NCBI RefSeq assembly: GCF_016461955.1
Contig: NZ_JADMNM010000004.1
Location: forward strand, 62,001 to 126,000
Reading direction: 5' to 3'
Length of the DNA stretch: 64,000 nt
DNA from: Qipengyuania sp. YIM B01966
GTDB taxonomy: Bacteria > Pseudomonadota > Alphaproteobacteria > Sphingomonadales > Sphingomonadaceae
Position 1 is the stretch's first letter. Each line of letters opens with the position of its first letter. Below, in pieces: positions 1 to 64,000 of this stretch. The notes beneath the pieces are model-generated. The model did not search any database. It saw only the letters and a program-made list of their open reading frames with translations, and was not told the DNA's origin. The translations under genes were made by a program, and so were the position numbers.

Positions 1-3
1 ATA

Positions 4-1113
4 ATGCGGAAACTCGTCATTGGTATGGCGATGGCCTCAACGGCCCTTGCCTCGCCCGCCCTGGCCCGTGACGGCCAGTGGTATGTTGAACTCGACGGCG
101 GTGTGATGATCGTCGAAGATCTGGAATTCGATGTCGGTGCTGTCGAAAACGGCGTGTCGATCGATTCGGACTACGGCTCGGATTTTGGCGGCATTGTCGG
201 TTACGATTTCGGCGCCTTCCGTCTCGAAGCGGAAGCTTCGTACAAGGAAGCCGACTTCGACAGCATCGTCAGCACGACGACGCTGGCCTCTCGTACCGTT
301 GCGGCGCCTGCCGGCACCTACGTCACCGATGGTGACGTCAATGTGCTGAGCTTTATGCTGAACGGTATGTTCGACTTCGGTCCGGATGACGGGCTGCAGG
401 GCTTCATCGGTGGCGGTGCGGGCGTTGCCCGGGTTGACACCAATGCAGGCATCCAGGTCGGCTCGACCGCGTTCGACGATTCGGACACGGGCCTCGCCTG
501 GCAGCTTCTCGCCGGCGTGCGCGCTCCGCTGACCGACAACATGGATGTCGGCATCAAGTACCGCATGTTCACCGCCGAAGACGTCGGCCTGGTGGATACG
601 CTGGGTCGCGACTTCGACGGCAAGCTGCGTTCGCACTCGCTGCTGGGGACGTTTACCTTTAACTTCGGCGCTCCGGAAGTTGTGCCGGTGCCGGCGCCGG
701 TGGCTCCGCCCCCGCCGCCCCCGCCGCCCCCGCCGCCCCCGCCGCCCGCGCCGGTGGTCCAGTGCAACACGGGTCCGTACATCGTGTTCTTCGACTGGGA
801 TCGTTCGGACATCACCGCGGAAGCTGCGACCGTGCTCGACAACGCTGTCAGCTCGTATCGCAACTGCGGCAATGCCTCGGTCATGCTGGCTGGTCACACC
901 GACCGTTCGGGTTCGGCGCAGTACAACATGGGCCTCGCCCAGCGCCGCAACGCTTCGGTTCGCGACTACCTCACCGGTCGCGGTGTCCCGGGTGGGCGGA
1001 TCTCGAGCGAAGCGTTCGGCGAATCGCAGCCGCGCGTTCCGACTGCCGACGGTGTGCGCGAGCCGCAGAACCGCCGCGTCGAAATCACTTACGGTCCGGG
1101 TTCGGGCATGTAA
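4..1113 (+). CDS. OmpA-family outer membrane protein
   Basis: A 369-residue outer membrane protein. It begins with a signal peptide (MRKLVIGMAMASTALASPALA), followed by an OmpA-like eight-strand barrel at about residues 22-222. A proline-rich linker at about 227-250 includes an unbroken run of prolines. The last third is an OmpA C-terminal peptidoglycan-binding domain, recognised by DWDRSDIT, LAGHTDRSGS, the LAQRRNASVRDYL helix and the closing NRRVEITYG. The family tethers the outer membrane to the cell wall. The start lies at the left edge of the window, so promoter and ribosome site cannot be judged. A strong terminator follows directly, so it is probably monocistronic. The family assignment is secure; whether it is a major porin-like protein is inference. 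Confidence 0.93.
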   Translation: MRKLVIGMAMASTALASPALARDGQWYVELDGGVMIVEDLEFDVGAVENGVSIDSDYGSDFGGIVGYDFGAFRLEAEASYKEADFDSIVSTTTLASRTVAAPAGTYVTDGDVNVLSFMLNGMFDFGPDDGLQGFIGGGAGVARVDTNAGIQVGSTAFDDSDTGLAWQLLAGVRAPLTDNMDVGIKYRMFTAEDVGLVDTLGRDFDGKLRSHSLLGTFTFNFGAPEVVPVPAPVAPPPPPPPPPPPPPPAPVVQCNTGPYIVFFDWDRSDITAEAATVLDNAVSSYRNCGNASVMLAGHTDRSGSAQYNMGLAQRRNASVRDYLTGRGVPGGRISSEAFGESQPRVPTADGVREPQNRRVEITYGPGSGM

Positions 1114-1140
1114 GTTTCGCGCAAGCGAATGTTACGCGAA

Positions 1141-1168
1141 AGGGGCCGGAGCAATCCGGCCCCTTTTT
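1141..1168 (+). terminator. Rho-independent terminator of the OmpA gene
   Basis: A 10-bp perfect stem (AGGGGCCGGA with TCCGGCCCCT) closes on a GCAA tetraloop and runs into five T residues. It sits 28 bases after the stop codon of the OmpA gene and before sodC. Confidence 0.9.
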
Positions 1169-1207
1169 CGTTGGTTTAAGGATCGCCGCTTCCATAGGAT
1201 CCTTCAC

Positions 1208-1744
1208 ATGACGCGCTACCACACTGCTTTCGCTTTTGCCGCCGCTGCCTCGTTGGCCGGCTGCGCCTCGCATTACGACGCCGCCCCGCGTACCGTGGCC
1301 AGTTCAACCATCGCCAACGCTGCCGGCATGCCGATCGGCACCGCGCAATTCGTCGACACCGCCGGCCGCTTGCACGTGAATGTGAGTGTCACGGGATTGC
1401 CCGCCGGGACGCACGCGGTTCACCTGCACCAGATCGGCCGCTGCCAGGCGCCCGATTTCACCTCTGCCGGGGGGCACCTCAATCCGGCCGGAAATACGCA
1501 CGGCACCCTGTCGCCCACCGGTCAGCATCTGGGCGATCTGCCGAATATCGAGATTGGCGCCTCGCGCACCGGATCGGTGACGGCCGAACTCGGCGCGGCC
1601 TCCACGCAAGCGTTGGCGCATCTTTTCGATGACGATGGCACCGCAATCGTGGTTCATGCCCAGGCTGACGACTACCGTACCGACCCGACCGGGAATGCCG
1701 GCGGAAGGATCGCGTGCGGCGTGGTCGGGCGCCTCAGCGGCTAG
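1208..1744 (+). CDS. sodC: Cu/Zn superoxide dismutase, predicted lipoprotein
   Basis: A 178-residue periplasmic superoxide dismutase that converts superoxide to oxygen and peroxide. The N-terminus has a hydrophobic stretch ending in a lipobox (SLAGC), so the protein is probably lipidated at Cys about 17. The metal-binding segments of the family are visible: AVHLHQIGRC, GGHLNP with the following NTHG, LFDDDG and IVVHAQADDY, and the closing GGRIACGVV. Start ATG 1208 was chosen because it puts the lipobox signal at the N-terminus; the open frame itself extends upstream through the OmpA gene. The stop TAG shares bases with the stop of the convergent MFS gene. Confidence 0.92.
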   Translation: MTRYHTAFAFAAAASLAGCASHYDAAPRTVASSTIANAAGMPIGTAQFVDTAGRLHVNVSVTGLPAGTHAVHLHQIGRCQAPDFTSAGGHLNPAGNTHGTLSPTGQHLGDLPNIEIGASRTGSVTAELGAASTQALAHLFDDDGTAIVVHAQADDYRTDPTGNAGGRIACGVVGRLSG

Positions 1745-3306
1745 TTCGCCGGTTCACCCGCCTGCGCGGCGCGCGCTGCGATGGTCGCCTCCGCGCCGGG
1801 GAGCGCGCGATAGGCGTAGATCAGCAGGACCATCGATACCGGCACCACCGCCAGGATCGAGAGCACACCAGTGCGCATACTGCCGGTGAGGTCCGAAATC
1901 TGCCCGACCATATACGGGCCAAGGGCGAGCCCCACCAGCGTGGTAGAGAGGAAGAAGGCCGCAGTCGCCGTTCCTCGCATCCGGGGCAGCACGAGATCCT
2001 GCGTGGTCGCGGCGGCAGCGCCGAGGGCTGCGGCGGCGAACATCCCGGCGAGAAAATTCATCAGGTAAAAGGTAAATGGATCCACGGTAGTAAAGCCGAC
2101 CCAGATCGGCAGCGCAGGCGCAATGATGCCGAACATGATCACCAGAATGCGGCCCGCCGGCAACCGTGCGCGCAGCGCATCGCTGAGCCTGCCGCCAATG
2201 ATGACGCCGAGGAAGCCCGCCACTGCGCTGTTGGCGCCGAGGATGAAGGCGAGTTCATCTTTGGGCAGTTTCAGCACCGTTTCGGCATAGGGCGCGGCCC
2301 AGAAGGCCAGCGCATAGGCGCCGAGTGATACCAGGCCATACCCCAGCGCCGTGCAGATAAAGGCCGGTGTGCCCCAGATCAGCCTGAACGTCGCCGGATC
2401 GTGCTGGCGAAGAGTCGATGCCCACGAAAACACCGCGTAATAGCCGAACGTGATCGCAGTCCATTGGGGGATGTTGCCGGTCAGGGCGATCATCCACCAG
2501 GCAAAGCCCACCATCGCCGCGCCCACGGCAAGATTGACCAGCACAGCGCCTGCACCGCGCCGCGCCGCGTGAGCCAAGGTGAAGGGCGGCAGCAGCATTG
2601 ATAGGTCGACGAAAAACTCACGCAAAGGATGCTTGCCATCGGCAGCGTTGTTGATCCCCCCGGCATGATGACGCGGCTCGCGCAGGCTGGCGACCCACAA
2701 GGCGACCAACAGGCCGGGCAGACCAACTGCCAAGAACGCCGCCTGCCAGCCGACCAGCCCGAACGCACCCCCGCCGGGGTTGGCCGCATCCCACCACTGC
2801 GAAATCTTGGCCCCGAGCAGCAGGGACACCCCGCCGCCGATATACAGCCCGGAGGAATAGATCGCGAGCGCGGTCCCGCGCTTCTTCGCCGGGAAGTAGT
2901 CGGAAATGAGCGAGTAGGCGGTCGGGCTGGCGGTCGCCTCGCCGATGCCGACGCCCATGCGCGCCAGCGATAGCGTCAGGAAATTGCGCGCGAGGCCCGA
3001 CGCGGCCGTCATCGCCGACCATAGTGCCAAGCCGATGGTAAGCAGCCGCACCCGGTGCCACCGATCGGCCAGCCGCCCGAGTGGTACTCCGAATAACGCA
3101 TAAAAAGTGGCGAACGCCGCGCCCCCGAGAAAGCCGAGCTGGCTGTCGTTCAAACCCAGATCGCGCTTGATTTCGACTGCCAGGATACTGAGGATTTGGC
3201 GGTCGATGAAATTGAGAACGTAGACCACCACCAGCACAAACAGGACATACCAGCTATAGGCCGGGACTTTCTCGTCGGTCAGCTCATCGGGTTTCAGCGC
3301 GGCCAC
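1741..3306 (-). CDS. MFS transporter, spinster-like
   Basis: A 521-residue major facilitator permease. The first half carries NFIDRQILSILAVEIKRDLG, the GRLADRW loop signature between helices 2 and 3, and GVGIGEATASPTAYSLISD, typical of spinster-like MFS proteins. It is longer than the usual 420-450 residues. The extra length lies mid-protein after the KHPLREFFVDL loop, where two further hydrophobic stretches (around VNLAVGAAMVGFAWWMIAL and the segment after it) appear. Start GTG 3306 is preferred: GAGAGG lies 4 bases upstream, and it falls 8 bases after the queC stop, whereas the open frame extends into queC. Substrate unknown. Probably co-transcribed with queC. Confidence 0.85.
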   Translation of the reverse strand: MAALKPDELTDEKVPAYSWYVLFVLVVVYVLNFIDRQILSILAVEIKRDLGLNDSQLGFLGGAAFATFYALFGVPLGRLADRWHRVRLLTIGLALWSAMTAASGLARNFLTLSLARMGVGIGEATASPTAYSLISDYFPAKKRGTALAIYSSGLYIGGGVSLLLGAKISQWWDAANPGGGAFGLVGWQAAFLAVGLPGLLVALWVASLREPRHHAGGINNAADGKHPLREFFVDLSMLLPPFTLAHAARRGAGAVLVNLAVGAAMVGFAWWMIALTGNIPQWTAITFGYYAVFSWASTLRQHDPATFRLIWGTPAFICTALGYGLVSLGAYALAFWAAPYAETVLKLPKDELAFILGANSAVAGFLGVIIGGRLSDALRARLPAGRILVIMFGIIAPALPIWVGFTTVDPFTFYLMNFLAGMFAAAALGAAAATTQDLVLPRMRGTATAAFFLSTTLVGLALGPYMVGQISDLTGSMRTGVLSILAVVPVSMVLLIYAYRALPGAEATIAARAAQAGEPAN

Positions 3307-3314
3307 ATATCCTC

Positions 3315-4019
3315 TCAATCCCCCGGCGCATCGGCCGCGTAGCGTGTAGTATCGACCAGCGCGGCTTCCGCAAACCCCTTTCTCCGCAGGCGACACGAAT
3401 CGCACAGCCCGCAGGCAAGTCCTTCGGGCGTCGGGTCGTAGCAGGACCAGCTCCACGCCGGGTCGAGCCCCAGGCGATAGGCTTCGCGGGCAATGTCGGC
3501 CTTGGTCATGTGTTGAAGCGGCGCATGAATCGTTACTGGGTCGCCCTCGGCGCCGATGCGCGTGGCCAGCCGGGCCGTTTCAGCGAAGCTGGCAATGAAC
3601 TCGGGACGACAGTCGGGGTAGCCGGAATAGTCGAGCGCGTTGACCCCGATGAAGATATCGCGCGCACCGCTGGCCTCGGCAAATCCCGTGGTCAGCGAGA
3701 GGAAGATGAGGTTGCGTGCGGGGACGTAAGTAACCGGGATCGCTCTGTCGACGCCCTCTTTGGGCACCGCGATATCGTCAGTGAGCGCCGAACCGCCGAA
3801 TTGCCGGAGATCGAGTGATAGGAACACGTGTCGTTCGGCTTCCAGACGCGCGCCGATCGCGCGCGCGGCGTCGAGTTCCCGGCGATGGCGCTGACCGTAA
3901 TCAACGGTCAGTGCGTGGAGCCCCAGGCCGCGCTCTCGTGCAAGCGCTCCGACGACCATGCTGTCGAGCCCGCCGGACAGCAACACCACCGCCGCCCCAG
4001 GCTTGTCATGATTATCCAT
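3315..4019 (-). CDS. queC: 7-cyano-7-deazaguanine synthase QueC
   Basis: A 234-residue enzyme that makes preQ0 from 7-carboxy-7-deazaguanine with ATP and ammonia, in queuosine tRNA modification. The PP-loop ATP-binding motif is at the N-terminus (LLSGGLDSMV), followed by TVDYGQRHRRE, the YVPARNLIFLS segment and GVNALDYSGYPDCRPEF. The C-terminal zinc cysteines are present in SCYDPTPEGLACGLCDSC. Length matches the family. Other que genes are not next to it; the MFS gene follows at 8 bases and probably shares its transcript. Confidence 0.96.
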   Translation of the reverse strand: MDNHDKPGAAVVLLSGGLDSMVVGALARERGLGLHALTVDYGQRHRRELDAARAIGARLEAERHVFLSLDLRQFGGSALTDDIAVPKEGVDRAIPVTYVPARNLIFLSLTTGFAEASGARDIFIGVNALDYSGYPDCRPEFIASFAETARLATRIGAEGDPVTIHAPLQHMTKADIAREAYRLGLDPAWSWSCYDPTPEGLACGLCDSCRLRRKGFAEAALVDTTRYAADAPGD

Positions 4020-4071
4020 GCACCGCCGCTAGCGCTGGTGGCCGACAGGGGCAATGCCGCGCGTCGAGCGC

Positions 4072-4485
4072 TCAGCCGCAGGTACGGACCCGGCGCGCTT
4101 CGGCCTGAAATTCGAACGGCAGGTCCGCTTCGATGCCTTGGCCGCTGATCTGGACCAACGTATCGGATTCGCGGCGAATGCTGGTCCGGCCATAACCATT
4201 GCCGCGGCAGGTATATTGCACTGTCACCTGATCCCGGCTGTCCTCAACGACATAGCGGCGACAGGTCGATCCCGCGTGTCGCAACTGCACCAGTTCCTGC
4301 CCATTGCGGAGGCATAGCCGGCGCGGCGCGGCGCCATCGCGAAAGCGCAATTCCCACAGGCCCGGATCAAGCTGCCCGAGCATGGCAAGCCCGGGCGCCT
4401 GCGCTGTTGCCGGTGCTGCGAATAGCGTCAGCGCGGTAGCAAGCGCCGCCGCAGCCTCGAGGGTGAAAAGTGCGTCTTTGGTCAT
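4072..4485 (-). CDS. Secreted DUF3617-like protein
   Basis: A 137-residue protein with an N-terminal signal sequence (hydrophobic core LATALTLFAA, likely cleavage after PATAQA). The mature part starts LDPGLWELRFRDG, has paired cysteines (RLCLRN, STCRRY, QYTCRG, RTCG) and resembles the DUF3617 family of small periplasmic proteins in proteobacteria. Function unknown. The start is supported by AGGTAA about 6 bases upstream. It lies alone between queC and hslO. The family assignment is by pattern only. Confidence 0.7.
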   Translation of the reverse strand: MTKDALFTLEAAAALATALTLFAAPATAQAPGLAMLGQLDPGLWELRFRDGAAPRRLCLRNGQELVQLRHAGSTCRRYVVEDSRDQVTVQYTCRGNGYGRTSIRRESDTLVQISGQGIEADLPFEFQAEARRVRTCG

Positions 4486-4560
4486 GACAATTACCTGGTC
4501 GAACCTTCGCCTACACTAATCCTAGCGCGATGAACCGTTCCCTACCAATGACAAGCCGTG

Positions 4561-5454
4561 TCACAGTGCGAGACAGAATTGGCGCGAGCAGAAGGCGCAA
4601 TCCACCACGATCTGTCCGTTCGCATCGCGCATTTCTGCCTGTTCGCTGGCAGGGAAGCGACGAATGATCTGCTCGTAATGCGCGGCCGTGCAGCGACAGC
4701 CACGAACGATCACTGGACCGGCAGCGACGCGCACCGCATCCTCCTCGTGGAACAATCGCCAAACCAGTGCTTCGAGCGGAAGGTCGGTATCCAGCAGTTC
4801 CTCGTGGCGCACGCTTCCCGCCAGCACCGCGACATGGTCCCATGACGGGTCCTCAACCCGCGCTGCCAGCCGCTCACGCCCCTCCTCGCCGTCTGGCATA
4901 TGCTGCACCAGCATTCCCCCGGCCCGGCAACGATCCCCGTCGAGCCGGGTCGCCACGCGGATCAATGTCGGCACCTGCTCCGACTGCGCGAAATAGCTTT
5001 CGCACGCTTCAGCCAGGGATGCGCCTTCGAGCGGCACAATCCCCTGCCAGCGACCGTCCTCGCCGCTTCGATCGAAAGTGATCGCCAGATAGCCCTGCCC
5101 GAACAGCGCGTAGAGGGACGGATTTGCCCCCAGCGCCGCCAACCGTTCGCCGTCGAAATCGACATAGCCACGCAGTTCCCCCTCGCGCCAGTCGCACACC
5201 AGGAGGCGCACAGTGCCACCGTCGGTCTGCGCCTGCATGGTCATCTGCCCGCCATCCTGCTTGATCAGCGAGCCAATCAGCGCCGTCACCACCAGCGCCT
5301 CGGCCAGCAGATGCGTGATCGCCGGGGGATAGGCGTGGGCGGCTAGTATTTCGTCCAGCACCCGGTCGAGCCGCACCGCCCGGCCGCGCACATCGCGCGC
5401 GGGGATGGTGAAGGTCAGCGGGCGATCGGAACGGATTTCGGCGGTGTCAGTCAT
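4561..5454 (-). CDS. hslO: Hsp33 redox-regulated chaperone
   Basis: A 297-residue Hsp33 holdase, a cytoplasmic chaperone switched on by oxidation. The C-terminal zinc switch is intact: GCRC followed about 30 residues later by DCAFC. The N-terminal domain shows the family segments EALVVTALIGSLIKQDGGQMTMQAQ (shown in part) and VCDWREGELRGYV. Start ATG 5454 begins MTDTAEIRSDRPL; the open frame upstream runs into argF and is not family-like. It follows argF by 46 bases on the same strand and may be the last gene of the argD-argF-hslO transcript. Confidence 0.93.
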   Translation of the reverse strand: MTDTAEIRSDRPLTFTIPARDVRGRAVRLDRVLDEILAAHAYPPAITHLLAEALVVTALIGSLIKQDGGQMTMQAQTDGGTVRLLVCDWREGELRGYVDFDGERLAALGANPSLYALFGQGYLAITFDRSGEDGRWQGIVPLEGASLAEACESYFAQSEQVPTLIRVATRLDGDRCRAGGMLVQHMPDGEEGRERLAARVEDPSWDHVAVLAGSVRHEELLDTDLPLEALVWRLFHEEDAVRVAAGPVIVRGCRCTAAHYEQIIRRFPASEQAEMRDANGQIVVDCAFCSRQFCLAL

Positions 5455-5500
5455 CGGCGCAGATATGGGCGTGCCCGCAGCGATTCCAACGTGAGCGGCG

Positions 5501-6433
5501 CTATATTTGCCTGAAACACCAGCGCAAGATCGCTTTCTGCGCGTGGATCCGGTTTTCCGCCTCGTCGAATACCACCGATTGCGGCCCCTCGAACACCTCG
5601 GCGCTGACCTCCTCGCCGACATGGGCCGGCAGGCAATGGAGGAACAGCGCATCGGGCTTCGCCCGGGCCATCAGCGCCGCATCAACCTGGTAAGGCTGCA
5701 TCGCGGCGAGCTTCGCCTCCGCGTGCTCTTGCCCCATCGAAATCCACGTATCGGTGACCAGGACGTCCGCGCCGGTTGCCGCTTCGCCCGCGTCGCGGGT
5801 GAGGGTGACGCCCGCGCCCGCAGCGCGCGCCCGGTCGATAAACCCCTTATCCGGCTCGAACCCCGCGGGCGTCGCGATGCGCAGGTTGAACTTCATCAAT
5901 CCCGCCGCCTCGATCAGCGAGTGCAGCACATTATTGCCGTCGCCCAGCCAGGCAATCTCCAGCCCGGGCAGCGCCTTGCCCCGCTCGATCAGCGTGACGA
6001 GATCGGCGACGATCTGGCAGGGATGCGACAGGTCGGTCAGGCCGTTAATCACCGGCACGCTGGCGTGATGCGCCAGTTCCTCCAGCTTGGCATGATCATC
6101 GGTGCGGATCATGATCGCATCGACCATCCGGCTGAGCACGCGCGCAGTGTCGGCGATGCTCTCGCCGCGGCCAAGCTGGCTGGTGCCGGAATCGAGGATC
6201 AGCGCGCTGCCGCCCAACTGCCGCATGGCAATGTCGAAGCTGACGCGCGTGCGGGTCGAGCTTTTCTCGAAGATCATCCCCAGCACATGCCCGGCGAGCG
6301 GCGCATCCTCATCGGCCCGGCCGCGCGGCTGGCCGCTGCGCGCTGCCTTGCGATCCAGCGCATCGCCGATCATCGCCGCGATTGCGTCACCGCCCGCATC
6401 GCCGAGCGCGAGGAAATGCCGCAGCCCCGTCAT
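5501..6433 (-). CDS. argF: Ornithine carbamoyltransferase
   Basis: A 310-residue enzyme that forms citrulline from ornithine and carbamoyl phosphate in arginine synthesis. Carbamoyl-phosphate binding residues are in the KSSTRTR motif; [21 protein letters not shown] and the catalytic-cysteine motif HCLPAH are all present. Its ATG overlaps the argD stop as ATGA, so the two are translationally coupled. Length is normal. Confidence 0.97.
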
Positions 6434-7614
6434 GCAGCGGGCTCGTAATCTGCCGTGCCGGCGGACAGGCGATCGAAGAACTCGTCGATCTCGGCATCGC
6501 CAGCGACCAGCGGCGGCAGGATGCGCAGCGTGTTGTCGCCCGCCGCCACGGTCAGCAAGTGATGCTTGTCGCGCAAATGGACATAGAACGGGCGGCTTTC
6601 GCTCTTGAGCTTGAGGCCGATCATCAGCCCCTTGCCGCGCACGCTGTCGAACACATCGGGATAGTTGCCGATGAACTGTTCGAGCCGGGTGCGGATGCGT
6701 TCACCCTTCTCGCTCACTTCAGCCAGGAAAGCGTCATTGGCCACCGCATCCAGCACCGCATTGCCCGCCGCCATCGCCAGCGGATTGCCGCCATAGGTCG
6801 ATCCGTGGGTGCCAAGGCCCATCCCGCGCGCGGCTTTCTCGGTCGCGAGGCACGCGCCCAGCGGGAACCCGCCGCCAATGCCCTTGGCGGTGGCGAGGAT
6901 GTCGGGCGCGATCCCGTAATGTTCGTAAGCATAGAGCTTGCCCGTGCGGGCGACGCCGCACTGCACCTCGTCGAACACCAGCATCAGATCATGCTCGTCG
7001 GCCAATGCGCGCAGGCCGCTGATGAACTCGTGGCTGGCCGGCCGAATGCCACCTTCGCCCTGGATCGGTTCTACCAGGAAGCCGGCGGTATTCGGCTCCA
7101 TCAGCGCCTTGGCGCTCGCCAGATCGTCGAATTCGGCATATTTGAACCCGGCGAGCAGGGGCATGAAACCCTTGTGCATCTTGTCCTGATTGGACGCGCT
7201 GATCGTCGCCATCGTCCGCCCGTGGAACGCGTTGGTGAAGGTGATCAGCTCGAACCGCCGATCGTTGCCGCCATGCTGGTGATAGGCGCGCGCGGTCTTG
7301 ATCGCGCATTCGACCGCCTCGGCGCCGGAGTTGGTGAAGAACACGGTGTCGGCAAAAGTCAGATCGACCAGCCGCTGGGCCAGCGCCTCGCCCTGCGGGC
7401 TGCCATAGAGGTTGGACACGTGCATCAGCGTTTCCGCCTGGCGCTGGATCGCGCCGATCAGGCCGGGGTGCGAGTGCCCGAGAAGATTGACCGCAATGCC
7501 GCTCGCAAAATCGAGATAGCGCGTGCCGTCCTCGTCGATCAGATGGCAATGTTCGCCGCGCACCGGGCGCACGCCGCAACGCGGATAAACGGGCATCAGG
7601 GGGGTGATCGACAT
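6430..7614 (-). CDS. argD: Acetylornithine / succinyldiaminopimelate aminotransferase
   Basis: A 394-residue class III PLP aminotransferase for arginine (and possibly lysine) synthesis. It shows the substrate/PLP region [45 protein letters not shown], the PLP lysine in [14 protein letters not shown], and [13 protein letters not shown]. First gene of the argD-argF pair, with a 4-base overlap. The upstream 114 bases hold hairpins that probably terminate the cold-shock transcript, so argD likely has its own promoter there. Confidence 0.96.
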
Positions 7615-7648
7615 CTGAAAACCTCGGCGGTCTGGATGAAAGAAAGAG

Positions 7649-7675
7649 AAATGGCGGCCAGTGCGGCCGCCATTT
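7649..7675 (-). terminator. Hairpin after the cold-shock gene, probable terminator
   Basis: A perfect 11-bp stem (AAATGGCGGCC with GGCCGCCATTT, 5-base loop) lies 54 bases beyond the cold-shock gene stop. In the minus direction it runs into a T-rich CTCTTTCTTT tract, weaker than a clean T run. A second small hairpin at 7700-7718 (GCCCGGT with ACCGGGC) stands between it and the gene. Confidence 0.6.
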
Positions 7676-7728
7676 CGGTGCTTCTAGGCAGTCTGAAATG
7701 CCCGGTCAAACACCGGGCCGCTCCGGGC

Positions 7729-8529
7729 TCAGCCTTGGGCCGGGACCAGATTGACCGCCGAATATTTGCCGCGTCGATCGACCTCGAGGTCGAACTCGTA
7801 GCGTTCGCCTTCGTTGATCGCCGACAGGCCCGAGCGTTCGACCGCGCTGATATGCACAAAGGCATCGGGCTGGCCGTCATCGCGCACGATGAAGCCAAAA
7901 CCCTTCATCGCGTTGAAGAACTTGACCGTGCCGGTGGCACGTTCGCCGGTCAGTTCGCGCTGCGGGGCCGCCGGCCGGTCACCGCGATCGCCCCGATCGC
8001 CGCCGGGACGGTCGCCGCGCGACTGCACGGGAATGACATCGCCGACGATCTGGAGATCCTGCGCCGATACCTTGCCGCCGCGATCGACCAGGTTGAATTC
8101 GAGTTCCTGCCCCTCGGCCAGCCCTTCGAGCCCGGCGCGTTCAACCGCGCTGATGTGCACGAACACGTCTTCACCGCCGGTTTCCTGCTGGATGAAGCCG
8201 AAACCCTTCTGGCCGTTGAAGAACTTGACCGTGCCCTTGCCCGTGCCGACGACCTGCGGGGGCATGCGGTTAAACCCGCCGCCGCCACCGCCACCAGGAC
8301 GCGGCCCACCGGGGCCGCGCGGACCGCCGCCGAAACCGCCGCCGCCGCCACCGAAACGATCACCACCACCGCCGAACCGGTCGCCGCCACCACCGAAACG
8401 ATCGCCGCCGCCGCCGAAGCGGTCACCACCGCCGAAATCGCCGCCACCGCCGAACGGATCGAAACCTTCTTCACCAAAACCGTCGCGCTTGTCCTTGCCG
8501 CGGCCCCGGCGCCCTCTGTCGTAACCCAT
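7729..8529 (-). CDS. Double cold-shock-domain protein with glycine-rich N-terminus
   Basis: A 266-residue predicted RNA-binding protein. Residues 1-25 are basic then acidic ([20 protein letters not shown]). Residues 26-87 are almost only Gly with spaced Asp-Arg-Phe, including four tandem RFGGGGD-type units. Two complete cold-shock domains follow: about 97-165 with KGFGFIQQ and [13 protein letters not shown], and about 198-266 with KGFGFIVRD and [12 protein letters not shown], both with RNP1 and RNP2. ATG 8529 is chosen because MGYDRG starts the basic head; the longer frame is not protein-like. Double-domain cold-shock proteins are known in alphaproteobacteria; the long RGG-like head is the odd part. 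Confidence 0.88.
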
Positions 8530-8787
8530 AATCCCGCAATTACCTTCGTCTGCCGTCTTGCGTCGTGCTGCCGGAACCGTGAACGGCCCGATCCCGGCAA
8601 AAGCGGCCGCGCGCAAGGATTCCCCCGAGCCCCCAACCGACAAAGCCCGACCATAGCGCGCAATCGCCTGTCATGCGAATACTTTAACACCGCGCCGCCC
8701 AATGACGCATCTTTGTGACATTTTCGCATGGGCCGAACCTCGCCAGCCGGCTTGTCATCGCGCGGGGGCTTAGGCAAGGAACCGACG
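8530..8787. promoter_or_regulatory. Divergent control region of the cold-shock gene and terC
   Basis: A 258-base gap between two divergent genes must hold both promoters. It can leave a leader of up to about 150 bases in front of the cold-shock gene, as is common for such genes. AAGGA at 8776-8780 is the terC ribosome site. I could not fix promoter boxes with confidence. Confidence 0.4.
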
Positions 8788-9585
8788 ATGGAACTGATCG
8801 AACTGCTCTCCAGCCCGGCGGCGTGGGCTGCCCTCCTCACCCTCATTGCGCTCGAGGTGGTGCTGGGGGTCGACAATCTGATTTTCATCGCGATTCTGTC
8901 CAACAAGCTCCCCGTCCATCAGCAGCAGAAGGCGCGGCGGATCGGCCTGATGCTGGCGCTGGTGTTCCGCATCATGCTGTTGATGCTGATCGGCTGGCTG
9001 GTCACGCTACAAACGCCGATTTTCGACCTTGGCATCGAGGGTGCGCTGAATGAATACGGCAAGCCCAGCTTCGAAACCGCGTTTTCGGGGCGCGACCTGA
9101 TCCTGCTGGCCGGCGGTCTGTTCCTGCTGTGGAAGGCGACCAAGGAAATCCACCACTCGATGGAGCCGGCCGATGATTCGGGCGAGCTGCTCGACAAGAC
9201 ACCCGGCAAGCTCAAGGCCGGCGCTGCCACCTTTGGCGCGGTGATCGCGCAAATAGTCGCCATCGACATCGTCTTTTCGGTCGATTCGATCCTCACCGCG
9301 GTTGGTATGACCGACGACATTCCGATCATGGTCACGGCGGTGGTAATCACCGTCGGGATCATGCTGATCGCCGCCGATCCGCTGGCCCGGTTCATCGAAA
9401 AGAACCCGACGCTGGTGATGCTGGCGCTGGCCTTCCTGGTGATGATCGGTCTGGTGCTGATCGCTGACGGCTTCGGCTTCCACGTGCCCAAGGGCTATAT
9501 CTACGCCGCGATGGGCTTTTCGGTGGGGGTCGAGATCCTCAACATCATCCAGCGCAACCGGCGCCAGAGGGAGAAGGCCGCATGA
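8788..9585 (+). CDS. TerC-family integral membrane protein
   Basis: A 265-residue multi-helix membrane protein of the TerC/YkoY type, linked in other bacteria to manganese or metal export. It has the family signatures LEVVLGVDNLIFIAILSNKL near the start and VIAQIVAIDIVFSVDSILTA in the middle, both with conserved acidic residues inside membrane segments. Start ATG 8788 is fixed by AAGGA 7 bases upstream. Its TGA overlaps the next gene as ATGA. First gene of a five-gene plus-strand run. Confidence 0.92.
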   Translation: MELIELLSSPAAWAALLTLIALEVVLGVDNLIFIAILSNKLPVHQQQKARRIGLMLALVFRIMLLMLIGWLVTLQTPIFDLGIEGALNEYGKPSFETAFSGRDLILLAGGLFLLWKATKEIHHSMEPADDSGELLDKTPGKLKAGAATFGAVIAQIVAIDIVFSVDSILTAVGMTDDIPIMVTAVVITVGIMLIAADPLARFIEKNPTLVMLALAFLVMIGLVLIADGFGFHVPKGYIYAAMGFSVGVEILNIIQRNRRQREKAA

Positions 9586-10025
9586 GCCAGTTCCGCCAAT
9601 TGACGCCCGATATGGCGGTCAGTCCGCAATTGGCCCCGTCCGACGTCGCCGCCGCGGCCGAGCAGGGCTTCGTGCTGATCGTCAACAACCGCCCCGACGG
9701 CGAGGAGGAAGGCCAGCCGGCCGGCGCCGAGATTGCCGCTGCCGCGCGGGCCGCCGGGCTTGGCTATGTCGCAATTCCCGTTGCTGGCGGCGGTTTCGGC
9801 GCGCCGCAGGTTGACGCGCTGACCGAGGCCCTCGCCGCAGCAGATGGGCCGGTGCTGGGGTTCTGCCGCACCGGGACCCGCTCGACACTGCTGTGGGCAC
9901 TCGCCCGCGCCCGCGCCGGCGACGATCCGGCGGTGCTGGCGCAGCAGGCGGCCGCTGCCGGCTATGACCTTGCCCCGGTGCGGCAGGCAATGGACGTGCT
10001 TGCCGCGCAGGCGCGCCCGGCCTGA
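9582..10025 (+). CDS. DUF442 / TIGR01244-type phosphatase-like protein
   Basis: A 147-residue cysteine-phosphatase-like domain. The N-terminus (FRQLTPDMAVSPQL) and VLIVNNRPDGEEEGQP match the DUF442 family. The active-site loop GFCRTGTRS fits the C-x5-R pattern of tyrosine phosphatases. Related domains are fused to beta-lactamase-like sulfur dioxygenases; here it stands alone. It is coupled to terC by a 4-base overlap. The actual substrate is not known. Confidence 0.85.
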   Translation: MSQFRQLTPDMAVSPQLAPSDVAAAAEQGFVLIVNNRPDGEEEGQPAGAEIAAAARAAGLGYVAIPVAGGGFGAPQVDALTEALAAADGPVLGFCRTGTRSTLLWALARARAGDDPAVLAQQAAAAGYDLAPVRQAMDVLAAQARPA

Positions 10026-10030
10026 CCCGC

Positions 10031-10438
10031 ATGGCGGGGCAGGCGCTCCAGTTTCTCGGTTCGCTCGCCGCCATCAGCGCACTGGTGGCGATCGCGGCCT
10101 GGCTGAAGCTCGGCACGCCGGACGAAGCCGAACGGCTCGATACGGCCGAGCGGATCGCGGCTGCGGCGCTCGCCGCGGTGCCCTGCTTCACCGCTGTCGC
10201 AACCGCACCCGACCCCACCGGAGAGGCAGCCTTGGCCCGCGACGGTGACGGTCGCGTTGTCCTGCTGCGCCGACACGGTGCACACTATGCCGGCCGCCTG
10301 CTGACCCGCGGGGCAGCAACTGTGCTGGAACCCGACGGGCGGCTCAGGATCGTGCCCGACGACCCGCGCTTCGGCCCTGTCACCCTCAAGCTCGATAATC
10401 CTGACACTTGGGCCACGGTCATCGCTGCGCTAGGTTGA
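10031..10438 (+). CDS. Small membrane-anchored protein of unknown function
   Basis: A 135-residue protein with one hydrophobic N-terminal segment (FLGSLAAISALVAIAAWL) and a soluble C-terminal part with a VVLLRRHGAHYAGRLL strand region and a conserved-looking end (PDDPRFGPVTLKLDNPD). I do not recognise a family. Five bases after the phosphatase gene and five bases before the hydroxylase gene, so clearly within the operon; it probably exposes its C-terminal part to the periplasm. Confidence 0.6.
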   Translation: MAGQALQFLGSLAAISALVAIAAWLKLGTPDEAERLDTAERIAAAALAAVPCFTAVATAPDPTGEAALARDGDGRVVLLRRHGAHYAGRLLTRGAATVLEPDGRLRIVPDDPRFGPVTLKLDNPDTWATVIAALG

Positions 10439-10443
10439 GCGCC

Positions 10444-11349
10444 ATGGCCGATTTCAACCCCACGCAATATGCCGTGCCGCTGTTCGTCGGCCTCGTGCTG
10501 GCCGAAATGCTGTGGGCCAAGCGGCGGCGGGCGTCAGCCTACGAGCCCCGCGACACTGCGGTCAGCCTCGCCTTCGGCCTGGGCAGCACGCTCGCCGGGG
10601 TGCTGTTTGGCGGATTGGTGCTGGCGGCATCCATGTGGCTCTACCAGTTCCGCCTGCTCGACATCGGCTGGCAATGGTGGGTCTGGCCGATCGCCTTCGT
10701 GCTCGACGATCTGGCCTATTACTGGTTCCACCGCACCGCGCACCGCGTGCGCTGGTTCTGGGCCAGCCACGTCAATCACCATTCCAGCCAGCATTACAAC
10801 CTGTCGACCGCGCTCCGGCAGACCTGGACGGGGTTCTTCGCCGGATCGTTCCTGTTCCGCCTGCCGCTTGTGCTGATCGGCTTTCACCCGGCGATGCTGG
10901 CGATCTGCGCCGGCTTCAACCTGATCTACCAGTTCTGGATCCATACCGAGGCGATCGGGCGGATGCCGCGCTGGTTCGAGGCGGTGATGAACACGCCCAG
11001 CCATCACCGGGTCCATCACGCGACCAACCCGCGCTATCTCGACCGCAATTATGCCGGCGTCTTCATCATCTGGGATCGCTGGTTCGGCACGTTCGAGCCG
11101 GAAGTCGATGACGAGCCGATCCGCTATGGCATTGTCAGACAGCTCGGCAGCTTCAATCTCGTCTGGGCGGTGTTTCACGAATGGGTCGGCATAGCCCGCG
11201 ATGTCGCCGCCGCGCCGTGGCGGCACAAGCTGTCCTACCTGTGGCGCGAACCTGGCTGGAGCCATGATGGCAGCCGCGAAACCTCCGACATGATCCGCGC
11301 CCGGTGCGCCGCGCAAAGGCAAGTTGCAGAAGGCAACCCGTCGCCCTAG
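10444..11349 (+). CDS. Sterol desaturase / fatty acid hydroxylase family membrane protein
   Basis: A 301-residue di-iron membrane hydroxylase. The histidine clusters of the family are present: WFHRTAHRVRWFWASHVNHH, then HTEAIGR and TPSHHRVHHATN. Four or so membrane helices precede and separate them. Such enzymes oxidise lipids, carotenoids or sterols; the substrate here is unknown. Start ATG 10444 (MADFNPTQYAV) lies 5 bases after the previous gene. The next gene starts 25 bases downstream. Confidence 0.9.
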   Translation: MADFNPTQYAVPLFVGLVLAEMLWAKRRRASAYEPRDTAVSLAFGLGSTLAGVLFGGLVLAASMWLYQFRLLDIGWQWWVWPIAFVLDDLAYYWFHRTAHRVRWFWASHVNHHSSQHYNLSTALRQTWTGFFAGSFLFRLPLVLIGFHPAMLAICAGFNLIYQFWIHTEAIGRMPRWFEAVMNTPSHHRVHHATNPRYLDRNYAGVFIIWDRWFGTFEPEVDDEPIRYGIVRQLGSFNLVWAVFHEWVGIARDVAAAPWRHKLSYLWREPGWSHDGSRETSDMIRARCAAQRQVAEGNPSP

Positions 11350-11374
11350 CATCCCGCCAATGCGGGAGAGCGGG

Positions 11375-12964
11375 ATGATGGACGAATTCGACGTGATCGT
11401 GATCGGCGGGGGCAGCGCCGGCAGCGCGGTGGCCGGGCGGCTGGCCGAAGATGGCCGCCGCCGGGTGTGCCTGCTCGAAGCGGGCGGGCGCAACAACGAT
11501 ATGCTGGTGACGACGCCCGGCTTCATGCCGTTCCTGCGCGGCAAGCACAATTACCGCTACGAAACCGCGCCGATGAAGGGGCTGGGCGGGCGCACCGGCT
11601 ATCAGCCGCGCGGGCGCGGACTGGGCGGTTCCTCGGCGATCAACGCGATGCTCTATATTCGCGGCAACCCATGGGATTATGACAATTGGGCCGCGCTCGG
11701 CTGCACCGGCTGGGCCTATGACGATGTGCTGCCCTACTTCAAACGCGCCGAGCGTAACGAGCGCGGTGCGAGCGAATATCACGGCGGCAGCGGGCCGCTC
11801 TATGTGTCGGACCAGCATTGGGCCCATCCGGCGAGCCGCGAGTTCATCGATAGCGCCGCCGCATTGCAACTGCCGCGCAATACCGATTTTAACGGCCCAA
11901 AGCAGGCCGGGTTCGGCCTCTATCAGGTGACCCAGAAGGACGGCGAGCGCTGGTCCGCCGCACGCGCCTATCTCGATCCGCTGAAGAAGGCCCGCAATCT
12001 CGACATCCGCATCGGGGTGATGGTCGAACGGCTGGAAATCAGCGAAGGACGGGTCACCGGCGTCACCTATCGCGCAGGCAATCGTCGCCGCACCATCACC
12101 GCGCGCGGCGGCGTGGTGCTGAGCGGCGGGGCGTTCAACTCGCCGCAGATCCTGATGCTCTCGGGCATCGGCCCGGCCGAGCATTTGCGCGAGCACGGGG
12201 TGGCTGTCATCCTCGACAAGCCGGCGGTCGGCAGCGATCTGCAGGACCATATCGATTACGTCTCGAGCTGGGAGACCGAGAACCGCAGCTTCATCGGCAC
12301 CAGTTTCGAAGGCAATATGCGGATGCTGCGCGCGATTGCCGAACACCGCCGCCGCCGTACCGGCATCATGACCAGCCCCTATGCCGAAGCAGGCGGGTTC
12401 TGGACCGTGATGCCCGACGCCCCGGCGCCCGATGTGCAATGGCATTTCATCCCGGCGATGCTGGAAGATCACGGCCGCGCCAAGATCAAGGGGCACGGCT
12501 TCTCGCTCCACGCCTGTGTCCTGCGGCCCGAAAGCCGGGGCACGGTGCGGCTGGGCAGCGCGGACATTGCCGATGCGCCGGTGATCGACCCCAACTTCCT
12601 TGATGACGAACGCGACATGGCAACCTTGCGCGCGGGGGTGCGGCTCTCGCACCGGATCGTCGATGCGCCGCCGCTGGCCGATTACCAGCCGCGCGACCGG
12701 CACCCCGTCAACCTCGACAATGATGCCGAACTTGACGCGATGATCCGCAGCCGGGCGGACACCGTCTATCACCCGGTCGGCACCTGCCGCATGGGCGCCG
12801 ATGACGGCGCGGTGGTCGATCCGACGCTGAAGGCGCGCGGGGTGGATGGGCTGTGGGTGGCCGACGCATCGATCATGCCGCAGCTGGTGTCGGGCAACAC
12901 CAATGCGCCGAGCATCATGATCGGCGAACGCTGCGCCGATTTCGTGAAGGCTGCGCTGGGATGA
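11375..12964 (+). CDS. GMC-family FAD oxidoreductase (choline dehydrogenase-like)
   Basis: A 529-residue flavin oxidoreductase. The N-terminal FAD fold VIVIGGGSAGSAVAGRL, the GMC signature GLGGSSAINAMLYIRGNPWD, signature 2 (GGAFNSPQILMLSGIGP), the catalytic His region TVYHPVGTCRMG and the terminal GNTNAPSIMIGERCADF are all present. The family oxidises primary alcohols to aldehydes; the substrate is not readable here. GGGAG precedes ATG 11375 by 6 bases; ATG 11378 is an alternative. Last gene of the terC run. A second, broken copy of its last 53 bases follows at 13030-13082. Confidence 0.93.
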   Translation: MMDEFDVIVIGGGSAGSAVAGRLAEDGRRRVCLLEAGGRNNDMLVTTPGFMPFLRGKHNYRYETAPMKGLGGRTGYQPRGRGLGGSSAINAMLYIRGNPWDYDNWAALGCTGWAYDDVLPYFKRAERNERGASEYHGGSGPLYVSDQHWAHPASREFIDSAAALQLPRNTDFNGPKQAGFGLYQVTQKDGERWSAARAYLDPLKKARNLDIRIGVMVERLEISEGRVTGVTYRAGNRRRTITARGGVVLSGGAFNSPQILMLSGIGPAEHLREHGVAVILDKPAVGSDLQDHIDYVSSWETENRSFIGTSFEGNMRMLRAIAEHRRRRTGIMTSPYAEAGGFWTVMPDAPAPDVQWHFIPAMLEDHGRAKIKGHGFSLHACVLRPESRGTVRLGSADIADAPVIDPNFLDDERDMATLRAGVRLSHRIVDAPPLADYQPRDRHPVNLDNDAELDAMIRSRADTVYHPVGTCRMGADDGAVVDPTLKARGVDGLWVADASIMPQLVSGNTNAPSIMIGERCADFVKAALG

Positions 12965-12994
12965 TGCTCGGCCGCCGGTGGCCACCATTCCGGG

Positions 12995-13018
12995 AGCAAA
13001 AGTGCGCACACTTTTGCT
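12995..13018. repeat. Perfect 10-bp inverted repeat between GMC gene and GMC remnant
   Basis: AGCAAAAGTG and CACTTTTGCT flank a 4-base loop (CGCA). There is no T run after it on the plus strand. It may still end transcription of the GMC operon, or be a trace of the event that removed the second GMC gene. Confidence 0.6.
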
Positions 13019-13029
13019 GAAGGGTGACG

Positions 13030-13082
13030 GCATCATGATCGACGAACGCTGCGCTGATTTCGTGAAAACCGCGCTGGCCTAG
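13030..13082 (+). pseudogene. Remnant 3' end of a second GMC oxidoreductase gene
   Basis: These 53 bases align without gaps to the last 53 bases of the intact GMC gene (12912-12964), with mismatches mostly at third positions. They would encode SIMIDERCADFVKTALA and a stop, against SIMIGERCADFVKAALG in the intact gene. The copies are 118 bases apart, so the remnant is out of frame with the gene. The synonymous pattern points to a diverged paralogue that was later deleted, not to a recent slip. Confidence 0.75.
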
Positions 13083-13084
13083 CG

Positions 13085-13117
13085 AAAAAAACGGGCCGGA
13101 GATTGCGCTCCGGCCCG
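13085..13117 (-). terminator. Rho-independent terminator of amt
   Basis: A perfect 10-bp stem (CGGGCCGGAG with CTCCGGCCCG, 6-base loop), read on the minus strand, is followed by an uninterrupted run of seven T. It lies 80 bases beyond the amt stop. A longer hairpin at 13151-13188 (13-bp arms with one mismatch) lies between it and the gene. Confidence 0.88.
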
Positions 13118-13150
13118 ACAAGGCGTGTGTTCGCAGGCGGAACACAGGAA

Positions 13151-13188
13151 GGGCAAGGCCGGCCGGAGAGGAGACGCCGGCCCTGCCC
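13151..13188 (-). other. Long hairpin in the amt 3' untranslated region
   Basis: Arms GGGCAAGGCCGGC (13151-13163) and GCCGGCCCTGCCC (13176-13188) pair with one mismatch around a 12-base loop. No T run follows, so it more likely protects the message end than terminates. Confidence 0.55.
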
Positions 13189-13196
13189 AAGCGCAA

Positions 13197-14495
13197 TCAA
13201 TTGTAAGCCCGCTCCCCATGCTCGCCGAGATCGAGGCCTTCATATTCGGTTTCGGGATCGACCCTCAGGCCCATCACCGCCTTCAGCAGCGCGGCAATCA
13301 GCGCAGTGCCGCAGGCGGCCCAGCCGATCGCGATGGCCACCGCCAGCGCCTGGATGCCGAGCTGCGCGACCAGCGCGGTGCTGCCATCGCCCGGCCCGCC
13401 CAGCGCCGGCTGATAGACGATCGCCGTGCCCAGCGCGCCGACGATACCCGCGACCCCGTGGATGCCGAACACATCGAGCGCGTCGTCATAGCCCAGCCGG
13501 TGCTTGAGCTTGGCAACCGCGAGATAGGCGGCGATGGTCGCGACAATACCCAGCGCAATGGCGCCCAGCGGGCCGCTATTGCCGGCCGCCGGCGTCACCG
13601 CGACCAGCCCGGCGATCACCCCCGAACAGAAGCCCAGCGCGCTGGGCCGGTGTCCGGCGAGCCGCTCCAGCGCCATCCACGCCAGCGCGCCGGCGGCAGT
13701 GGCGACAAAGGTGTTGATCATCGCCAGCGCCGCGGTGCCATTCGCTTCCAGCGCCGAGCCGGCATTGAAGCCGAACCAGCCGACCCACAGCAGCCCGGTG
13801 CCGAGCATCGTCAGCGTCAGGCTGTGCGGCGGCATCGGCTCCGCCGGATAGCCGCGCCTCTTGCCGAGGAACAGCGCCAGCACCAGCGCCGATATCCCGG
13901 CATTGATATGCACCACCGTCCCGCCGGCAAAATCGAGCGCGCCCAATTCGAACAGGAGCCCGCCGGTTGCCCACACCATATGCGCGAGCGGCAGATAGAC
14001 CAGCGTCAGCCACAGCACGGTAAAGGCCATTGCGGCGGAGAATTTCAGCCGCTCGACCGTCGCCCCCAGCACCAGCGCGGCGGTGATCGCGGCAAAGGTC
14101 ATCTGGAAGGCGATAAACGCATACTCGCTAATCACCGCCTCGCTGAAGGTCGCTGCCGTACTGTCGGGCGTCACCCCGGCGAGGAAGAACTTGCCCCAAG
14201 CGATGAACGCATTGCCTTCCGGTCCGAAGGCCAGCGCATAGCCCCAGGCGACCCAGACGAGCATCGCCAGCGCGGCGGCGCCGCCGACCTGCGTCATGGT
14301 CGACAGCATGTTCTTGGCCCGCGTCAGCCCGCCATAGAACAATGCGAGGCCGGGCAGGATCATCAGCAGCACCAGCGCGGTCGAGATCATCATCCAGGCG
14401 TTGTTGCCCGGATCGGGCACCGCCGCCGCCGCCTCGGCCAGGGGCGCAGCGGTTGCCAGAAGGTCCTGCGCCAGTGAAATGCTGCCCTGCTCCAT
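13197..14495 (-). CDS. amt: Ammonium transporter
   Basis: A 432-residue Amt channel for ammonium uptake with about eleven membrane helices. Family segments include LFYGGLTRAKNMLS, FQMTFAAITAALVLGATVERLKF, DFAGGTVVHINAGISAL (pore histidine), GWFGFNAGSALEANG and FGIHGVAGIVGALGTA (second pore histidine). Start ATG 14495 follows AGGGGGA by 4 bases; the longer frame adds non-family residues. A sigma-54 promoter lies at 14528-14543. A glnK gene, often beside amt, is absent on both sides. Confidence 0.95.
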   Translation of the reverse strand: MEQGSISLAQDLLATAAPLAEAAAAVPDPGNNAWMMISTALVLLMILPGLALFYGGLTRAKNMLSTMTQVGGAAALAMLVWVAWGYALAFGPEGNAFIAWGKFFLAGVTPDSTAATFSEAVISEYAFIAFQMTFAAITAALVLGATVERLKFSAAMAFTVLWLTLVYLPLAHMVWATGGLLFELGALDFAGGTVVHINAGISALVLALFLGKRRGYPAEPMPPHSLTLTMLGTGLLWVGWFGFNAGSALEANGTAALAMINTFVATAAGALAWMALERLAGHRPSALGFCSGVIAGLVAVTPAAGNSGPLGAIALGIVATIAAYLAVAKLKHRLGYDDALDVFGIHGVAGIVGALGTAIVYQPALGGPGDGSTALVAQLGIQALAVAIAIGWAACGTALIAALLKAVMGLRVDPETEYEGLDLGEHGERAYN

Positions 14496-14527
14496 ACGTC
14501 CCCCTGCAATTGCGGCGGAGGGAGCGA

Positions 14528-14543
14528 TGCAAGCCGCGTGCCA
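14528..14543 (-). promoter_or_regulatory. Sigma-54 (RpoN) promoter of amt
   Basis: The minus strand reads TGGCACGCGGCTTGCA, matching the RpoN -24/-12 consensus TGGCAC-N5-TTGCA with the required 10 bases between GG and GC. Transcription should start near 14517, giving a leader of about 22 bases that contains the ribosome site. Control by NtrC under nitrogen limitation is the usual arrangement and is inferred here. Confidence 0.82.
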
Positions 14544-14619
14544 TTTCCCTAATCCGCGCTGCAACGCAACATAAGGGCAAGACACGCGGCCTTAGGGTGC
14601 TGAAAATTTCGGCAGCGGA

Positions 14620-15318
14620 TTAAATGGTGGGCAGTTCCAGCCGCGCCCAGATCGGCAGATGGTCGGATGCGACCGCGGCCAGCGCCGAATGGTGGACCCC
14701 GCTGTCGGTGCAGACCCATTCGGGCGAGGCGACAATCCGGTCGAGCTTGGCCACCGGCTGGCGGCTGGGGAAGGAACGGCCGCATTCGGCCACCTGCCAC
14801 CCGCCGACAAACTCGCGCATCGCGCCCTTCTGCCCCCATTGGTTGAAATCGCCCATCAGCACCGCCGGCCGCGCATCGGCATAGGCTTCGAGATGGGCCA
14901 GCAGCGCACGGATCTGGTCGCGGCGGCGCAGGCCCGACAGGTCGAGATGGGTGCCGATGATCCGCAGATGGCGCCCCTCCAGCGCCAGTTCACCGACCAC
15001 AGCGCCGCGCGGCTCCAGCGTCGGCAGGTCAATCGCGGTCGCCCCGACCACCTCGATCCCCCGCCGCACCAGCAGCGCATTGCCGTGCCAGCCGAGCGAG
15101 CGCGGGCGGCGATTGACGGCGATCGCCCGCCACGGCGTGTCGTCGAGCGCCGCGCGCGGCAGCACCGAGGCGCGCTCGCCCAGCCGCATATCGACCTCCT
15201 GCAGCGCGATGATGTCGGCATCCACTTCGCGCAGGACCGCCAGGATGCGGTCGGGATCGCGCCGCCGGTCGAGGCCGACGGCCTTGTGGATGTTGTAACT
15301 GGCAAAGGTCAGCTGCAT
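14620..15318 (-). CDS. Endonuclease/exonuclease/phosphatase family protein
   Basis: A 232-residue member of the EEP metal-dependent phosphoesterase fold. Visible motifs in order: SYNIHKAVGLD, ALQEVDM, GTHLDLSG, MGDFNQWG and the closing SDHLPIWA. These hold the catalytic Asn, Glu, Asp and His. Family members cut DNA, RNA or phospholipids, and no substrate can be assigned. Start ATG 15318 is chosen because MQLTFASYNIHK begins the fold directly, 20 bases after prfC ends; the longer frame lies inside prfC. Confidence 0.88.
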   Translation of the reverse strand: MQLTFASYNIHKAVGLDRRRDPDRILAVLREVDADIIALQEVDMRLGERASVLPRAALDDTPWRAIAVNRRPRSLGWHGNALLVRRGIEVVGATAIDLPTLEPRGAVVGELALEGRHLRIIGTHLDLSGLRRRDQIRALLAHLEAYADARPAVLMGDFNQWGQKGAMREFVGGWQVAECGRSFPSRQPVAKLDRIVASPEWVCTDSGVHHSALAAVASDHLPIWARLELPTI

Positions 15319-15338
15319 CCCCGCGCGCCGCTCGCTTC

Positions 15339-16859
15339 TCAGCGTTCCTTGGTCGCGCCAAAGGCGATGTCGGGATTCTTTTCCTGCTGGTAATTCACGT
15401 CCCACGCGCTCTTGGCCATGAACACCAGATCCCCGTCGCGGTCGCGCGCCAGATGGGCGCGGTTGATCGCCTCGAAGCCGCGCAGATCGGCCTCGCTCCC
15501 CTTGAGCCAGCGGGCAGTGGCGAACGGCGCCGGTTCGAGCCCCGCCTCGACCTTGTATTCCGCCGCCAGCCGCGAAACCAGCACGTCGAGCTGCAACTGG
15601 CCGACCACGCCGACGATCCATTGCCCGCCGATTTCGGGATAGAATACCTGGATCACCCCCTCTTCCGACAGATCGTCGAGCGCCTTTCTCAGCTGCTTGG
15701 TCTTGGTCGGATCGCGCAGCACCACGCGGCGCAGGATTTCGGGCGCGAAATTAGGCAGGCCGGTGAAGCGGACCTGGTTCTTTTCGCTCAGCGTGTCGCC
15801 CACGCGCAGCGTGCCGTGATTGGGAATGCCGATGATGTCGCCCGCCTCGGCGGTGTCGGCAATCTCGCGATCCTGCGCGAAGAACAGGATCGGCGAATGG
15901 ACCGCGACCGGCTTGCCGAGACCCGACGGCACCAGCTTCATACCGCGTTTGAAGGTGCCCGAAACCATCCGCATGAAGGCGATCCGGTCGCGGTGCATCG
16001 GATCCATATTGGCCTGCACCTTGAACACAAATCCGGTCACTTCCGGGTTGTCGGGCGCGATCGGCCCGGCCTCGCTCGGCTGCGGGCGCGGCGGCGGGGC
16101 ATAGCGGGCGAGCGCGTCGATCAGTTCGCCGACCCCGAAATTCTTCAGCGCCGAGCCGAAATAGACCGGCGTCAGATCGCCATTGCGGTAGGCCTTGAGG
16201 TCGAACGCCGGATAGCCGCCCTCCGCCAGTTCGGCCTCTTCGGCGATCTCGGCCGGCAGCTCGGCCGCTTCGCGCAGACCGAGAAATTCGCGGCTGTCGC
16301 CTTCGGGCCGGCTGACCAGGCGGGTGGCGAAATCGAGCACGCCCTGAAACGTGCCGCCCATCCCCACCGGCCAGCTCATCGGCACCACGTCGAGCGCCAG
16401 CGCATCGGCCACCTCGTCGAGCGTCTCGAACGGGCTGCGCCCCTCGCGGTCGACCTTGTTGACGAAGGTGATGATCGGCACCGAGCGCAGCCGGCACACC
16501 TCGAACAGCTTGCGCGTCTGCGGCTCGATCCCCTTGGCCGCGTCGATCACCATGATCGCCGAATCGACCGCGGTGAGCGTGCGGTAGGTATCTTCGGAAA
16601 AATCCTCGTGCCCCGGCGTGTCGAGCAGGTTGAACACCACGCCCTCGCGCTCGAAGGTCATCACGCTGGAGGTGACCGAGATCCCGCGCTGCTGCTCGAT
16701 CTTCATCCAGTCGCTGCGCGCCCGCCGCGCCTGCCCCCGTGCCTTGACCTCGCCGGCGAGATGGATCGCCCCGCCCTGCAGCAGCAGCTTTTCGGTCAGC
16801 GTGGTCTTGCCCGCGTCAGGGTGCGAAATGATCGCAAAGGTACGGCGGTTGGCGGTCAT
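15339..16859 (-). CDS. prfC: Peptide chain release factor 3
   Basis: A 506-residue GTPase that recycles RF1/RF2 from the ribosome after termination. G motifs: HPDAGKTTL, the switch region EQQRGISVTSSV, DTPGHEDF and FVNKVD. The RF3-type domain order and the ending NPDIAFGATKER fit the family, slightly shorter than the roughly 529 residues in E. coli. It is followed by the EEP gene at 20 bases and preceded by the SDR gene at 9 bases, so these form one minus-strand run. Confidence 0.96.
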   Translation of the reverse strand: MTANRRTFAIISHPDAGKTTLTEKLLLQGGAIHLAGEVKARGQARRARSDWMKIEQQRGISVTSSVMTFEREGVVFNLLDTPGHEDFSEDTYRTLTAVDSAIMVIDAAKGIEPQTRKLFEVCRLRSVPIITFVNKVDREGRSPFETLDEVADALALDVVPMSWPVGMGGTFQGVLDFATRLVSRPEGDSREFLGLREAAELPAEIAEEAELAEGGYPAFDLKAYRNGDLTPVYFGSALKNFGVGELIDALARYAPPPRPQPSEAGPIAPDNPEVTGFVFKVQANMDPMHRDRIAFMRMVSGTFKRGMKLVPSGLGKPVAVHSPILFFAQDREIADTAEAGDIIGIPNHGTLRVGDTLSEKNQVRFTGLPNFAPEILRRVVLRDPTKTKQLRKALDDLSEEGVIQVFYPEIGGQWIVGVVGQLQLDVLVSRLAAEYKVEAGLEPAPFATARWLKGSEADLRGFEAINRAHLARDRDGDLVFMAKSAWDVNYQQEKNPDIAFGATKER

Positions 16860-16868
16860 GGGATCGGG

Positions 16869-17642
16869 TCAGGCCTCGCGCGCGATCTGGAAGCCGGCGA
16901 AGCTCTGGCTCACCGGCATCAGTTCGAGCGTGTTGATGTTCACATGCGGCGGCAGTTCGGCCACCCAGCGGACGGTTTCGGCAATGTCTTCGGCGGTCAT
17001 CGGGCTGGCCCCGCCATAGAGCGCGGCGTGCGCCGCTTCATTGCCGCCGGTGCGGACCAGGGTGAATTCGGTTTCGACCATGCCCGGTTCGATGCTGGTC
17101 ACCCGCACCCCGGTGCCATACAGATCCGAGCGCAGGCCGAGCGCGAACTGGCGGATGAACGCCTTGGTCCCGCCATACACATTGCTGCCGGGATACGGAT
17201 AAGTCGCCGCGACCGAGGACAGCATGATGATCGCCCCGCGCCGCGCGATCAACCCCGGCAGCAGCGCGTGCGTGAGGGCCACCTGAGCGCTGATATTGGT
17301 GTCGATCATCACCTGCCACTGGGCCGGATCGCTCGCCTGCGCGGGCGCGGTGCCGAGGGCGAGGCCGGCATTGTTGACCAAAAGGTCGATCCCGGCAAAC
17401 GCCTCTGGCAGCGCGGCCAGTTCGGCATCGCGGGCGGCGACATCGCGGATATCGAAAGCGAGCGGGTGGAAGCGATCGGCCCCCAACTGCTCCGCCAGTG
17501 CGGCCAATCGCTCGGCCCGGCGGCCAGTGCCGACCACGCGCCAGCCCGCTGCGACCAGCGCGCGCGCCGTCGCCGCGCCGATCCCCGCACTGGCGCCGGT
17601 GACGAGCGCAACCCTTTCGACCGGGCGCACGGCAGGCGTCAT
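16869..17642 (-). CDS. SDR-family NADP-dependent oxidoreductase (YdfG-like)
   Basis: A 257-residue short-chain dehydrogenase. The cofactor loop TGASAGIG with the following GRR favours NADP; NNAG, the catalytic Ser in SSVAATYPYPGS, and YGGTK carrying the catalytic Tyr and Lys are intact. The tail (PPHVNINTLELMPVSQS) resembles the YdfG 3-hydroxy acid / serine dehydrogenase subgroup. It overlaps the end of pheT by 4 bases (ATGA). Substrate assignment is tentative. Confidence 0.9.
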   Translation of the reverse strand: MTPAVRPVERVALVTGASAGIGAATARALVAAGWRVVGTGRRAERLAALAEQLGADRFHPLAFDIRDVAARDAELAALPEAFAGIDLLVNNAGLALGTAPAQASDPAQWQVMIDTNISAQVALTHALLPGLIARRGAIIMLSSVAATYPYPGSNVYGGTKAFIRQFALGLRSDLYGTGVRVTSIEPGMVETEFTLVRTGGNEAAHAALYGGASPMTAEDIAETVRWVAELPPHVNINTLELMPVSQSFAGFQIAREA

Positions 17643-20161
17643 CCGCGCAGCTCCGCGCCCAGCTTCGCCGCGGCGGCGACGATGCGGTCGCTGATCGCCT
17701 TCAACTCGGCATCGGTGAAGCTCTTGTCGATCGGTTGCAGCACCACTTCAATCGCCAGCGATTTGCGTCCCTCGGGCACGCCAGCCCCACGGAAATCGTC
17801 GAAAACGCGCGCGGCGACGATGCTGGCCTTGTCCGCGCCCTTGACCGCCCTCACCATATCGCCCGCCGGCGTTTCAGCCGGAACGAGGAAAGCGAAGTCG
17901 CGCGTCACCGCCTGCAATGCCGGCGGGGCATAGGCTGCGCGGGCAAAGCTTGTCCTGAGCCCAGTCGAAGGGCCGCCTGCCGCTTTCCTGACCGGGATGG
18001 CGTCAAGGAACAGTTCGACCGCCGCCACCGGCGCGTCGATATCGAACGCCTTGAGCGTTGCCGGGTGAAGCATCCCGAACCGCGCCAGCACGGTCTTGGG
18101 CCCCAGCCGCAGCGTGGCCGACTGGCCGGGGTGGAACTGCGGCCCGGCCTCTTGCATCACTTGCAGATTCTCGACCGGCGCCCCGGCGGCGGCGAGCAGC
18201 GCCAGCGCCTCCGCCTTGGCGTCATAGGCGTCAAAGCTTTGCGCCTTGCCGGACGCCCACCCGCGCGGTGTCTTTTCCCCTGCCAGCACCAGGCCGAGCG
18301 TCAGCCGCTCGTCGCTCGCCCCGTCGGGCGCGCGCAAATAGCGCCGGCCCAGTTCGAACAGCCGCAAACCCGCCGCCCCGCGATCAAGATTACGCCTCGC
18401 CGCCATCAGCAGCCCCGGCAACAGCGAGGGGCGCATTATCTTCATGTCCTCGCTGATCGGATTGGCGAGGGTCCATGCCTGGGCGAGCGCTCCTGCTTCG
18501 ACAGGCTCGGCGTGAGCGCTGGCGGGGTCACCCATTGCCCCGTCGGTCTGAGCGGTGGCGTTTTCCCCCATCGTCCGCCCATCCTTAGCTTGTCGAAGGA
18601 TGAAATGCGCCGCCTCTGCTTGCGGAAGGAAGCTCCACGTCACCGCCTCGTGCGCGCCGCGCGCGGCGGCCGCGCGGCGGACGCGCCGTTCGAGCTTCTG
18701 CGCCGCCGTCGCGGTCGGCCGGGCAACACCAGCCGGGCGCGGCAGCGGCACGCTCTCGATCCGGTCTAGCCCGTGAATGCGGACCACCTCCTCGACGATA
18801 TCGGGCGCGCCATCCACATCCGGCCGCCAGCCGGGCACGGTGACGTTCCAGTTGCGATCAACCGTGAAGCCCAGTGCCTCCAGCGTGCGCCGCTGTTCGT
18901 CTTCGGCAATCACCACCCCGCCCAGCGTGGCCGCCAGCGTGGGATCGTAGGCGACGACCTTTTTCGCCACCGGCGGGGCGCCCGCACGGACAATCTCGCT
19001 TGCCTCGCCGCCGCAGATTCGCAGCACCAGATCGGTCAGAATATCCAGCCCGGGATCGAGGAATTGGGGATCGACCCCGCGTTCGAACCGGCTGCGCGCA
19101 TCGGAAGTGAGGCCGAGCTTGCGTCCGGTAGCCGCGATATGTTCGGGGTCGAAAAAGGCGACTTCCAGCAGCACGTCGCGCGTCGTCTCGGTACAGCCCG
19201 AATGTTCGCCGCCCATGATCCCGGCAATGTCGTGGACGCCCGCATCATCGGCGATCACCGTCATCGTGGGGTCGAGCGTGTATTCCTTGCCGTTCAAGGC
19301 GGTTACGCTCTCGCCATCACGCGCCTTGCGGGCAACCACCGCGCCCGACAACCTGGCCAGATCGTAAGCGTGCGCCGGGCGGCCGAAAGCGAGCATCACA
19401 TAATTGGTGATGTCGACCAGCGCCGAGATCGGCCGCTGGCCCGCCGCAATCAGCCGGGACTGCATCCAGTCGGGCGAGGCACCGTTGCTGACCCCGCGAA
19501 TGACCCGGCCGTAGAACGCCGGGCAGCCGGCGGGATCGTCGGTGCGGATCTCAACCGGGCAGGGGAAGCTGCCCGCCTGATGTTCGGCGCGGTGCGGCTT
19601 GAACGTGCCGATCCCCGCCGCGGCGAGATCGCGCGCGATCCCTTCGACGCCCATGCAATCGGGGCGGTTGGGGGTGATCGCGATGTCGATCACCGGGTCG
19701 GCGCCGCGATATTCGGCAAAGGGCGTGCCCACCGGCGCATCTTCGGGGAGTTCGATGATCCCGTCATGATCATCGCCCAGTTCCAGCTCGCGCGTCGAAC
19801 ACATCATGCCGTTCGATTCCGCGCCGCGGATGGCGGATTTCTTCAGCACCATGCCATTGGCTGGAACAACCGCGCCGGGCAGGCCGAGCACGCCGACGAG
19901 GCCCGCCCGCGCATTGGGCGCGCCGCAGACCACCTGTAGTGGGTCGCCCTCACCCGTATCGACGGTCAGCACCTGCAGCTTGTCAGCATCGGGGTGCCGC
20001 GCGGCGGTGAGCACGCGGGCGATGCGAAAACCGGCCAGCTTTTCGGCCGGGTCTTCCACCCCTTCGACCTCGAGCCCGATGGCGTTCAATGTGCGGGCAA
20101 TCTCCTCCACCGAGGCATCGGTATCGAGGAAATGCTTGAGCCAGGACAGCGCGACCTTCAT
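17639..20161 (-). CDS. pheT: Phenylalanyl-tRNA synthetase beta subunit with repeat-derived insertions
   Basis: An 840-residue PheT, longer than the usual about 790-800. The N-terminal tRNA-binding and B3/B4 domains, B5 and the catalytic-like core ([22 protein letters not shown] in part), and the C-terminal anticodon domain ending in [16 protein letters not shown] are all recognisable. ATG 20161 overlaps the pheS stop (ATGA). Two stretches do not look like PheT: about residues 520-556 (FILRQAKDG to [10 protein letters not shown]) and about 730-738 (GPSTGLRTS). Both are translations of the dispersed CCTTCGACARGCTCAGG repeat, inserted in frame. The subunit is presumably active, because the flanking core motifs are intact. 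Confidence 0.95.
17948..17972. repeat. Half copy of the dispersed CTTCGAC repeat inside pheT
   Basis: The bases GCTTGTCCTGAGCCCAGTCG and the following AAGGG match one arm of the repeat seen at 22895-22965. It is translated in pheT as GPSTGLRTS at about residues 730-738. Confidence 0.75.
18495..18603. repeat. Paired dispersed palindromic repeat inside pheT
   Basis: Left arm GCTTCGACAGGCTCGGCGTG and onward (18495-18519) and right arm CATCCTTAGCTTGTCGAAGG (18580-18599) are inverted copies of each other. The whole 109-base unit lies in frame in pheT, about residues 520-556, between the WSF and TLANPIS segments. Confidence 0.82.
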
Positions 20162-21246
20162 GCGGCCACCCCTACGCCAGCCGACAGCGTCGGCACGTCG
20201 AGCGCGGCAAAGCCGTAATGCGCCAGCCAGCGCACATCGCCGTCGAAGAAGGCGCGCAAATCGTCCATCCCGTATTTGAGCATCGCCAGCCGATCGACCC
20301 CGGTGCCGAAAGCGAAGCCCTGCCACTCATCGGGATCGAGACCGGCCGCGGCGATCACCCGGCGGTTGACCATCCCGCTGCCGAGCACTTCCATCCAGCC
20401 TTCGCTGCCGCCGATGACCCGCTTGCCATTGACCAGGCTGTACCCGACATCGACCTCGACCGAAGGCTCGGTGAAGGGGAAGTACGAAGGACGCAAGCGC
20501 AGCGTCACATCGTCGCGCTCGAAAAAGGCGCGCAGGAAAGTTTCCAGCGTCCATTTGAGGTGGCCAAGGTGAATGCCCTTGTCGATCACCAACCCTTCGA
20601 TCTGGTGGAACATCGGCGTATGCGTCGCGTCGCTGTCGCTGCGATAGACGCGGCCCGGCGCAATGATCCGCAAGGGCGCGCCCTGCTCCTGCATCGCGCG
20701 GATCTGCACCGGGGAGGTGTGCGTGCGCAGCAGCATCTCCTCCCCTGCGGCGTTCCGATCCGGGAAGTAGAACGTATCGTGCATCGCCCGTGCCGGGTGG
20801 CTTTCGGGCATGTTGAGCGCGGTGAAATTGTGCCAGCCATCCTCGATCTCCGGGCCGGTGGCGACGGCAAAGCCCATGTCGGCGAAGATCTCGGCGAGTT
20901 CGTCCATCACCTGGCTGACCGGGTGGATCGTGCCGCGCGGGGCCTCGGGCGCAGGCAGCGTCAGGTCGATCGTCTCGGCGGCAAGGCGGGCGGACAGTTC
21001 GGCCGCTTCGAGCGCGTCCTTCTTGGCGGCGATCGCATCGGACAGTTCGGCCCGCAGCGCCTGGATGCGCGGGGCGGCCGCGGCGCGCGCCTCGGGGTCC
21101 ATCGTGCCCAGCGTTTTCAGCGCCTGGCTGATCCAGCCCTGCTTGCCCAGCGCGTCGATCCGCACCGCCTCGACCTCGCTCACATCGCCTGCCGCATCCA
21201 GCCGGGCGAGCGCCGCTGCCAGCCTGTTCTCGTCACTCTCGCTCAT
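20158..21246 (-). CDS. pheS: Phenylalanyl-tRNA synthetase alpha subunit
   Basis: A 362-residue catalytic subunit that charges tRNA-Phe. It has an N-terminal coiled-coil region (residues 1-90) and the class II core: motif 2 region [32 protein letters not shown]-like segment [14 protein letters not shown], and motif 3 [17 protein letters not shown]. Start ATG 21246 (MSESDEN) is chosen over the upstream frame. Coupled to pheT by ATGA. A terminator-like hairpin stands between rplT and pheS, so expression may be partly attenuated. Confidence 0.97.
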
Positions 21247-21273
21247 CACGCCAATCCGATAGAAAGCCCAAAG

Positions 21274-21310
21274 AAAAAGCGCCACCCCCACTGGCGGGAG
21301 CGGCGCTTTT
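21274..21310 (-). terminator. Terminator-like hairpin between rplT and pheS
   Basis: On the minus strand GAAAAGCGCC pairs with GGCGCTTTTT around an 18-base loop and continues as CTTTGGG. It could end the rpmI-rplT message or act as an attenuator for pheST. I found no Phe-rich leader peptide in the gap. Confidence 0.7.
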
Positions 21311-21337
21311 CACCGGCCGCGAGGGGCCGTTATCGTG

Positions 21338-21697
21338 TCAGGCGGGCAGCGCCTGCTTCGCCTGCGCGATGATGGCGGTAAAGGCGCCGCCTTCGTTCAT
21401 CGCGAGGTCGGCCATCACCTTACGGTCGAGCTCGATCCCGGCAAGCTTGGCGCCGTGCATGAACTGCGAATAGGTGAGCCCTTCGGCGCGGACCGCGGCG
21501 TTGATCCGCTGGATCCACAGCGCGCGGAACGACCGCTTCTTCACCTTGCGGTCGCGATAGGCGTATTGCCCGGCCTTCTCGACCGCCTGGCGGGCGATGC
21601 GGATGGTGTTCTTGCGGCGACCGCGATAGCCCTTGGCCTGGTCGAGGATCCGCTTGTGCTTCTGGCGCGTGGTGACGCCGCGTTTGATACGGGACAT
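21338..21697 (-). CDS. rplT: 50S ribosomal protein L20
   Basis: A 119-residue ribosomal protein that binds 23S rRNA early in large-subunit assembly. The N-terminus [20 protein letters not shown] and the segments [20 protein letters not shown] and [19 protein letters not shown] match L20 throughout. It lies 29 bases after rpmI in the usual order. Confidence 0.98.
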
Positions 21698-21726
21698 GCT
21701 GAAATACTCCTAAATCGGAAACGCGC

Positions 21727-21930
21727 TCAGTCGAGCCCGTAGGGGGCCCAACGCTTGACCGCCGGCGTGTCGTGTTCGGACAGGACGGAGGTGCCGCGGT
21801 TCTGGCGGATGTATTTCGCATTGTGGCTGATCAGCCGGTGGCGCTTGCCAGCGACGCCGTGCTTGACCTTGCCGGTGGCGGTGAACTTGAAGCGTTTCTT
21901 CACACCGCTCTTGGTCTTCATCTTGGGCAT
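21727..21930 (-). CDS. rpmI: 50S ribosomal protein L35
   Basis: A 67-residue basic protein with the L35 signature [20 protein letters not shown] and [18 protein letters not shown] 21930 has GGAG (AAGGAGACC) about 5-8 bases upstream. infC, which often precedes rpmI, is not here; hisN lies upstream 123 bases away, so the rpmI promoter is probably in that gap, which also contains a small CCTGGC/GCCAGG hairpin. Confidence 0.97.
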
Positions 21931-22053
21931 TTCGGTCTCCTTCACAAGAGACACGCTCGCGCCGGCCCTGGCAGCCCTGTCAGCCAGGCAGGCGGGACAA
22001 TTGCGTGTCAATGAAGCGCGCGCCTTTAGCGTGCCTGCGCAATAATGCAAGCG

Positions 22054-22857
22054 TCAGCTGGCGACAGGGAAGCTCGGTTCGGCAATGCCCATCGCGTCCA
22101 GCACCGCCTCCAGCCGTGCCGGATCGCCCAGCGCCAGCACCGTCCCGTCGCTGCCGGCATGGAGCGGTTCGCCCGCCCAGTCGCACATCAACCCGCCCGC
22201 GCCCTCGACCACCGGCACGAGCGCGGCGAAATCATGGAGCTTCAGCCCCGCTTCGCACACGACATCGAGGTGCCCGGCGGCCAGCAGCCCGTAATTGTAG
22301 CAATCGCCCCCATAGACGATCTTGCGCGCCGCCACCGCCTGCGCCAGCGCCATGAAGTGATCCGCCTCGCCCGCGCTGAACAGGTGCGGGCTGGTGGTGG
22401 CAAGCACCGCATCGCCAAGCTCGCGGCACGGCCGGCTGCGGACCGCCGCGCCGTTGAGCGTCGTCGCCTTGCCCGCCGCGCCCAGCCAGCGTTCGCCCAG
22501 CACCGGCTGGTCGATCACGCCGAGCACCGGCCAGCCTTCCTGCAGCAGCGCGATCAACGTGCCGAAGATCGGCCGCCCGGCGATGAAGCTGGTGGTGCCG
22601 TCAATCGGATCGAGCACCCATTGCCGCGCCGCACCTTCGCGCACCGTGCCATATTCCTCGCCGATGATGCCGTCATCCGGCGCTTCGGCCTCGAGGATGG
22701 CGCGCATCGCCGCCTCGGCCGCGCGGTCGGCTTCGGTGACGAAGGACTGATCCGCCTTGCGCTCCTCCGCCCATGCCCCGCGATAGAGCGGCACGATCGC
22801 CGCCCGCGCCGCATCGGTGAGGCGGTTGGCCAGCGCGATGTCGGAAGAACGGGCCAT
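22054..22857 (-). CDS. hisN: Histidinol-phosphatase, inositol monophosphatase family
   Basis: A 267-residue Mg-dependent phosphatase. It has the IMPase motifs GEEYG, WVLDPIDGTTSF (metal and substrate site) and the second motif LKLHDFAALVPVVEGAGG. The KLHD variant with this length matches the HisN histidinol-phosphatase group used for histidine synthesis in many actinobacteria and alphaproteobacteria; an inositol-phosphatase role remains possible. No his genes are adjacent. Confidence 0.88.
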   Translation of the reverse strand: MARSSDIALANRLTDAARAAIVPLYRGAWAEERKADQSFVTEADRAAEAAMRAILEAEAPDDGIIGEEYGTVREGAARQWVLDPIDGTTSFIAGRPIFGTLIALLQEGWPVLGVIDQPVLGERWLGAAGKATTLNGAAVRSRPCRELGDAVLATTSPHLFSAGEADHFMALAQAVAARKIVYGGDCYNYGLLAAGHLDVVCEAGLKLHDFAALVPVVEGAGGLMCDWAGEPLHAGSDGTVLALGDPARLEAVLDAMGIAEPSFPVAS

Positions 22858-22894
22858 GCGGGGACTACCTTTCGCCGTGCTGCTGTGCCGACAC

Positions 22895-22965
22895 CCTTCG
22901 ACAGGCTCAGGGGTGAGCGGGGTTCAGCTCAGAATCTCCGTCGCTCATCCTGAGCTTGTCGAAGG
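22895..22965. repeat. Intergenic dispersed palindromic repeat (CCTTCGACARGCTCAGG family)
   Basis: Two inverted arms, CCTTCGACAGGCTCAGG at the left and CCTGAGCTTGTCGAAGG at the right, flank about 37 bases between hisN and prs. The same arms occur inside pheT. This type of repeat is common in sphingomonad genomes (general knowledge, not checked here). Confidence 0.85.
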
Positions 22966-22988
22966 ATCGTCATGAGCCGCGCCTGGGA

Positions 22989-23924
22989 TCAATCGAACAG
23001 GCTCGACACGCTGCTCTCGTCAGCAATCCGGCGCATTGCCTCGCCGATCAGCGGGGCGACCGTGAGGGTGCGGATGCGCTCGGAATCCTGCGCTGCGTCG
23101 ACCGCGCGGATGGTGTCGGTGATGACCAGTTCCTTGAGCGCGGAATTGTCCACCCGCGCCACCGCCCCGCCTGACAGCACGCCGTGCGTAATATAGGCGG
23201 CAACCGACTTTGCCCCGCCATCGAGCAGCGCCTGCGCCGCATTGCACAGCGTCCCGCCCGAATCGACGATATCGTCGATCAGGATGCAGTGCCGGCCCGA
23301 CACGTCGCCGATAATGTTCATCACCTCGGACTCGCCCGGCCGGTCGCGGCGCTTGTCGACGATCGCGAGCGGCGCATTGTCGAGCCGCTTGGCGAGCGCC
23401 CGGGCGCGGACCACGCCGCCGACATCGGGCGACACCACCATCAGCGCCTGATCGCCATAGCGCGCCTGGATATCGGCAGCCATGACCGGCGCGGCGAACA
23501 GATTGTCGGTCGGAATGTCGAAGAAGCCCTGGATCTGCCCGGCATGGAGGTCCACCGCCAGCACCCGGTCAGCGCCCGCTTCGGTAATCAGATTGGCCAC
23601 CAGCTTGGCCGAAATCGGCGTGCGCGGGCCGGGTTTGCGATCCTGGCGGGCATAACCGAAATAGGGGATCACCGCGGTAATCCGCCGCGCCGAGGCGCGC
23701 CGCAGCGCGTCGATCCCGATCAGCAATTCCATCAGATTGTCGTTCGCCGGGTACGAGGTCGACTGAACCAGAAAGACATCCTCGCCGCGGACATTTTCGT
23801 GGATTTCGACGAAGATCTCCTCGTCCGCGAAGCGGCGCACACTGGCATCGGTCAGCGGCAGTTCGAGATAGCCGGCAATCGCCCGGGCCAGCGGAAGGTT
23901 CGAATTGCCGGACATGATCTTCAT
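22989..23924 (-). CDS. prs: Ribose-phosphate pyrophosphokinase
   Basis: A 311-residue enzyme that makes PRPP for nucleotides, histidine and tryptophan. Family motifs: [20 protein letters not shown] (in part), [10 protein letters not shown], the divalent-cation site [24 protein letters not shown] and the PRPP loop [12 protein letters not shown]. Length and start (MKIMSGNSN) are typical. Confidence 0.97.
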
Positions 23925-24010
23925 CGCAGCGCTGGTCCTCGTGGCAGGATTCGGGGTGCGCGCGCGATAGCGCAGGAGGGCGGGATTGCAATGGGCGGGG
24001 GTGGTTCCGA

Positions 24011-24085
24011 AGCGGGGCCCCGGATCAAGTCCGGGGCGACGAGGTTCATTATTCTGTCACCCCGGGCTTGACCCGGGGTCCAGCT
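24011..24085. repeat. 75-base palindromic repeat, left copy flanking the GIY-YIG gene
   Basis: Begins AGCGGGGCCCCGGATCAAGT and ends GGGGTCCAGCT; the two halves (CCCCGGATCAAGTCCGGGG and CCCCGGGCTTGACCCGGGG) are near-inverted. A directly repeated copy sits at 24412-24485. Confidence 0.85.
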
Positions 24086-24102
24086 ACGTTTTCACCCGCA
24101 CG

Positions 24103-24399
24103 ATGGAGTGCGCAAAAACCGGCTGGGTGTATTTCATGGCCAACCGCTATCGCGGGACGCTCTATGTCGGGGTCACATCCGACCTCGCCGCGCGCGTCGA
24201 CCAACACCGGCGGGGTGAGGGCTCGGCGTTTTGCGCGCAGCACGGCCTGACGCGGCTCGTCTGGGCAGACCAGGCAGGCTCGATGATCGAAGCGATCGCG
24301 CATGAGAAACGGCTGAAGCGCTGGCGCCGCCCGTGGAAGATAGCGCTGATCGAACGCGCCAATCCCGGTTGGGACGATCTGTGGGAGCGCATTGTGTAG
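24103..24399 (+). CDS. GIY-YIG nuclease-domain protein
   Basis: A 98-residue single-domain protein. The GIY-YIG core reads GWVYFMANRYRGTLYVGVTS, followed by the conserved Arg in DLAARVDQHRRGEG and the catalytic Glu in IAHEKRLKRWRR. It is of the small stand-alone type (COG2827-like) whose role is unknown; DNA cutting is inferred from the fold. ATG 24103 begins just after the repeat; a longer in-frame start would translate the repeat and is rejected. Bracketed by two directly repeated 75-base palindromic elements. Confidence 0.85.
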   Translation: MECAKTGWVYFMANRYRGTLYVGVTSDLAARVDQHRRGEGSAFCAQHGLTRLVWADQAGSMIEAIAHEKRLKRWRRPWKIALIERANPGWDDLWERIV

Positions 24400-24411
24400 C
24401 GCCGCCCGAAC

Positions 24412-24485
24412 AGCGGGGCCCCGGATCAAGTCCGGGGCGACTAGATTAACTATTCGCTCACCCCGGGCTGAACCGAGGTCCAGCT
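24412..24485. repeat. 74-base palindromic repeat, right copy flanking the GIY-YIG gene
   Basis: Matches 24011-24085 in the same orientation (AGCGGGGCCCCGGATCAAGT to GGTCCAGCT), with several substitutions and a one-base shorter second arm (GGGCTGAACCGAGG instead of GGGCTTGACCCGGGG). The remaining bases to 24542 hold no gene I can support. Confidence 0.82.
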
Positions 24486-24542
24486 GGCCACCGCACTCAA
24501 CCCCCTGTCCTACACCCACGCATCTGTGGCTTATGCGCACCC

Positions 24543-25085
24543 ATGCACGCGCCTCCCGCCCACACACAGCGCCGCCGGCCCGGCTGGTTCACCCCGGTGC
24601 CCGTCCGCGCGCGCAGCGACGGGTGGAGCGTGGCGCGCCAGTGCCGGTTTCTCGCCGCGCTCTACTGGACCGGCTCGGTGCGCGCGGCGGCGGCGGCGGT
24701 GGGGATGAGCCGGGCGAGCGCCTATCGGTTGCGCGGGCGCGCGGATGCGGCCGGGTTTGCCGCCGCGTGGGACCGGGTGCTGACCCCGCCCGGCAGCGGC
24801 CGGCTGGCGGGGCCAAGGTTCGATTATCGGAAGGTGACACAGGCCGCGCTGGCCAAGCGCGCCGGCAGCGGGTTGGTCCGGCCCGTGCTCTATCGCGGCA
24901 CGCTCGTCGCGATCAGCCGAAAACCTGACAATTCCGCGCTTCTGCGGCTGCTCAGCCGCTCAGGCGCGATCCAGCGACGGGTGCTCGCCCGCGTCGCCCG
25001 ACCGCGCCCGCAAAGTTTCGCAAAACCCCCGGGTCATTGTCATCCGGAGCGGCCCGCGCGGCCCGCCGCCAAGCCCCGATCACCT
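24543..25085 (+). pseudogene. Helix-turn-helix protein ORF lacking its own stop codon
   Basis: The open frame starts MHAPPAHTQRRRPGWFTP. It carries a helix-turn-helix region at about residues 35-65 (FLAALYWTGSVRAAAAAVGM then SRASAYRLRGR), a type found in many sphingomonad proteins and probably DNA binding. A second region (LVRPVLYRGTLVAISRKPDN) looks conserved to about residue 140. Beyond that the frame enters low-complexity sequence, then the 96-base repeat, and stays open through the antisense of glpX until 26333. No sensible stop exists, so the 3' end seems lost. The end given is the edge of the repeat. It may still be expressed as a longer protein. Confidence 0.55.
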
Positions 25086-25277
25086 GATGCGGTGCTCGCC
25101 CTTGATCCACCGCGAACCCCTGTCAGGCGTGCGGAGGACCGCGGCGTAACAGGGGGCGACGGTCGTTGTCCGCGATCAGCCGATGCGGTGCTCGCCCTTG
25201 ATCCACCGCGAACCCCTGTCAGGCGTGCGGAGGACCGCCGCGTAACAGGGGGCGACGGTCGTTGTCCGCGATCAGCC
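25086..25277. repeat. Two tandem 96-base units copying the glpX tail
   Basis: Units 25086-25181 and 25182-25277 differ at one position. Each starts with the 28 bases that form the coding end of glpX (the original is 25278-25305), including the codons for WIKGEHRI, and contains a copy of the stop. Each also holds a hairpin (CCCCTGT with ACAGGGG, and an inner GCGG with CCGC). The glpX stop codon itself lies in the junction of the last unit. Confidence 0.9.
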
Positions 25278-26255
25278 GATGCGGTGCTCGCCCTTGATCC
25301 ACCGCACGGTGCCGCTGGAGGCGCGCATCACCACGCTTTCGGTGGTCATCGTTCCGCCGCGCAGGCGCTTCACCCCGTCGAGCAGGCTGCCGCTGGTGAC
25401 CCCGGTCGCGGCAAAGATGCAGTCGCCCTTGGCGAGGTCTTCGAGCTTGTAGATGCGGTCGAAATCCTCGATCCCCCACTTGCGGGCGCGGGCGCGTTCG
25501 TCCTCGTTGCGGAACACCAGCCGGCCGTTGAACTGCCCGCCGACACAACGCAGGGCGGCCGCCGCCAGCACCCCTTCGGGGGCGCCGCCCTGGCCCATAT
25601 ACATGTCGATCGTGGTATCGGGATTGGTCACCGCGATCACCCCGGCGACATCGCCATCGGGGATCAGCTGGATGCCGCAGCCAAGGCCGCGCAATTCGGC
25701 GATGATCTCGGCATGGCGCGGCCGGTCGAGCACGCAGACAATGATCTCCGACGGTTTGACGCCCTTGGCCTCGGCCAGCGCATTGACATTTTCGGTCACC
25801 GAATTGTTCAGGCTGACGATCCCTTCGGGATAGCCGGGGCCGATCGCCAGCTTGTCCATATAAGTATCGGGCGCGTTGAGCAGGCAGCCCTGTTCGGCTG
25901 CGGCGAGCACGGCCAGCGCATTGGGGCCGGCCTTGGCGGTGATGGTGGTTCCTTCCAGCGGATCGAGCGCGATATCGATCCTGGGGCCGGTGCCGGGCGC
26001 GCCGCCGACCTTTTCGCCGATATACAGCATCGGTGCCTCGTCGCGCTCGCCTTCGCCGATCACCACCGTGCCGTCGATTTCGAGCGTGTCGAACGCCTTG
26101 CGCATCGCCTCCACCGCGGCGGCGTCGGCAGCTTTCTCGTCGCCCCGACCGATCAGCGACGAGGCGGCGATGGCGGCGGCTTCGGTCACGCGGACCATCT
26201 CCAGCACCAGCACGCGGTCGAGCACGCTGGAGCGCTTGGTGGCAATGTCGTTCAT
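25272..26255 (-). CDS. glpX: Class II fructose-1,6-bisphosphatase
   Basis: A 327-residue GlpX-type enzyme for gluconeogenesis and the pentose cycle. It shows GRGDEKAADAAAVEAMR, GTVVIGEGERDEAPML, the metal and substrate motif DIALDPLEGTT, and LIPDGDVAGVIAV. Length and ends are typical. Its last 37 bases including the stop are repeated twice downstream. The homologous enzyme is often next to hom in sphingomonads, as here, although on the far side of a short secreted-protein gene. Confidence 0.95.
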   Translation of the reverse strand: MNDIATKRSSVLDRVLVLEMVRVTEAAAIAASSLIGRGDEKAADAAAVEAMRKAFDTLEIDGTVVIGEGERDEAPMLYIGEKVGGAPGTGPRIDIALDPLEGTTITAKAGPNALAVLAAAEQGCLLNAPDTYMDKLAIGPGYPEGIVSLNNSVTENVNALAEAKGVKPSEIIVCVLDRPRHAEIIAELRGLGCGIQLIPDGDVAGVIAVTNPDTTIDMYMGQGGAPEGVLAAAALRCVGGQFNGRLVFRNEDERARARKWGIEDFDRIYKLEDLAKGDCIFAATGVTSGSLLDGVKRLRGGTMTTESVVMRASSGTVRWIKGEHRIG

Positions 26256-26311
26256 GGCGGATTAAGTCCCCGTGGCAAGGTTCGCGCCGCACCTAGAGAG
26301 GGAGTTGCCGG

Positions 26312-26833
26312 TTGTCGAGACGGGCTGGAATGATGCTGGCGCTCGTCGCTCTGTTCGCCGCTGCCGGGGCCCCGCAATTCGCGCGGGCGCAGGCCGGCTA
26401 TGGCCCCGCCCAGCCGCAGGCGCGCCCGCAGCCGACCTGCGCCCGCCCGCCCGATGCCGAGCCGAACGAAATCATCGTCTGCGCGCCGTGGGACGACCCG
26501 AACCAGCACCGCATCGCCAGCCCCGAAGACGCGCAGAACCGCTATGCGCGCGAAACGATGAACCGGGGCAACCCGCCGCCGCCCGATGTCGCCGGTGAGT
26601 ATATTTTCCACGGGCCGGCAACCGTCAGCGGCATCTGCGTGCCGGGCGTCACCAACTGCCCGCCGCCGCCGGCCTATATGGTGGATTTCTCGCAATTGCC
26701 CGACACGCCGCCGGGTTCGGACGCCGACCGGGTCGGGCGCGGTCTGACGCCGACCGGCAATGAGGGGCCAGCGCCGGTTGCTACGCCGACGCCGCCGCCC
26801 CCGCCTCCGCCGTCGCCAGCACCGGAGGGCTGA
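26312..26833 (+). CDS. Secreted proline-rich protein of unknown function
   Basis: A 173-residue protein with a signal peptide (LALVALFAAAGAPQFARAQA). The mature part has four cysteines (TCARPP, IIVCAPW, GICVPG, TNCPPP) and a proline-rich tail (TPPPPPPPSPAPEG). The EIIVCA motif recurs in small alphaproteobacterial secreted proteins of unknown role. TTG 26312 is chosen because GGAG (26301-26304) lies 7 bases upstream; ATG 26330 is the alternative. Its stop abuts the stop of convergent hom. Confidence 0.72.
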   Translation: MSRRAGMMLALVALFAAAGAPQFARAQAGYGPAQPQARPQPTCARPPDAEPNEIIVCAPWDDPNQHRIASPEDAQNRYARETMNRGNPPPPDVAGEYIFHGPATVSGICVPGVTNCPPPPAYMVDFSQLPDTPPGSDADRVGRGLTPTGNEGPAPVATPTPPPPPPPSPAPEG

Positions 26834-28144
26834 TCAGGCGCCGAGGATCGGCAGAACCAGCGGCGGTTCGGCCAGGCTGGGCGAGCCGTCGAGCAGCGCC
26901 AGCGCCTCGTCCACGCAGCGTTGCGGGCCGTCATGGGTGACCATCGCCACCAGCACCGGGCCGCCATTGCCGGGATGGCCCTTCTGGATCAGGCTGGCGA
27001 TGGAAACACCCGCATCGCGCATCGCGGCGGCGATCTCGGCCAGCACGCCGGGCCGGTCGGCGACCATGAAGCGCAGATAGGCCTGCTGGCGGCGCGCTCC
27101 CGGATCGGCGGCTGGGATGGGGGCAAGCTCGGCGACCGGCACCGAAAAGGCCGGACCCGCCTCGCCGCGGGCGATATCGATCAGGTCGGCGACCACGGCG
27201 CTGGCCGTGGGGCCGTCGCCCGCGCCGGCGCCCTGAAACAGCAGCCGGCCGGAGAAATTGCCTTCGGCCACCACCGCATTGGTCGGCCCGTCGACATGGG
27301 CCAGCGGGTGGTTGCGCGGGACAAGGCAGGGGCGGACCTGCTGGAGCAGCGCGGTGGTGCCATCGGCCTCGGCGGCGACGTCGGCCCGGCCGATCAGGCG
27401 GATGACATAACCCAGCGCCTCGGCCTGGGCGATGTCGGCGGCGCGGATCTGGCGGATGCCCTGCGCATCGAGCGCGGCCAAGTCGAGCCGGGCGCCGAAG
27501 CCGATCGCGGCAAGGATCGCCAGCTTGTGCCCGGCATCGACCCCGTCAATGTCGAAGGACGGGTCGGCCTCGGCATAGCCGAGCGCCTGCGCCTCGGCCA
27601 GCGTGGCGGCGAATTCGGCGCCGCTATCCTCCATCGTCGAGAGGATGTAATTGCAGGTGCCGTTGAGGATGCCGTAAATCCGCGACAGCGCATTGGCCGC
27701 GGCCCCTTCGCGCAAGGCTTTGACCACCGGAATGCCGCCCGCCACCGCGGCCTCGAATTTGAGCGGAACGCCGGCCGCTTCGGCGGCCTCGGCCAGTTCC
27801 AGCCCGTGATGCGCGATCATCGCCTTGTTGGCAGTGACCAGCCCCTTGCCCGCCGCGATCGTCCGGCGGGCGAGCGCTAGTGCCGGCCCGTCCGCTCCGC
27901 CGACCAGCTCGACCACCACATCGACATCGGTGCGCTCGGCCATTCCGGCCATGTCGTCTTCCCAGGCGAAGCGGCTGACATCGACCTCGCGCTGCTTGGC
28001 CCGGTCGCGCGCGCTGACCGCGACGATGGTGATCGGCCGCCCGGCACGCGCCGCGACCAGCGCGGCGTTCTCGTCGAGCAGACGGACCACGCCCGCGCCG
28101 ACAGTGCCGATCCCGGCGAGCGCGATCCTGAGCGGCCTGGTCAT
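26834..28144 (-). CDS. hom: Homoserine dehydrogenase
   Basis: A 436-residue enzyme that reduces aspartate semialdehyde to homoserine for threonine and methionine. NAD(P)-binding GIGTVGAGVVRLL, then VVELVGG, TANKAMIAHHG, EAAVAGGIPVVKALREG, GILNGTCNYILSTM, and EADPSFDIDGVDAGHKLAI are present. A C-terminal ACT domain (FMVADRPGVLAEIAAAMRDA and on) suggests feedback control by threonine. Confidence 0.97.
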   Translation of the reverse strand: MTRPLRIALAGIGTVGAGVVRLLDENAALVAARAGRPITIVAVSARDRAKQREVDVSRFAWEDDMAGMAERTDVDVVVELVGGADGPALALARRTIAAGKGLVTANKAMIAHHGLELAEAAEAAGVPLKFEAAVAGGIPVVKALREGAAANALSRIYGILNGTCNYILSTMEDSGAEFAATLAEAQALGYAEADPSFDIDGVDAGHKLAILAAIGFGARLDLAALDAQGIRQIRAADIAQAEALGYVIRLIGRADVAAEADGTTALLQQVRPCLVPRNHPLAHVDGPTNAVVAEGNFSGRLLFQGAGAGDGPTASAVVADLIDIARGEAGPAFSVPVAELAPIPAADPGARRQQAYLRFMVADRPGVLAEIAAAMRDAGVSIASLIQKGHPGNGGPVLVAMVTHDGPQRCVDEALALLDGSPSLAEPPLVLPILGA

Positions 28145-28252
28145 GCGGCGGGCAATTTTCGGACGATGATCATGCCCCGCCCCCTAGCGCGGCATGGCAC
28201 CGAGCGGGAGGGAGTTTGTCTTGCCCGCGCTAAATCCGGCTCCCGTCCGGGC

Positions 28253-29104
28253 TCAGCGCACCGGCAGCGTCCGCTCGCACGGCCCGAGCTGGTCGATCAC
28301 CAGCGCAAAATCGCGCTCGGCCAGCCCGCGCGCCGCGGCATCGCCGGCCAGGTTGGCCGCTGCGGGAAGACGAGGCGGCAGGCTGCAGGCGAGGCGATAC
28401 CAGCCCAGCGTGCCGCGCGCCGGGGCGGCCGCTGCCTGATCGACGATCTCGCCCCACGACACGCCCCAGCTGGGTGCCATGCCCGGCCGGCGCAGCACGG
28501 TGAGCGAGGCCGGCGCGCCCGCTTCGGTGGTGAGGAAGATCTGGCTTTCCGATTCGCCCGCCAGATTGCCGGGTACAGCCAGCGCATCCCGCACCCCGGT
28601 CACGCGGCGCGGCGCATCATGCGCGGCGAGCTCCGCCAGGATCGGGCGCAGCGCAGCTTCGAGTGCGGGGCTCCAATCGAGCTGCGCCGCCGGTGCGACC
28701 AGCTGCAATTCGCCCGGCCGGCCCGGCACGGTGCGGGCAAACAGCAGGACCTGCCGCTTGCGCAGCTTGGGTACTTTACCCCGCGCATCGAGCGGCACAT
28801 CGACCAGATAGCGCAGCCCTTCACCGAGCGGCGTCGTGCCCGCGATCAGCGCCCCGGTGCGCGCCTCTACCAGCAGCCGCGCATGGCCGGGCGCGAGCGT
28901 GGCCGCGCGCTCGGCGGGGATGGTGGTCTGCCGGCGAATCTCTGCCCGCACGACCAGCGGCGCACCATCGGCCAGGGTTGCCAGATCGGCGTAGGTCGGC
29001 AGCGGGGCGGCGGGTTGCCCGCCCGCTGCGCCACTCTGTGCCCCGAGTGGCGGCGCGAACAGCAGCGTCAGCGCGAAAACCGATAAAACCTTGAGCCGCG
29101 TCAT
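28253..29104 (-). CDS. Secreted protein of unknown function
   Basis: A 283-residue protein with a clear signal peptide (LSVFALTLLFAPPLGAQ). I do not recognise the mature sequence; it opens LPTYADLATLADGAPLVVRAEI and has a regular strand-rich look, with a single Cys pair near the end (LACSLPP, GPCERT). AAGGAAAG precedes ATG 29104 by about 6 bases. It stands between hom and the TonB operon and is divergent from tonB. Confidence 0.65.
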   Translation of the reverse strand: MTRLKVLSVFALTLLFAPPLGAQSGAAGGQPAAPLPTYADLATLADGAPLVVRAEIRRQTTIPAERAATLAPGHARLLVEARTGALIAGTTPLGEGLRYLVDVPLDARGKVPKLRKRQVLLFARTVPGRPGELQLVAPAAQLDWSPALEAALRPILAELAAHDAPRRVTGVRDALAVPGNLAGESESQIFLTTEAGAPASLTVLRRPGMAPSWGVSWGEIVDQAAAAPARGTLGWYRLACSLPPRLPAAANLAGDAAARGLAERDFALVIDQLGPCERTLPVR

Positions 29105-29436
29105 ATTCTTTCCTTCGCACCGACCGGCGGGACAGCAAACCGGCTGCCAACCACACTTACGCTTTACGAAAGCCCCCGCCGTGAATCACCCCTTAACCGA
29201 TAAAGCGTTTGCGCGGCCTGCCCCTTTGTGGCTAAGGGTCCGCCCATCGGGGATAGCAAAACATAACAACCCCGTATGGCCCGCGCCGGGTCTGATGGAT
29301 GCGGGCGGCCAATGGAACGGTTGCCGTATTCCGGCTTCGGCAGGGTGGACAAGCAGGTTATCCGGTGCGCTTTTGCGGGCGCAGCGGGATTTGCCGGGTT
29401 CCGACCCGGCCAGTGATGACGGAGTGATGGGACTGA
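29105..29436. promoter_or_regulatory. Divergent control region before tonB
   Basis: A 332-base gap between the divergent secreted-protein gene and tonB. The only firm structure is a perfect GCCGGGT/ACCCGGC hairpin with a TCCG loop at 29393-29410, close to the tonB start. I see no convincing Fur box or promoter pair. Confidence 0.4.
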
Positions 29437-30132
29437 ATGGCCTACGCTGACCAACAAATGAGCGGCAGTCGCATTGTCGCGATCATTATCGTAGCTCTCA
29501 TTCATATCGCCCTTGGTTATGCGCTCGTCACCGGGCTCGCCTACAAGGCGGCGCAGCAGGTGCTTGAACGGGTGACCACGGTCGATATCGAAGAGCCGCC
29601 GCCGCCCGAAGAAGAGCCGCCGCCACCCGAACCGGTGCCGGAAACCGCTCCGCCGCCGCCGGTTGCGCCGCCGCCGCCGATCAATATCGCGCCGGCTCCG
29701 CCGCAGATCCGCACGCAGACGGAAATCCCGCCGCCGGCTCCGCCTGCGCGGATCATTCCGCCGTCGGCGCCGGTCGGCCCGCCGCCTCCGCCCGCGCCTC
29801 CGCCGCCGCCGCCTCCGCCGCCGCCACCTGCGGCGCCGGCCAAGGCCGTGTCACCGCGCGGAGCGCCGGGCTCGTGGATCACGCCGGACGATTACCGCTC
29901 GCAGTGGGTCAGCGCCGAATATACCGGCACAGTCTCATTCACGCTGGAAGTGGGTGCCGATGGCCGCGTCACCGGTTGCTCGATCACGGGCGGCTCCGCG
30001 CCGCAGCCGCTCAAGGATGCCTCGTGCAGTTTGCTGCAGCGCAGGGCCCGGTTCAATCCGGCCGAGGCCGTCGGCGGCACTAAGATCGCCTCGACCTATC
30101 GCGGAACGGTTCGCTGGCAATTGCCTGAATAA
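29437..30132 (+). CDS. tonB: TonB energy-transducing protein
   Basis: A 231-residue TonB. One N-terminal membrane anchor (IVAIIIVALIHIALGYALV) is followed by a long proline-rich periplasmic span with acidic pairs (EEPPPPEEEPPPPEPVPE) and poly-proline to about residue 135. The C-terminal TonB box-contact domain is recognisable in VSFTLEVGADGRVTGCSITG, the SLLQRRARFNPAE segment and TYRGTVRWQLPE. It links ExbBD to outer membrane receptors. First gene of tonB-exbB-exbD-exbD. ATG 29437 and ATG 29458 are both possible. Confidence 0.93.
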   Translation: MAYADQQMSGSRIVAIIIVALIHIALGYALVTGLAYKAAQQVLERVTTVDIEEPPPPEEEPPPPEPVPETAPPPPVAPPPPINIAPAPPQIRTQTEIPPPAPPARIIPPSAPVGPPPPPAPPPPPPPPPPPAAPAKAVSPRGAPGSWITPDDYRSQWVSAEYTGTVSFTLEVGADGRVTGCSITGGSAPQPLKDASCSLLQRRARFNPAEAVGGTKIASTYRGTVRWQLPE

Positions 30133-30194
30133 ACGCCTGGCCGGGGCGCTGCTCCGGCCGCCAAGAGCTTAAATTTCGAAAGAGGATATTCGCA

Positions 30195-31061
30195 ATGATC
30201 ATCGAAACCCTTGCAGTGGCGGCTGGCGAAGCGGCCCCGCAGAATCAGTTCGGCTTCATGGAAGCGATGGAACAGGGCGGTGTGATCGCCTGGACCATTT
30301 TCGGCGTCCTGGTCATCATGTCGGTCGGCTCGTTCTACATCCTGATCACCAAGTGGCTGGAACAGCAGAAGATTCTCAACCAATACAAGGACGTTCGGTC
30401 GAACTTTTGGCGGGCCAACTCGCTGCGCGACGGCGCCGCCAAGCTCGAGAAGAACAGCGCCTGGCGCCAGCTGGTCGATGACGGCCTCGCCGCCGAAGCT
30501 TCGCACGACAAGATGCCCAACAGCCTCGAAGCGCATGACTGGCTGCACGGCTCGCTCGCCCGTTCGGAAGCGGCGATCAATTCGAAGCTGTCGGGCGGCC
30601 TCTCGTTCCTCGCCACCGTGGGCGCTACCGCGCCGTTCGTCGGGCTGCTCGGGACGGTTATCGGGATCTACCGCGCGCTGATCAACATCGGTCTTGCCGG
30701 TTCGGCCTCGATCGACAAGGTCGCCGGCCCCGTCGGTGAAGCGCTGATCATGACCGCCATCGGTCTGCTTGTCGCGGTTCCCGCCGTGCTCGCCTATAAC
30801 TGGCTGCAGGCGCGCAACAAGAAGATCGCCGAGCTGCTGTCGGGCTTCTCGACTGACCTGCTGGCGAACATCACCTCGAAGGGTGCCGTTCGTCCGCAGG
30901 TGATGACGGCGACGTCGACCCAGCAGGCTGGCAAGGTCGCCGCCACGGCAGCACCCGCCGCCCGTCCGGGCACCGCAGGCACGACCGCGACTGGCACGAC
31001 GGCTGCCCCGGTCGCCGGAACGACCACTAGCACCACTACGACGACGCCGAAGCGTCCGTAA
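30195..31061 (+). CDS. exbB: ExbB proton-channel protein
   Basis: A 288-residue MotA/TolQ/ExbB family channel. Membrane helix near residues 30-52 (WTIFGVLVIMSVGSFYILI), a cytoplasmic loop, then two helices with the family signature SFLATVGATAPFVGLLGTVIGI and VGEALIMTAIGLLVAVPAVLAYNW. An unusual Thr/Ala/Pro-rich tail covers the last about 45 residues (TTTSTTTTTPKRP). AAAGAGGAT precedes the start. Sixty-two bases after tonB. Confidence 0.94.
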   Translation: MIIETLAVAAGEAAPQNQFGFMEAMEQGGVIAWTIFGVLVIMSVGSFYILITKWLEQQKILNQYKDVRSNFWRANSLRDGAAKLEKNSAWRQLVDDGLAAEASHDKMPNSLEAHDWLHGSLARSEAAINSKLSGGLSFLATVGATAPFVGLLGTVIGIYRALINIGLAGSASIDKVAGPVGEALIMTAIGLLVAVPAVLAYNWLQARNKKIAELLSGFSTDLLANITSKGAVRPQVMTATSTQQAGKVAATAAPAARPGTAGTTATGTTAAPVAGTTTSTTTTTPKRP

Positions 31062-31071
31062 CAGCGCCATG

Positions 31072-31104
31072 GTGCCGGGCGGGCCTAGGAGCTCTGCCCG
31101 GCAC
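31072..31104 (+). other. Hairpin between exbB and the first exbD
   Basis: Perfect 9-bp stem GTGCCGGGC / GCCCGGCAC with a 15-base loop and no T run. It could stabilise the exbB message or lower read-through, which would suit the higher need for ExbB over ExbD; this is inference. Confidence 0.6.
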
Positions 31105-31143
31105 ACGCTGCCCGACACGTGATTTATGGATAGGATGTAAACA

Positions 31144-31677
31144 ATGGCGATTTCGACAGGAGGCGGCGGCGCTGATACGCCGATGTCGGAGATCAACACG
31201 ACCCCGCTGGTCGACGTGATGCTCGTGCTGCTGATCATCTTCCTCATCGCCGTCCCGGTCGCCATCCAGACGATCGAGAAGCTGCGTATTCCGATCATCG
31301 AATCGACCGAATCCAAGGATAAGGTCGAAAACCTGCTGCTGACGGTCTCGACCACGGACAGCGCCGGCCGCAGCGCCGGTGAACCGGGCTTCGAAGGCGC
31401 GGCACGCGAGGGCGAATGCCGGGTGTATTTCAACAACACCACGCCCGTCACCTCGCAGGAACTGTATGATCAGGCGTTCGAGCGGCTCGACGCGATCGTG
31501 CAGCGCGCCGGCGGGCCCGAGCAAATCATGAAGGATCCCGACAAGATCCCGCAGGTCCATATCCGCGGCGACGTGAACGCGCCGTGGCGCTGTGTTGCCG
31601 GTACCATCTACAACGTCCAGGCGGCGGGCTACCCGACTGTCGGGTTCATTTCGAACCCGGTCGATCCCAACGGCTGA
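31144..31677 (+). CDS. exbD: ExbD protein, first copy
   Basis: A 177-residue ExbD. The N-terminal signature MSEINTTPLVDVMLVLLIIF carries the proton-handling Asp in the single membrane helix. The periplasmic part is longer than usual, with a central stretch (about residues 62-100) that the second ExbD lacks, and cysteines in EGECRV and PWRCVAG. AGGATG lies upstream of the ATG at 31144. Confidence 0.92.
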   Translation: MAISTGGGGADTPMSEINTTPLVDVMLVLLIIFLIAVPVAIQTIEKLRIPIIESTESKDKVENLLLTVSTTDSAGRSAGEPGFEGAAREGECRVYFNNTTPVTSQELYDQAFERLDAIVQRAGGPEQIMKDPDKIPQVHIRGDVNAPWRCVAGTIYNVQAAGYPTVGFISNPVDPNG

Positions 31678-31713
31678 TCCGCGCCAGCGCGAATTTTTGA
31701 GGAGTAACGCATC

Positions 31714-32151
31714 ATGGCAATGTCAGGCGGCAAGGACGATGGCAGCCCGATGATGGAAATGAACACGACGCCGCTTATCGACGTCATGCTCGTTCTGCTC
31801 ATCATGTTCATCATTACCATCCCGGTGGCGACCCATGCGGTGAACATCGACCTGCCGGCACCTAACAACAATCCCGACACACCTGATGTGGAGCCGGACA
31901 AGAACAAGATCGTGCTCACGCAGGCTGATCAGATCTTGTGGAACGGCACGCCCATCTCGGATGGCGAGTTAGTCAACAATCTCAATATCTCGAAGAACAT
32001 GGCGGTCGAGCCCGAGTTGCAGTTCGAGCCCGAGGCACAGGCGAGCTACGATCTGTCGGCCCGGGTGCTCAACATCATCAAGGGTTCGGGCGTGACGCGC
32101 TTCGGCTTCGTCGGCAACGAACAATACCGGACATTCGGCACCGCACAGTAA
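31714..32151 (+). CDS. exbD: ExbD protein, second copy
   Basis: A 145-residue ExbD with the helix MEMNTTPLIDVMLVLLIMFI and a standard periplasmic domain (NKIVLTQADQILWNGTPIS and ARVLNIIKGSGVTRFGFVGN). Two different ExbDs in one operon are usual for sphingomonads with many TonB-dependent receptors, where they may form heteromers. GAGGAG is upstream of the ATG. The terminator follows 26 bases after the stop. Confidence 0.94.
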   Translation: MAMSGGKDDGSPMMEMNTTPLIDVMLVLLIMFIITIPVATHAVNIDLPAPNNNPDTPDVEPDKNKIVLTQADQILWNGTPISDGELVNNLNISKNMAVEPELQFEPEAQASYDLSARVLNIIKGSGVTRFGFVGNEQYRTFGTAQ

Positions 32152-32176
32152 GCGGGCTTCAGCCGATAGTTGATCA

Positions 32177-32203
32177 GGGGGCGGAGTGATCCGCCCCCTT
32201 TTT
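32177..32203 (+). terminator. Rho-independent terminator of the TonB-Exb operon
   Basis: GGGGGCGGA pairs with TCCGCCCCC around a GTGA loop and is followed by five T. The convergent helicase gene ends 13 bases further on. Confidence 0.92.
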
Positions 32204-32215
32204 CATGCGCGTCCC

Positions 32216-34684
32216 TCAATCGAGCGGATCAGCCACGTCTACCCGCATCGCCGCGCCCGCCAGCGTGTCAGCCTCAAGCAGCAGCAACTCGTCGTCCACC
32301 GCGCCTTCGGGCGTGCGTTCGCGGCCAATCAGCGTCATCACCGGCACCGCCAGCGGGCTGACCCGGTCGAGCACGACATGATGCAATTGCTCCTCCGCCT
32401 GATCGAGCAGCGCGCCCAACCGGCCGATATCAGTCATCCTCTCGCGCGCATCGGCCCACGCCGCCTGCAGCAGCAGATGATCGGGTTCATATTTGCGCAG
32501 CACGTCATAAATCAGGTCGGTCGAGAAGGTGACCTGCTTGCCCGTCTTGCGCTTGCCCGGATGCTGGCGTTCGACCAGTCCGCCAATCACTGCCACTTCA
32601 CGAAACGCGCGGCGCAGAAGGTGCGAGTTCTGCACCCATTCGACGAATTCATCGGTCAGGATGTCGGGCGACAGCAGCGGTGCCGGATCGTCCACCGGCT
32701 TCAGGCTCCACACCGCGAGGCAGTAATCGTTGGCGTTGAACCCCAGCGGCAGAAGCCCGCGATCCTGCATCCGCTTGGTGATCAGCATCCCCAGGCTCTG
32801 GTTCGCATTCCAGCCGATGAAGGTGTAATAGACCTGATAATGCTTGCGCCCGTGCGGGAAGCTTTCGACCAGCAGCGTGCCCGGCCCGGGAAATTCGGAG
32901 CGCCAGTCCTGCACCTCCAGCCATTCGCGGACATCGTCGGGGAAGCGCGCCCAGCCCGCGCGGTCGACCAGCAACGCACGCACGCGGTCGGCCAGATGCG
33001 TCGTCAGCGGCAACCGCTGTCCGCCATAGGACGGGATCATCGCTGACCCTTTCGCTGCGCGGACGCGGATTTCGGTATCCTTGATCTGCTCCACCTCGAG
33101 GCTCATCCCGGCAAAGGCGAAGGTATCGCCCGCCGACAAGGTCGCGCCGAACCGTTCCTCGACCTTGCCCAGCGAGCGGCCGTTACGGAAGCGGACCTCC
33201 ATCATCTCGCTGTCGACGATGATCCCGGCATTGAGCCGGTGGCGCGCCGCCTGCTCGGGGTGCGCAAGCCGCCAGTGCGGGTCGCCTTCCGCCGCGCCGT
33301 CCCGCACGATCCGGCGGAACCGGTCATAGGCTTTGAGCGCGTAACCGCCGGTGGCGACGAATTCGAGCACCCGCTGCCACAGCGCCTCGTCAACCTGGGC
33401 ATAGGACCAGGTCGAGCGCACTTCGGCCAGCAGCGCCTGTTCGCCGAATGGCGCGGCGCAGGCGCAGGCCATGACGTGCTGGGCCAGCACGTCGAGCCCG
33501 CCGGCGCGGAAGTCCTCGCCATCGCGCTGCCCCTCGTCCACCGCGTCGCGCGCGGCCATAGCCTCGAGGAATTCGAACCGGTTGCCCGGCACCAGCAGCG
33601 CCCGGCTCGCCTGATCGAGCCGGTGATTGGCCCGGCCGATCCGCTGCAGCAGCCGGCTCGACCCCTTGGGCGCGCCCATCTGCACGACGAGGTCGATATC
33701 GCCCCAGTCGACCCCGAGGTCGAGGCTGGCTGTCGCCACCAGCGCGCGCAGCTCGCCCCGCGCCATCGCCCCTTCGACCTTGCGCCGCGCCTCGACCGAG
33801 AGCGAGCCGTGATGAACGCCGATCGGCAGCTTGTCCTCGTTCACGTCCCACAGGTTCTGGAAGATATATTCGGCGAGAAAGCGGGTATTGGTGAAGACCA
33901 GCACCGTCCGGTTGCGGCGAATCTCCTCGTATAGCTGCGGGATCGACCAGGTCGCCGCATGACCGCCCCAAGGAACGCGGCTCTCGTCGGGCAGCAGGAT
34001 TTCGACCTCGGCGGGCGCGCCCTCTTCTCCTTCCACCAGCGCCACGCTGTCGATCTCGCCCCATGGCGCCAGCCAAGCGCGAAACGCCTCGGGATCGGCC
34101 ACCGTCGCCGACAGCGCGACGCGCTGCATCGCCGACGCAATCGCCTGTAGGCGGCTGAGGCACAGCGCCAGCAGATCGCCCCGCTTGCCTGTGGCGAAAG
34201 CGTGGATTTCGTCGATCACCACCCGTTTGAGCCCGGCAAACAACGTGAAGCTGTCGGGATAGGACAGCAGCAGCGAGAGGCTTTCGGGCGTCGTCAGCAG
34301 GATATGCGGCGGCTTGTCACGCTGGCGCCGTTTGCGGTCGGACGGGGTATCGCCGCTGCGCGTCTCGATGCGGATGTCAAGGCCCATCTCGTCCGCCGGG
34401 GCGATGAGATTGCGCTGCACATCATGCGCCAGCGCCTTCAGCGGCGATACGTAGAGCGTGTGGATGCCCTCAGGCGCAGGCGCGCCGGCCAGCCGCGACG
34501 GGGCGAAATCGGCCAGCGTCGGCAGGAACCCCGCCAGCGTCTTGCCGGCGCCGGTATCGGCCACCAGCAGCGCGTGCTGCCCGCGCGCGGCAACTGCCAG
34601 CATCTCGGCCTGATGGCGCCGCACACGCCAGCCGCGCGCATCGAACCATCCGGCAATCTCGGGGGGCAGCGCGGTGTCGGTCAC
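32216..34684 (-). CDS. Ligase-associated DEXH-box helicase (Lhr-like)
   Basis: An 822-residue superfamily 2 helicase. Walker A VADTGAGKTLAGFLP, VSPLKALAHDVQRNL, TTPESLSLLL, DEIHAF, SATVADPEAF, and in the second half TRFLAEYIFQNL, GVHHGSLS, ASLDLGVDWGDID and QRIGRANHR. The C-terminal part matches the ligase-associated DNA-damage-response helicases, which usually sit beside an ATP-dependent DNA ligase and a nuclease; neither partner is here. GTG start. Gap of 38 bases from the phosphohexomutase gene, likely one transcript with it. Confidence 0.93.
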   Translation of the reverse strand: MTDTALPPEIAGWFDARGWRVRRHQAEMLAVAARGQHALLVADTGAGKTLAGFLPTLADFAPSRLAGAPAPEGIHTLYVSPLKALAHDVQRNLIAPADEMGLDIRIETRSGDTPSDRKRRQRDKPPHILLTTPESLSLLLSYPDSFTLFAGLKRVVIDEIHAFATGKRGDLLALCLSRLQAIASAMQRVALSATVADPEAFRAWLAPWGEIDSVALVEGEEGAPAEVEILLPDESRVPWGGHAATWSIPQLYEEIRRNRTVLVFTNTRFLAEYIFQNLWDVNEDKLPIGVHHGSLSVEARRKVEGAMARGELRALVATASLDLGVDWGDIDLVVQMGAPKGSSRLLQRIGRANHRLDQASRALLVPGNRFEFLEAMAARDAVDEGQRDGEDFRAGGLDVLAQHVMACACAAPFGEQALLAEVRSTWSYAQVDEALWQRVLEFVATGGYALKAYDRFRRIVRDGAAEGDPHWRLAHPEQAARHRLNAGIIVDSEMMEVRFRNGRSLGKVEERFGATLSAGDTFAFAGMSLEVEQIKDTEIRVRAAKGSAMIPSYGGQRLPLTTHLADRVRALLVDRAGWARFPDDVREWLEVQDWRSEFPGPGTLLVESFPHGRKHYQVYYTFIGWNANQSLGMLITKRMQDRGLLPLGFNANDYCLAVWSLKPVDDPAPLLSPDILTDEFVEWVQNSHLLRRAFREVAVIGGLVERQHPGKRKTGKQVTFSTDLIYDVLRKYEPDHLLLQAAWADARERMTDIGRLGALLDQAEEQLHHVVLDRVSPLAVPVMTLIGRERTPEGAVDDELLLLEADTLAGAAMRVDVADPLD

Positions 34685-34722
34685 GCGTTAACAGCGAAGC
34701 AGGGGGGCGGGCGTTCCCCCGC

Positions 34723-36126
34723 TCAGTGCCCGACGCTTTCGCCGCGTTCGATGCCGCTCGCGGCAAGCTGCGCATCCACCTCGGCGACAAGGCGCGCAAG
34801 GCCCGCTTCGCTGTCGCTTTCGGCCCGGGCGACGAGCACGTCCTGCGTGTTCGACGCGCGCAGCAGCCACCAGCCGTCTGCCGTCGACACACGCACGCCA
34901 TCCGTCGCATCGACATTCGCGCCGGCGTCGGCCAGCCGCGCGCGCACTTCCTCGACCGCAGGGAACTTGCGGCTCTCGTCCACCTGGAAGCGCAGTTCCG
35001 GCGTGTTGATCATCGCCGGCATGGCGCCGCGCAGTTCGGTCACGCTGCGGCCCAGCCGCGCGCTGGCCGCCATCAGCCGGACGCCGGCATAGAGCGCATC
35101 GTCATAGCCGTAATACGCGTCCTTGAAGAACACGTGCCCGCTCATCTCGCCGGCCAGCGGGGCGCCGGTTTCCTTCATTCTGGACTTGATCAGCGAATGG
35201 CCGGTCTTCCACATTTCGGGCCGCCCGCCCAATTGCGCCACCCGGTCGAACAGCGCGCGGCTTGCCTTCACATCGGCGATCACCGTCGCACCAGGTAGTT
35301 TCCCGAGGACGTCCTCGGCATAGATCATCAGTAATTGATCCCCCCAGATGACCCGGCCTTCGCCGTCGATCGCGCCGATCCGGTCGCCATCGCCGTCGAA
35401 AGCTACTCCGAAGTCGAGCTTCTTCTCGGCGACGAGCGCGCGAAGGTCGGCCAGATTGGCTTCGACAGTGGGATCGGGATGATGGTTGGGAAAATGCCCG
35501 TCGACATCAGTGTAGAGGCAGACATGCTCGCCCGGCAGGCGCGCAACCAGTTTCTCGAGCGCGGGGCCAGCGGCGCCGTTGCCCGCGTCCCAGCCGATCC
35601 GCATGGCACCCAGCCGCGCTTCATCCGCGCCCGCAAGCCCCTCCAGCAGCCGCTCGACATATTCGTCCAGCACGGCCCGATCGCTGACGGCGCCGGCCCC
35701 GCTGCTCCAGCGCCCCTCCGCCGCGACCCGGCCGAGTTCCTGGATGTCCGCCCCGAAGAACGGACGCCCCTGAAAGACCATCTTGAAGCCGTTATAATTG
35801 GGGGGGTTGTGGCTGCCGGTTATCTGAATGCCGCCATCCACCTCTTCGGCTGACGCTTCGGCATAATAGAGCATCGGCGTCGGCCCGAGGCCGATCCGCA
35901 CCACATCGCAGCCGCTCGCGCGCAGCCCTTCGACCAGTGCATGTTCGAGCATCGGGCTGCTGACGCGGCCATCATAGCCGACCGCCACCGTGCGGCCGCC
36001 GGCCGCGCGCAGCATCGCGCCAAAGCTGCGGCCGATTGCACGAGCATCCTCGGCACCGAGCGTTTCGCCAATGACCCCGCGAATGTCATATTCGCGTAGG
36101 ATGGTCCGTTCGAACTGATGAGTCAT
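34723..36126 (-). CDS. Phosphomannomutase / phosphoglucomutase
   Basis: A 467-residue phosphohexomutase that interconverts hexose 1- and 6-phosphates for envelope sugars. The N-terminus LREYDIRGVIGETL, the phosphoserine loop ITGSHNPPNYNG, the metal motif AFDGDGDRIGAID and the sugar-binding ETGAPLAGEMSGHVFFKD are complete. This layout fits the ManB/AlgC bifunctional group. Its ATG overlaps the J-domain gene stop (ATGA). Confidence 0.95.
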   Translation of the reverse strand: MTHQFERTILREYDIRGVIGETLGAEDARAIGRSFGAMLRAAGGRTVAVGYDGRVSSPMLEHALVEGLRASGCDVVRIGLGPTPMLYYAEASAEEVDGGIQITGSHNPPNYNGFKMVFQGRPFFGADIQELGRVAAEGRWSSGAGAVSDRAVLDEYVERLLEGLAGADEARLGAMRIGWDAGNGAAGPALEKLVARLPGEHVCLYTDVDGHFPNHHPDPTVEANLADLRALVAEKKLDFGVAFDGDGDRIGAIDGEGRVIWGDQLLMIYAEDVLGKLPGATVIADVKASRALFDRVAQLGGRPEMWKTGHSLIKSRMKETGAPLAGEMSGHVFFKDAYYGYDDALYAGVRLMAASARLGRSVTELRGAMPAMINTPELRFQVDESRKFPAVEEVRARLADAGANVDATDGVRVSTADGWWLLRASNTQDVLVARAESDSEAGLARLVAEVDAQLAASGIERGESVGH

Positions 36127-36428
36127 GGCAGGCGGTCTCCTTTGGCGGCTCGGATGTCGCCAAGCAGCAGGTCGCGCGCAGCGTCAAGCGCGTGGACGGC
36201 CTCGGCACTGCCGCCGCGATCGGGGTGCGCGGCCGCGATCTGCCGGCGATGCGCGGCGATGATGTCGGCGCTGCTTGCCCCCGGTACCACACCCAGCAAG
36301 TTACAGGCGGCGGCAATTTCGCGCGTGGCAGCGCGGCTTCGTGCGTGGCCACGGCCGGGCCAGCGCCCCGTCGCCCAGCGCCACAGCACCGCGCCGACGA
36401 TCACCAGCAGGGCGAGCCGCAGCAGCAT
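36123..36428 (-). CDS. Membrane-anchored J-domain protein
   Basis: A 101-residue protein. A membrane helix (LLRLALLVIVGAVLWRWA) is followed by a basic stretch and a C-terminal J-like domain: CNLLGVVPGASSADIIAAHR and AAHPDRGGSAEAVHALDAAR, with the HPD tripeptide that stimulates DnaK. The layout resembles mitochondrial Tim14/Pam18 more than DnaJ. It lies 12 bases after mipZ and overlaps the phosphohexomutase gene by 4 bases. Confidence 0.85.
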   Translation of the reverse strand: MLLRLALLVIVGAVLWRWATGRWPGRGHARSRAATREIAAACNLLGVVPGASSADIIAAHRRQIAAAHPDRGGSAEAVHALDAARDLLLGDIRAAKGDRLP

Positions 36429-36440
36429 CAGCCGGCCGCG

Positions 36441-37259
36441 TCAGGCCAGTTCGAGCTGTTTCGGCCGCTGGCGCACCGGCAGATTGAGCCCGGCAATCAG
36501 CGCGCGCAGTTCCTGCCGCGCGACCAGATGGCTGGTGCCAAGCTCGCCCAGGTGCCCCTTGTCGAGCAGCGTCAGCCCCGAAGGAAACAGCTCGCGGTAG
36601 ATCACCCGTTCGGACAGGCCATTGGCGATGCGGAAGCCGACGCGCTTGGACAATTCGGTCAGTGCGCGCTCGATGCGGACCATGTTGCGCGCTTCGGTAT
36701 GGCCGGTGCGGTTGCGCACCACCACCCAGTCCATTTCGCGCCGCTGCTGTTCAATCGTCGCCCGGCTGCGCTTCAGCCGCGCTTCCCAGATCAGCTCGGC
36801 ATAAAAGGACAGTTTGCGCACTTTGAAGGTTTCGGCATCGACCTGCCCGATCAGGTCGAAATCGACGAAGGAATCGTTGAGCGGGGTGACCAGCGTGTCC
36901 GCCTGAGTGGCGACATGGCGGGCGAATTCATCGTCGCGGCCGGGCGTGTCGAACACCACAAAATCGCACCCCTCGCCGACTTCGGCGGCCAGCGCCTCAA
37001 GCTCGGCGAGGGTCTCGCCGCGAAACACCTCGGCCCGCGCGCCGGGGAGAGTGATGCCGCGCCGGCTTTCGGTTTCGGCGCGGTTCTCGAAATAGCGGTG
37101 CAGCGTGCGCTGGCGCGGGTCGAGGTCGATCGCTGCCACGCGCGCGCCCTGATAGGCCAGCGCGACCGCGACGTGGACCGCCGTGGTCGATTTGCCGGTG
37201 CCGCCCTTTTCGTTGGCAAACACGATACGGTGCGGGCTGGCGGCGGCAGCGTCGGGCAC
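36441..37259 (-). CDS. mipZ: MipZ cell-division positioning ATPase
   Basis: A 272-residue ParA-like ATPase. The deviant Walker A FANEKGGTGKSTTAVHVAVA, the IDLDPRQRTLHRYFENR segment and VVFDTPGRDDEFARH match MipZ, which in Caulobacter forms a gradient from the poles and places FtsZ at mid-cell. It starts with GTG 37259. First gene of the minus-strand run mipZ, J-domain, phosphohexomutase, helicase; divergent from panC with 64 bases between. Confidence 0.93.
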   Translation of the reverse strand: MPDAAAASPHRIVFANEKGGTGKSTTAVHVAVALAYQGARVAAIDLDPRQRTLHRYFENRAETESRRGITLPGARAEVFRGETLAELEALAAEVGEGCDFVVFDTPGRDDEFARHVATQADTLVTPLNDSFVDFDLIGQVDAETFKVRKLSFYAELIWEARLKRSRATIEQQRREMDWVVVRNRTGHTEARNMVRIERALTELSKRVGFRIANGLSERVIYRELFPSGLTLLDKGHLGELGTSHLVARQELRALIAGLNLPVRQRPKQLELA

Positions 37260-37323
37260 GAAGAGCTTGTCCTTGTCGCAGGAAATGGCAGAAGCGCCCC
37301 TGCTTTATCGGTGAGGGGGCCGC

Positions 37324-38184
37324 GTGCAAACCGCAGACCGGCTGGAAGTGTTGAGAACTATCGTCTCCGGCTGGCGCGCCGGCGGCGAGCGCATTGCGCT
37401 GGTGCCGACGATGGGCGCGCTGCACGAAGGGCATTTGACGTTGGTGCGCGAGGCGCGCGCGCGGGCGGACCGGGTGGTGGTGTCGATCTTCGTCAATCCG
37501 GCGCAGTTCGGGCCAGGCGAGGACCTCGCCGCCTATCCCCGCCGGCTGGCGGCTGACAGCGCGCTGCTGGTGGCCGAGAGGGTGGACCTGCTGTGGGCGC
37601 CTCCGGTCGAGGAGGTGTATCCGCAGGGCTTTGCCACCACGACATCGGTCGCCGTGCTGACGGCCGATTTCTGCGGCGCGGCGCGGCCCGGTCATTTCGA
37701 CGGGGTGGCGACCGTCGTCGCTAAGCTGTTCAACCAGGTCCAGCCCGATTGCGCCTTGTTCGGGGAAAAGGATTTCCAGCAACTCGCGATGATCCGCCGG
37801 ATGGCGCGCGATCTCGATCTGGTACGGCCTCATGCCGATGCGATCATCGGCGTGCCCACCGTGCGCGAGCCCGATGGCCTCGCACTATCAAGCCGCAATC
37901 AATACCTGACGGCGGAAGAACGCGCCGCCGCCGCCGCGCTGCCGCGCGAGATGCAGGCGGCGACCGCGCAGATCGCCGCCGGCGCGCCGGTTGCCGAGGC
38001 CCTGGCGACATTGGAACAGGCCTTGATTGACGCCGGATTCGCCAGTGTGGATTATGCCGCGCTGGCCGATGCCGAAACGCTCGCACAACTGCACGAGCAG
38101 CCGCACCACCCTGCGCGGCTGCTCGTTGCCGCACGGATGGGCCGAACTCGATTGATCGATAATCTGCCGGTTCCTGCCGTCTGA
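37324..38184 (+). CDS. panC: Pantothenate synthetase
   Basis: A 286-residue enzyme that joins pantoate and beta-alanine using ATP in pantothenate and CoA synthesis. Motifs: PTMGALHEGHLTLVREAR, SIFVNPAQFGPGEDL, GHFDGVATVVAKLFNQVQPD, GEKDFQQL and LSSRNQYL. GTG 37324 has AGGGGG about 5 bases upstream. Length is typical. Confidence 0.96.
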   Translation: MQTADRLEVLRTIVSGWRAGGERIALVPTMGALHEGHLTLVREARARADRVVVSIFVNPAQFGPGEDLAAYPRRLAADSALLVAERVDLLWAPPVEEVYPQGFATTTSVAVLTADFCGAARPGHFDGVATVVAKLFNQVQPDCALFGEKDFQQLAMIRRMARDLDLVRPHADAIIGVPTVREPDGLALSSRNQYLTAEERAAAAALPREMQAATAQIAAGAPVAEALATLEQALIDAGFASVDYAALADAETLAQLHEQPHHPARLLVAARMGRTRLIDNLPVPAV

Positions 38185-38221
38185 TGCTATCGCGGCGCGC
38201 AAGGCGCTCGTAAGGGGGCCC

Positions 38222-38980
38222 ATGACCACCCGAAATCCGACCGGACTGCTGTCCAAGGACGCGTCAGCGCCTCAACGCGGCGAGCTGACCTGGGGCGAGA
38301 CGCTGTTCAAGCTGGCTTTCGGCGCCATCCAGTTGCCCTGGCTGTTGCGCAGCCTCTATGGCGGAAAGCTGGAAGAGAAGGATCGGCTGCTCGACCGGAT
38401 CGGCCTGCCGCGCGACGCGCTGCCGCATCTCGGCAGTTGGAAGGCAGACACGTATCTGCTTCACCGGATCGTTGACGTGATCGAACAGACCCGCCCCGCG
38501 CAGGTGGTCGAGCTTGGGTCCGGCGCATCGTCGCTGGTGATGGCGCAGGCACTATCGCGCAATGGCGGGGGGCAGCTGATCAGCTACGACCAGCATCAGC
38601 CGTTCAGCGAAGAAATGGGCCGGTGGCTGGCCGAACACGGCCTCAGCGCCGATTTCCGCCATGCCCCGCTGACCCGCCGCGACCCAGCCTGGCCTGGCTT
38701 GTGGTACGCACTGGATGACGTTCCGGCCCGCATTGACCTTATGGTTATCGACGGACCGCCATGGACGGTGCACCCCTACGTTCGCGGTACGGCCGAGTGC
38801 CTCTTTACGCGGCTTTCTCCCGGCGCCGTGGTCATGCTTGACGACGCCGCACGCCCGGGCGAGCGGGTGGTCGCGCGGCGCTGGCGGCGAAACTGGCCCG
38901 ACATGACGTTCGTCCTCGAAACCGCGGGTTCCAAGGGGCTGCTGATGGGGCGCACGCCCGGCAAAGATAAATTTGTTTAA
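38222..38980 (+). CDS. Class I SAM-methyltransferase-like protein
   Basis: A 252-residue protein with the methyltransferase glycine loop VVELGSGASSLVMAQALSR, a following acidic strand (LISYDQHQPF), LMVIDGPPW and AVVMLDDAARPGE. This is the Rossmann fold of SAM-dependent methyltransferases (Methyltransf_24-like). Substrate unknown. Between panC and the katE pair on the plus strand; it may be read with panC, 37 bases upstream. Confidence 0.78.
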   Translation: MTTRNPTGLLSKDASAPQRGELTWGETLFKLAFGAIQLPWLLRSLYGGKLEEKDRLLDRIGLPRDALPHLGSWKADTYLLHRIVDVIEQTRPAQVVELGSGASSLVMAQALSRNGGGQLISYDQHQPFSEEMGRWLAEHGLSADFRHAPLTRRDPAWPGLWYALDDVPARIDLMVIDGPPWTVHPYVRGTAECLFTRLSPGAVVMLDDAARPGERVVARRWRRNWPDMTFVLETAGSKGLLMGRTPGKDKFV

Positions 38981-39051
38981 GCACGGATAATTTGCCCCGC
39001 TGCGACGTTCTGAATGCGAGGCTGGCAATACTGGCCGAGGAGGCCTGCCCG

Positions 39052-39330
39052 ATGATCGCCCAGCTCAACCCTTCCCTACCGCTCACGGTAGAGGGTAGAG
39101 ATGGCGGGCTGGCCAGTACGATGATCGATTATGGGGCCGAACACAACCTGCTGTGGGTCACCGCGCTCGACGCCAATGGCGAGATCTGGTGCGCGCCCGA
39201 CCCCAAGGCGCGCGTTCAGAAAAACTGGAGCATGGGTCGCACCGCGATCGATTGGAGCCGTGACAAGGACGCGTCCGCCGACGCTGCCGGGCCAGCGGAC
39301 TCCACTGATGATCTCAAGCATGGAGCATGA
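39052..39330 (+). CDS. Small protein upstream of catalase, unknown function
   Basis: A 92-residue protein with no family I recognise. It contains LLWVTALDANGEIWCAPDPK and an Asp/Ala-rich tail. GAGGAGG lies 8 bases before ATG 39052. Its TGA at 39328-39330 ends 1 base before the katE ATG at 39332, so the two are surely co-transcribed and probably coupled. Confidence 0.72.
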   Translation: MIAQLNPSLPLTVEGRDGGLASTMIDYGAEHNLLWVTALDANGEIWCAPDPKARVQKNWSMGRTAIDWSRDKDASADAAGPADSTDDLKHGA

Positions 39331-39331
39331 T

Positions 39332-41605
39332 ATGAGTAAGAAGAACCTCGACAGCGCGCCCGCACTTAATCCGGTCAACCCGCCGAAGCTGCAGGTTGAC
39401 GCGCCCCCTGCTCCGCGGCCCGATGGACCCCCGGCCGGCCGCTTGCTCGATAAGGCTGCCCGCCCGGAACAGCCCGCGCTCGATAACTCGCTTCATCACC
39501 ATGCTCCTGGTTTTGGCGACAAGGTACCTGCAGAAGCGCTGGGGAATGCCGGCGAAACGCACCAGCAGGTTCCGCATGACAGCGATCATGGCGATTCGAT
39601 CGCGCATCTCACCGATAATTTCGGTCATCGCATTTCGGACAATCAGAACAGCTTGAAGGCGGGTGCACGCGGCCCCACCCTGCTGGAAGACTTCGTCCTG
39701 CGTGAAAAAATCTTCCATTTCGACCATGAGCGCATCCCCGAGCGGATCGTCCACGCGCGCGGTTCAGGCGCGCATGGCGTGTTCGAAGTGACCGCCGACC
39801 TCTCGGCCGTGACCAAGGCCCAGCTGTTCCAGAAGGTGGGCAATAGCTGCCCGGTGTTCGTCCGTTTCTCGACCGTCGCGGGGTCCAAGGGTTCGAAGGA
39901 TACGCCGCGCGACGTTCGCGGCTTTGCCGTCAAGCTCTATACCGAGGCCGGCAACTGGGATCTTGTTGGCAACAACATCGCGCCCTTCTTCATCCAGGAT
40001 GCGATCAAGTTCCCCGACCTGGTGCATTCGGTGAAACCCGAAGCCGATCGCATGTTCCCCCAGGCGGCGAGCGCGCATGACACGTTCTGGGATTTCATCA
40101 GCCTGATGCCCGAAACCATGCACATGGTGATGTGGCAGATGTCCGACCGGGCAATCCCGCGCACCTTGCGCAACATGGAAGGTTTCGGCGTCCATACGTT
40201 CCGCTTCGTCAACGCGGCGGGCGAGGGCACCTTCGTCAAGTTTCACTGGAAGCCGGTGCTGGGGCTCGCCTCGACGACCTGGGACGAAGCGGTCAAGATT
40301 TCGGGCGCCGACCCGGATTTCCACCGTCGCGACCTGTGGGAAGCGATCGACAGCGGCAATTTCCCGCAATGGGACCTTGGCGTGCAGCTGTTCGACGAGG
40401 AATTTGCGGCCAAGCAGCCTTACGACGTTCTCGATGCGACCAAGATCATCCCGGAAGAAGACGTGCCGGTTCAGATCGTCGGGCGCATGACGCTCAATCG
40501 CAATCCGGACAATTTCTTCGCGGAAACCGAACAGGTCGCCTTCCTCCCGTCGAATATCGTGCCGGGAATCGATTTTTCGAACGACCCGCTGCTGCAGGGA
40601 CGGCTGTTCTCGTATCTCGATACGCAGAAATCTCGCCTTGGCACGACCAACTTCCACCAGATCCCGATCAACGCGCCCAAATGTCCGTTCCATAACTTCC
40701 AGCGTGACGGCCTCATGCAGACGCTGGTGCCCAAGGGGCGGGCGAATTACGAACCCAACAGCCTCGCCGAGGCTGGCGAGGATGGCGGCCCGCGCGAATG
40801 CCCGGAAACCGGCTTTACCTCGTTCCGCGAGAACGGCGAGCGCAACGATCCGAGCGAAAAGGTCCGCGTCCGAGCCGAACTTTTTGCCGATCACTACAGC
40901 CAGGCGCGGCTGTTCTACCGGTCGCAGACCGAGAACGAGCAGGCGCATCTCATCGCGGCGCTGGTGTTCGAATTGTCCAAGGTAACAATCGAACACGTCC
41001 AAGTCCGGGTACTCTCGCGTTTGCGCAACATTGACGAAGATCTCGCCAAGCGCACCGCTGCCGGATTGGGCATCGATCTGCCGACCAAGGCCAAAGCGGC
41101 GCGCGAGCCTGTCGACCTGCCGCTTTCCGATGCGCTTTCCATTCAGAAAAACGCGAAGGATATGTTGAAAGGCCGCTGCGTCGGGATTCTGTTCGCCGAA
41201 GGCTCGGACAAGTCGGCGATCACCAAGCTGAAGGGCGAGATCGAAGATGCAGGCGGCATGGTGAAGCTGGTCGCGCCCAAGGTCGGCGGTATTCCCGTCA
41301 AGGGCGGCACGCTCAAGGCCGACGAAAAACTGGAAGGTGCACCGTCGGTCGTGTTCGATGCGGTGGTGGCCATGTTGATGCCGGAACAGGCGGCCAAGCT
41401 GGCCAAGGATGTGGCCGCTGTCCAGTGGTTTGCCGATGCCTGGTACCATTGCAAGACCATCGGCGCTTGCAAGGGGACCCGCGAACATCTGCTACCCAAA
41501 GCCAACATCGAACCAGATGCGGGCGTGTGTATGCCCGAAGAGTTCATGCAGGTCGGAGCCAAGCGCCACTGGGACCGCGAACCTCAGGTCCGCGACCTGC
41601 CCTGA
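39332..41605 (+). CDS. katE: Large-subunit catalase HPII
   Basis: A 757-residue monofunctional haem catalase. It has the catalytic His in [31 protein letters not shown] and on, the distal Asn region [12 protein letters not shown], and the proximal haem Tyr in [13 protein letters not shown]. The last about 150 residues form the flavodoxin-like domain of large catalases ([19 protein letters not shown]). ATG 39332 has GGAG 6 bases upstream; the upstream frame runs through the preceding gene and is not family-like. Ended by a strong terminator. Confidence 0.95.
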
Positions 41606-41635
41606 GCAATCGTGCGCCCTGACAGTGATATGACG

Positions 41636-41665
41636 AGCGCCCGCCCGGGAACGGCGGGCGCTTTT
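41636..41665 (+). terminator. Rho-independent terminator of katE
   Basis: Perfect 10-bp stem AGCGCCCGCC / GGCGGGCGCT, 7-base loop, followed by TTT. Confidence 0.9.
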
Positions 41666-41722
41666 CATTCGTAGGAAGCGCATACCCCGCCTGCGGGCCG
41701 GCACGATGCAGAGGTAACCAAT

Positions 41723-42133
41723 ATGACCACTGTTTCCGAAGTGATGACCGCCAATCCCGTCGCTGCACAGGGCGACGACACGATCCAACAAGTCGCCAGC
41801 CAGATGCAACAGGGCGACTTCGGTTCAATGCCAATCGTCGATGCGGGCAAGGTGGTGGGCGTCGTGACCGATCGCGACATCGCCGTGCGCGCCGTTGCCA
41901 AGGGGATCTCAGGCGATCAGCCGGTGCGCGAAATCATGTCGGCCGATCCGGTGTGTGTGGCGCTGGACTGTACCGTTCAGCAAGCAACTCAGCTGATGCA
42001 GGAACGGCAGCTCCGGCGGCTCTATGTACAGGACGGCGATAAGCTTGCCGGGGTGGTCGCTCTCAAGGACGTGGCGCTCGAAGTGGGCGACCAGCTCAGC
42101 GGCCAGACGCTCGAGGAAATTTCCCGCCGCTGA
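41723..42133 (+). CDS. Two-CBS-domain protein
   Basis: A 136-residue protein made of two CBS domains, about residues 1-62 (VSEVMTANPVAAQGDDTIQQ and VVGVVTDRDIAVRAVA) and 70-130 (VREIMSADPVCVALDCTVQQ and LAGVVALKDVALEV). Stand-alone CBS pairs bind adenine nucleotides and act as energy or stress sensors. It lies after katE and before the HWE kinase. Confidence 0.9.
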   Translation: MTTVSEVMTANPVAAQGDDTIQQVASQMQQGDFGSMPIVDAGKVVGVVTDRDIAVRAVAKGISGDQPVREIMSADPVCVALDCTVQQATQLMQERQLRRLYVQDGDKLAGVVALKDVALEVGDQLSGQTLEEISRR

Positions 42134-42173
42134 CGCGCGCGGGCTCGCAGCATCAGAACATAAAGGAAAACGG

Positions 42174-43238
42174 GTGCCCAACAGAACCAATGCGGAACTG
42201 GTTGCCGAAATTACCCGGCTTACGGATGCCCTAACGACCGAACGTGCCCGTCCGACGATGGCCGAGCTCGAGCGCCGCCTGCTGGTTTATAACGCGATGC
42301 TCGACACCGTGCCGATCGGTGTCGTCATGGCCGACCATCAGGGCCGGATCATCTACGGCAACAGCCATGTCGAAGAAATGCTCCGCCATCCGGTGCTGTT
42401 CTCGGACGATTATGATTCGTACCACCAATGGACCTCGTTCCACGCCGACGGCCGGCAGGTCGAAAGCCACGAATACCCGCTCGCCCGCATCCTGCGCGAT
42501 GGCGAGACGCAGGCGGAGCTGGTCGTAAATTACCAGCGCGGGGACGGAACCATGATGTGGATGCGGATCATCGGCCGCGAGATTGTCGACGAAACCGGCG
42601 AGCGGATCGGCGCGACAGTCGCGCTGGTCGATATGCAGAACCAGAAGGAACTGGAGCAGACGCAGCAATTGCTGATCCGGGAACTCAACCACCGTGTAAA
42701 AAACGCTTTTGCCGTGGTGCAGTCGATCATCGCGCAAAGCGCCCGCAAGAGCGAATTGCCGGAAGACGTCACCAATGCGCTAATCGGCCGCGTCGGTGCC
42801 TATGCCACGGCGCATGCACGCCTCTTGGGCATACGCGACGAACGTATTGGCCTGGCCGGGGTGGTCTCCGATACGGTGACCCCGATTGCGGGCGAGCGGC
42901 TGATCACCAACGGCCCCGCCGTTGCGCTGCCCGAAAAGGCGATGACGCTGATGGCGCTCGTTTTTTATGAACTCGCCACCAACGCGACCAAATACGGCGC
43001 GCTCGCGGTGCCCGGTGGGACGGTGACGGTTAGTTGGGACATAATCGATGACGAACTTCATATAGATTGGGTGGAACGTGGTGGACCAATGGTCGTTCCT
43101 CCTACAAGAAAGGGCTTTGGCTCGACTATTATTGACCGTGCCTTGACTGCTGAGACCGGGGGTCGGGTGAACCTCGACTATGCCCCGGCAGGTTTCGAGT
43201 GGCATTTCGTGATGAACTGGAACAATAGCAATGACTGA
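42174..43238 (+). CDS. PAS-HWE family sensor histidine kinase
   Basis: A 354-residue soluble kinase with no membrane segment. PAS domain at about 35-155 (YNAMLDTVPIGVVMADHQGR), then the HWE/HisKA_2 core with ELNHRVKNAFAVVQSIIAQS holding the phospho-His, the Asn box FYELATNATKYGAL, and WVERGGP. HWE kinases often work through the PhyR/EcfG general stress pathway in alphaproteobacteria. GTG 42174 is fixed by AAAGGA 7 bases upstream; the open frame above it lies in the CBS gene. It overlaps the response regulator by 8 bases. Confidence 0.9.
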   Translation: MPNRTNAELVAEITRLTDALTTERARPTMAELERRLLVYNAMLDTVPIGVVMADHQGRIIYGNSHVEEMLRHPVLFSDDYDSYHQWTSFHADGRQVESHEYPLARILRDGETQAELVVNYQRGDGTMMWMRIIGREIVDETGERIGATVALVDMQNQKELEQTQQLLIRELNHRVKNAFAVVQSIIAQSARKSELPEDVTNALIGRVGAYATAHARLLGIRDERIGLAGVVSDTVTPIAGERLITNGPAVALPEKAMTLMALVFYELATNATKYGALAVPGGTVTVSWDIIDDELHIDWVERGGPMVVPPTRKGFGSTIIDRALTAETGGRVNLDYAPAGFEWHFVMNWNNSND

Positions 43239-43626
43239 CCGTGCCCGGATCCTCGTCCTCGATGATGAAGTGCTCGTCGGGATCGAGATCAGCGATTACA
43301 TCGAAGAGCTGGGGCACGAGGTGAGCGGTCCGTTCACCTCGGACAAGGCAGCGGCTCAGGCGATTGCCCGCGACAATCCTGACTTGGCGCTGCTCGATGT
43401 CAATCTGGGCGATGGCAAGACCTCCGAACCCGTCGCCAAGGCGCTGCGCGACGCGGACATTCCGATCATCTATGTAACCGCAACCAATCCGCGGGAAATC
43501 GAATATCGCGACGAAAATGACCGCGTCGTCGGCAAACCGTTCAGCCGCACGGCGCTGATCGGGGCGATCCGCCAGGCATTGTCGCGGCTGGAAGCCGAAG
43601 AGCGCCGGTCGATGGACAACCTTTAG
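43231..43626 (+). CDS. Single-domain response regulator
   Basis: A 131-residue receiver domain. Acidic pocket ILVLDDEVLV, phospho-Asp in LALLDVNLGDG, switch Thr in YVTATNP and the conserved Lys in VGKPF are present. No output domain. It is the natural partner of the overlapping HWE kinase; such lone receivers can act as phosphate sinks or branch points for PhyR. Confidence 0.92.
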   Translation: MTDRARILVLDDEVLVGIEISDYIEELGHEVSGPFTSDKAAAQAIARDNPDLALLDVNLGDGKTSEPVAKALRDADIPIIYVTATNPREIEYRDENDRVVGKPFSRTALIGAIRQALSRLEAEERRSMDNL

Positions 43627-43693
43627 CAGAGCGTTGATTTCCTCGATTTACCCAAACCCCCCGCCCAGATAACGCCCCACGGACGGAGGGCGC

Positions 43694-44599
43694 ATGACGG
43701 TTCGGCTGACACATCTCGAACGGCTGGAAGCTGAAAGCATCCACATCATGCGAGAGGTGGTGGCCGAAGCGCAGCGACCGGTGATGCTCTATTCGGTGGG
43801 CAAGGATTCGGCCGTCATGCTGCATCTGGCGCGCAAGGCATTTCACCCCGCGCCGCCGCCCTTCCCGCTGCTACACGTCGATACTACCTGGAAATTCCGG
43901 GCGATGTACGATCTTCGCGATCACGCGGCCAAGGCGGCGGGGATGGAATTGCTGGTCTGGCACAATCCCGAAGCGGCCGAACGCGGCATCAACCCGTTCG
44001 ATCACGGCGCGCTCCACACCGATATGTGGAAGACGCAGGGGCTGAAGCAGGGGCTCGACCATTACGGGTTCGATGCGGCATTCGGCGGCGCGCGGCGGGA
44101 CGAGGAAAAGAGCCGGGCGAAGGAGCGCGTGTTCTCGTTCCGCTCGGCGAGCCATGGCTGGGATCCGAAGAACCAGCGGCCCGAATTGTGGAACCTCTAC
44201 AACGCCCGCAAGGGCAAGGGCGAGAGCATCAGGGTGTTTCCGCTGTCCAACTGGACCGAGCTCGACATCTGGCAATATATCATGGCCGAGGGGATCGAGA
44301 TCGTCCCGCTCTATCTCGCCGCCCCGCGCCCCGTGGTGGAGCGCGACGGGATGCTGCTGATGGTCGATGATGACCGCTTCCGGCTCGCGGCGGGGGAGGA
44401 ACCCACGATGCGCTCGATCCGCTTCCGCACGCTCGGCTGCTACCCGCTCACCGGCGCCGTCGAGAGCGAAGCGGCCACCCTGGAAGAGGTCGTGCGCGAA
44501 ATGCTTCTCACCACCACCAGCGAACGGCAGGGCCGCGCGATCGACCGCGAGGAGGGCGCTGCCTCGATGGAGAAGAAGAAGCAGGAGGGGTATTTCTGA
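43694..44599 (+). CDS. cysD: Sulfate adenylyltransferase subunit 2
   Basis: A 301-residue ATP-sulfurylase subunit that activates sulfate to APS. PP-loop motif [14 protein letters not shown], then [32 protein letters not shown], and [15 protein letters not shown]. The TGA and the next ATG share one base (TGATG), coupling it to cysNC. Confidence 0.97.
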
Positions 44600-46521
44600 T
44601 GGGCACCCCGTCCTACGAGGCCGACGGGCTGATTGCCGAGGATATCGGCGCCTATCTCGCCCAGCACCAGAACAAGGACCTGCTGCGCTTCATCACCTGC
44701 GGCAGCGTCGATGATGGCAAGAGCACGCTGATCGGCCGGCTGCTCTATGATTCCAAGATGATCTTCGAAGATCACCTTGCCGCGCTGGAGGAAGACAGCC
44801 GGCGGATCGGCACGCATGGGCAGGAGATCGATTTCGCGCTGCTCGTCGACGGGCTCGCCGCCGAGCGCGAACAGGGCATCACGATCGACGTTGCCTATCG
44901 CTTCTTCGCGACCGAGAAACGCAAGTTCATCGTCGCCGATACGCCCGGGCACGAGCAGTATACCCGCAACATGATCACCGGCGCGTCCACCGCCGATGCG
45001 GCCGTGATCCTGGTCGATGCGCGCAAGGGAATCCTGACGCAGACCCGGCGGCATTCCTTCCTCGCCCACCTGATCGGCGTGCAGCACATGGTGCTGGCGG
45101 TGAACAAGATGGACCTGGTCGGTTACGACGAGGAGAGCTTCGCCGCGATCGTTGCCGATTACCGCGCCTTTGCCGCCGCAATCGGGATTACCGAGTTCAC
45201 CGCGATCCCGATCTCGGGCTTTCGCGGCGACAATATCACCGCCGCCCCGTCCGCCAACACGCCGTGGTATAGCGGGCCCAGCCTCATCGCCCATCTCGAA
45301 AGCCTGCCGCTCGCCAGCGAGGCCGCGCAGAGCCGCCCCCTCAGGATGCCGGTGCAGTGGGTCAACCGCCCCAATCTCGACTTTCGCGGCTTTGCCGGGC
45401 TGATCGCCGCCGGCACCGCGCAGCCGGGCGACCGGGTGCGGATCGTCCCTTCGGGCAAGACCAGCACCATCGCCAGCATCGAGACTTTCGCCGGCGCGCA
45501 GCCCAGCGCGGTCGCCGGGCAGGCGGTGACGCTGACGCTGGCGGACGAGGTCGATTGCAGCCGCGGCGATGTGATCGCCAGCGCCGACGACCCGCCGCAG
45601 AGCGCCGATCAGTTCGAGGGGACATTGGTCTGGCTGGCCGACGACGCGCTGATCCCCGGGCGCGGTTACTGGCTGAAGCTGGCGACGCAGACCGTGACCG
45701 CAACCATTGCCGAGCCGAAATACGAGATCGACGTCAACACGCTCGACCATCTTGCCGCCAAGACACTCGGCCTCAACGCGATCGGCGTTGCCGAAGTGAC
45801 GACCGAGCGGCCGATCACCTTCGAACCCTATGCCGACAGCCGCACGCTGGGCGGGTTCATCCTGATCGACAAGCTGACCAATGCGACCGTCGCTGCCGGG
45901 ATGATTCATTTCAGCCTGCGGCGGGCGCAGAATGTCCACTGGCAGGCGGTCGATATCGCGCCGGGCCAGCGTGCGGCGATGAAGAACCAGCGCCCGGCCG
46001 TACTGTGGTTCACCGGCCTGTCCGGCTCGGGCAAATCGACGATCGCCAATCTGGTCGACAAGCGGCTGTTCCGGATGAACCGGCATACCTATCTGCTCGA
46101 TGGCGACAATGTCCGTCACGGGCTCAACAAGGATCTGGGCTTCACCGAAGCCGACCGGATCGAGAATATCCGCCGCGTGGGCGAAGTGGCCCGGCTGATG
46201 GCCGATGCCGGCCTCATCGTCATAACCGCCTTCATCAGCCCGTTCCGCGCCGAACGCGACATGGTCCGAGCGCTGATCCCCGAAGGCGATTTCATCGAGG
46301 TCCATATCGACACGCCGCTGGCCGTCGCCGAAGCGCGCGACGAGAAGGGCCTCTATGCCAAGGCGCGCATCGGGGAATTGAAGAATTTCACCGGGATCGA
46401 CAGCCCATATGAGGAACCCGAGCGGCCGGAAATCCGCATCGACACCACCGCGATGAGCGCCGACGAGGCTGCCGCGCTGATCGTCGATCATCTGCTCGAC
46501 CGGAGGGGCCGGCTGGCATGA
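44599..46521 (+). CDS. cysN: Fused sulfate adenylyltransferase subunit 1 / APS kinase
   Basis: A 640-residue CysNC fusion. Residues about 1-440 form the GTPase subunit ([53 protein letters not shown]). The last about 190 residues form APS kinase ([40 protein letters not shown]). Together with CysD it makes PAPS. The fusion is common in alphaproteobacteria. A 4-base overlap joins it to cysQ. Confidence 0.97.
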
Positions 46522-47267
46522 GCGGGGCAGAGAGCGACGCCGCACTGGCCGCGCGGCTGGCGGGCGAGGCAGGGCGGCTGCTGCTGGCGCTGCGCGAACG
46601 GGGCGAGTTTTCCGGCAAGGCGCTGGGCGCGGAAGGTGACCGGCAGGCCAATGCGCTGCTGCTCGATGCGCTCGCCACCGCCCGGCCCGATGATGCGGTG
46701 CTGTCGGAAGAGAGCGCCGATGACGGCACCCGGCTGGCGCAGCAACGCGTGTGGATCATCGACCCGCTCGACGGGACGCGCGAATATGGCGAGGGGCGCA
46801 GCGACTGGGCAGTCCATGTCGGGCTGGCGGTTGACGGCACCGCGCAGACCGGCGCCGTGGCGCTTCCGGGGCTGGGCGGGCTGGTGCTGGCGAGCGCTCC
46901 GGTAACGCCCTTGCCGCCGCCGCATGGCGGGCCGCCGCGCATGCTGGTCAGCCGCACGCGCCCTGCGGCCGAAGCAGTCGCGGTGGCCGAGCGGCTGGGC
47001 GCCGAACTGGTGCCGATGGGCAGCGCCGGGGCCAAGGCGATGGCGGTCGTCCGCGGCGAAGCGGACATCTACCTTCATTCGGGCGGGCAATATGAATGGG
47101 ACAATTGCGCGCCCGTAGCGGTCGCGGCGGCGCATGGCCTCCATTGTTCGCGGATCGACGGGTCGCCGCTTATCTACAACCAGCGCGATGTGTCGCTGCC
47201 CGATCTGCTGATCTGCCGCCCTGAATTCTCGGCTGAGGTGCTGGCGCTGGTGCGCGAGCTAGGCTGA
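46518..47267 (+). CDS. cysQ: 3'(2'),5'-bisphosphate nucleotidase CysQ
   Basis: A 249-residue IMPase-family phosphatase that removes PAP, the by-product of PAPS use. Metal motif [20 protein letters not shown], the [13 protein letters not shown]-type N-terminal region, and [17 protein letters not shown], the second metal site, are intact. Its context directly after cysNC supports CysQ rather than inositol phosphatase. It converges on ribF and overlaps its end by 9 bases. Confidence 0.94.
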
Positions 47268-48191
47268 CGCCAGCAGCCGGCGCGCTTCGGCGCAATCGGC
47301 ATCCATCTGCCGGGTCAGCGCCTCCAGCGTGTCGAACTTCGCCTCGGACCGCAGGAAGTGGCGGAAGGCGATCTCGATTTCCTGCCCGTAAAGGTCGCCC
47401 GCAAAGTCGAAGAAAAAGGGTTCGAGCAACTCGCGCGGCGGGTCGAAGCTGGGGCGGATGCCGATATTCGCCGCGCCCGCCAGCTGCTGCCGGGTGGCGA
47501 GCACCGTGCCCGTAACGGCGTAGATCCCGTAATGCGGGCGCAGATAATCCTCGAGCTCGAGATTGGCGGTGGGATAGCCGATGGTCCGCCCGCGCTTGTC
47601 GCCATGGACCACGATCCCGCGCACCGCATAGGGCCGCGTCAGCAGCCGTGCGGCCTCCACCGGGTCGCCGTCGCGCAGTGCCTGGCGGATGCGACTCGAC
47701 GAGATCGGCGCACCGCAATCCATCACCGGGGCCACCGCGCGGGTGGCGATGCCGTTTTGCGATGCCAGATCGGCGAGCACCTGCCGGTTGCCCGCGCGCC
47801 CCTTGCCGAAAGTGAAATCCTCGCCGGTAACGATCCCGGCCACGCCTAGATGGCGGTGCATCAGCTGGCTGACGAAATCCTCGGCCGTGGTCCCGGCGAG
47901 CGCGGCGTCGAAATGCAGCACCAGCATCGCGCTCGCCCCAGCGGCGAGATAGAGTTCCTGGCGCTGTTCCAGCGTCGTCAGCGTGAACGGGGCCGCATCG
48001 GGCTGGAAATATCGCACCGGGTGCGGGTCGAAGGTGGCGATGATCGCGGGGCGCCCTTCGGCTCGTGCCCAGGCGATCGCCTCGCCCGCGACTGCCTGAT
48101 GGCCGAGGTGAAAGCCGTCGAAATTGCCCAGTGCGATGATCGCCCCGCGCAAGGGTTCGGGCAGCGGCTCGCGGTGGTCGAGCCACCTCAT
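47259..48191 (-). CDS. ribF: Bifunctional riboflavin kinase / FAD synthetase
   Basis: A 310-residue enzyme making FMN then FAD. N-terminal adenylyltransferase: ALGNFDGFHLGHQAVAGEA, TFDPHPVRYF, GEDFTFGKGRAGN. C-terminal kinase: GDKRGRTIGYPTANLELED and FDFAGDLYGQEIEI. It overlaps the dipeptidase stop by ATGA and is the last gene of the minus-strand operon from 52.3 kb. Confidence 0.96.
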   Translation of the reverse strand: MRWLDHREPLPEPLRGAIIALGNFDGFHLGHQAVAGEAIAWARAEGRPAIIATFDPHPVRYFQPDAAPFTLTTLEQRQELYLAAGASAMLVLHFDAALAGTTAEDFVSQLMHRHLGVAGIVTGEDFTFGKGRAGNRQVLADLASQNGIATRAVAPVMDCGAPISSSRIRQALRDGDPVEAARLLTRPYAVRGIVVHGDKRGRTIGYPTANLELEDYLRPHYGIYAVTGTVLATRQQLAGAANIGIRPSFDPPRELLEPFFFDFAGDLYGQEIEIAFRHFLRSEAKFDTLEALTRQMDADCAEARRLLASA

Positions 48192-49354
48192 AGCGGTGCG
48201 ATCCCGGCGCGGATCACCCGCAGCGCGTTCAGCCCCATTGCCTGGCGGATGTCCGCTTCGCTGAACCCTTCATCGAGCAGGGCCTGCGTCACTTGGGTTA
48301 GCTGGCTGGTATCGAAACGCGCGGTGATTGCCCCGTCATAATCGCTCCCCAGCGCGACATGATCGATGCCGACCAGATCGCGGATATGGCGCATCGCGCG
48401 CGCCGTATCGCGCGGGCTGGTGCCGCACACCGCGCCTTCCCAATAGCCGACACCGATGACCCCGCCCGTCGCCGCAACGCCGCGGATTTCCTCATCGCTG
48501 AGGTTGCGATTGACCTTGCAGGTTGCCTGCACCCCGCCATGGCTGGAGACGACCGGGCGGCGCGCGGCGGCGAGAATGTCGGCAACGCATGGATGGCTGC
48601 AATGGGCGATGTCGACGATCATCCCCAGCTGCTCCATCCGCGCCAGCACCTGCCGCCCTTTGGGGGTCAGGCCATAGCGCCGCTCGCCATGCATTGAGCC
48701 GGCAAGGTCGGTGTCGAAGAAATGCGTGAAGCCGGCCATGCGGAAGCCGGCGGCGTGCAGCCGGTCGAGATTGGCCGGATCGCCCTCGAGATTGTGCAGC
48801 CCCTCGATGCTTAGCAGCGCGCCGATCCCATTGCCCTTGATCGCCCGCCGACCCGCCAGGGCGTCGATGTCGTCCGGCTTGACGACCGGCAGCAACTGGT
48901 TGTTCGAGCCGGCCATCGCCCGGCGCAACTTCTCGGCGTGCCACAGCGAGCGTTCGAGCAGCGAGGTCCAGGTGCGCGGCGGCTGCAACTGGCCGATCAC
49001 CAGCGGGGTGATGTTGTCGGTATCGCCGCTATTGCCGTCATAATTCATGCCCCTCGGGGTCTTGGTCACGCTGGAGAACACCTGCAGCGTGACATTGCCA
49101 TCCTTCAGACGCGGCAGGTCCATATGGCCGCTCACCCGGTCGGACAGCAGGCTGCGCTGCCACATCAGCGTATCGGAATGGAGGTCGACGATGGTCAGCG
49201 TGGCGTGAAGCGCCCTCGCCCGCTCGCTGACCGGGATCAGAGGCAGCCCGTCGATCCTGTTCATTGGGTGCTCGGCAATGCGGGGGCCGAATGCGAAGAA
49301 CCCGGCCAATGCGGCGAGCAGCAAGCCGAGGATGATCCATGCCGCGCGCTTCAT
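48188..49354 (-). CDS. Membrane dipeptidase (M19 family)
   Basis: A 388-residue renal-dipeptidase-like zinc hydrolase. A single N-terminal membrane anchor (AAWIILGLLLAALAGFFAF) places the enzyme in the periplasm. Zinc and substrate motifs: VDLHSDTLMW, SIEGLHNLEGD, DIAHCSHP, SSHGG and LGSDYDG. Start ATG 49354 is chosen since it overlaps the folA stop by ATGA and begins the anchor. In this operon it is out of pathway with its neighbours. Confidence 0.93.
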   Translation of the reverse strand: MKRAAWIILGLLLAALAGFFAFGPRIAEHPMNRIDGLPLIPVSERARALHATLTIVDLHSDTLMWQRSLLSDRVSGHMDLPRLKDGNVTLQVFSSVTKTPRGMNYDGNSGDTDNITPLVIGQLQPPRTWTSLLERSLWHAEKLRRAMAGSNNQLLPVVKPDDIDALAGRRAIKGNGIGALLSIEGLHNLEGDPANLDRLHAAGFRMAGFTHFFDTDLAGSMHGERRYGLTPKGRQVLARMEQLGMIVDIAHCSHPCVADILAAARRPVVSSHGGVQATCKVNRNLSDEEIRGVAATGGVIGVGYWEGAVCGTSPRDTARAMRHIRDLVGIDHVALGSDYDGAITARFDTSQLTQVTQALLDEGFSEADIRQAMGLNALRVIRAGIAPL

Positions 49355-49866
49355 CGCCGCACCAGCGTGACGAAGGAAAACGCGGGCTGCGCCCCCCTGG
49401 CGGGACGATCCGCGCGCGCCGTTTCCTGCCATTGAGCGCCCAGTGCGGGCATGGTCACATCGCCAATGTAGTCGCGGTGGATCTCAGTCAGTTCGACCCG
49501 CTCGGCCAGGGGCAGGGCGGCGGTGAACACGCCTGCCCCGCCGATCACCGCAATCGGGCCATCAGCCGCATGGCCGGCGGCAAGCGCCAGCGCGGCGGGC
49601 AGGCTGGCGGCCGTCTCGACCCCCTCGGCCTGCCACTCGGGATCGCGGGTCAATACGATATGTGGCCGGCCCGGCAACAGGCCGGGAAGCGATTCGAAGG
49701 TGCGGCGGCCCATCACCATCGGGTGGCCCATCGTCAGCCGCTTGAAATGGGCGAGGTCGGCCGGGATATGCCACGGCAGCGTGCCATCGGCGCCGATCAC
49801 ACCATTGGCGGCGCGGGCATAGATCAGGAACACACCACGCGGCGCGTTGGCGGCGGGGGCACTCAT
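49351..49866 (-). CDS. folA: Dihydrofolate reductase
   Basis: A 171-residue enzyme producing tetrahydrofolate. Motifs: YARAANGVIGADGTLPWHIPADL (in part), HFKRLTMGHPMVMGRRTFES, LPGRPHIVLTRDP and IAVIGGAGVFTAAL. Both ends overlap neighbours by 4 bases. Confidence 0.96.
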   Translation of the reverse strand: MSAPAANAPRGVFLIYARAANGVIGADGTLPWHIPADLAHFKRLTMGHPMVMGRRTFESLPGLLPGRPHIVLTRDPEWQAEGVETAASLPAALALAAGHAADGPIAVIGGAGVFTAALPLAERVELTEIHRDYIGDVTMPALGAQWQETARADRPARGAQPAFSFVTLVRR

Positions 49867-50918
49867 GCCAGCGTGATCCGCGTCACATGGCCCATCTTGC
49901 GCCCCTCGCGCGCCTCGTGCTTGCCGTAGAGATGCAGATGCGCGCCCGGCTCTGCCAGCACGACTTGCGCGTCAAGGGCGGCCGGGCCGATCAGATTGGT
50001 CATCACGACGGCGCGCGCGGTGGTTGTCGTATCACCCAGCGGCAGGCCGCAGATCGCGCGGATGTGGTTTTCGAACTGGCTGGTGACCGCACCCTCGATC
50101 GTCCAGTGCCCCGAATTGTGCACCCGCGGGGCCATTTCGTTGAACACCGGCCCGTAATCGGTGGCAAAGAACTCGAGCGTCAGCACCCCGACATAGCCGA
50201 GCGCGGCGGCAACCTTGGCCGCCAGCTCGCGCGCAGCGGGCACCTGCTCGACGATCAGCGGCGCCGCCGGCAGGCGCGAGGTGGCAAGGATGCCGTCCTG
50301 ATGGTGGTTCTCGGCGCTGTCCCAGAACCGCACCGCGCCATCGCGCCCGCGCACCAGAATGACCGAAAATTCATGCGCGAACCGGACCAGGCCTTCATAG
50401 ATCGCCGGCTGATCGGGCAGGCGCAATCCGTCTGCCTCATGCGCGCTGGCGATGCGCCATTGCCCCTTGCCGTCATAGCCCTCGCGCCGGGTCTTGAGGA
50501 TGCCCGGCGCGCCGATCCGCTCGAGCGCGGCGGCAAGATCCTCGGCATCGTCGACCGCCGCCCACGGCGCGGGCTGGCCGCCCAGATCGGCGACGAACGC
50601 TTTTTCGTTCAGCCGGTCCTGCGCCACGGTCAGCGCGCGGGGATGCGGGGCGAGCTTGGCCTCAAACGGCGCGAGCGGCGCGGCGGGCACATTCTCGAAT
50701 TCCAGCGTGATGATTTCGCACTCGGCCGCAAACGCCGCCAGCTTTTCGCAGTCGTCCCACGGTGCCACGGTGCAGCTTGCGGCCACTTCGGCGGCGACGC
50801 TATCGCCCTCGGGCGTATAGATATGGCAGCGATAGCCGAGCGGCGCGGCGGCCAGCGCCAGCATCCGGCCAAGCTGCCCGCCGCCCAGGATGCCGATCGT
50901 GCTGCCGGGTGAGAGCAT
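49863..50918 (-). CDS. purK: N5-carboxyaminoimidazole ribonucleotide synthase
   Basis: A 351-residue ATP-grasp enzyme of purine synthesis, acting with PurE. N-terminal GILGGGQLGRMLALAAAPLG, ATP-grasp segments LKTRREGYDGKGQWRI and VLTLEFFATD, and NEMAPRVHNSGHWTIEGAVT, the family signature. It begins 6 bases after purE. Confidence 0.97.
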   Translation of the reverse strand: MLSPGSTIGILGGGQLGRMLALAAAPLGYRCHIYTPEGDSVAAEVAASCTVAPWDDCEKLAAFAAECEIITLEFENVPAAPLAPFEAKLAPHPRALTVAQDRLNEKAFVADLGGQPAPWAAVDDAEDLAAALERIGAPGILKTRREGYDGKGQWRIASAHEADGLRLPDQPAIYEGLVRFAHEFSVILVRGRDGAVRFWDSAENHHQDGILATSRLPAAPLIVEQVPAARELAAKVAAALGYVGVLTLEFFATDYGPVFNEMAPRVHNSGHWTIEGAVTSQFENHIRAICGLPLGDTTTTARAVVMTNLIGPAALDAQVVLAEPGAHLHLYGKHEAREGRKMGHVTRITLA

Positions 50919-50924
50919 CGCGGG

Positions 50925-51416
50925 TCAGGCTGGCCGTTCGGCTACCGCGCCCGTCTGCGCCGCGCGCCAGGCCTTCAGCCGCCCAGCCAGCGCCGGATCG
51001 CCGAGCGCCAGGATCGCGGCGGCAAACAGCCCCGCATTGGCCGCCCCCGCTTCGCCAATGGCGAAGGTCGCGGTGGGCACACCGGCGGGCATCTGGACGA
51101 TCGAGAGCAGGCTGTCCTGCCCCGACAAAGCCTTGGACTGCACCGGCACGCCCAGCACCGGCAGATGGGTCAGCGCCGAGAGCATTCCCGGCAGATGCGC
51201 CGCCCCGCCCGCACCGGCGATGATGACCGCAAGGCCCGCGCCTTCCGCCTCGCGCGCAAAGGCATACATCCGGTCAGGCGTGCGGTGGGCCGAGACGATC
51301 CGCGCCTCGTAAGCCACCCCCAGCGCGTCGAGCATGGCGCCAGCGCGCTGCATGGTCGGCCAGTCGGACTGGCTGCCCATGACGATAGCGACCTTGGGCG
51401 CGGGCTGGGGCGGCAC
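50925..51416 (-). CDS. purE: N5-carboxyaminoimidazole ribonucleotide mutase
   Basis: A 163-residue PurE that rearranges N5-CAIR to CAIR. Motifs: [44 protein letters not shown] and [20 protein letters not shown] 51416 is chosen because AAGGA lies 8 bases upstream in the end of gpmA, and it gives the family length; it starts 1 base after the gpmA stop. Confidence 0.95.
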
Positions 51417-51417
51417 G

Positions 51418-52104
51418 TCAGAGATCCTTGAGATAGACCCGCTCGCCCGGCACCAGCGCCGCGTCGAACCGGTAGAGGATCGGCTGCCCGGTAGGGATTT
51501 CCAGCTCGGCAATCGCTTCGTCCGAAATGCCCGACAGATGCTTCACCAGCGCGCGCAGCGAATTGCCGTGGGCCGAGACGATCACCGTGCGCCCTTCGCC
51601 CAATGCCGGGCGGATCGCCGCCTCCCAATAAGGCAGCACGCGCTCGATCGTCAGCTTGAGGCTTTCAGCCGCAGGTACCGCCACCCCGGCATAGCGCGGA
51701 TCGGCGCTGAGATCATACGCGCTGCCCGCTTCCAGCGCGGGCGGCGGGGTGTCGAAACTGCGGCGCCAGATATGCACCTGGTCATCGCCATGCCGGTCGC
51801 GGGTCTGCTGCTTGTCGAGCCCGGTCAGCCCGCCATAATGGCGTTCATTCAGCCGCCAGTCCTTGATTTCGGGAATCCACAGACGGCCGCATTCTTCCAG
51901 CGCATAATGCAGCGTCTTAATCGCGCGGGTCTGGAGCGAGGTGAAGGCGATATCGGGCAGCACGCCCTTATCCTTCAGCAATTGACCAGCAGCCTTCGCC
52001 TCGGCCACGCCCTTGTCGGTCAGATCGACATCCCACCAGCCGGTAAAGCGGTTTTCCAGGTTCCAGGCACTCTGGCCGTGGCGGACGAGGATCAGGTCGG
52101 GCAA
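51418..52104 (-). CDS. gpmA: 2,3-bisphosphoglycerate-dependent phosphoglycerate mutase
   Basis: A 228-residue glycolytic mutase. Catalytic His in [34 protein letters not shown], the acid-base region, and [17 protein letters not shown] are present. No ATG start is available. TTG 52104 has GGAG 8 bases upstream; TTG 52110 would leave only 2 bases. The ending YLKDL is typical. Confidence 0.94.
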
Positions 52105-52153
52105 GGTCAAGGCTCCGTCTATGGCCGGCCGTTCGAGGCGGGAGCACGCGCGG

Positions 52154-52318
52154 TTAGCTGTCCGGCGCGGCTTTGGGAAGGGCGGTGGCGGGATCGGCGG
52201 GCGCCCCTACGCCGGCTTCTTCCCCAGTTGCATCAAACGCGCGGGCCTGCGCCTTGCGGCGGCGCAGGTTCTCGCGCAGCTTGGCCGCCAGCCGTTCCTC
52301 GCGTGTCGCATTGCTCAT
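52154..52318 (-). CDS. Small conserved basic protein
   Basis: A 54-residue protein. A helical, charged N-terminal half (MSNATREERLAAKLRENLRR then RKAQARAF) is followed by an acidic, proline-containing tail. Short proteins of this type occur in sphingomonads; no function is known. It precedes gpmA by 49 bases on the same strand. ATG 52318 is preferred over the longer upstream frame. Confidence 0.6.
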   Translation of the reverse strand: MSNATREERLAAKLRENLRRRKAQARAFDATGEEAGVGAPADPATALPKAAPDS

Positions 52319-52424
52319 GGGGGGATGTTTGGCGCACGCCCGGCAGCGGTGCAAGCGGCTTGACTTTACGCGGCCCCGCGCCAATAGCGCGCCCGCCCTC
52401 GCGCAGATTGGCGCGCGGCACGCT

Positions 52425-52499
52425 GCTGCTGTAGCTCAGTGGTAGAGCGCACCCTTGGTAAGGGTGAGGTCGGGAGTTCAATCCTCCCCAGCAGCACCA
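52425..52499 (+). tRNA. tRNA-Thr (GGT)
   Basis: Full cloverleaf of 75 bases with encoded CCA. Acceptor arms GCTGCTG / CAGCAGC, D arm GCTC / GAGC, anticodon stem CACCC / GGGTG with loop TTGGTAA (anticodon GGT, reads ACC and ACU), and T arm GGGAG TTCAATC CTCCC. Confidence 0.97.
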
Positions 52500-52560
52500 T
52501 TTCTCCGCTTTGCCCCGACTGTCTTTGTGCCTAGGCCGCGTTGGCGAGGAGGCGGCGCAT

Positions 52561-53382
52561 ATGGCGGGCGAATGGGATCGGTGGATCGGCGGTGAGGCCG
52601 AGGGGTCGGACCTGTTGACGCAGGGACTGATCGACGGGTTTTGTGCCACGCTCGATCTCGACCATAGCGGCACGGTGGCTCCGCCCGGCCTCCACTGGTG
52701 CCTCGCCCCTGGTGCGGTGCCAACGGCGGCACTCGGGCCCGATGGCCACCCGCCCAAGGGCGATCTGCTGCCGCCGATCCCGCTACCCCGGCGGATGTGG
52801 GCGGCGAGCCGGCTCGAGTTTCTCGCCCCCCTGACCGCCGGCGCGCCGATCACCCGGCTGACGCGCGTCGTGTCGGCCAGCGGCAAGGAAGGGCGCAGCG
52901 GGCCGCTGGGATTTGTCGAACTCGCCATGGAAACACGCGCTGACGGCGTGCCGGCCGTGCGCGAGGTCCAGACGCTGGTCTATCGCGCAGCGGGCAGCGC
53001 GATGACGCCGCTACCCGGCGCGGACACGCCCGATCTGTCCGGCTGGGACGCGGTCCGCACGCTGACCCCCAACGAACCGATGCTCCTGCGTTTCTCGGCG
53101 CTGACCTTCAACGCTCACCGCATCCATTACGACCTGCCCTACACGCGCGAGGTCGAGCTCTATCCCGCGCTGCTGGTGCACGGCCCGCTGGTCGCCAGCC
53201 TGCTGCTCAATCACGCGGCGGCTGCCTTCGGTCCGCTGGCCAGCGCCAGCGTCCGCGCCATGGCCCCGGCCTTTTGCGGCCAGCCATTGCACCTCGCGGC
53301 AAGCAGTGCCGACGGCGAGATTACCCTGCGCGCCATTGGTGGCGACGGGCGCACCATTATGGAGGGCTTGGCGCGGCTCTAG
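52561..53382 (+). CDS. MaoC-like acyl-CoA dehydratase
   Basis: A 273-residue double hot-dog protein, similar to 3-methylfumaryl-CoA / mesaconyl-C4-CoA hydratases. The second half has RFSALTFNAHRIHYDLPYTR, with the Asn/His region that binds and hydrates enoyl-CoA, and YPALLVHGPLVASLLLNH. The first half carries WCLAPGAVP and GDLLPPIPLPRRMWAASRLE. ATG 52561 is fixed by GAGGAGG about 7-9 bases upstream. It stands alone after tRNA-Thr; the pathway is not evident. Confidence 0.85.
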   Translation: MAGEWDRWIGGEAEGSDLLTQGLIDGFCATLDLDHSGTVAPPGLHWCLAPGAVPTAALGPDGHPPKGDLLPPIPLPRRMWAASRLEFLAPLTAGAPITRLTRVVSASGKEGRSGPLGFVELAMETRADGVPAVREVQTLVYRAAGSAMTPLPGADTPDLSGWDAVRTLTPNEPMLLRFSALTFNAHRIHYDLPYTREVELYPALLVHGPLVASLLLNHAAAAFGPLASASVRAMAPAFCGQPLHLAASSADGEITLRAIGGDGRTIMEGLARL

Positions 53383-53385
53383 CCG

Positions 53386-53682
53386 TCAGGCGCGCAGATC
53401 TGCCCACTCGGGATGCCGGCGGAACTGCGCCTCGACATAGGAGCATTGCGGGACAACCTTGAACCCTTCGGCCCGCGCATCCGCGATCAGCGCCTCGACC
53501 AGCGCCGCCGCCACGCCGCGCCCGCCGATTTCCGGCGGGACCAGCGTGTGATCCGCCACCCGCGCGCCGCCCCGATCTTTCCACGTCAGGCGGCCGACCG
53601 CATCCGATCCAGGCACCGCCGCGCGATATTCGCCGGTGGCGCCGTTATCATGATGAGTGATCTCGAAACTCTTGTCGGTCAC
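53386..53682 (-). CDS. Small GNAT-type N-acetyltransferase (YjdJ-like)
   Basis: A 98-residue domain. It has the acetyl-CoA loop LVPPEIGGRGVAAALVEALI, ADARAEGFKVVPQCSYVEAQ and the ending FRRHPEWADL, as in the short GCN5-related YJDJ-type family. Substrate unknown. GTG 53682 has AAGGAG 7 bases upstream. It converges with the dehydratase gene and diverges from threonine aldolase. Confidence 0.88.
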   Translation of the reverse strand: MTDKSFEITHHDNGATGEYRAAVPGSDAVGRLTWKDRGGARVADHTLVPPEIGGRGVAAALVEALIADARAEGFKVVPQCSYVEAQFRRHPEWADLRA

Positions 53683-53731
53683 GCGCTTTCTCCTTCTTGC
53701 AACCAACGCGCCGCCCGCTACGGGCGTTCCG

Positions 53732-54727
53732 ATGCTTTTCCTGTCGGATAATGCCGCGCCGGTCCATCCGCGCATCTGGGACGCGCTGCGCGCTGCTGAC
53801 GCGGCCGATGCGCCCTATGATGGCGATGGATTGTCGCAGCGGCTCGATGCGGCATTCTCGCAGCTGTTCGGGCGCGAATGCGCGGTCCTGTGGGCGGCCA
53901 CCGGCACGGCCGCCAACTGCCTCGCGCTTGCCACGCTGGTCCCTCCGCATGGCGCCGTGATCTGCCACCGCGAAGCGCATATCGAGGTCGATGAAGGCGG
54001 CGCGCCGGGCTTCTACCTCCACGGCGCCAAGCTGTTGCTGGCCGATGGCGAAGGCGCGCTGCTGACGCCCGCCGCGATTGCGGCAGTGGCCGATCCGATC
54101 CGCGACGATGTCCACCAGGTGCAGCCGCACGCCGTCTCGATCACGCAGGCGAGCGAATATGGCCGCGCCTATCGCCCGGCCGAACTGGCCGCCATCGCCG
54201 CCGAATGCCGCCAGCGCGGGCTGGCGCTGCATATGGACGGGGCACGCTTTGCCAATGCCGCCGCCTTCCTCGGCTGCACGGCGGGCGAAGCGGCCGGCCC
54301 GGTCGATACGCTGGCTTTCGGCTGCATCAAGAACGGCGCGATGAGCTCCGAGGCGGTGCTGTTCTTCGACCCCGAACGCGCGGCGCTCGCCCGCTATCGC
54401 CGCAAGCGCGCCGGGCATCTCCAGTCCAAGGGCCGCTTTCTCGCCGCGCAATTGCTGGCGATGGTCGAAGGCGATCTGTGGCTTGCCAATGCGCGCGCCG
54501 CCAATGGCGCGGCGGCGGAGATCGCGGCGGGATGCGCCGACCGGCTGCTCCACCCGGTCGAAGCGAACGAGCTGTTCGTGCGCCTGACCCCGGCAGAGCG
54601 CGCCGCGCTGCGCGGGGCCGGTTTCGCCTTCTACGATTGGGGGCCGGAGGCGGCGCGATTTGTCACCGCCTGGAACACCACGCCCGAGGCCGCCGCCGCG
54701 CTCGCCCGCGCCATCGCCGGATTATGA
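53732..54727 (+). CDS. Low-specificity L-threonine aldolase
   Basis: A 331-residue PLP enzyme that splits threonine to glycine and acetaldehyde. Early MLFLSDNAAPVHPRIWDAL, ATGTAANCLALATLV, HREAHIEVDEGGAPGF, LHMDGARFANAAAFLG, and the PLP lysine in DTLAFGCIKNGAMSSEAVLF. ATG 53732 is chosen because it begins the family N-terminus; a longer frame extends to 53657. It overlaps the EamA gene by ATGA. Confidence 0.91.
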   Translation: MLFLSDNAAPVHPRIWDALRAADAADAPYDGDGLSQRLDAAFSQLFGRECAVLWAATGTAANCLALATLVPPHGAVICHREAHIEVDEGGAPGFYLHGAKLLLADGEGALLTPAAIAAVADPIRDDVHQVQPHAVSITQASEYGRAYRPAELAAIAAECRQRGLALHMDGARFANAAAFLGCTAGEAAGPVDTLAFGCIKNGAMSSEAVLFFDPERAALARYRRKRAGHLQSKGRFLAAQLLAMVEGDLWLANARAANGAAAEIAAGCADRLLHPVEANELFVRLTPAERAALRGAGFAFYDWGPEAARFVTAWNTTPEAAAALARAIAGL

Positions 54728-55644
54728 CCCCGCCGCCCGCGCGCGCCGGATTGTGGACGCCGCGCATCATCTTGCCGTTCCTGCTGACCGCGATGATCTG
54801 GGGCTCGACCTGGTATATCATTCGCGGGCAGATCGACGGGGTGCCGGCAATGTGGTCGATCGCCTGGCGCTTTGCGTTGGCCGCCCCGGCGATGGCGCTG
54901 CTGGCGATCGCAACCGGGAAGGGCCTGGCGATGCCGGCGCGCGCGCACCGGCTGGCGCTGGCGATGGGGCTGTTCCAGTTCTGTGGCAATTACGCCTTTG
55001 TCTATCATAGCGAGCATCATCTGACCTCGGGCATCGTCGCGCTGGTGATCGGGGTGATGTTCGTCCCCAACGCCCTGTTCGCGCAGTGGCTGCTGGGCGA
55101 GCGGGTGACGCGGCAATTCCTGCTCGGCAGCGGGGTGGCGCTGGCCGGCATCGCGCTGTTGCTGGTTAATGAAGCGCGCGCCGCGCCGCTCGGGGGCACA
55201 GTGTGGCTGGGCGGGCTGCTGGCGCTTGCGGGGATGCTGTCGGCCTCGCTCGCCAATGTCATCCAGGCCGGGCCCGCGGGGCGCGGGGTGCCGCTGATCA
55301 GCCTGCTCGCCTGGGCCATGGCCTATGGCGCGCTGATCGATATCGCCGCTGCCTGGGCCATCGCCGGGCCGCCGGTGGCGCCGGCCGCGCCGGAATACTG
55401 GCTCGGCACGGCGTGGCTGGCGCTGGCGGGCAGCGTGGTCACCTTCCCGCTATACTACAATCTGGTCCGCGAACTGGGTGCCGGGCGGGCGGCCTATAAT
55501 GGCGTGCTGGTGGTGGTCATCGCCATGGCCGTTTCGACGCTGCTGGAAGGCTATCGTTGGTCATCCTTGGCCATGTTTGGCGCGCTGCTGTCTATCATTG
55601 GCATGGTTCTGGCGCTGCGTGCGCGGCAAATACGCACGGATTAG
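54724..55644 (+). CDS. EamA / DMT-family transporter
   Basis: A 306-residue inner-membrane carrier with about ten helices in two EamA repeats. N-terminal repeat ILPFLLTAMIWGSTWYIIRG, QFCGNYAFVYHSEHHLTSG, and second repeat GGLLALAGMLSASLANVIQA with TFPLYYNLVRELGAGRAAYN. Possibly an amino acid or metabolite exporter; coupling to threonine aldolase hints at amino acid efflux but does not prove it. Confidence 0.88.
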   Translation: MTPPPARAGLWTPRIILPFLLTAMIWGSTWYIIRGQIDGVPAMWSIAWRFALAAPAMALLAIATGKGLAMPARAHRLALAMGLFQFCGNYAFVYHSEHHLTSGIVALVIGVMFVPNALFAQWLLGERVTRQFLLGSGVALAGIALLLVNEARAAPLGGTVWLGGLLALAGMLSASLANVIQAGPAGRGVPLISLLAWAMAYGALIDIAAAWAIAGPPVAPAAPEYWLGTAWLALAGSVVTFPLYYNLVRELGAGRAAYNGVLVVVIAMAVSTLLEGYRWSSLAMFGALLSIIGMVLALRARQIRTD

Positions 55645-56429
55645 CCACCCGCTGCAAGGATCGCCGCAAGCCCTTCCCGATAAGTCGGAAAGGCCGGACG
55701 CCAGCCGAGCACCCGCCGCGCCTTGCCATTCGCCACCCGGCGGTTTTCGGCATAAAACCCTCGCGCCATCGGGGAAAGCTGCGCCTCTTCAAGCGTTCGC
55801 AGCGGCGGCAACGGCGCGCCGAGAAGGCGGCAGGCTTCCTCGACCACCGCATTCTGGCTCGCCGGTAGCTCGTCCGCGAAATTATAGGCCCCAGCCGGCC
55901 CGGTCAGGCCCGCGACCACGCCCGCGGCAAGATCATCGACATGGATACGGCTGAAGATTTGATGCGGCATATCAATGCGATGCGCGCTTCCCAACCGCAC
56001 CCGGTCGAGCGCGCTGCGACCCGGCCCGTAAATGCCCGGCAGGCGAAACACTCTTCCCCCGCGCGCCAGCCAGGCAGCGTCGGCGGCGCTGCGATCGGCC
56101 CGGCGGCCATGCCCGGTCGGGGCGCTCTCATCGACCCAAGCGCCGCCCGTATCGCCATAGACGCCGGTCGAGGAGAGGTAGCCCAGCCATTCCACGCTAC
56201 CCAGCTCCTCGCCGTAGCGGGCGAGCACGGGATCGCCCCCGTCAGCGGGCGGCACACTCGACAGGACATGGCTCGCCCCCTCCAGCGCCGCCCGCACCGC
56301 TGCCTCGTCGCCGAACGCCAGATCGCCCGCGCTGCCCGTGGCGCGTACCTCCCAGCCGCTGGCGGTGAGCAGCGCCGCAATCCGCTGCGCGCTGTAGCCG
56401 AGCCCGAAAATCACCATCCGCCCCATCAC
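55641..56429 (-). CDS. NAD-dependent epimerase/dehydratase family protein (YeeZ-like)
   Basis: A 262-residue extended SDR. N-terminal nucleotide site VIFGLGYSAQRIAALL (GxGxxxxxI type), LSSTGVYGDTGGAWVDE, RLPGIYGPGRSALDRV, and SRIHVDDLAAGV. The typical catalytic YxxxK is not obvious, as in the YeeZ subgroup. Function unknown. It converges with the EamA gene, overlapping by 4 bases. Confidence 0.85.
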   Translation of the reverse strand: MMGRMVIFGLGYSAQRIAALLTASGWEVRATGSAGDLAFGDEAAVRAALEGASHVLSSVPPADGGDPVLARYGEELGSVEWLGYLSSTGVYGDTGGAWVDESAPTGHGRRADRSAADAAWLARGGRVFRLPGIYGPGRSALDRVRLGSAHRIDMPHQIFSRIHVDDLAAGVVAGLTGPAGAYNFADELPASQNAVVEEACRLLGAPLPPLRTLEEAQLSPMARGFYAENRRVANGKARRVLGWRPAFPTYREGLAAILAAGG

Positions 56430-56479
56430 GCCCTCTCTAGCCGATGGACCGGCCGTGCAAAGACGCTAGAACAATCGCC

Positions 56480-59122
56480 ATGGATATCGCCCGCACCCCT
56501 TCGACCCCGTCTGGCAACCCCGAAATGGCCGACGCCGCCGCCGAGCCGCAGGCGCCCGCGGTGATCCACCGCAAGGATTACCGCCCCTTCGCCTGGCTCG
56601 TGCCGCAAACCCGGCTCCACTTCGACCTGGGCCTCGCGCAGACCCGCGTCACCGCCGAGCTGACCGTGGCGCCCAATCCGGCGGTCGAGGCCGAGCCGCA
56701 TATCCGCCTCAACGGCGATGGCCTGACGCCCCTGTCGGTCGAGGTCGATGGCGCAACCGTGAGCGATTGGTCGGTGACCGGCAGTGACCTGCTGGTGCCC
56801 TTGAGTGCCGGTGATCATACCGTGCGCATCGTCACCGAAATTGCCCCCGACCAGAACAGCCAGCTGATGGGGCTCTATGCCTCGAACGGGATGCTGTGCA
56901 CCCAGTGCGAGGCGGAAGGCTTCCGGCGCATCACCTTCTTTCCCGACCGGCCGGACGTGCTCAGCACCTATACTGTGCGGATGACAGGGCCGAAAGCGGC
57001 GTTTCCGGTGCTGCTGTCGAATGGTAATCGCGTGGCAGGGGGAGAAGGCAGCGACGGCACGCATTGGGCCGAATGGCACGATCCCTGGCCCAAGCCGTCC
57101 TATCTGTTCGCTCTGGTCGCCGGCGATCTCGTCGCCCGCCGCGACAGCTTCACGACCATGACCGGCCGCGAGGTGGCGCTCGCCATCTGGGTCCGCGCGG
57201 GCGACCTCGACCGCACGCAGCACGCGATGGACAGCCTCAAGGCGAGCATGACATGGGACGAGGAGGTGTTCGGCCGCGAATATGATCTCGACTGCTACAA
57301 CATCGTCGCGGTCAGCGATTTCAACATGGGGGCGATGGAAAACAAGGGGCTCAACGTCTTCAACACCAAATATGTGCTGGCCGATACCGCGACCGCGACC
57401 GATGGCGATTATGACGGCGTCGAAGGGGTCATCGCGCACGAATATTTCCACAATTGGTCGGGCAACCGCGTCACCTGCCGCGACTGGTTCCAGCTAAGCC
57501 TCAAGGAAGGCTTCACCGTGCTGCGCGATCAGCTGTTCAGCCAGGATATGCAGGGCGAGGCGGTGAAACGGATCGAGGACGTGCGGCTGCTCCGCAGTGT
57601 CCAGTTCCCCGAGGATTCGGGCCCGCTGGCGCACCCCATCCGCCCCGACAGCTTCCGCGAGATCAGCAATTTCTACACCTCGACCATCTACAACAAGGGG
57701 GCCGAGGTGATCCGCATGATGCGGACCATGGCGGGCGCGGAGGCGTTCCGGCGCGGCTGCGACCTCTATTTCGAGCGCCACGATGGCCAGGCCGCCACTT
57801 GCGAGGATTTCATCCGCGCGATCGAGGAGGGCGCCGGGATCGACCTCACCCAGTTCCGGCTGTGGTACGAACAGGCCGGCACCCCGCAGGTGCGCGCCCG
57901 GCTCAGCCATCAGGGCGATACCGCCACCCTCACCCTGACGCAGAGGGTGCCGCCAACACCGGGCCAGCCCGACAAGCAGCCAATGCCGATCCCGCTCCTC
58001 GTGGCGCTGTTCGACCGCGATACTGGCCGCCACCGGGGCGAGGAACTGATCGTATTGACGGGCGAGCAGGCGAGGTTTGAATGGTCCGGATTCGCCAGTC
58101 CGCCAGTGCTGTCGATCAACCGCCGCTTCACGGCGCCGATCACGCTCGAGCGCGAGGTCAGCACTGCGGATCTGGTGTTCCTCGCCGCGCATGATGACGA
58201 CGCCTTTGCCCGTTACGAGGCGATGCAGGAACTGGTTGTCGGCTATCTCATCGCCGCGGTCGCGGGCAAGGCCGACGACGAGGTGCGCGCGGCCATCGGC
58301 GAGGCAATGCGCGCCGTGCTGGGCGACGAGCGGCTGGATGATCTGATGCGCGGCGAATTGCTGATCCTGCCCAGCCAGACCTATCTTGCCGAGCAATTCG
58401 ATGCGGCCGATCCGGCGGCGATCCACGCGGCGCGCGAATCGCTGAAGGGCTGGCTGGGCCAGACGCTGGAGGCTGATTTCATCGCCGCGCACCAGCGCGC
58501 CAGCGGCGTGCCCTATTCGCTCAGCCCCGAGGCACGCGGCGCGCGCAAATTGAAGACGCAGGCGCTGGTCTATCTCGCCGCCGGCAACCCGGACCGCGCG
58601 GCCGACATGGCCGCAGCGCAATATGATGCCGCCGACAACATGACCGACCGGCAAGGCGCGCTGATGGTGCTGACGGGTCTGCGCAGCGCAGCACGGACCG
58701 ACCGGCTGATCGATTTCTATCGCCGCTTCGAAGGCGATGCGCTGGTGATCGACAAATGGTTTTCGCTTCAGGCGAGCTCGCTGCATCCTGCGGTTCTCGA
58801 ACACGTCAAGGCGCTGGCCAAGCACCCCGATTTCACACTGCGCAATCCCAACCGCGTGCGCAGCCTCTACATGGCCTTTGCCGGCAATCCGCATGGCTTT
58901 CATCAGGCCGATGGCGCCGGCTATCGGATTATTGCCGACCTGATTCTCGAACTCGATCCGCTGAACCCGCAGACTGCGGCGCGCTTCGTTCCTGCGCTCG
59001 GCCGCTGGCGGCGGATAGAGCCCGGCCGGGCGGCGCTAATGCGGGAGGAGCTCGAGCGGATCGCGGCCGCGCCCGGCCTGTCGCGCGACACGCAGGAACA
59101 GGTGCTGCGCAGCCTTGGTTGA
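56480..59122 (+). CDS. pepN: Aminopeptidase N
   Basis: An 880-residue M1 zinc aminopeptidase. GAMENKGLNVFNTKYVLAD holds the substrate exopeptidase motif, HEYFHNWSGNRVTCRDWFQL and LKEGFTVLRDQLF supply the HExxH...E zinc ligands. The C-terminal helical domain is complete. ATG 56480 has no clear ribosome site; ATG 56525 is an alternative. PgeF overlaps its end by 8 bases. Confidence 0.96.
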   Translation: MDIARTPSTPSGNPEMADAAAEPQAPAVIHRKDYRPFAWLVPQTRLHFDLGLAQTRVTAELTVAPNPAVEAEPHIRLNGDGLTPLSVEVDGATVSDWSVTGSDLLVPLSAGDHTVRIVTEIAPDQNSQLMGLYASNGMLCTQCEAEGFRRITFFPDRPDVLSTYTVRMTGPKAAFPVLLSNGNRVAGGEGSDGTHWAEWHDPWPKPSYLFALVAGDLVARRDSFTTMTGREVALAIWVRAGDLDRTQHAMDSLKASMTWDEEVFGREYDLDCYNIVAVSDFNMGAMENKGLNVFNTKYVLADTATATDGDYDGVEGVIAHEYFHNWSGNRVTCRDWFQLSLKEGFTVLRDQLFSQDMQGEAVKRIEDVRLLRSVQFPEDSGPLAHPIRPDSFREISNFYTSTIYNKGAEVIRMMRTMAGAEAFRRGCDLYFERHDGQAATCEDFIRAIEEGAGIDLTQFRLWYEQAGTPQVRARLSHQGDTATLTLTQRVPPTPGQPDKQPMPIPLLVALFDRDTGRHRGEELIVLTGEQARFEWSGFASPPVLSINRRFTAPITLEREVSTADLVFLAAHDDDAFARYEAMQELVVGYLIAAVAGKADDEVRAAIGEAMRAVLGDERLDDLMRGELLILPSQTYLAEQFDAADPAAIHAARESLKGWLGQTLEADFIAAHQRASGVPYSLSPEARGARKLKTQALVYLAAGNPDRAADMAAAQYDAADNMTDRQGALMVLTGLRSAARTDRLIDFYRRFEGDALVIDKWFSLQASSLHPAVLEHVKALAKHPDFTLRNPNRVRSLYMAFAGNPHGFHQADGAGYRIIADLILELDPLNPQTAARFVPALGRWRRIEPGRAALMREELERIAAAPGLSRDTQEQVLRSLG

Positions 59123-59873
59123 GGTGCTGCGCTCGGCCGCGCTGGCAGGCATCGCGCACGGCTTCTGCACACGGCAGGGCGGCGTCTCGCGCGGCGCGGT
59201 GGCCGGACTCAATGCCGGCCTTGGCTCGGACGACGATCCGGCGGCGGTGGCGGAAAACCGTGCGCGCGCGCTGGCCGCGATCGCGCCAGGCGCAGTGATG
59301 GTCGCGCCCTATCAGGTCCACTCGCCCGACGTGCTGATGGTGACTGAACCCTGGCCCGACAGCGCGCGCCCGCCGGCCGATGCACTGGTGACCGACCGGC
59401 CCGGCATCGCGCTTTCGATCCTGACCGCCGATTGCGCGCCGGTGCTCTTGGCCGACTGCGAGGCAGGCGTGATCGGCGCCGCTCATGCCGGCTGGCGGGG
59501 GGCGCATGGCGGGGTGCTCGAGAACACCGTCGCCGCGATGGTCCGCCTTGGCGCGCGGCCCGCCCACATCGTCGCCGCCATCGGCCCGACCATCGCTCAG
59601 GTCAGTTACGAGGTCGATGACAGCTTCCGCGCCGGTTTCACCCCGGCGGACGCGCGCTTCTTCGCGCGTAGAGCACCGGGAAAATGGCAATTCGACCTGC
59701 CCGCCTATGTCGCGCAGCGGCTCCGCATGGCCGGGGTCGACGAAATCGACGATCTGGCCCTCGACACCTATACCGACGAGGCGCGGTTCTATTCCTTTCG
59801 CCGGGCCACCCATCGCGGCGAGGCAAGCTACGGCCGGTTGCTCTGTGTCATCGCCTTGCCACAAACCCCCTGA
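59115..59873 (+). CDS. pgeF: Peptidoglycan editing factor PgeF (multicopper/laccase-domain family)
   Basis: A 252-residue YfiH-type protein that in E. coli removes miscoupled amino acids from UDP-MurNAc precursors. Family features: THGFCTRQGGVS-type start (HGFCTRQGGVS), VHSPDVLMV, LTADCAPVLLADC and AHAGWRGAHGG. TTG 59115 overlaps pepN by 8 bases; GTG 59124 is a second possibility, neither with a strong ribosome site. Confidence 0.9.
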   Translation: MVEVLRSAALAGIAHGFCTRQGGVSRGAVAGLNAGLGSDDDPAAVAENRARALAAIAPGAVMVAPYQVHSPDVLMVTEPWPDSARPPADALVTDRPGIALSILTADCAPVLLADCEAGVIGAAHAGWRGAHGGVLENTVAAMVRLGARPAHIVAAIGPTIAQVSYEVDDSFRAGFTPADARFFARRAPGKWQFDLPAYVAQRLRMAGVDEIDDLALDTYTDEARFYSFRRATHRGEASYGRLLCVIALPQTP

Positions 59874-60075
59874 GCCGGCCAAAAACCCGGTTGGCAGGCG
59901 GCCGTTTCGCGGTTAGAGGCCGGCCAAACCGGCACCGGGAGGCAGGCGCATCGTGCCCGCCGCACACCCGATGATAAAGCGCGGATTGGGGGCAACTCGG
60001 TTCAAGCAACGGTTGCAGTATTTCTGAGCTTCGTCTGTCGCTGACGCGCGGGACGGAACTGAACAAGGCGGGATC

Positions 60076-60717
60076 ATGGTGAACACCACTGGCAGCGTTA
60101 CCCCCGGGGGAATCGAGGGCGATGCCCTGCCGGGCGACCAGCACGGCGTATCGCACATCACTCCGGTCGGGGAACCGGGCGATGGTGATGGTGCCGACGG
60201 CGTCCGCCGCCGTGACTTCATCAATATCGCTGCCACCAGCGCGGCCGCGATGGGCGGCATCGCGGTGCTCTATCCGCTGATCAGCCAGATGGCCCCGTCG
60301 GCCGACGTGCTGGCCGAAAGCACCACTGAAGTCGATGTCAGCGCCATTCAGGCCGGGCAGGCGATCAAGGCGGTGTTTCGCAAGCAGCCGCTGTTCATCC
60401 GCCGGCTGACGCCGGCCGAAATCGCTGCCGCCAATGCGGTCGATGTCGGCTCGCTGCGCGATCCCGCGACGCTCGCCGAACGGACCAAGGAAGGGCACGG
60501 CGACGTGCTCGTCACGATGGGCGTGTGCACCCATCTGGGCTGCGTCCCGCTGGGCGCGGCCGAAGGCGAGAACAAGGGCGAGTTCGGCGGCTATTTCTGC
60601 CCCTGCCATGGCTCGCACTACGACACCGCAGCGCGCATCCGCAAAGGTCCGGCGCCGCTCAATCTCGAAGTGCCCGAATATGAATTCACGTCCGACACCG
60701 TGATCCGGGTTGGCTGA
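60076..60717 (+). CDS. petA: Cytochrome bc1 iron-sulfur (Rieske) subunit
   Basis: A 213-residue Rieske protein. A twin-arginine-type anchor ([20 protein letters not shown]) precedes the helix, and the cluster-binding boxes CTHLGC and CPCHGSHYD are intact. It moves electrons from ubiquinol to cytochrome c1. First gene of petABC. The 202 bases upstream, after pgeF, probably hold its promoter. Confidence 0.97.
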
Positions 60718-60734
60718 GGAATAGAGACCGCATC

Positions 60735-62054
60735 ATGAGCTTTCCCTGGGCCAAGCAATACGAACCGCAGACGGGTATTACCCGGTTTCTCGACGAGAAG
60801 CTGCCCCTCCCGCGCCTCGTCTACAACGCGATCGGCGGCGGTTATCCGGTGCCGCGCAACCTCAACTACATGTGGAATTTCGGCGTTCTCGCCGGGTTCT
60901 GTCTGGTGTTGCAGATCGTTACCGGCGTCGTCCTGGCGATGCATTATGCCGCCAATGCGCAGGTCGCCTTTGCCACCACCGAACACATCATGCGCGATGT
61001 GAACTGGGGCTGGTTGATGCGCTACGGCCATGCGAACGGCGCCAGCTTCTTCTTCGTGGTGGTCTACCTCCACATCTTCCGCGGCTTCTTCTACTCGTCT
61101 TACAAGGCCCCGCGCGAGATGATCTGGCTCCTGGGCGTGGTCATCTTCCTCTTGATGATGGCGACGGCCTTCATGGGCTACGTGCTGCCCTGGGGCCAGA
61201 TGAGCTTCTGGGGTGCCAAGGTGATTACCGGCCTGTTCGGCGCGATCCCGCTGATCGGCGAGCCGTTGCAGGTGTGGCTGCTGGGCGGCTTTGCCCCCGA
61301 CAATGCGGCGCTCAACCGGTTCTTCTCGCTGCACTTCCTGCTGCCCTTCGTGATTGCTGCGGTCGTCATCCTGCACATCTGGGCGCTGCATATTCCGGGC
61401 TCGTCGAATCCCACCGGGGTCGAGGTGAAGCAGGAATCGGACACGGTCCCGTTCCACCCCTATTACACGGCCAAGGACGGCTTCGGGCTGGGCGTGTTCC
61501 TGCTGCTTTATGGGCTGATGGTGTTCTTCCTGCCCAACGCGCTCGGTCACCCGGACAATTATATCGAGGCGAACCCCCTTTCGACGCCGGCGCATATCGT
61601 GCCCGAATGGTATTTCTGGCCGTTCTACGCGATCCTGCGCGCCTTCACCGCCGACTTCTTCTTCATTCCGGCCAAGCTGCTCGGCGTGCTGGCGATGTTC
61701 GCGGCGATCCTGGTGTGGTTCTTCCTGCCCTGGCTCGACAAGTCGCCGGTGCGTTCAGGCCATTATCGCCCGCTGTTCCGCAAGTTCTTCTGGTTCGGGC
61801 TGATCCCGGCGATGGCGGTGCTGTTCTGGTGCGGCGGCGCCCCGGCGGAAGAGCCCTATGTGATGCTCAGCCAGATCGCGACCGCCTATTACTTCCTGCA
61901 CTTCCTCGTGATTCTGCCGATCGTCTCGTCGATCGAACGGCCCGAACCGCTGCCGACCTCGATCACTGCGGCCGTACTGGGCGATAGCGAGGATGCGCCG
62001 ATGGATCGCGACCAGCGCCCTGACCTGCCTGCCACCCCGGCTCCGGCCCTCTGA
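60735..62054 (+). CDS. petB: Cytochrome b of the bc1 complex
   Basis: A 439-residue eight-helix cytochrome b. Haem-ligating His pairs are in [20 protein letters not shown]-like segments and the paired HIFRGF and later [25 protein letters not shown] and [15 protein letters not shown] are the quinol site motifs. Eighteen bases after petA. Confidence 0.97.
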
Positions 62055-62082
62055 CGAATTTGCGAATTGGAAAGCGCCTGAC

Positions 62083-62946
62083 ATGATCCGCCTCTTCGGT
62101 ATCCTCGCCGGCCTGTTCTTCGCGCTCGCATCGCTGTGGGCGTTCGTCTTCGGGGCGGGCACCGTCATCAGCCAGGGCCATCTGGTGGAGCCGACGGCCG
62201 AACACGAGTTTCATCTGTTGCCGCGCGATGCGAATCTTCCGACAGATGGCGCGTTCGGCAAATGGGACGTCGCGCAGCTGCAACGCGGCATGCAGGTCTA
62301 CAAGGAAGTCTGCGCCGCCTGTCATGGGTTGAAATATGTCGCCTTCCGTGACCTCGAGGCGCTCGGCTATAACGAAGCCGAAGTGAAGGCGATCGCGGCC
62401 GGCTTCCAAGTGCCGGGCGTCGATCCCAACACTGGCGAGGCGGCGCTACGCCCCGGCCTGCCGACCGACAAGTTCCCCTCGCCCTATCCCAACGCGATCG
62501 CGGCGGCGGCGGCGAACAACAATGCCATCCCGCCCGACCTGTCGCTGATCACCAAGGCGCGGCATGACGGGCCCAATTACGTTTATTCGTTGCTGACCGG
62601 TTACGGGCAGATTCCGGGTGAGCTGAAGCGCGAATTCCCTGCCTTCTCGACCCCGGGCGGGTTGCATTTCAATCGGTATTTCCCGACGCTCAACCTCGCC
62701 ATGGCCCCGCCGCTGACGGCGGATGGGCAGGTGACCTATGCCGAAGGCCAGCCCAAGCCGACGGTCGACCAGATGGCGCGCGATGTTGCCGCGTTCCTGA
62801 CCTGGACCGCCGAACCCAAGCTGGTCGAACGCAAGCAGACTGGCTGGCCGGTGCTGGGCTTCCTGCTGTTCGCTACGGTGCTCGCTTTCCTGGCCAAGAA
62901 GCAGATCTGGGCGCGGCTGAAGCGTCCCGGTCACCACGGCGCCTGA
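62083..62946 (+). CDS. petC: Cytochrome c1
   Basis: A 287-residue membrane-anchored cytochrome. It has a signal anchor (ILAGLFFALASLWAFVFGAG), the haem site VCAACHGLKYVAFRD, the ligand Met in LNLAMAPPLTADG, and a C-terminal helix (PVLGFLLFATVLAFLAKK). GGAAAG lies upstream of ATG 62083. Twenty-eight bases after petB. Confidence 0.97.
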   Translation: MIRLFGILAGLFFALASLWAFVFGAGTVISQGHLVEPTAEHEFHLLPRDANLPTDGAFGKWDVAQLQRGMQVYKEVCAACHGLKYVAFRDLEALGYNEAEVKAIAAGFQVPGVDPNTGEAALRPGLPTDKFPSPYPNAIAAAAANNNAIPPDLSLITKARHDGPNYVYSLLTGYGQIPGELKREFPAFSTPGGLHFNRYFPTLNLAMAPPLTADGQVTYAEGQPKPTVDQMARDVAAFLTWTAEPKLVERKQTGWPVLGFLLFATVLAFLAKKQIWARLKRPGHHGA

Positions 62947-62985
62947 TCCGGCCCGCGCCGGCCCGACCTGGCGCGCGGCGGATTG

Positions 62986-63522
62986 ATGACGAGGGCTGAT
63001 CTCACTGGACTCGTGAGGACCGTGCCGGATTTTCCGGCCCCGGGCGTGTTGTTCCGCGATATCACCACGCTGCTTGCCGATGGGCCTGGCTTTGCCGCCG
63101 CCTGCGGCGCACTGGCCGCACTGGCGACCCCGCTTCGCCCTTCGCTGATTGCGGGGATCGAGGCGCGCGGGTTCGTTTTCGGCGCGGCGCTGGCGAGCCG
63201 TCTGGGGCTCGGCTTCATCCCGATCCGCAAGCCAGGCAAGCTCCCGGTGCCGACCCTCCACCGCGACTATGCGCTCGAATATGGCACCGGTCGGCTCGAA
63301 CTCGACCCAACCAGCATCCCGCCGGGCGCGCGCGTACTGTTGGTTGACGACCTGCTGGCGACCGGCGGCACCGCGCTCGCCGCGGCCGCGTTGCTGCGCG
63401 AAGCGGGCGCGGTGGTGACCGATGCCCTGTTCGTCATCGATCTGCCCGATCTCGGCGGCACAGCGCGGCTTGCGGCAGAAGGCGTGCAGATGCAGGCGCT
63501 GATGACATTTCCTGGCCAATGA
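62986..63522 (+). CDS. apt: Adenine phosphoribosyltransferase
   Basis: A 178-residue purine salvage enzyme. VLFRDITTLLADGPGFAA, GIEARGFVFGAALASRLG, and the PRPP loop VLLVDDLLATGGTALAAA match Apt. ATG 62986 is preferred over the TTG at 62983. It follows petC by 39 bases and may share its transcript. Confidence 0.95.
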   Translation: MTRADLTGLVRTVPDFPAPGVLFRDITTLLADGPGFAAACGALAALATPLRPSLIAGIEARGFVFGAALASRLGLGFIPIRKPGKLPVPTLHRDYALEYGTGRLELDPTSIPPGARVLLVDDLLATGGTALAAAALLREAGAVVTDALFVIDLPDLGGTARLAAEGVQMQALMTFPGQ

Positions 63523-63612
63523 CCAGCGAACCACCCCGCGGCGCGGCAGGGAATGGCTTGACGCGGGCTGCGCGGCGGTGGCAATCGCGCAAGGCACGCC
63601 GCAAGGCTGCGC

Positions 63613-63686
63613 GCGGGTATAGCATAGTGGTAATGCTCTAGCCTTCCAAGCTAGCTAGGCGGGTTCGATTCCCGCTACCCGCTCCA
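63613..63686 (+). tRNA. tRNA-Gly (TCC)
   Basis: Full 74-base cloverleaf with encoded CCA. Acceptor arms GCGGGTA / TACCCGC, anticodon stem CTAGC / GCTAG with loop CTTCCAA (anticodon TCC), T arm GCGGG TTCGATT CCCGC. Confidence 0.97.
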
Positions 63687-63714
63687 GCCCTTTGCCGCTA
63701 AGGCGCGCGCCAGT

Positions 63715-64000
63715 ATGAGCGCGCCCGAGAACACCGACACGCCCGATTGGCGGAATACCGTCTTCCTGCCGAAAACCGACTTCCCGATGAAGGCGGGTCT
63801 GCCGCAGAAGGAACCGGGCATTCTCGCGCGCTGGCAGGCCGAGGGGCTCTATCGTCAGCTCCGCGAAGCGCGCGCCGGGCGCGAGAAGTTCATCCTCCAC
63901 GATGGCCCGCCTTACGCCAATGGCGAAATCCATATCGGCCATGCGCTCAACCACGTGCTCAAGGACATGGTTGTGCGCACGCAGAGCCTGCTCGGCAAGG
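63715..64000 (+). CDS. ileS: Isoleucyl-tRNA synthetase, N-terminal part
   Basis: The first 95 residues of a class I synthetase that runs off the window. [39 protein letters not shown] and the ATP-binding [20 protein letters not shown] (HIGH motif) identify IleS. Starts 29 bases after tRNA-Gly. Confidence 0.95.

Follow-up and report, generated by a model that had tools for sequence, protein, structure and literature searches.

The described systems closest to the locus reported here are REPs with their RAYT transposase, the CGTC-tagged REPs, and GIY-YIG nucleases such as UPF0213/YhbQ, Slx1 and the free-standing or intron-borne homing endonucleases (I-TevI, T4 Seg). In the sections of a 2013 survey that describe them, CGTC REPs consist of a tag, an 8-bp stem, a 4-5 nt loop and a CCA tail, and form inverted dimers, direct ones being negligible (PMC3733652). 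Families 1-4 as delimited there (Di Nocera 2013) include the Neisseria dRS3 and Rickettsia RPE-4/6 repeats, and the same sections place CGTC REPs in at least five phyla and state that they "apparently lack a dedicated transposase" (PMC3733652). Slx1 is described as acting on branched DNA such as 5'-flaps (PMC7017083). No title or beginning of an abstract linking GIY-YIG genes to REPs was found in open-licence PMC articles, preprints excluded, and an earlier description is possible.

A GIY-YIG gene is bracketed by inverted REPs

In the window, i.e. the whole 64,000-nucleotide stretch of Qipengyuania sp. YIM B01966 DNA that was analysed, a small GIY-YIG gene is flanked by two 75-nt blocks that share 63 nt at 87% identity, have the same orientation and lie 401 nt apart. 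The locus comprises the following features.

24017..24041, minus strand: left outer REP, with the tag CGTC on the minus strand; head-to-head partner facing the left inner REP
24055..24082, plus strand: left inner CGTC-type REP, TGTC-ACCCCGGG-CTTGA-CCCGGGGT-CCA (tag, stem, loop, stem, tail), tag outward
24103..24399, plus strand: GIY-YIG endonuclease gene, ATG at 24103, TAG at 24399, 98 aa plus stop
24418..24442, minus strand: right inner CGTC-type REP, tag AGTC, stem GCCCCGGA, loop CTTGA, stem TCCGGGGC, tag outward
24456..24482, plus strand: right outer REP, decayed, tag GCTC, altered stem and loop; recognised by eye and missed by the hairpin detector
24055..24442, plus strand: putative core element, tag to tag, 388 nt, with boundaries deduced from multi-copy genomes

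Because each 75-nt block holds two inverted CGTC-tagged REP hairpins, the last of the four being decayed, the repeats immediately next to the gene on either side are inverted REPs with their tags outward. The preliminary description had noted a palindromic repeat in direct orientation on both sides of the gene. The directly repeated blocks were confirmed and correspond to a REP dimer occurring twice, but the repeats that bound the gene are inverted, with tags outward, and not merely direct. Direct repeats as the functional boundary were set aside because it is the inverted inner REPs that recur in relatives.

The left inner REP ends 20 nt before the ATG and alone folds at -11.5 kcal/mol (z -4.1), and the right inner REP starts 18 nt past the stop codon and alone folds at -10.5 kcal/mol (z -3.7). 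As single-stranded DNA, each of the four REP stretches outperforms all 200 of its shuffles in folding. The motif CCCGGACTTGATCCGGG with up to three mismatches occurs four times in the window, three times at the GIY-YIG locus and once at 39359, compared with 0.47 expected occurrences, and none of 100 shuffles of the window reached four. The source genome contains 13 copies of GTCACCCCGGNCTTGANCCGGGGT with up to two mismatches versus none of a reversed control pattern; the 11 REP dimers among the listed places in this genome have tags outward (5) or inward (6), and none is direct. The left inner REP has the (C/T)GTC tag, the stem of 8-9 bp, the loop of 4-5 nt and the CCA-like tail of the CGTC-tagged REP superfamily, and on the structural features tested the repeats of this locus belong to it.

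The adjoining frame on the minus strand (22989-23924) is presumably prs. On the other side, the frame after the right REP block (24543-24930) has a helix-turn-helix-like start as judged by eye, and this 596-aa frame gave no Pfam match over its whole length. A tandem array at 25074-25305 comprises two complete 96-nt units, 96% identical to each other, followed by the initial 40 nt of a third; beside it lies the frame 25272-26255, which we take to encode a GlpX-type fructose-bisphosphatase.

The 98-residue protein

The protein scores 39.7 bits against the Pfam GIY-YIG profile PF01541 (cut-off 22.6), its sole Pfam match. It matched no NCBIfam family above that family's own cut-off and no protein in phage records at E 1e-5. 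Residues Tyr-10, Tyr-21, Arg-31, Glu-68 and Asn-87 occupy columns that are invariant or nearly so in two alignments (A1 and A2); we assume these to be the catalytic-type residues of the GIY-YIG family. An AF2 model was obtained with pLDDT 90.5 and pTM 0.82, in which residue 73, an arginine in the window's protein, is located directly past the helix that carries Glu-68. UPF0213 ranked first in a Foldseek search with this model. Slx1 superimposes on it with a VIA Z of 8.0 (92 aligned residues, rmsd 2.6), a modest Z, and a shared fold shows no function. The UvrC N-domain and I-TevI resemble the model as well. By sequence, 1zg2 and 1ywl were the only matches in the PDB, and the protein may either belong to the UPF0213/YhbQ family or resemble it.

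REPs concentrate beside the gene in the host's bacterial family

Homologues of the GIY-YIG protein were present in 101 of 149 genomes of the host's bacterial family (E 1e-8), with 0-12 copies each. Flanks of 6 kb per side, where the contig allowed, were collected for 80 of the first 85 listed homologue loci and scanned with a strict detector, which knows only a GTC tag, an 8-bp stem and a 4-5 nt loop. Tagged hairpins numbered 143 in the 24 kb within 150 bp of the gene versus 60 in the 787 kb more than 1 kb away, a 78-fold difference in density (5.96/kb near the 80 homologues and 0.076/kb far from them). Moreover, 59 of 63 hairpin pairs with tags outward and 200-700 bp apart enclose a GIY-YIG gene and 4 do not, partial overlaps being left out. 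Owing to this density and to the enclosing pairs, the association between REP and gene is not due to chance. The repeats are thus enriched beside GIY-YIG genes of this kind, the opposite of the even spread that the preliminary description had held against its own proposal.

With the strict detector, REPs were found on both sides of the gene in 43 loci, on one side in 19 and on neither in 18. A looser stem rule gave an outward REP within 120 bp in 74 of the 80 loci, on both sides in 56, and left four loci without a loop-4/5 REP of either orientation within 120 bp. In 56 relatives the length from tag to tag is 363-471 nt. Left and right REPs are more than 95% identical in 31 of 56 loci, compared with 6% of between-locus pairs. 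Among all 64 triplets preceding hairpins, GTC ranks first with 143 near hits, 117 of them outward; the triplets that follow it (TGG, GGG, GCG and GAG) seem to arise when these hairpins are read on the opposite strand. TAG preceded 4 near hairpins versus 143 for GTC, and the tag of these REPs is not GTAG.

REP abundance in the genomes is also tied to the gene. Copies of GTCACCCCGGNCTTGANCCGGGGT, representing the CTTGA class (up to two mismatches), average 9.5 in the 101 gene-bearing genomes and 0.96 in the 48 gene-less ones (p 5e-7), with medians of 2 and 0, respectively; 15 of the 48 gene-less genomes still carry 1-13 CTTGA-class REPs. The median was 8 in 22 genomes where a typed gene matched the REP class and 2 in 27 genomes with typed genes of another class (p 0.006; p 0.03 after subtraction of two copies per gene). 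Some genomes with typed genes of other classes only carry 60 and 63 CTTGA REPs.

The gene and its REPs behave as a mobile unit

Near-identical copies and the existence of gene-bearing and gene-less sites show that the gene plus its REPs behaves as a mobile unit. This supports the earlier suggestion of a mobile or recombination-active unit akin to REP/RAYT, and the comparison of empty and filled loci proposed along with it yielded both kinds in Azospirillum (sufB-sufC), Sphingobium (fnrL) and Shinella. Genome G066 contains four full-length copies of the element, one nearly full copy and fragments, and the five long copies are 94.6-98.0% identical in pairwise comparisons. The 31 copy pairs compared either come from a single genome (G066, G131 or G105) or combine G066 with G131, and their DNA identity is 81-98%. 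In 21 of these pairs similarity stops within 51 nt of both tags, in several exactly where the left tag begins, and in the other 10 it continues past 51 nt, up to 165 nt.

In Azospirillum lipoferum 4B the gene lies in the sufB-sufC gap, which is 617 bp long compared with 91 bp in A. ramasamyi, 87 bp in A. oryzae and 129 bp in B510. The same gap appears to have received independent insertions in Azospirillum (L270) and in Shinella PSBB067 (L286), with different REP classes and with Lys or Arg at residue 73. Seven Sphingobium plasmids carry the gene beside fnrL, the TomTYG73 protein match being in two pieces, and four lack it. At the gene-less site of TomTYG64 (L282) there is a single symmetric palindrome, tagged at both ends, that joins the outer half of the left REP to that of the right REP; TomTYG74 (L281) has a changed version of it, TomTYG65 has another palindrome, and no tagged palindrome was readable at the fnrL site of TomTYG72. 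The palindrome of TomTYG64 and TomTYG74 could be an excision product, a pre-insertion target or an internal deletion. Three Shinella plasmids have the gene beside a carbon-nitrogen hydrolase gene and three do not. No tagged REP was readable at the gene-less Azospirillum and Shinella sites. The three sets of sites read gave no target-site duplications or base-exact filled/empty junctions, their intergenic flanks having diverged, and a Rhizobium search gave no usable gene-less site.

Two further repeats were seen outside the elements. One, GTCAGGACACGCCGACATTGCGGACGTT, which was examined in four genomes, is found in G066, G131 and G105 (L462-L483), where it precedes or follows several elements at a distance of about 10-16 nt from the outer side of their CGTC tag. 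Six of eight listed copies in G066 have an element at the same offset and orientation and two have none, and most G131 copies are without an element; GTCAGGACACGCCGACATTGCGGACGTT is a possible target site. The other, the palindromic repeat CCCCTCCCGCAAGCGGGAGGGG, stands immediately outside two element copies in G105 (L093 and L101).

The association extends beyond the family and is a property of this GIY-YIG branch

A wider set of 60 proteobacterial genomes supplied 41 loci from other Alphaproteobacteria and 19 from other classes. With a variable-loop detector, an outward tagged hairpin was found at 63 of 80 family loci, 21 of 41 other alphaproteobacterial loci and 15 of 19 other proteobacterial loci, compared with 1.1, 2.0 and 3.7%, respectively, at random places in the same loci. 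The loop-4/5 detector gave fewer (10 of 41 and 12 of 19 in the two outer groups), and several loci that it missed show, by eye, a tagged palindrome with a longer loop. In the Neisseria gonorrhoeae homologue (L458) the gene is flanked by dRS3-like REPs with tags inward, the reverse of the usual arrangement.

A cyanobacterial homologue used as query gave a cross-phylum set, of which the best 80 of 572 loci were retained and 74 entered the hairpin and 6-mer scans. These best 80 come from Cyanobacteria, Chloroflexi, Planctomycetes, Zixibacteria, Bacteroidetes, Acidobacteria and others, and outside Planktothrix their proteins are 61-87% identical across phyla. Most are MAG contigs, so single phylum labels may be wrong. 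A detector for perfect 7-bp stems found 3 of the 74 loci, no better than control tags, and a 5-bp stem detector was not specific. Since hairpin detectors fail across phyla, the evidence there is carried by the tag 6-mer. The scan of all 6-mers replaced the two failed detectors and is hence a test chosen after the flanks had been seen; it ranks every 6-mer, and the tag was known beforehand from Alphaproteobacteria. TGTCAT came first across phyla, at 59 of the 74 loci drawn from the best 80 of 572 (5.1 expected), and CGTCAT came first in the 60 other Proteobacteria (39 of 60, 8.2 expected). The family ranking is headed by parts of the stem, for example GGGTCC, with CGTCAT in fourth place (42 of 80, 8.3 expected).

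As a control, the same tag was sought around the gene for E. coli YhbQ and around those of its relatives, the 30 best from 199 genomes. The outward pattern GTCA[TC][TGC]C was found at 2 of 31 YhbQ loci versus 68 of 80 in the family, 39 of 60 in other Proteobacteria and 64 of the best 80 of 572 across phyla. The shorter pattern [CT]GTCA[TC] gave 6 of 31 versus 67 of 80, 45 of 60 and 66 of the best 80 of 572, respectively. With 2 of 31 in the YhbQ control, the tie to REPs belongs to this particular GIY-YIG branch.

Protein and REP class co-vary

Different genes of this GIY-YIG family within one genome carry different REP classes. The source genome has one gene of each of two classes, CTTGA in the window and AGC on contig C39. 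When a protein is compared with its closest counterpart from a different genome, the REP classes agree in 60 of 75 cases versus 26% at random, and gene pairs in the same genome with less than 70% protein identity share the class in 6 of 23. Protein and REP class are correlated with a Mantel r of 0.53 (reached by none of 2000 permutations), and the correlation is 0.23 when restricted to pairs below 65% identity (none of 1000 permutations).

The co-variation is strongest at residues 73 and 75. With held-out rows included, residue 73 is Ala in 25 of 27 loci with A at stem base 6, Lys in 27 of 29 with C, Glu in 8 of 15 with G and Arg in 6 of 10 with T; five-base-loop REPs go with Arg in 29 of 39. 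All 12 of the disjoint sister pairs with different REP classes have different amino acids at residue 73; among the pairs of equal class it is kept in 33 of 47 and changed in 14 (p 8.6e-6). Of all 98 columns, column 75 gives the strongest sister-pair signal for REP class (5.2e-6) and column 73 the second. A one-letter code from stem base 6 to residue 73 (A to Ala, C to Lys, G to Glu, T to Arg) was fixed before a held-out test. It held in part, at 11 of 17 new loop-4 loci, a result equalled by 42 of 10,000 shuffles; C to Lys was correct in 9 of 10, the A, G and T classes together in 2 of 7. Held-out loop-5 loci had Arg at residue 73 in 7 of 7, outside the written prediction. A loop-4/5 REP was absent from 36 of the 60 held-out loci, which therefore do not bear on the code.

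A candidate nuclease for CGTC REPs

We consider it likely that the CGTC-tagged REPs have their dedicated nuclease in this small GIY-YIG protein and that the gene with its inverted, outward REPs is a compact autonomous mobile element. The element would be about 0.36-0.47 kb in size, and REP dimers without a gene would derive from it and be non-autonomous, a relation like that of REPINs to RAYTs. The steps that the protein would perform are binding, cutting and transposition. It may read the stem of the inner REP via the segment after the catalytic helix and cut one strand at the tag/stem junction of a REP extruded as a hairpin or cruciform, e.g. at replication forks. Such a cut would trigger copying of the REP-bounded unit to a new site by replication or recombination repair, and gene-free dimers could be moved in trans by the same enzyme. 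GIY-YIG enzymes are hydrolytic and have no covalent step to join ends; therefore, insertion would need host help.

In the main rival account, the REPs would be the target and not the cargo of a free-standing homing endonuclease, whose gene would spread by cutting gene-less REP sites and being copied during break repair. The fold is shared with I-TevI (VIA Z 5.6), and the symmetric palindrome of outer REP halves in TomTYG64, changed in TomTYG74, is what an uninterrupted target would look like. However, a homing gene normally destroys its own target on insertion, and here complete REPs stand on both sides of the gene. The number of REPs itself is higher in gene-bearing genomes, and the gene-less sites in Azospirillum, Shinella and TomTYG72 have no readable tagged REP. 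Homing is an unlikely account.

Considerably less probable still is a host repair nuclease of the Slx1/UPF0213 type that trims cruciforms at REPs, its gene being carried passively by recombination between the flanking REPs. UPF0213 and Slx1 are the closest folds, and an SOS box is mentioned for a Caulobacter COG2827 gene (PMC1839093). Yet the gene is patchily present (101 of 149 genomes, 0-12 copies), its near-identical copies are dispersed, its proteins are 61-87% identical across phyla among the best 80 of 572 loci, and the YhbQ control is nearly tag-free; for these reasons the element looks selfish and not housekeeping. The gene might also be a bystander, merely small and intergenic in DNA where REPs accumulate, and REPs are mostly extragenic repeats according to the survey sections cited (PMC3733652). 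This was rejected and retains hardly any probability: 59 of 63 outward pairs enclose the GIY-YIG gene, YhbQ loci carry the tag in 2 of 31 cases in a comparison that covers YhbQ genes and random places, and REP class tracks protein kinship across genomes.

For the dedicated nuclease, the recurring pairing of gene and palindrome in many bacterial groups points to the enzyme as the missing partner that spreads a very common palindrome family. With less assurance, though slightly more probable than not, minimal mobile elements driven by a single GIY-YIG nuclease would form one class across phyla. Its tagged palindromic ends would include CGTC REPs, dRS3-like repeats and the TGTCATTCTGAG-type repeats of Cyanobacteria, Chloroflexi, Bacteroidota and others, and residues 73-75 would read the palindrome stem and diversify with it.

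Comparison with known systems

The finding names a candidate enzyme for the CGTC REPs together with its likely recognition segment, and the question becomes testable with one 98-aa protein and synthetic hairpins. The repeats agree with CGTC REP families 1-4 in tag, 8-bp stem, loop, CCA tail, inverted dimers and an alphaproteobacterial stronghold. They differ in that the survey described the families without a transposase, whereas the present repeats have a GIY-YIG gene associated with them, and in that tagged palindromes with longer loops or bulged stems also flank this kind of gene.

With UPF0213/YhbQ and Slx1 the protein shares the GIY-YIG domain and the same fold, but YhbQ genes are rarely tag-flanked (2 of 31, or 6 of 31 with the shorter pattern). 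Selfish single-gene spread via a GIY-YIG domain would be common to this element and to homing endonucleases such as I-TevI and T4 Seg; in contrast to these, the present system has a protein of 98 aa without a separate DNA-binding domain, complete repeats on both sides and many gene-free repeats.

Like REP/RAYT (TnpA_REP), the present system has extragenic palindromes with a fixed unpaired tag at one foot, often arranged as inverted dimers, and copies of these palindromes also flank a single small nuclease gene. RAYT, however, is an HUH/Y1 enzyme of the IS200/IS605 type associated with a GTAG tag, whereas the enzyme here is of the GIY-YIG type, with a (C/T)GTC tag and expected hydrolytic chemistry. 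The GIY-YIG/CGTC REP system would thus work like REP/RAYT and is not a member of it, as its enzyme is not HUH and its tag is not GTAG. If the proposal is true, a hydrolytic GIY-YIG nuclease serves CGTC REPs in the way that an HUH transposase, to which it is unrelated, serves GTAG REPs, and the two systems would be convergent solutions to spreading very small DNA.
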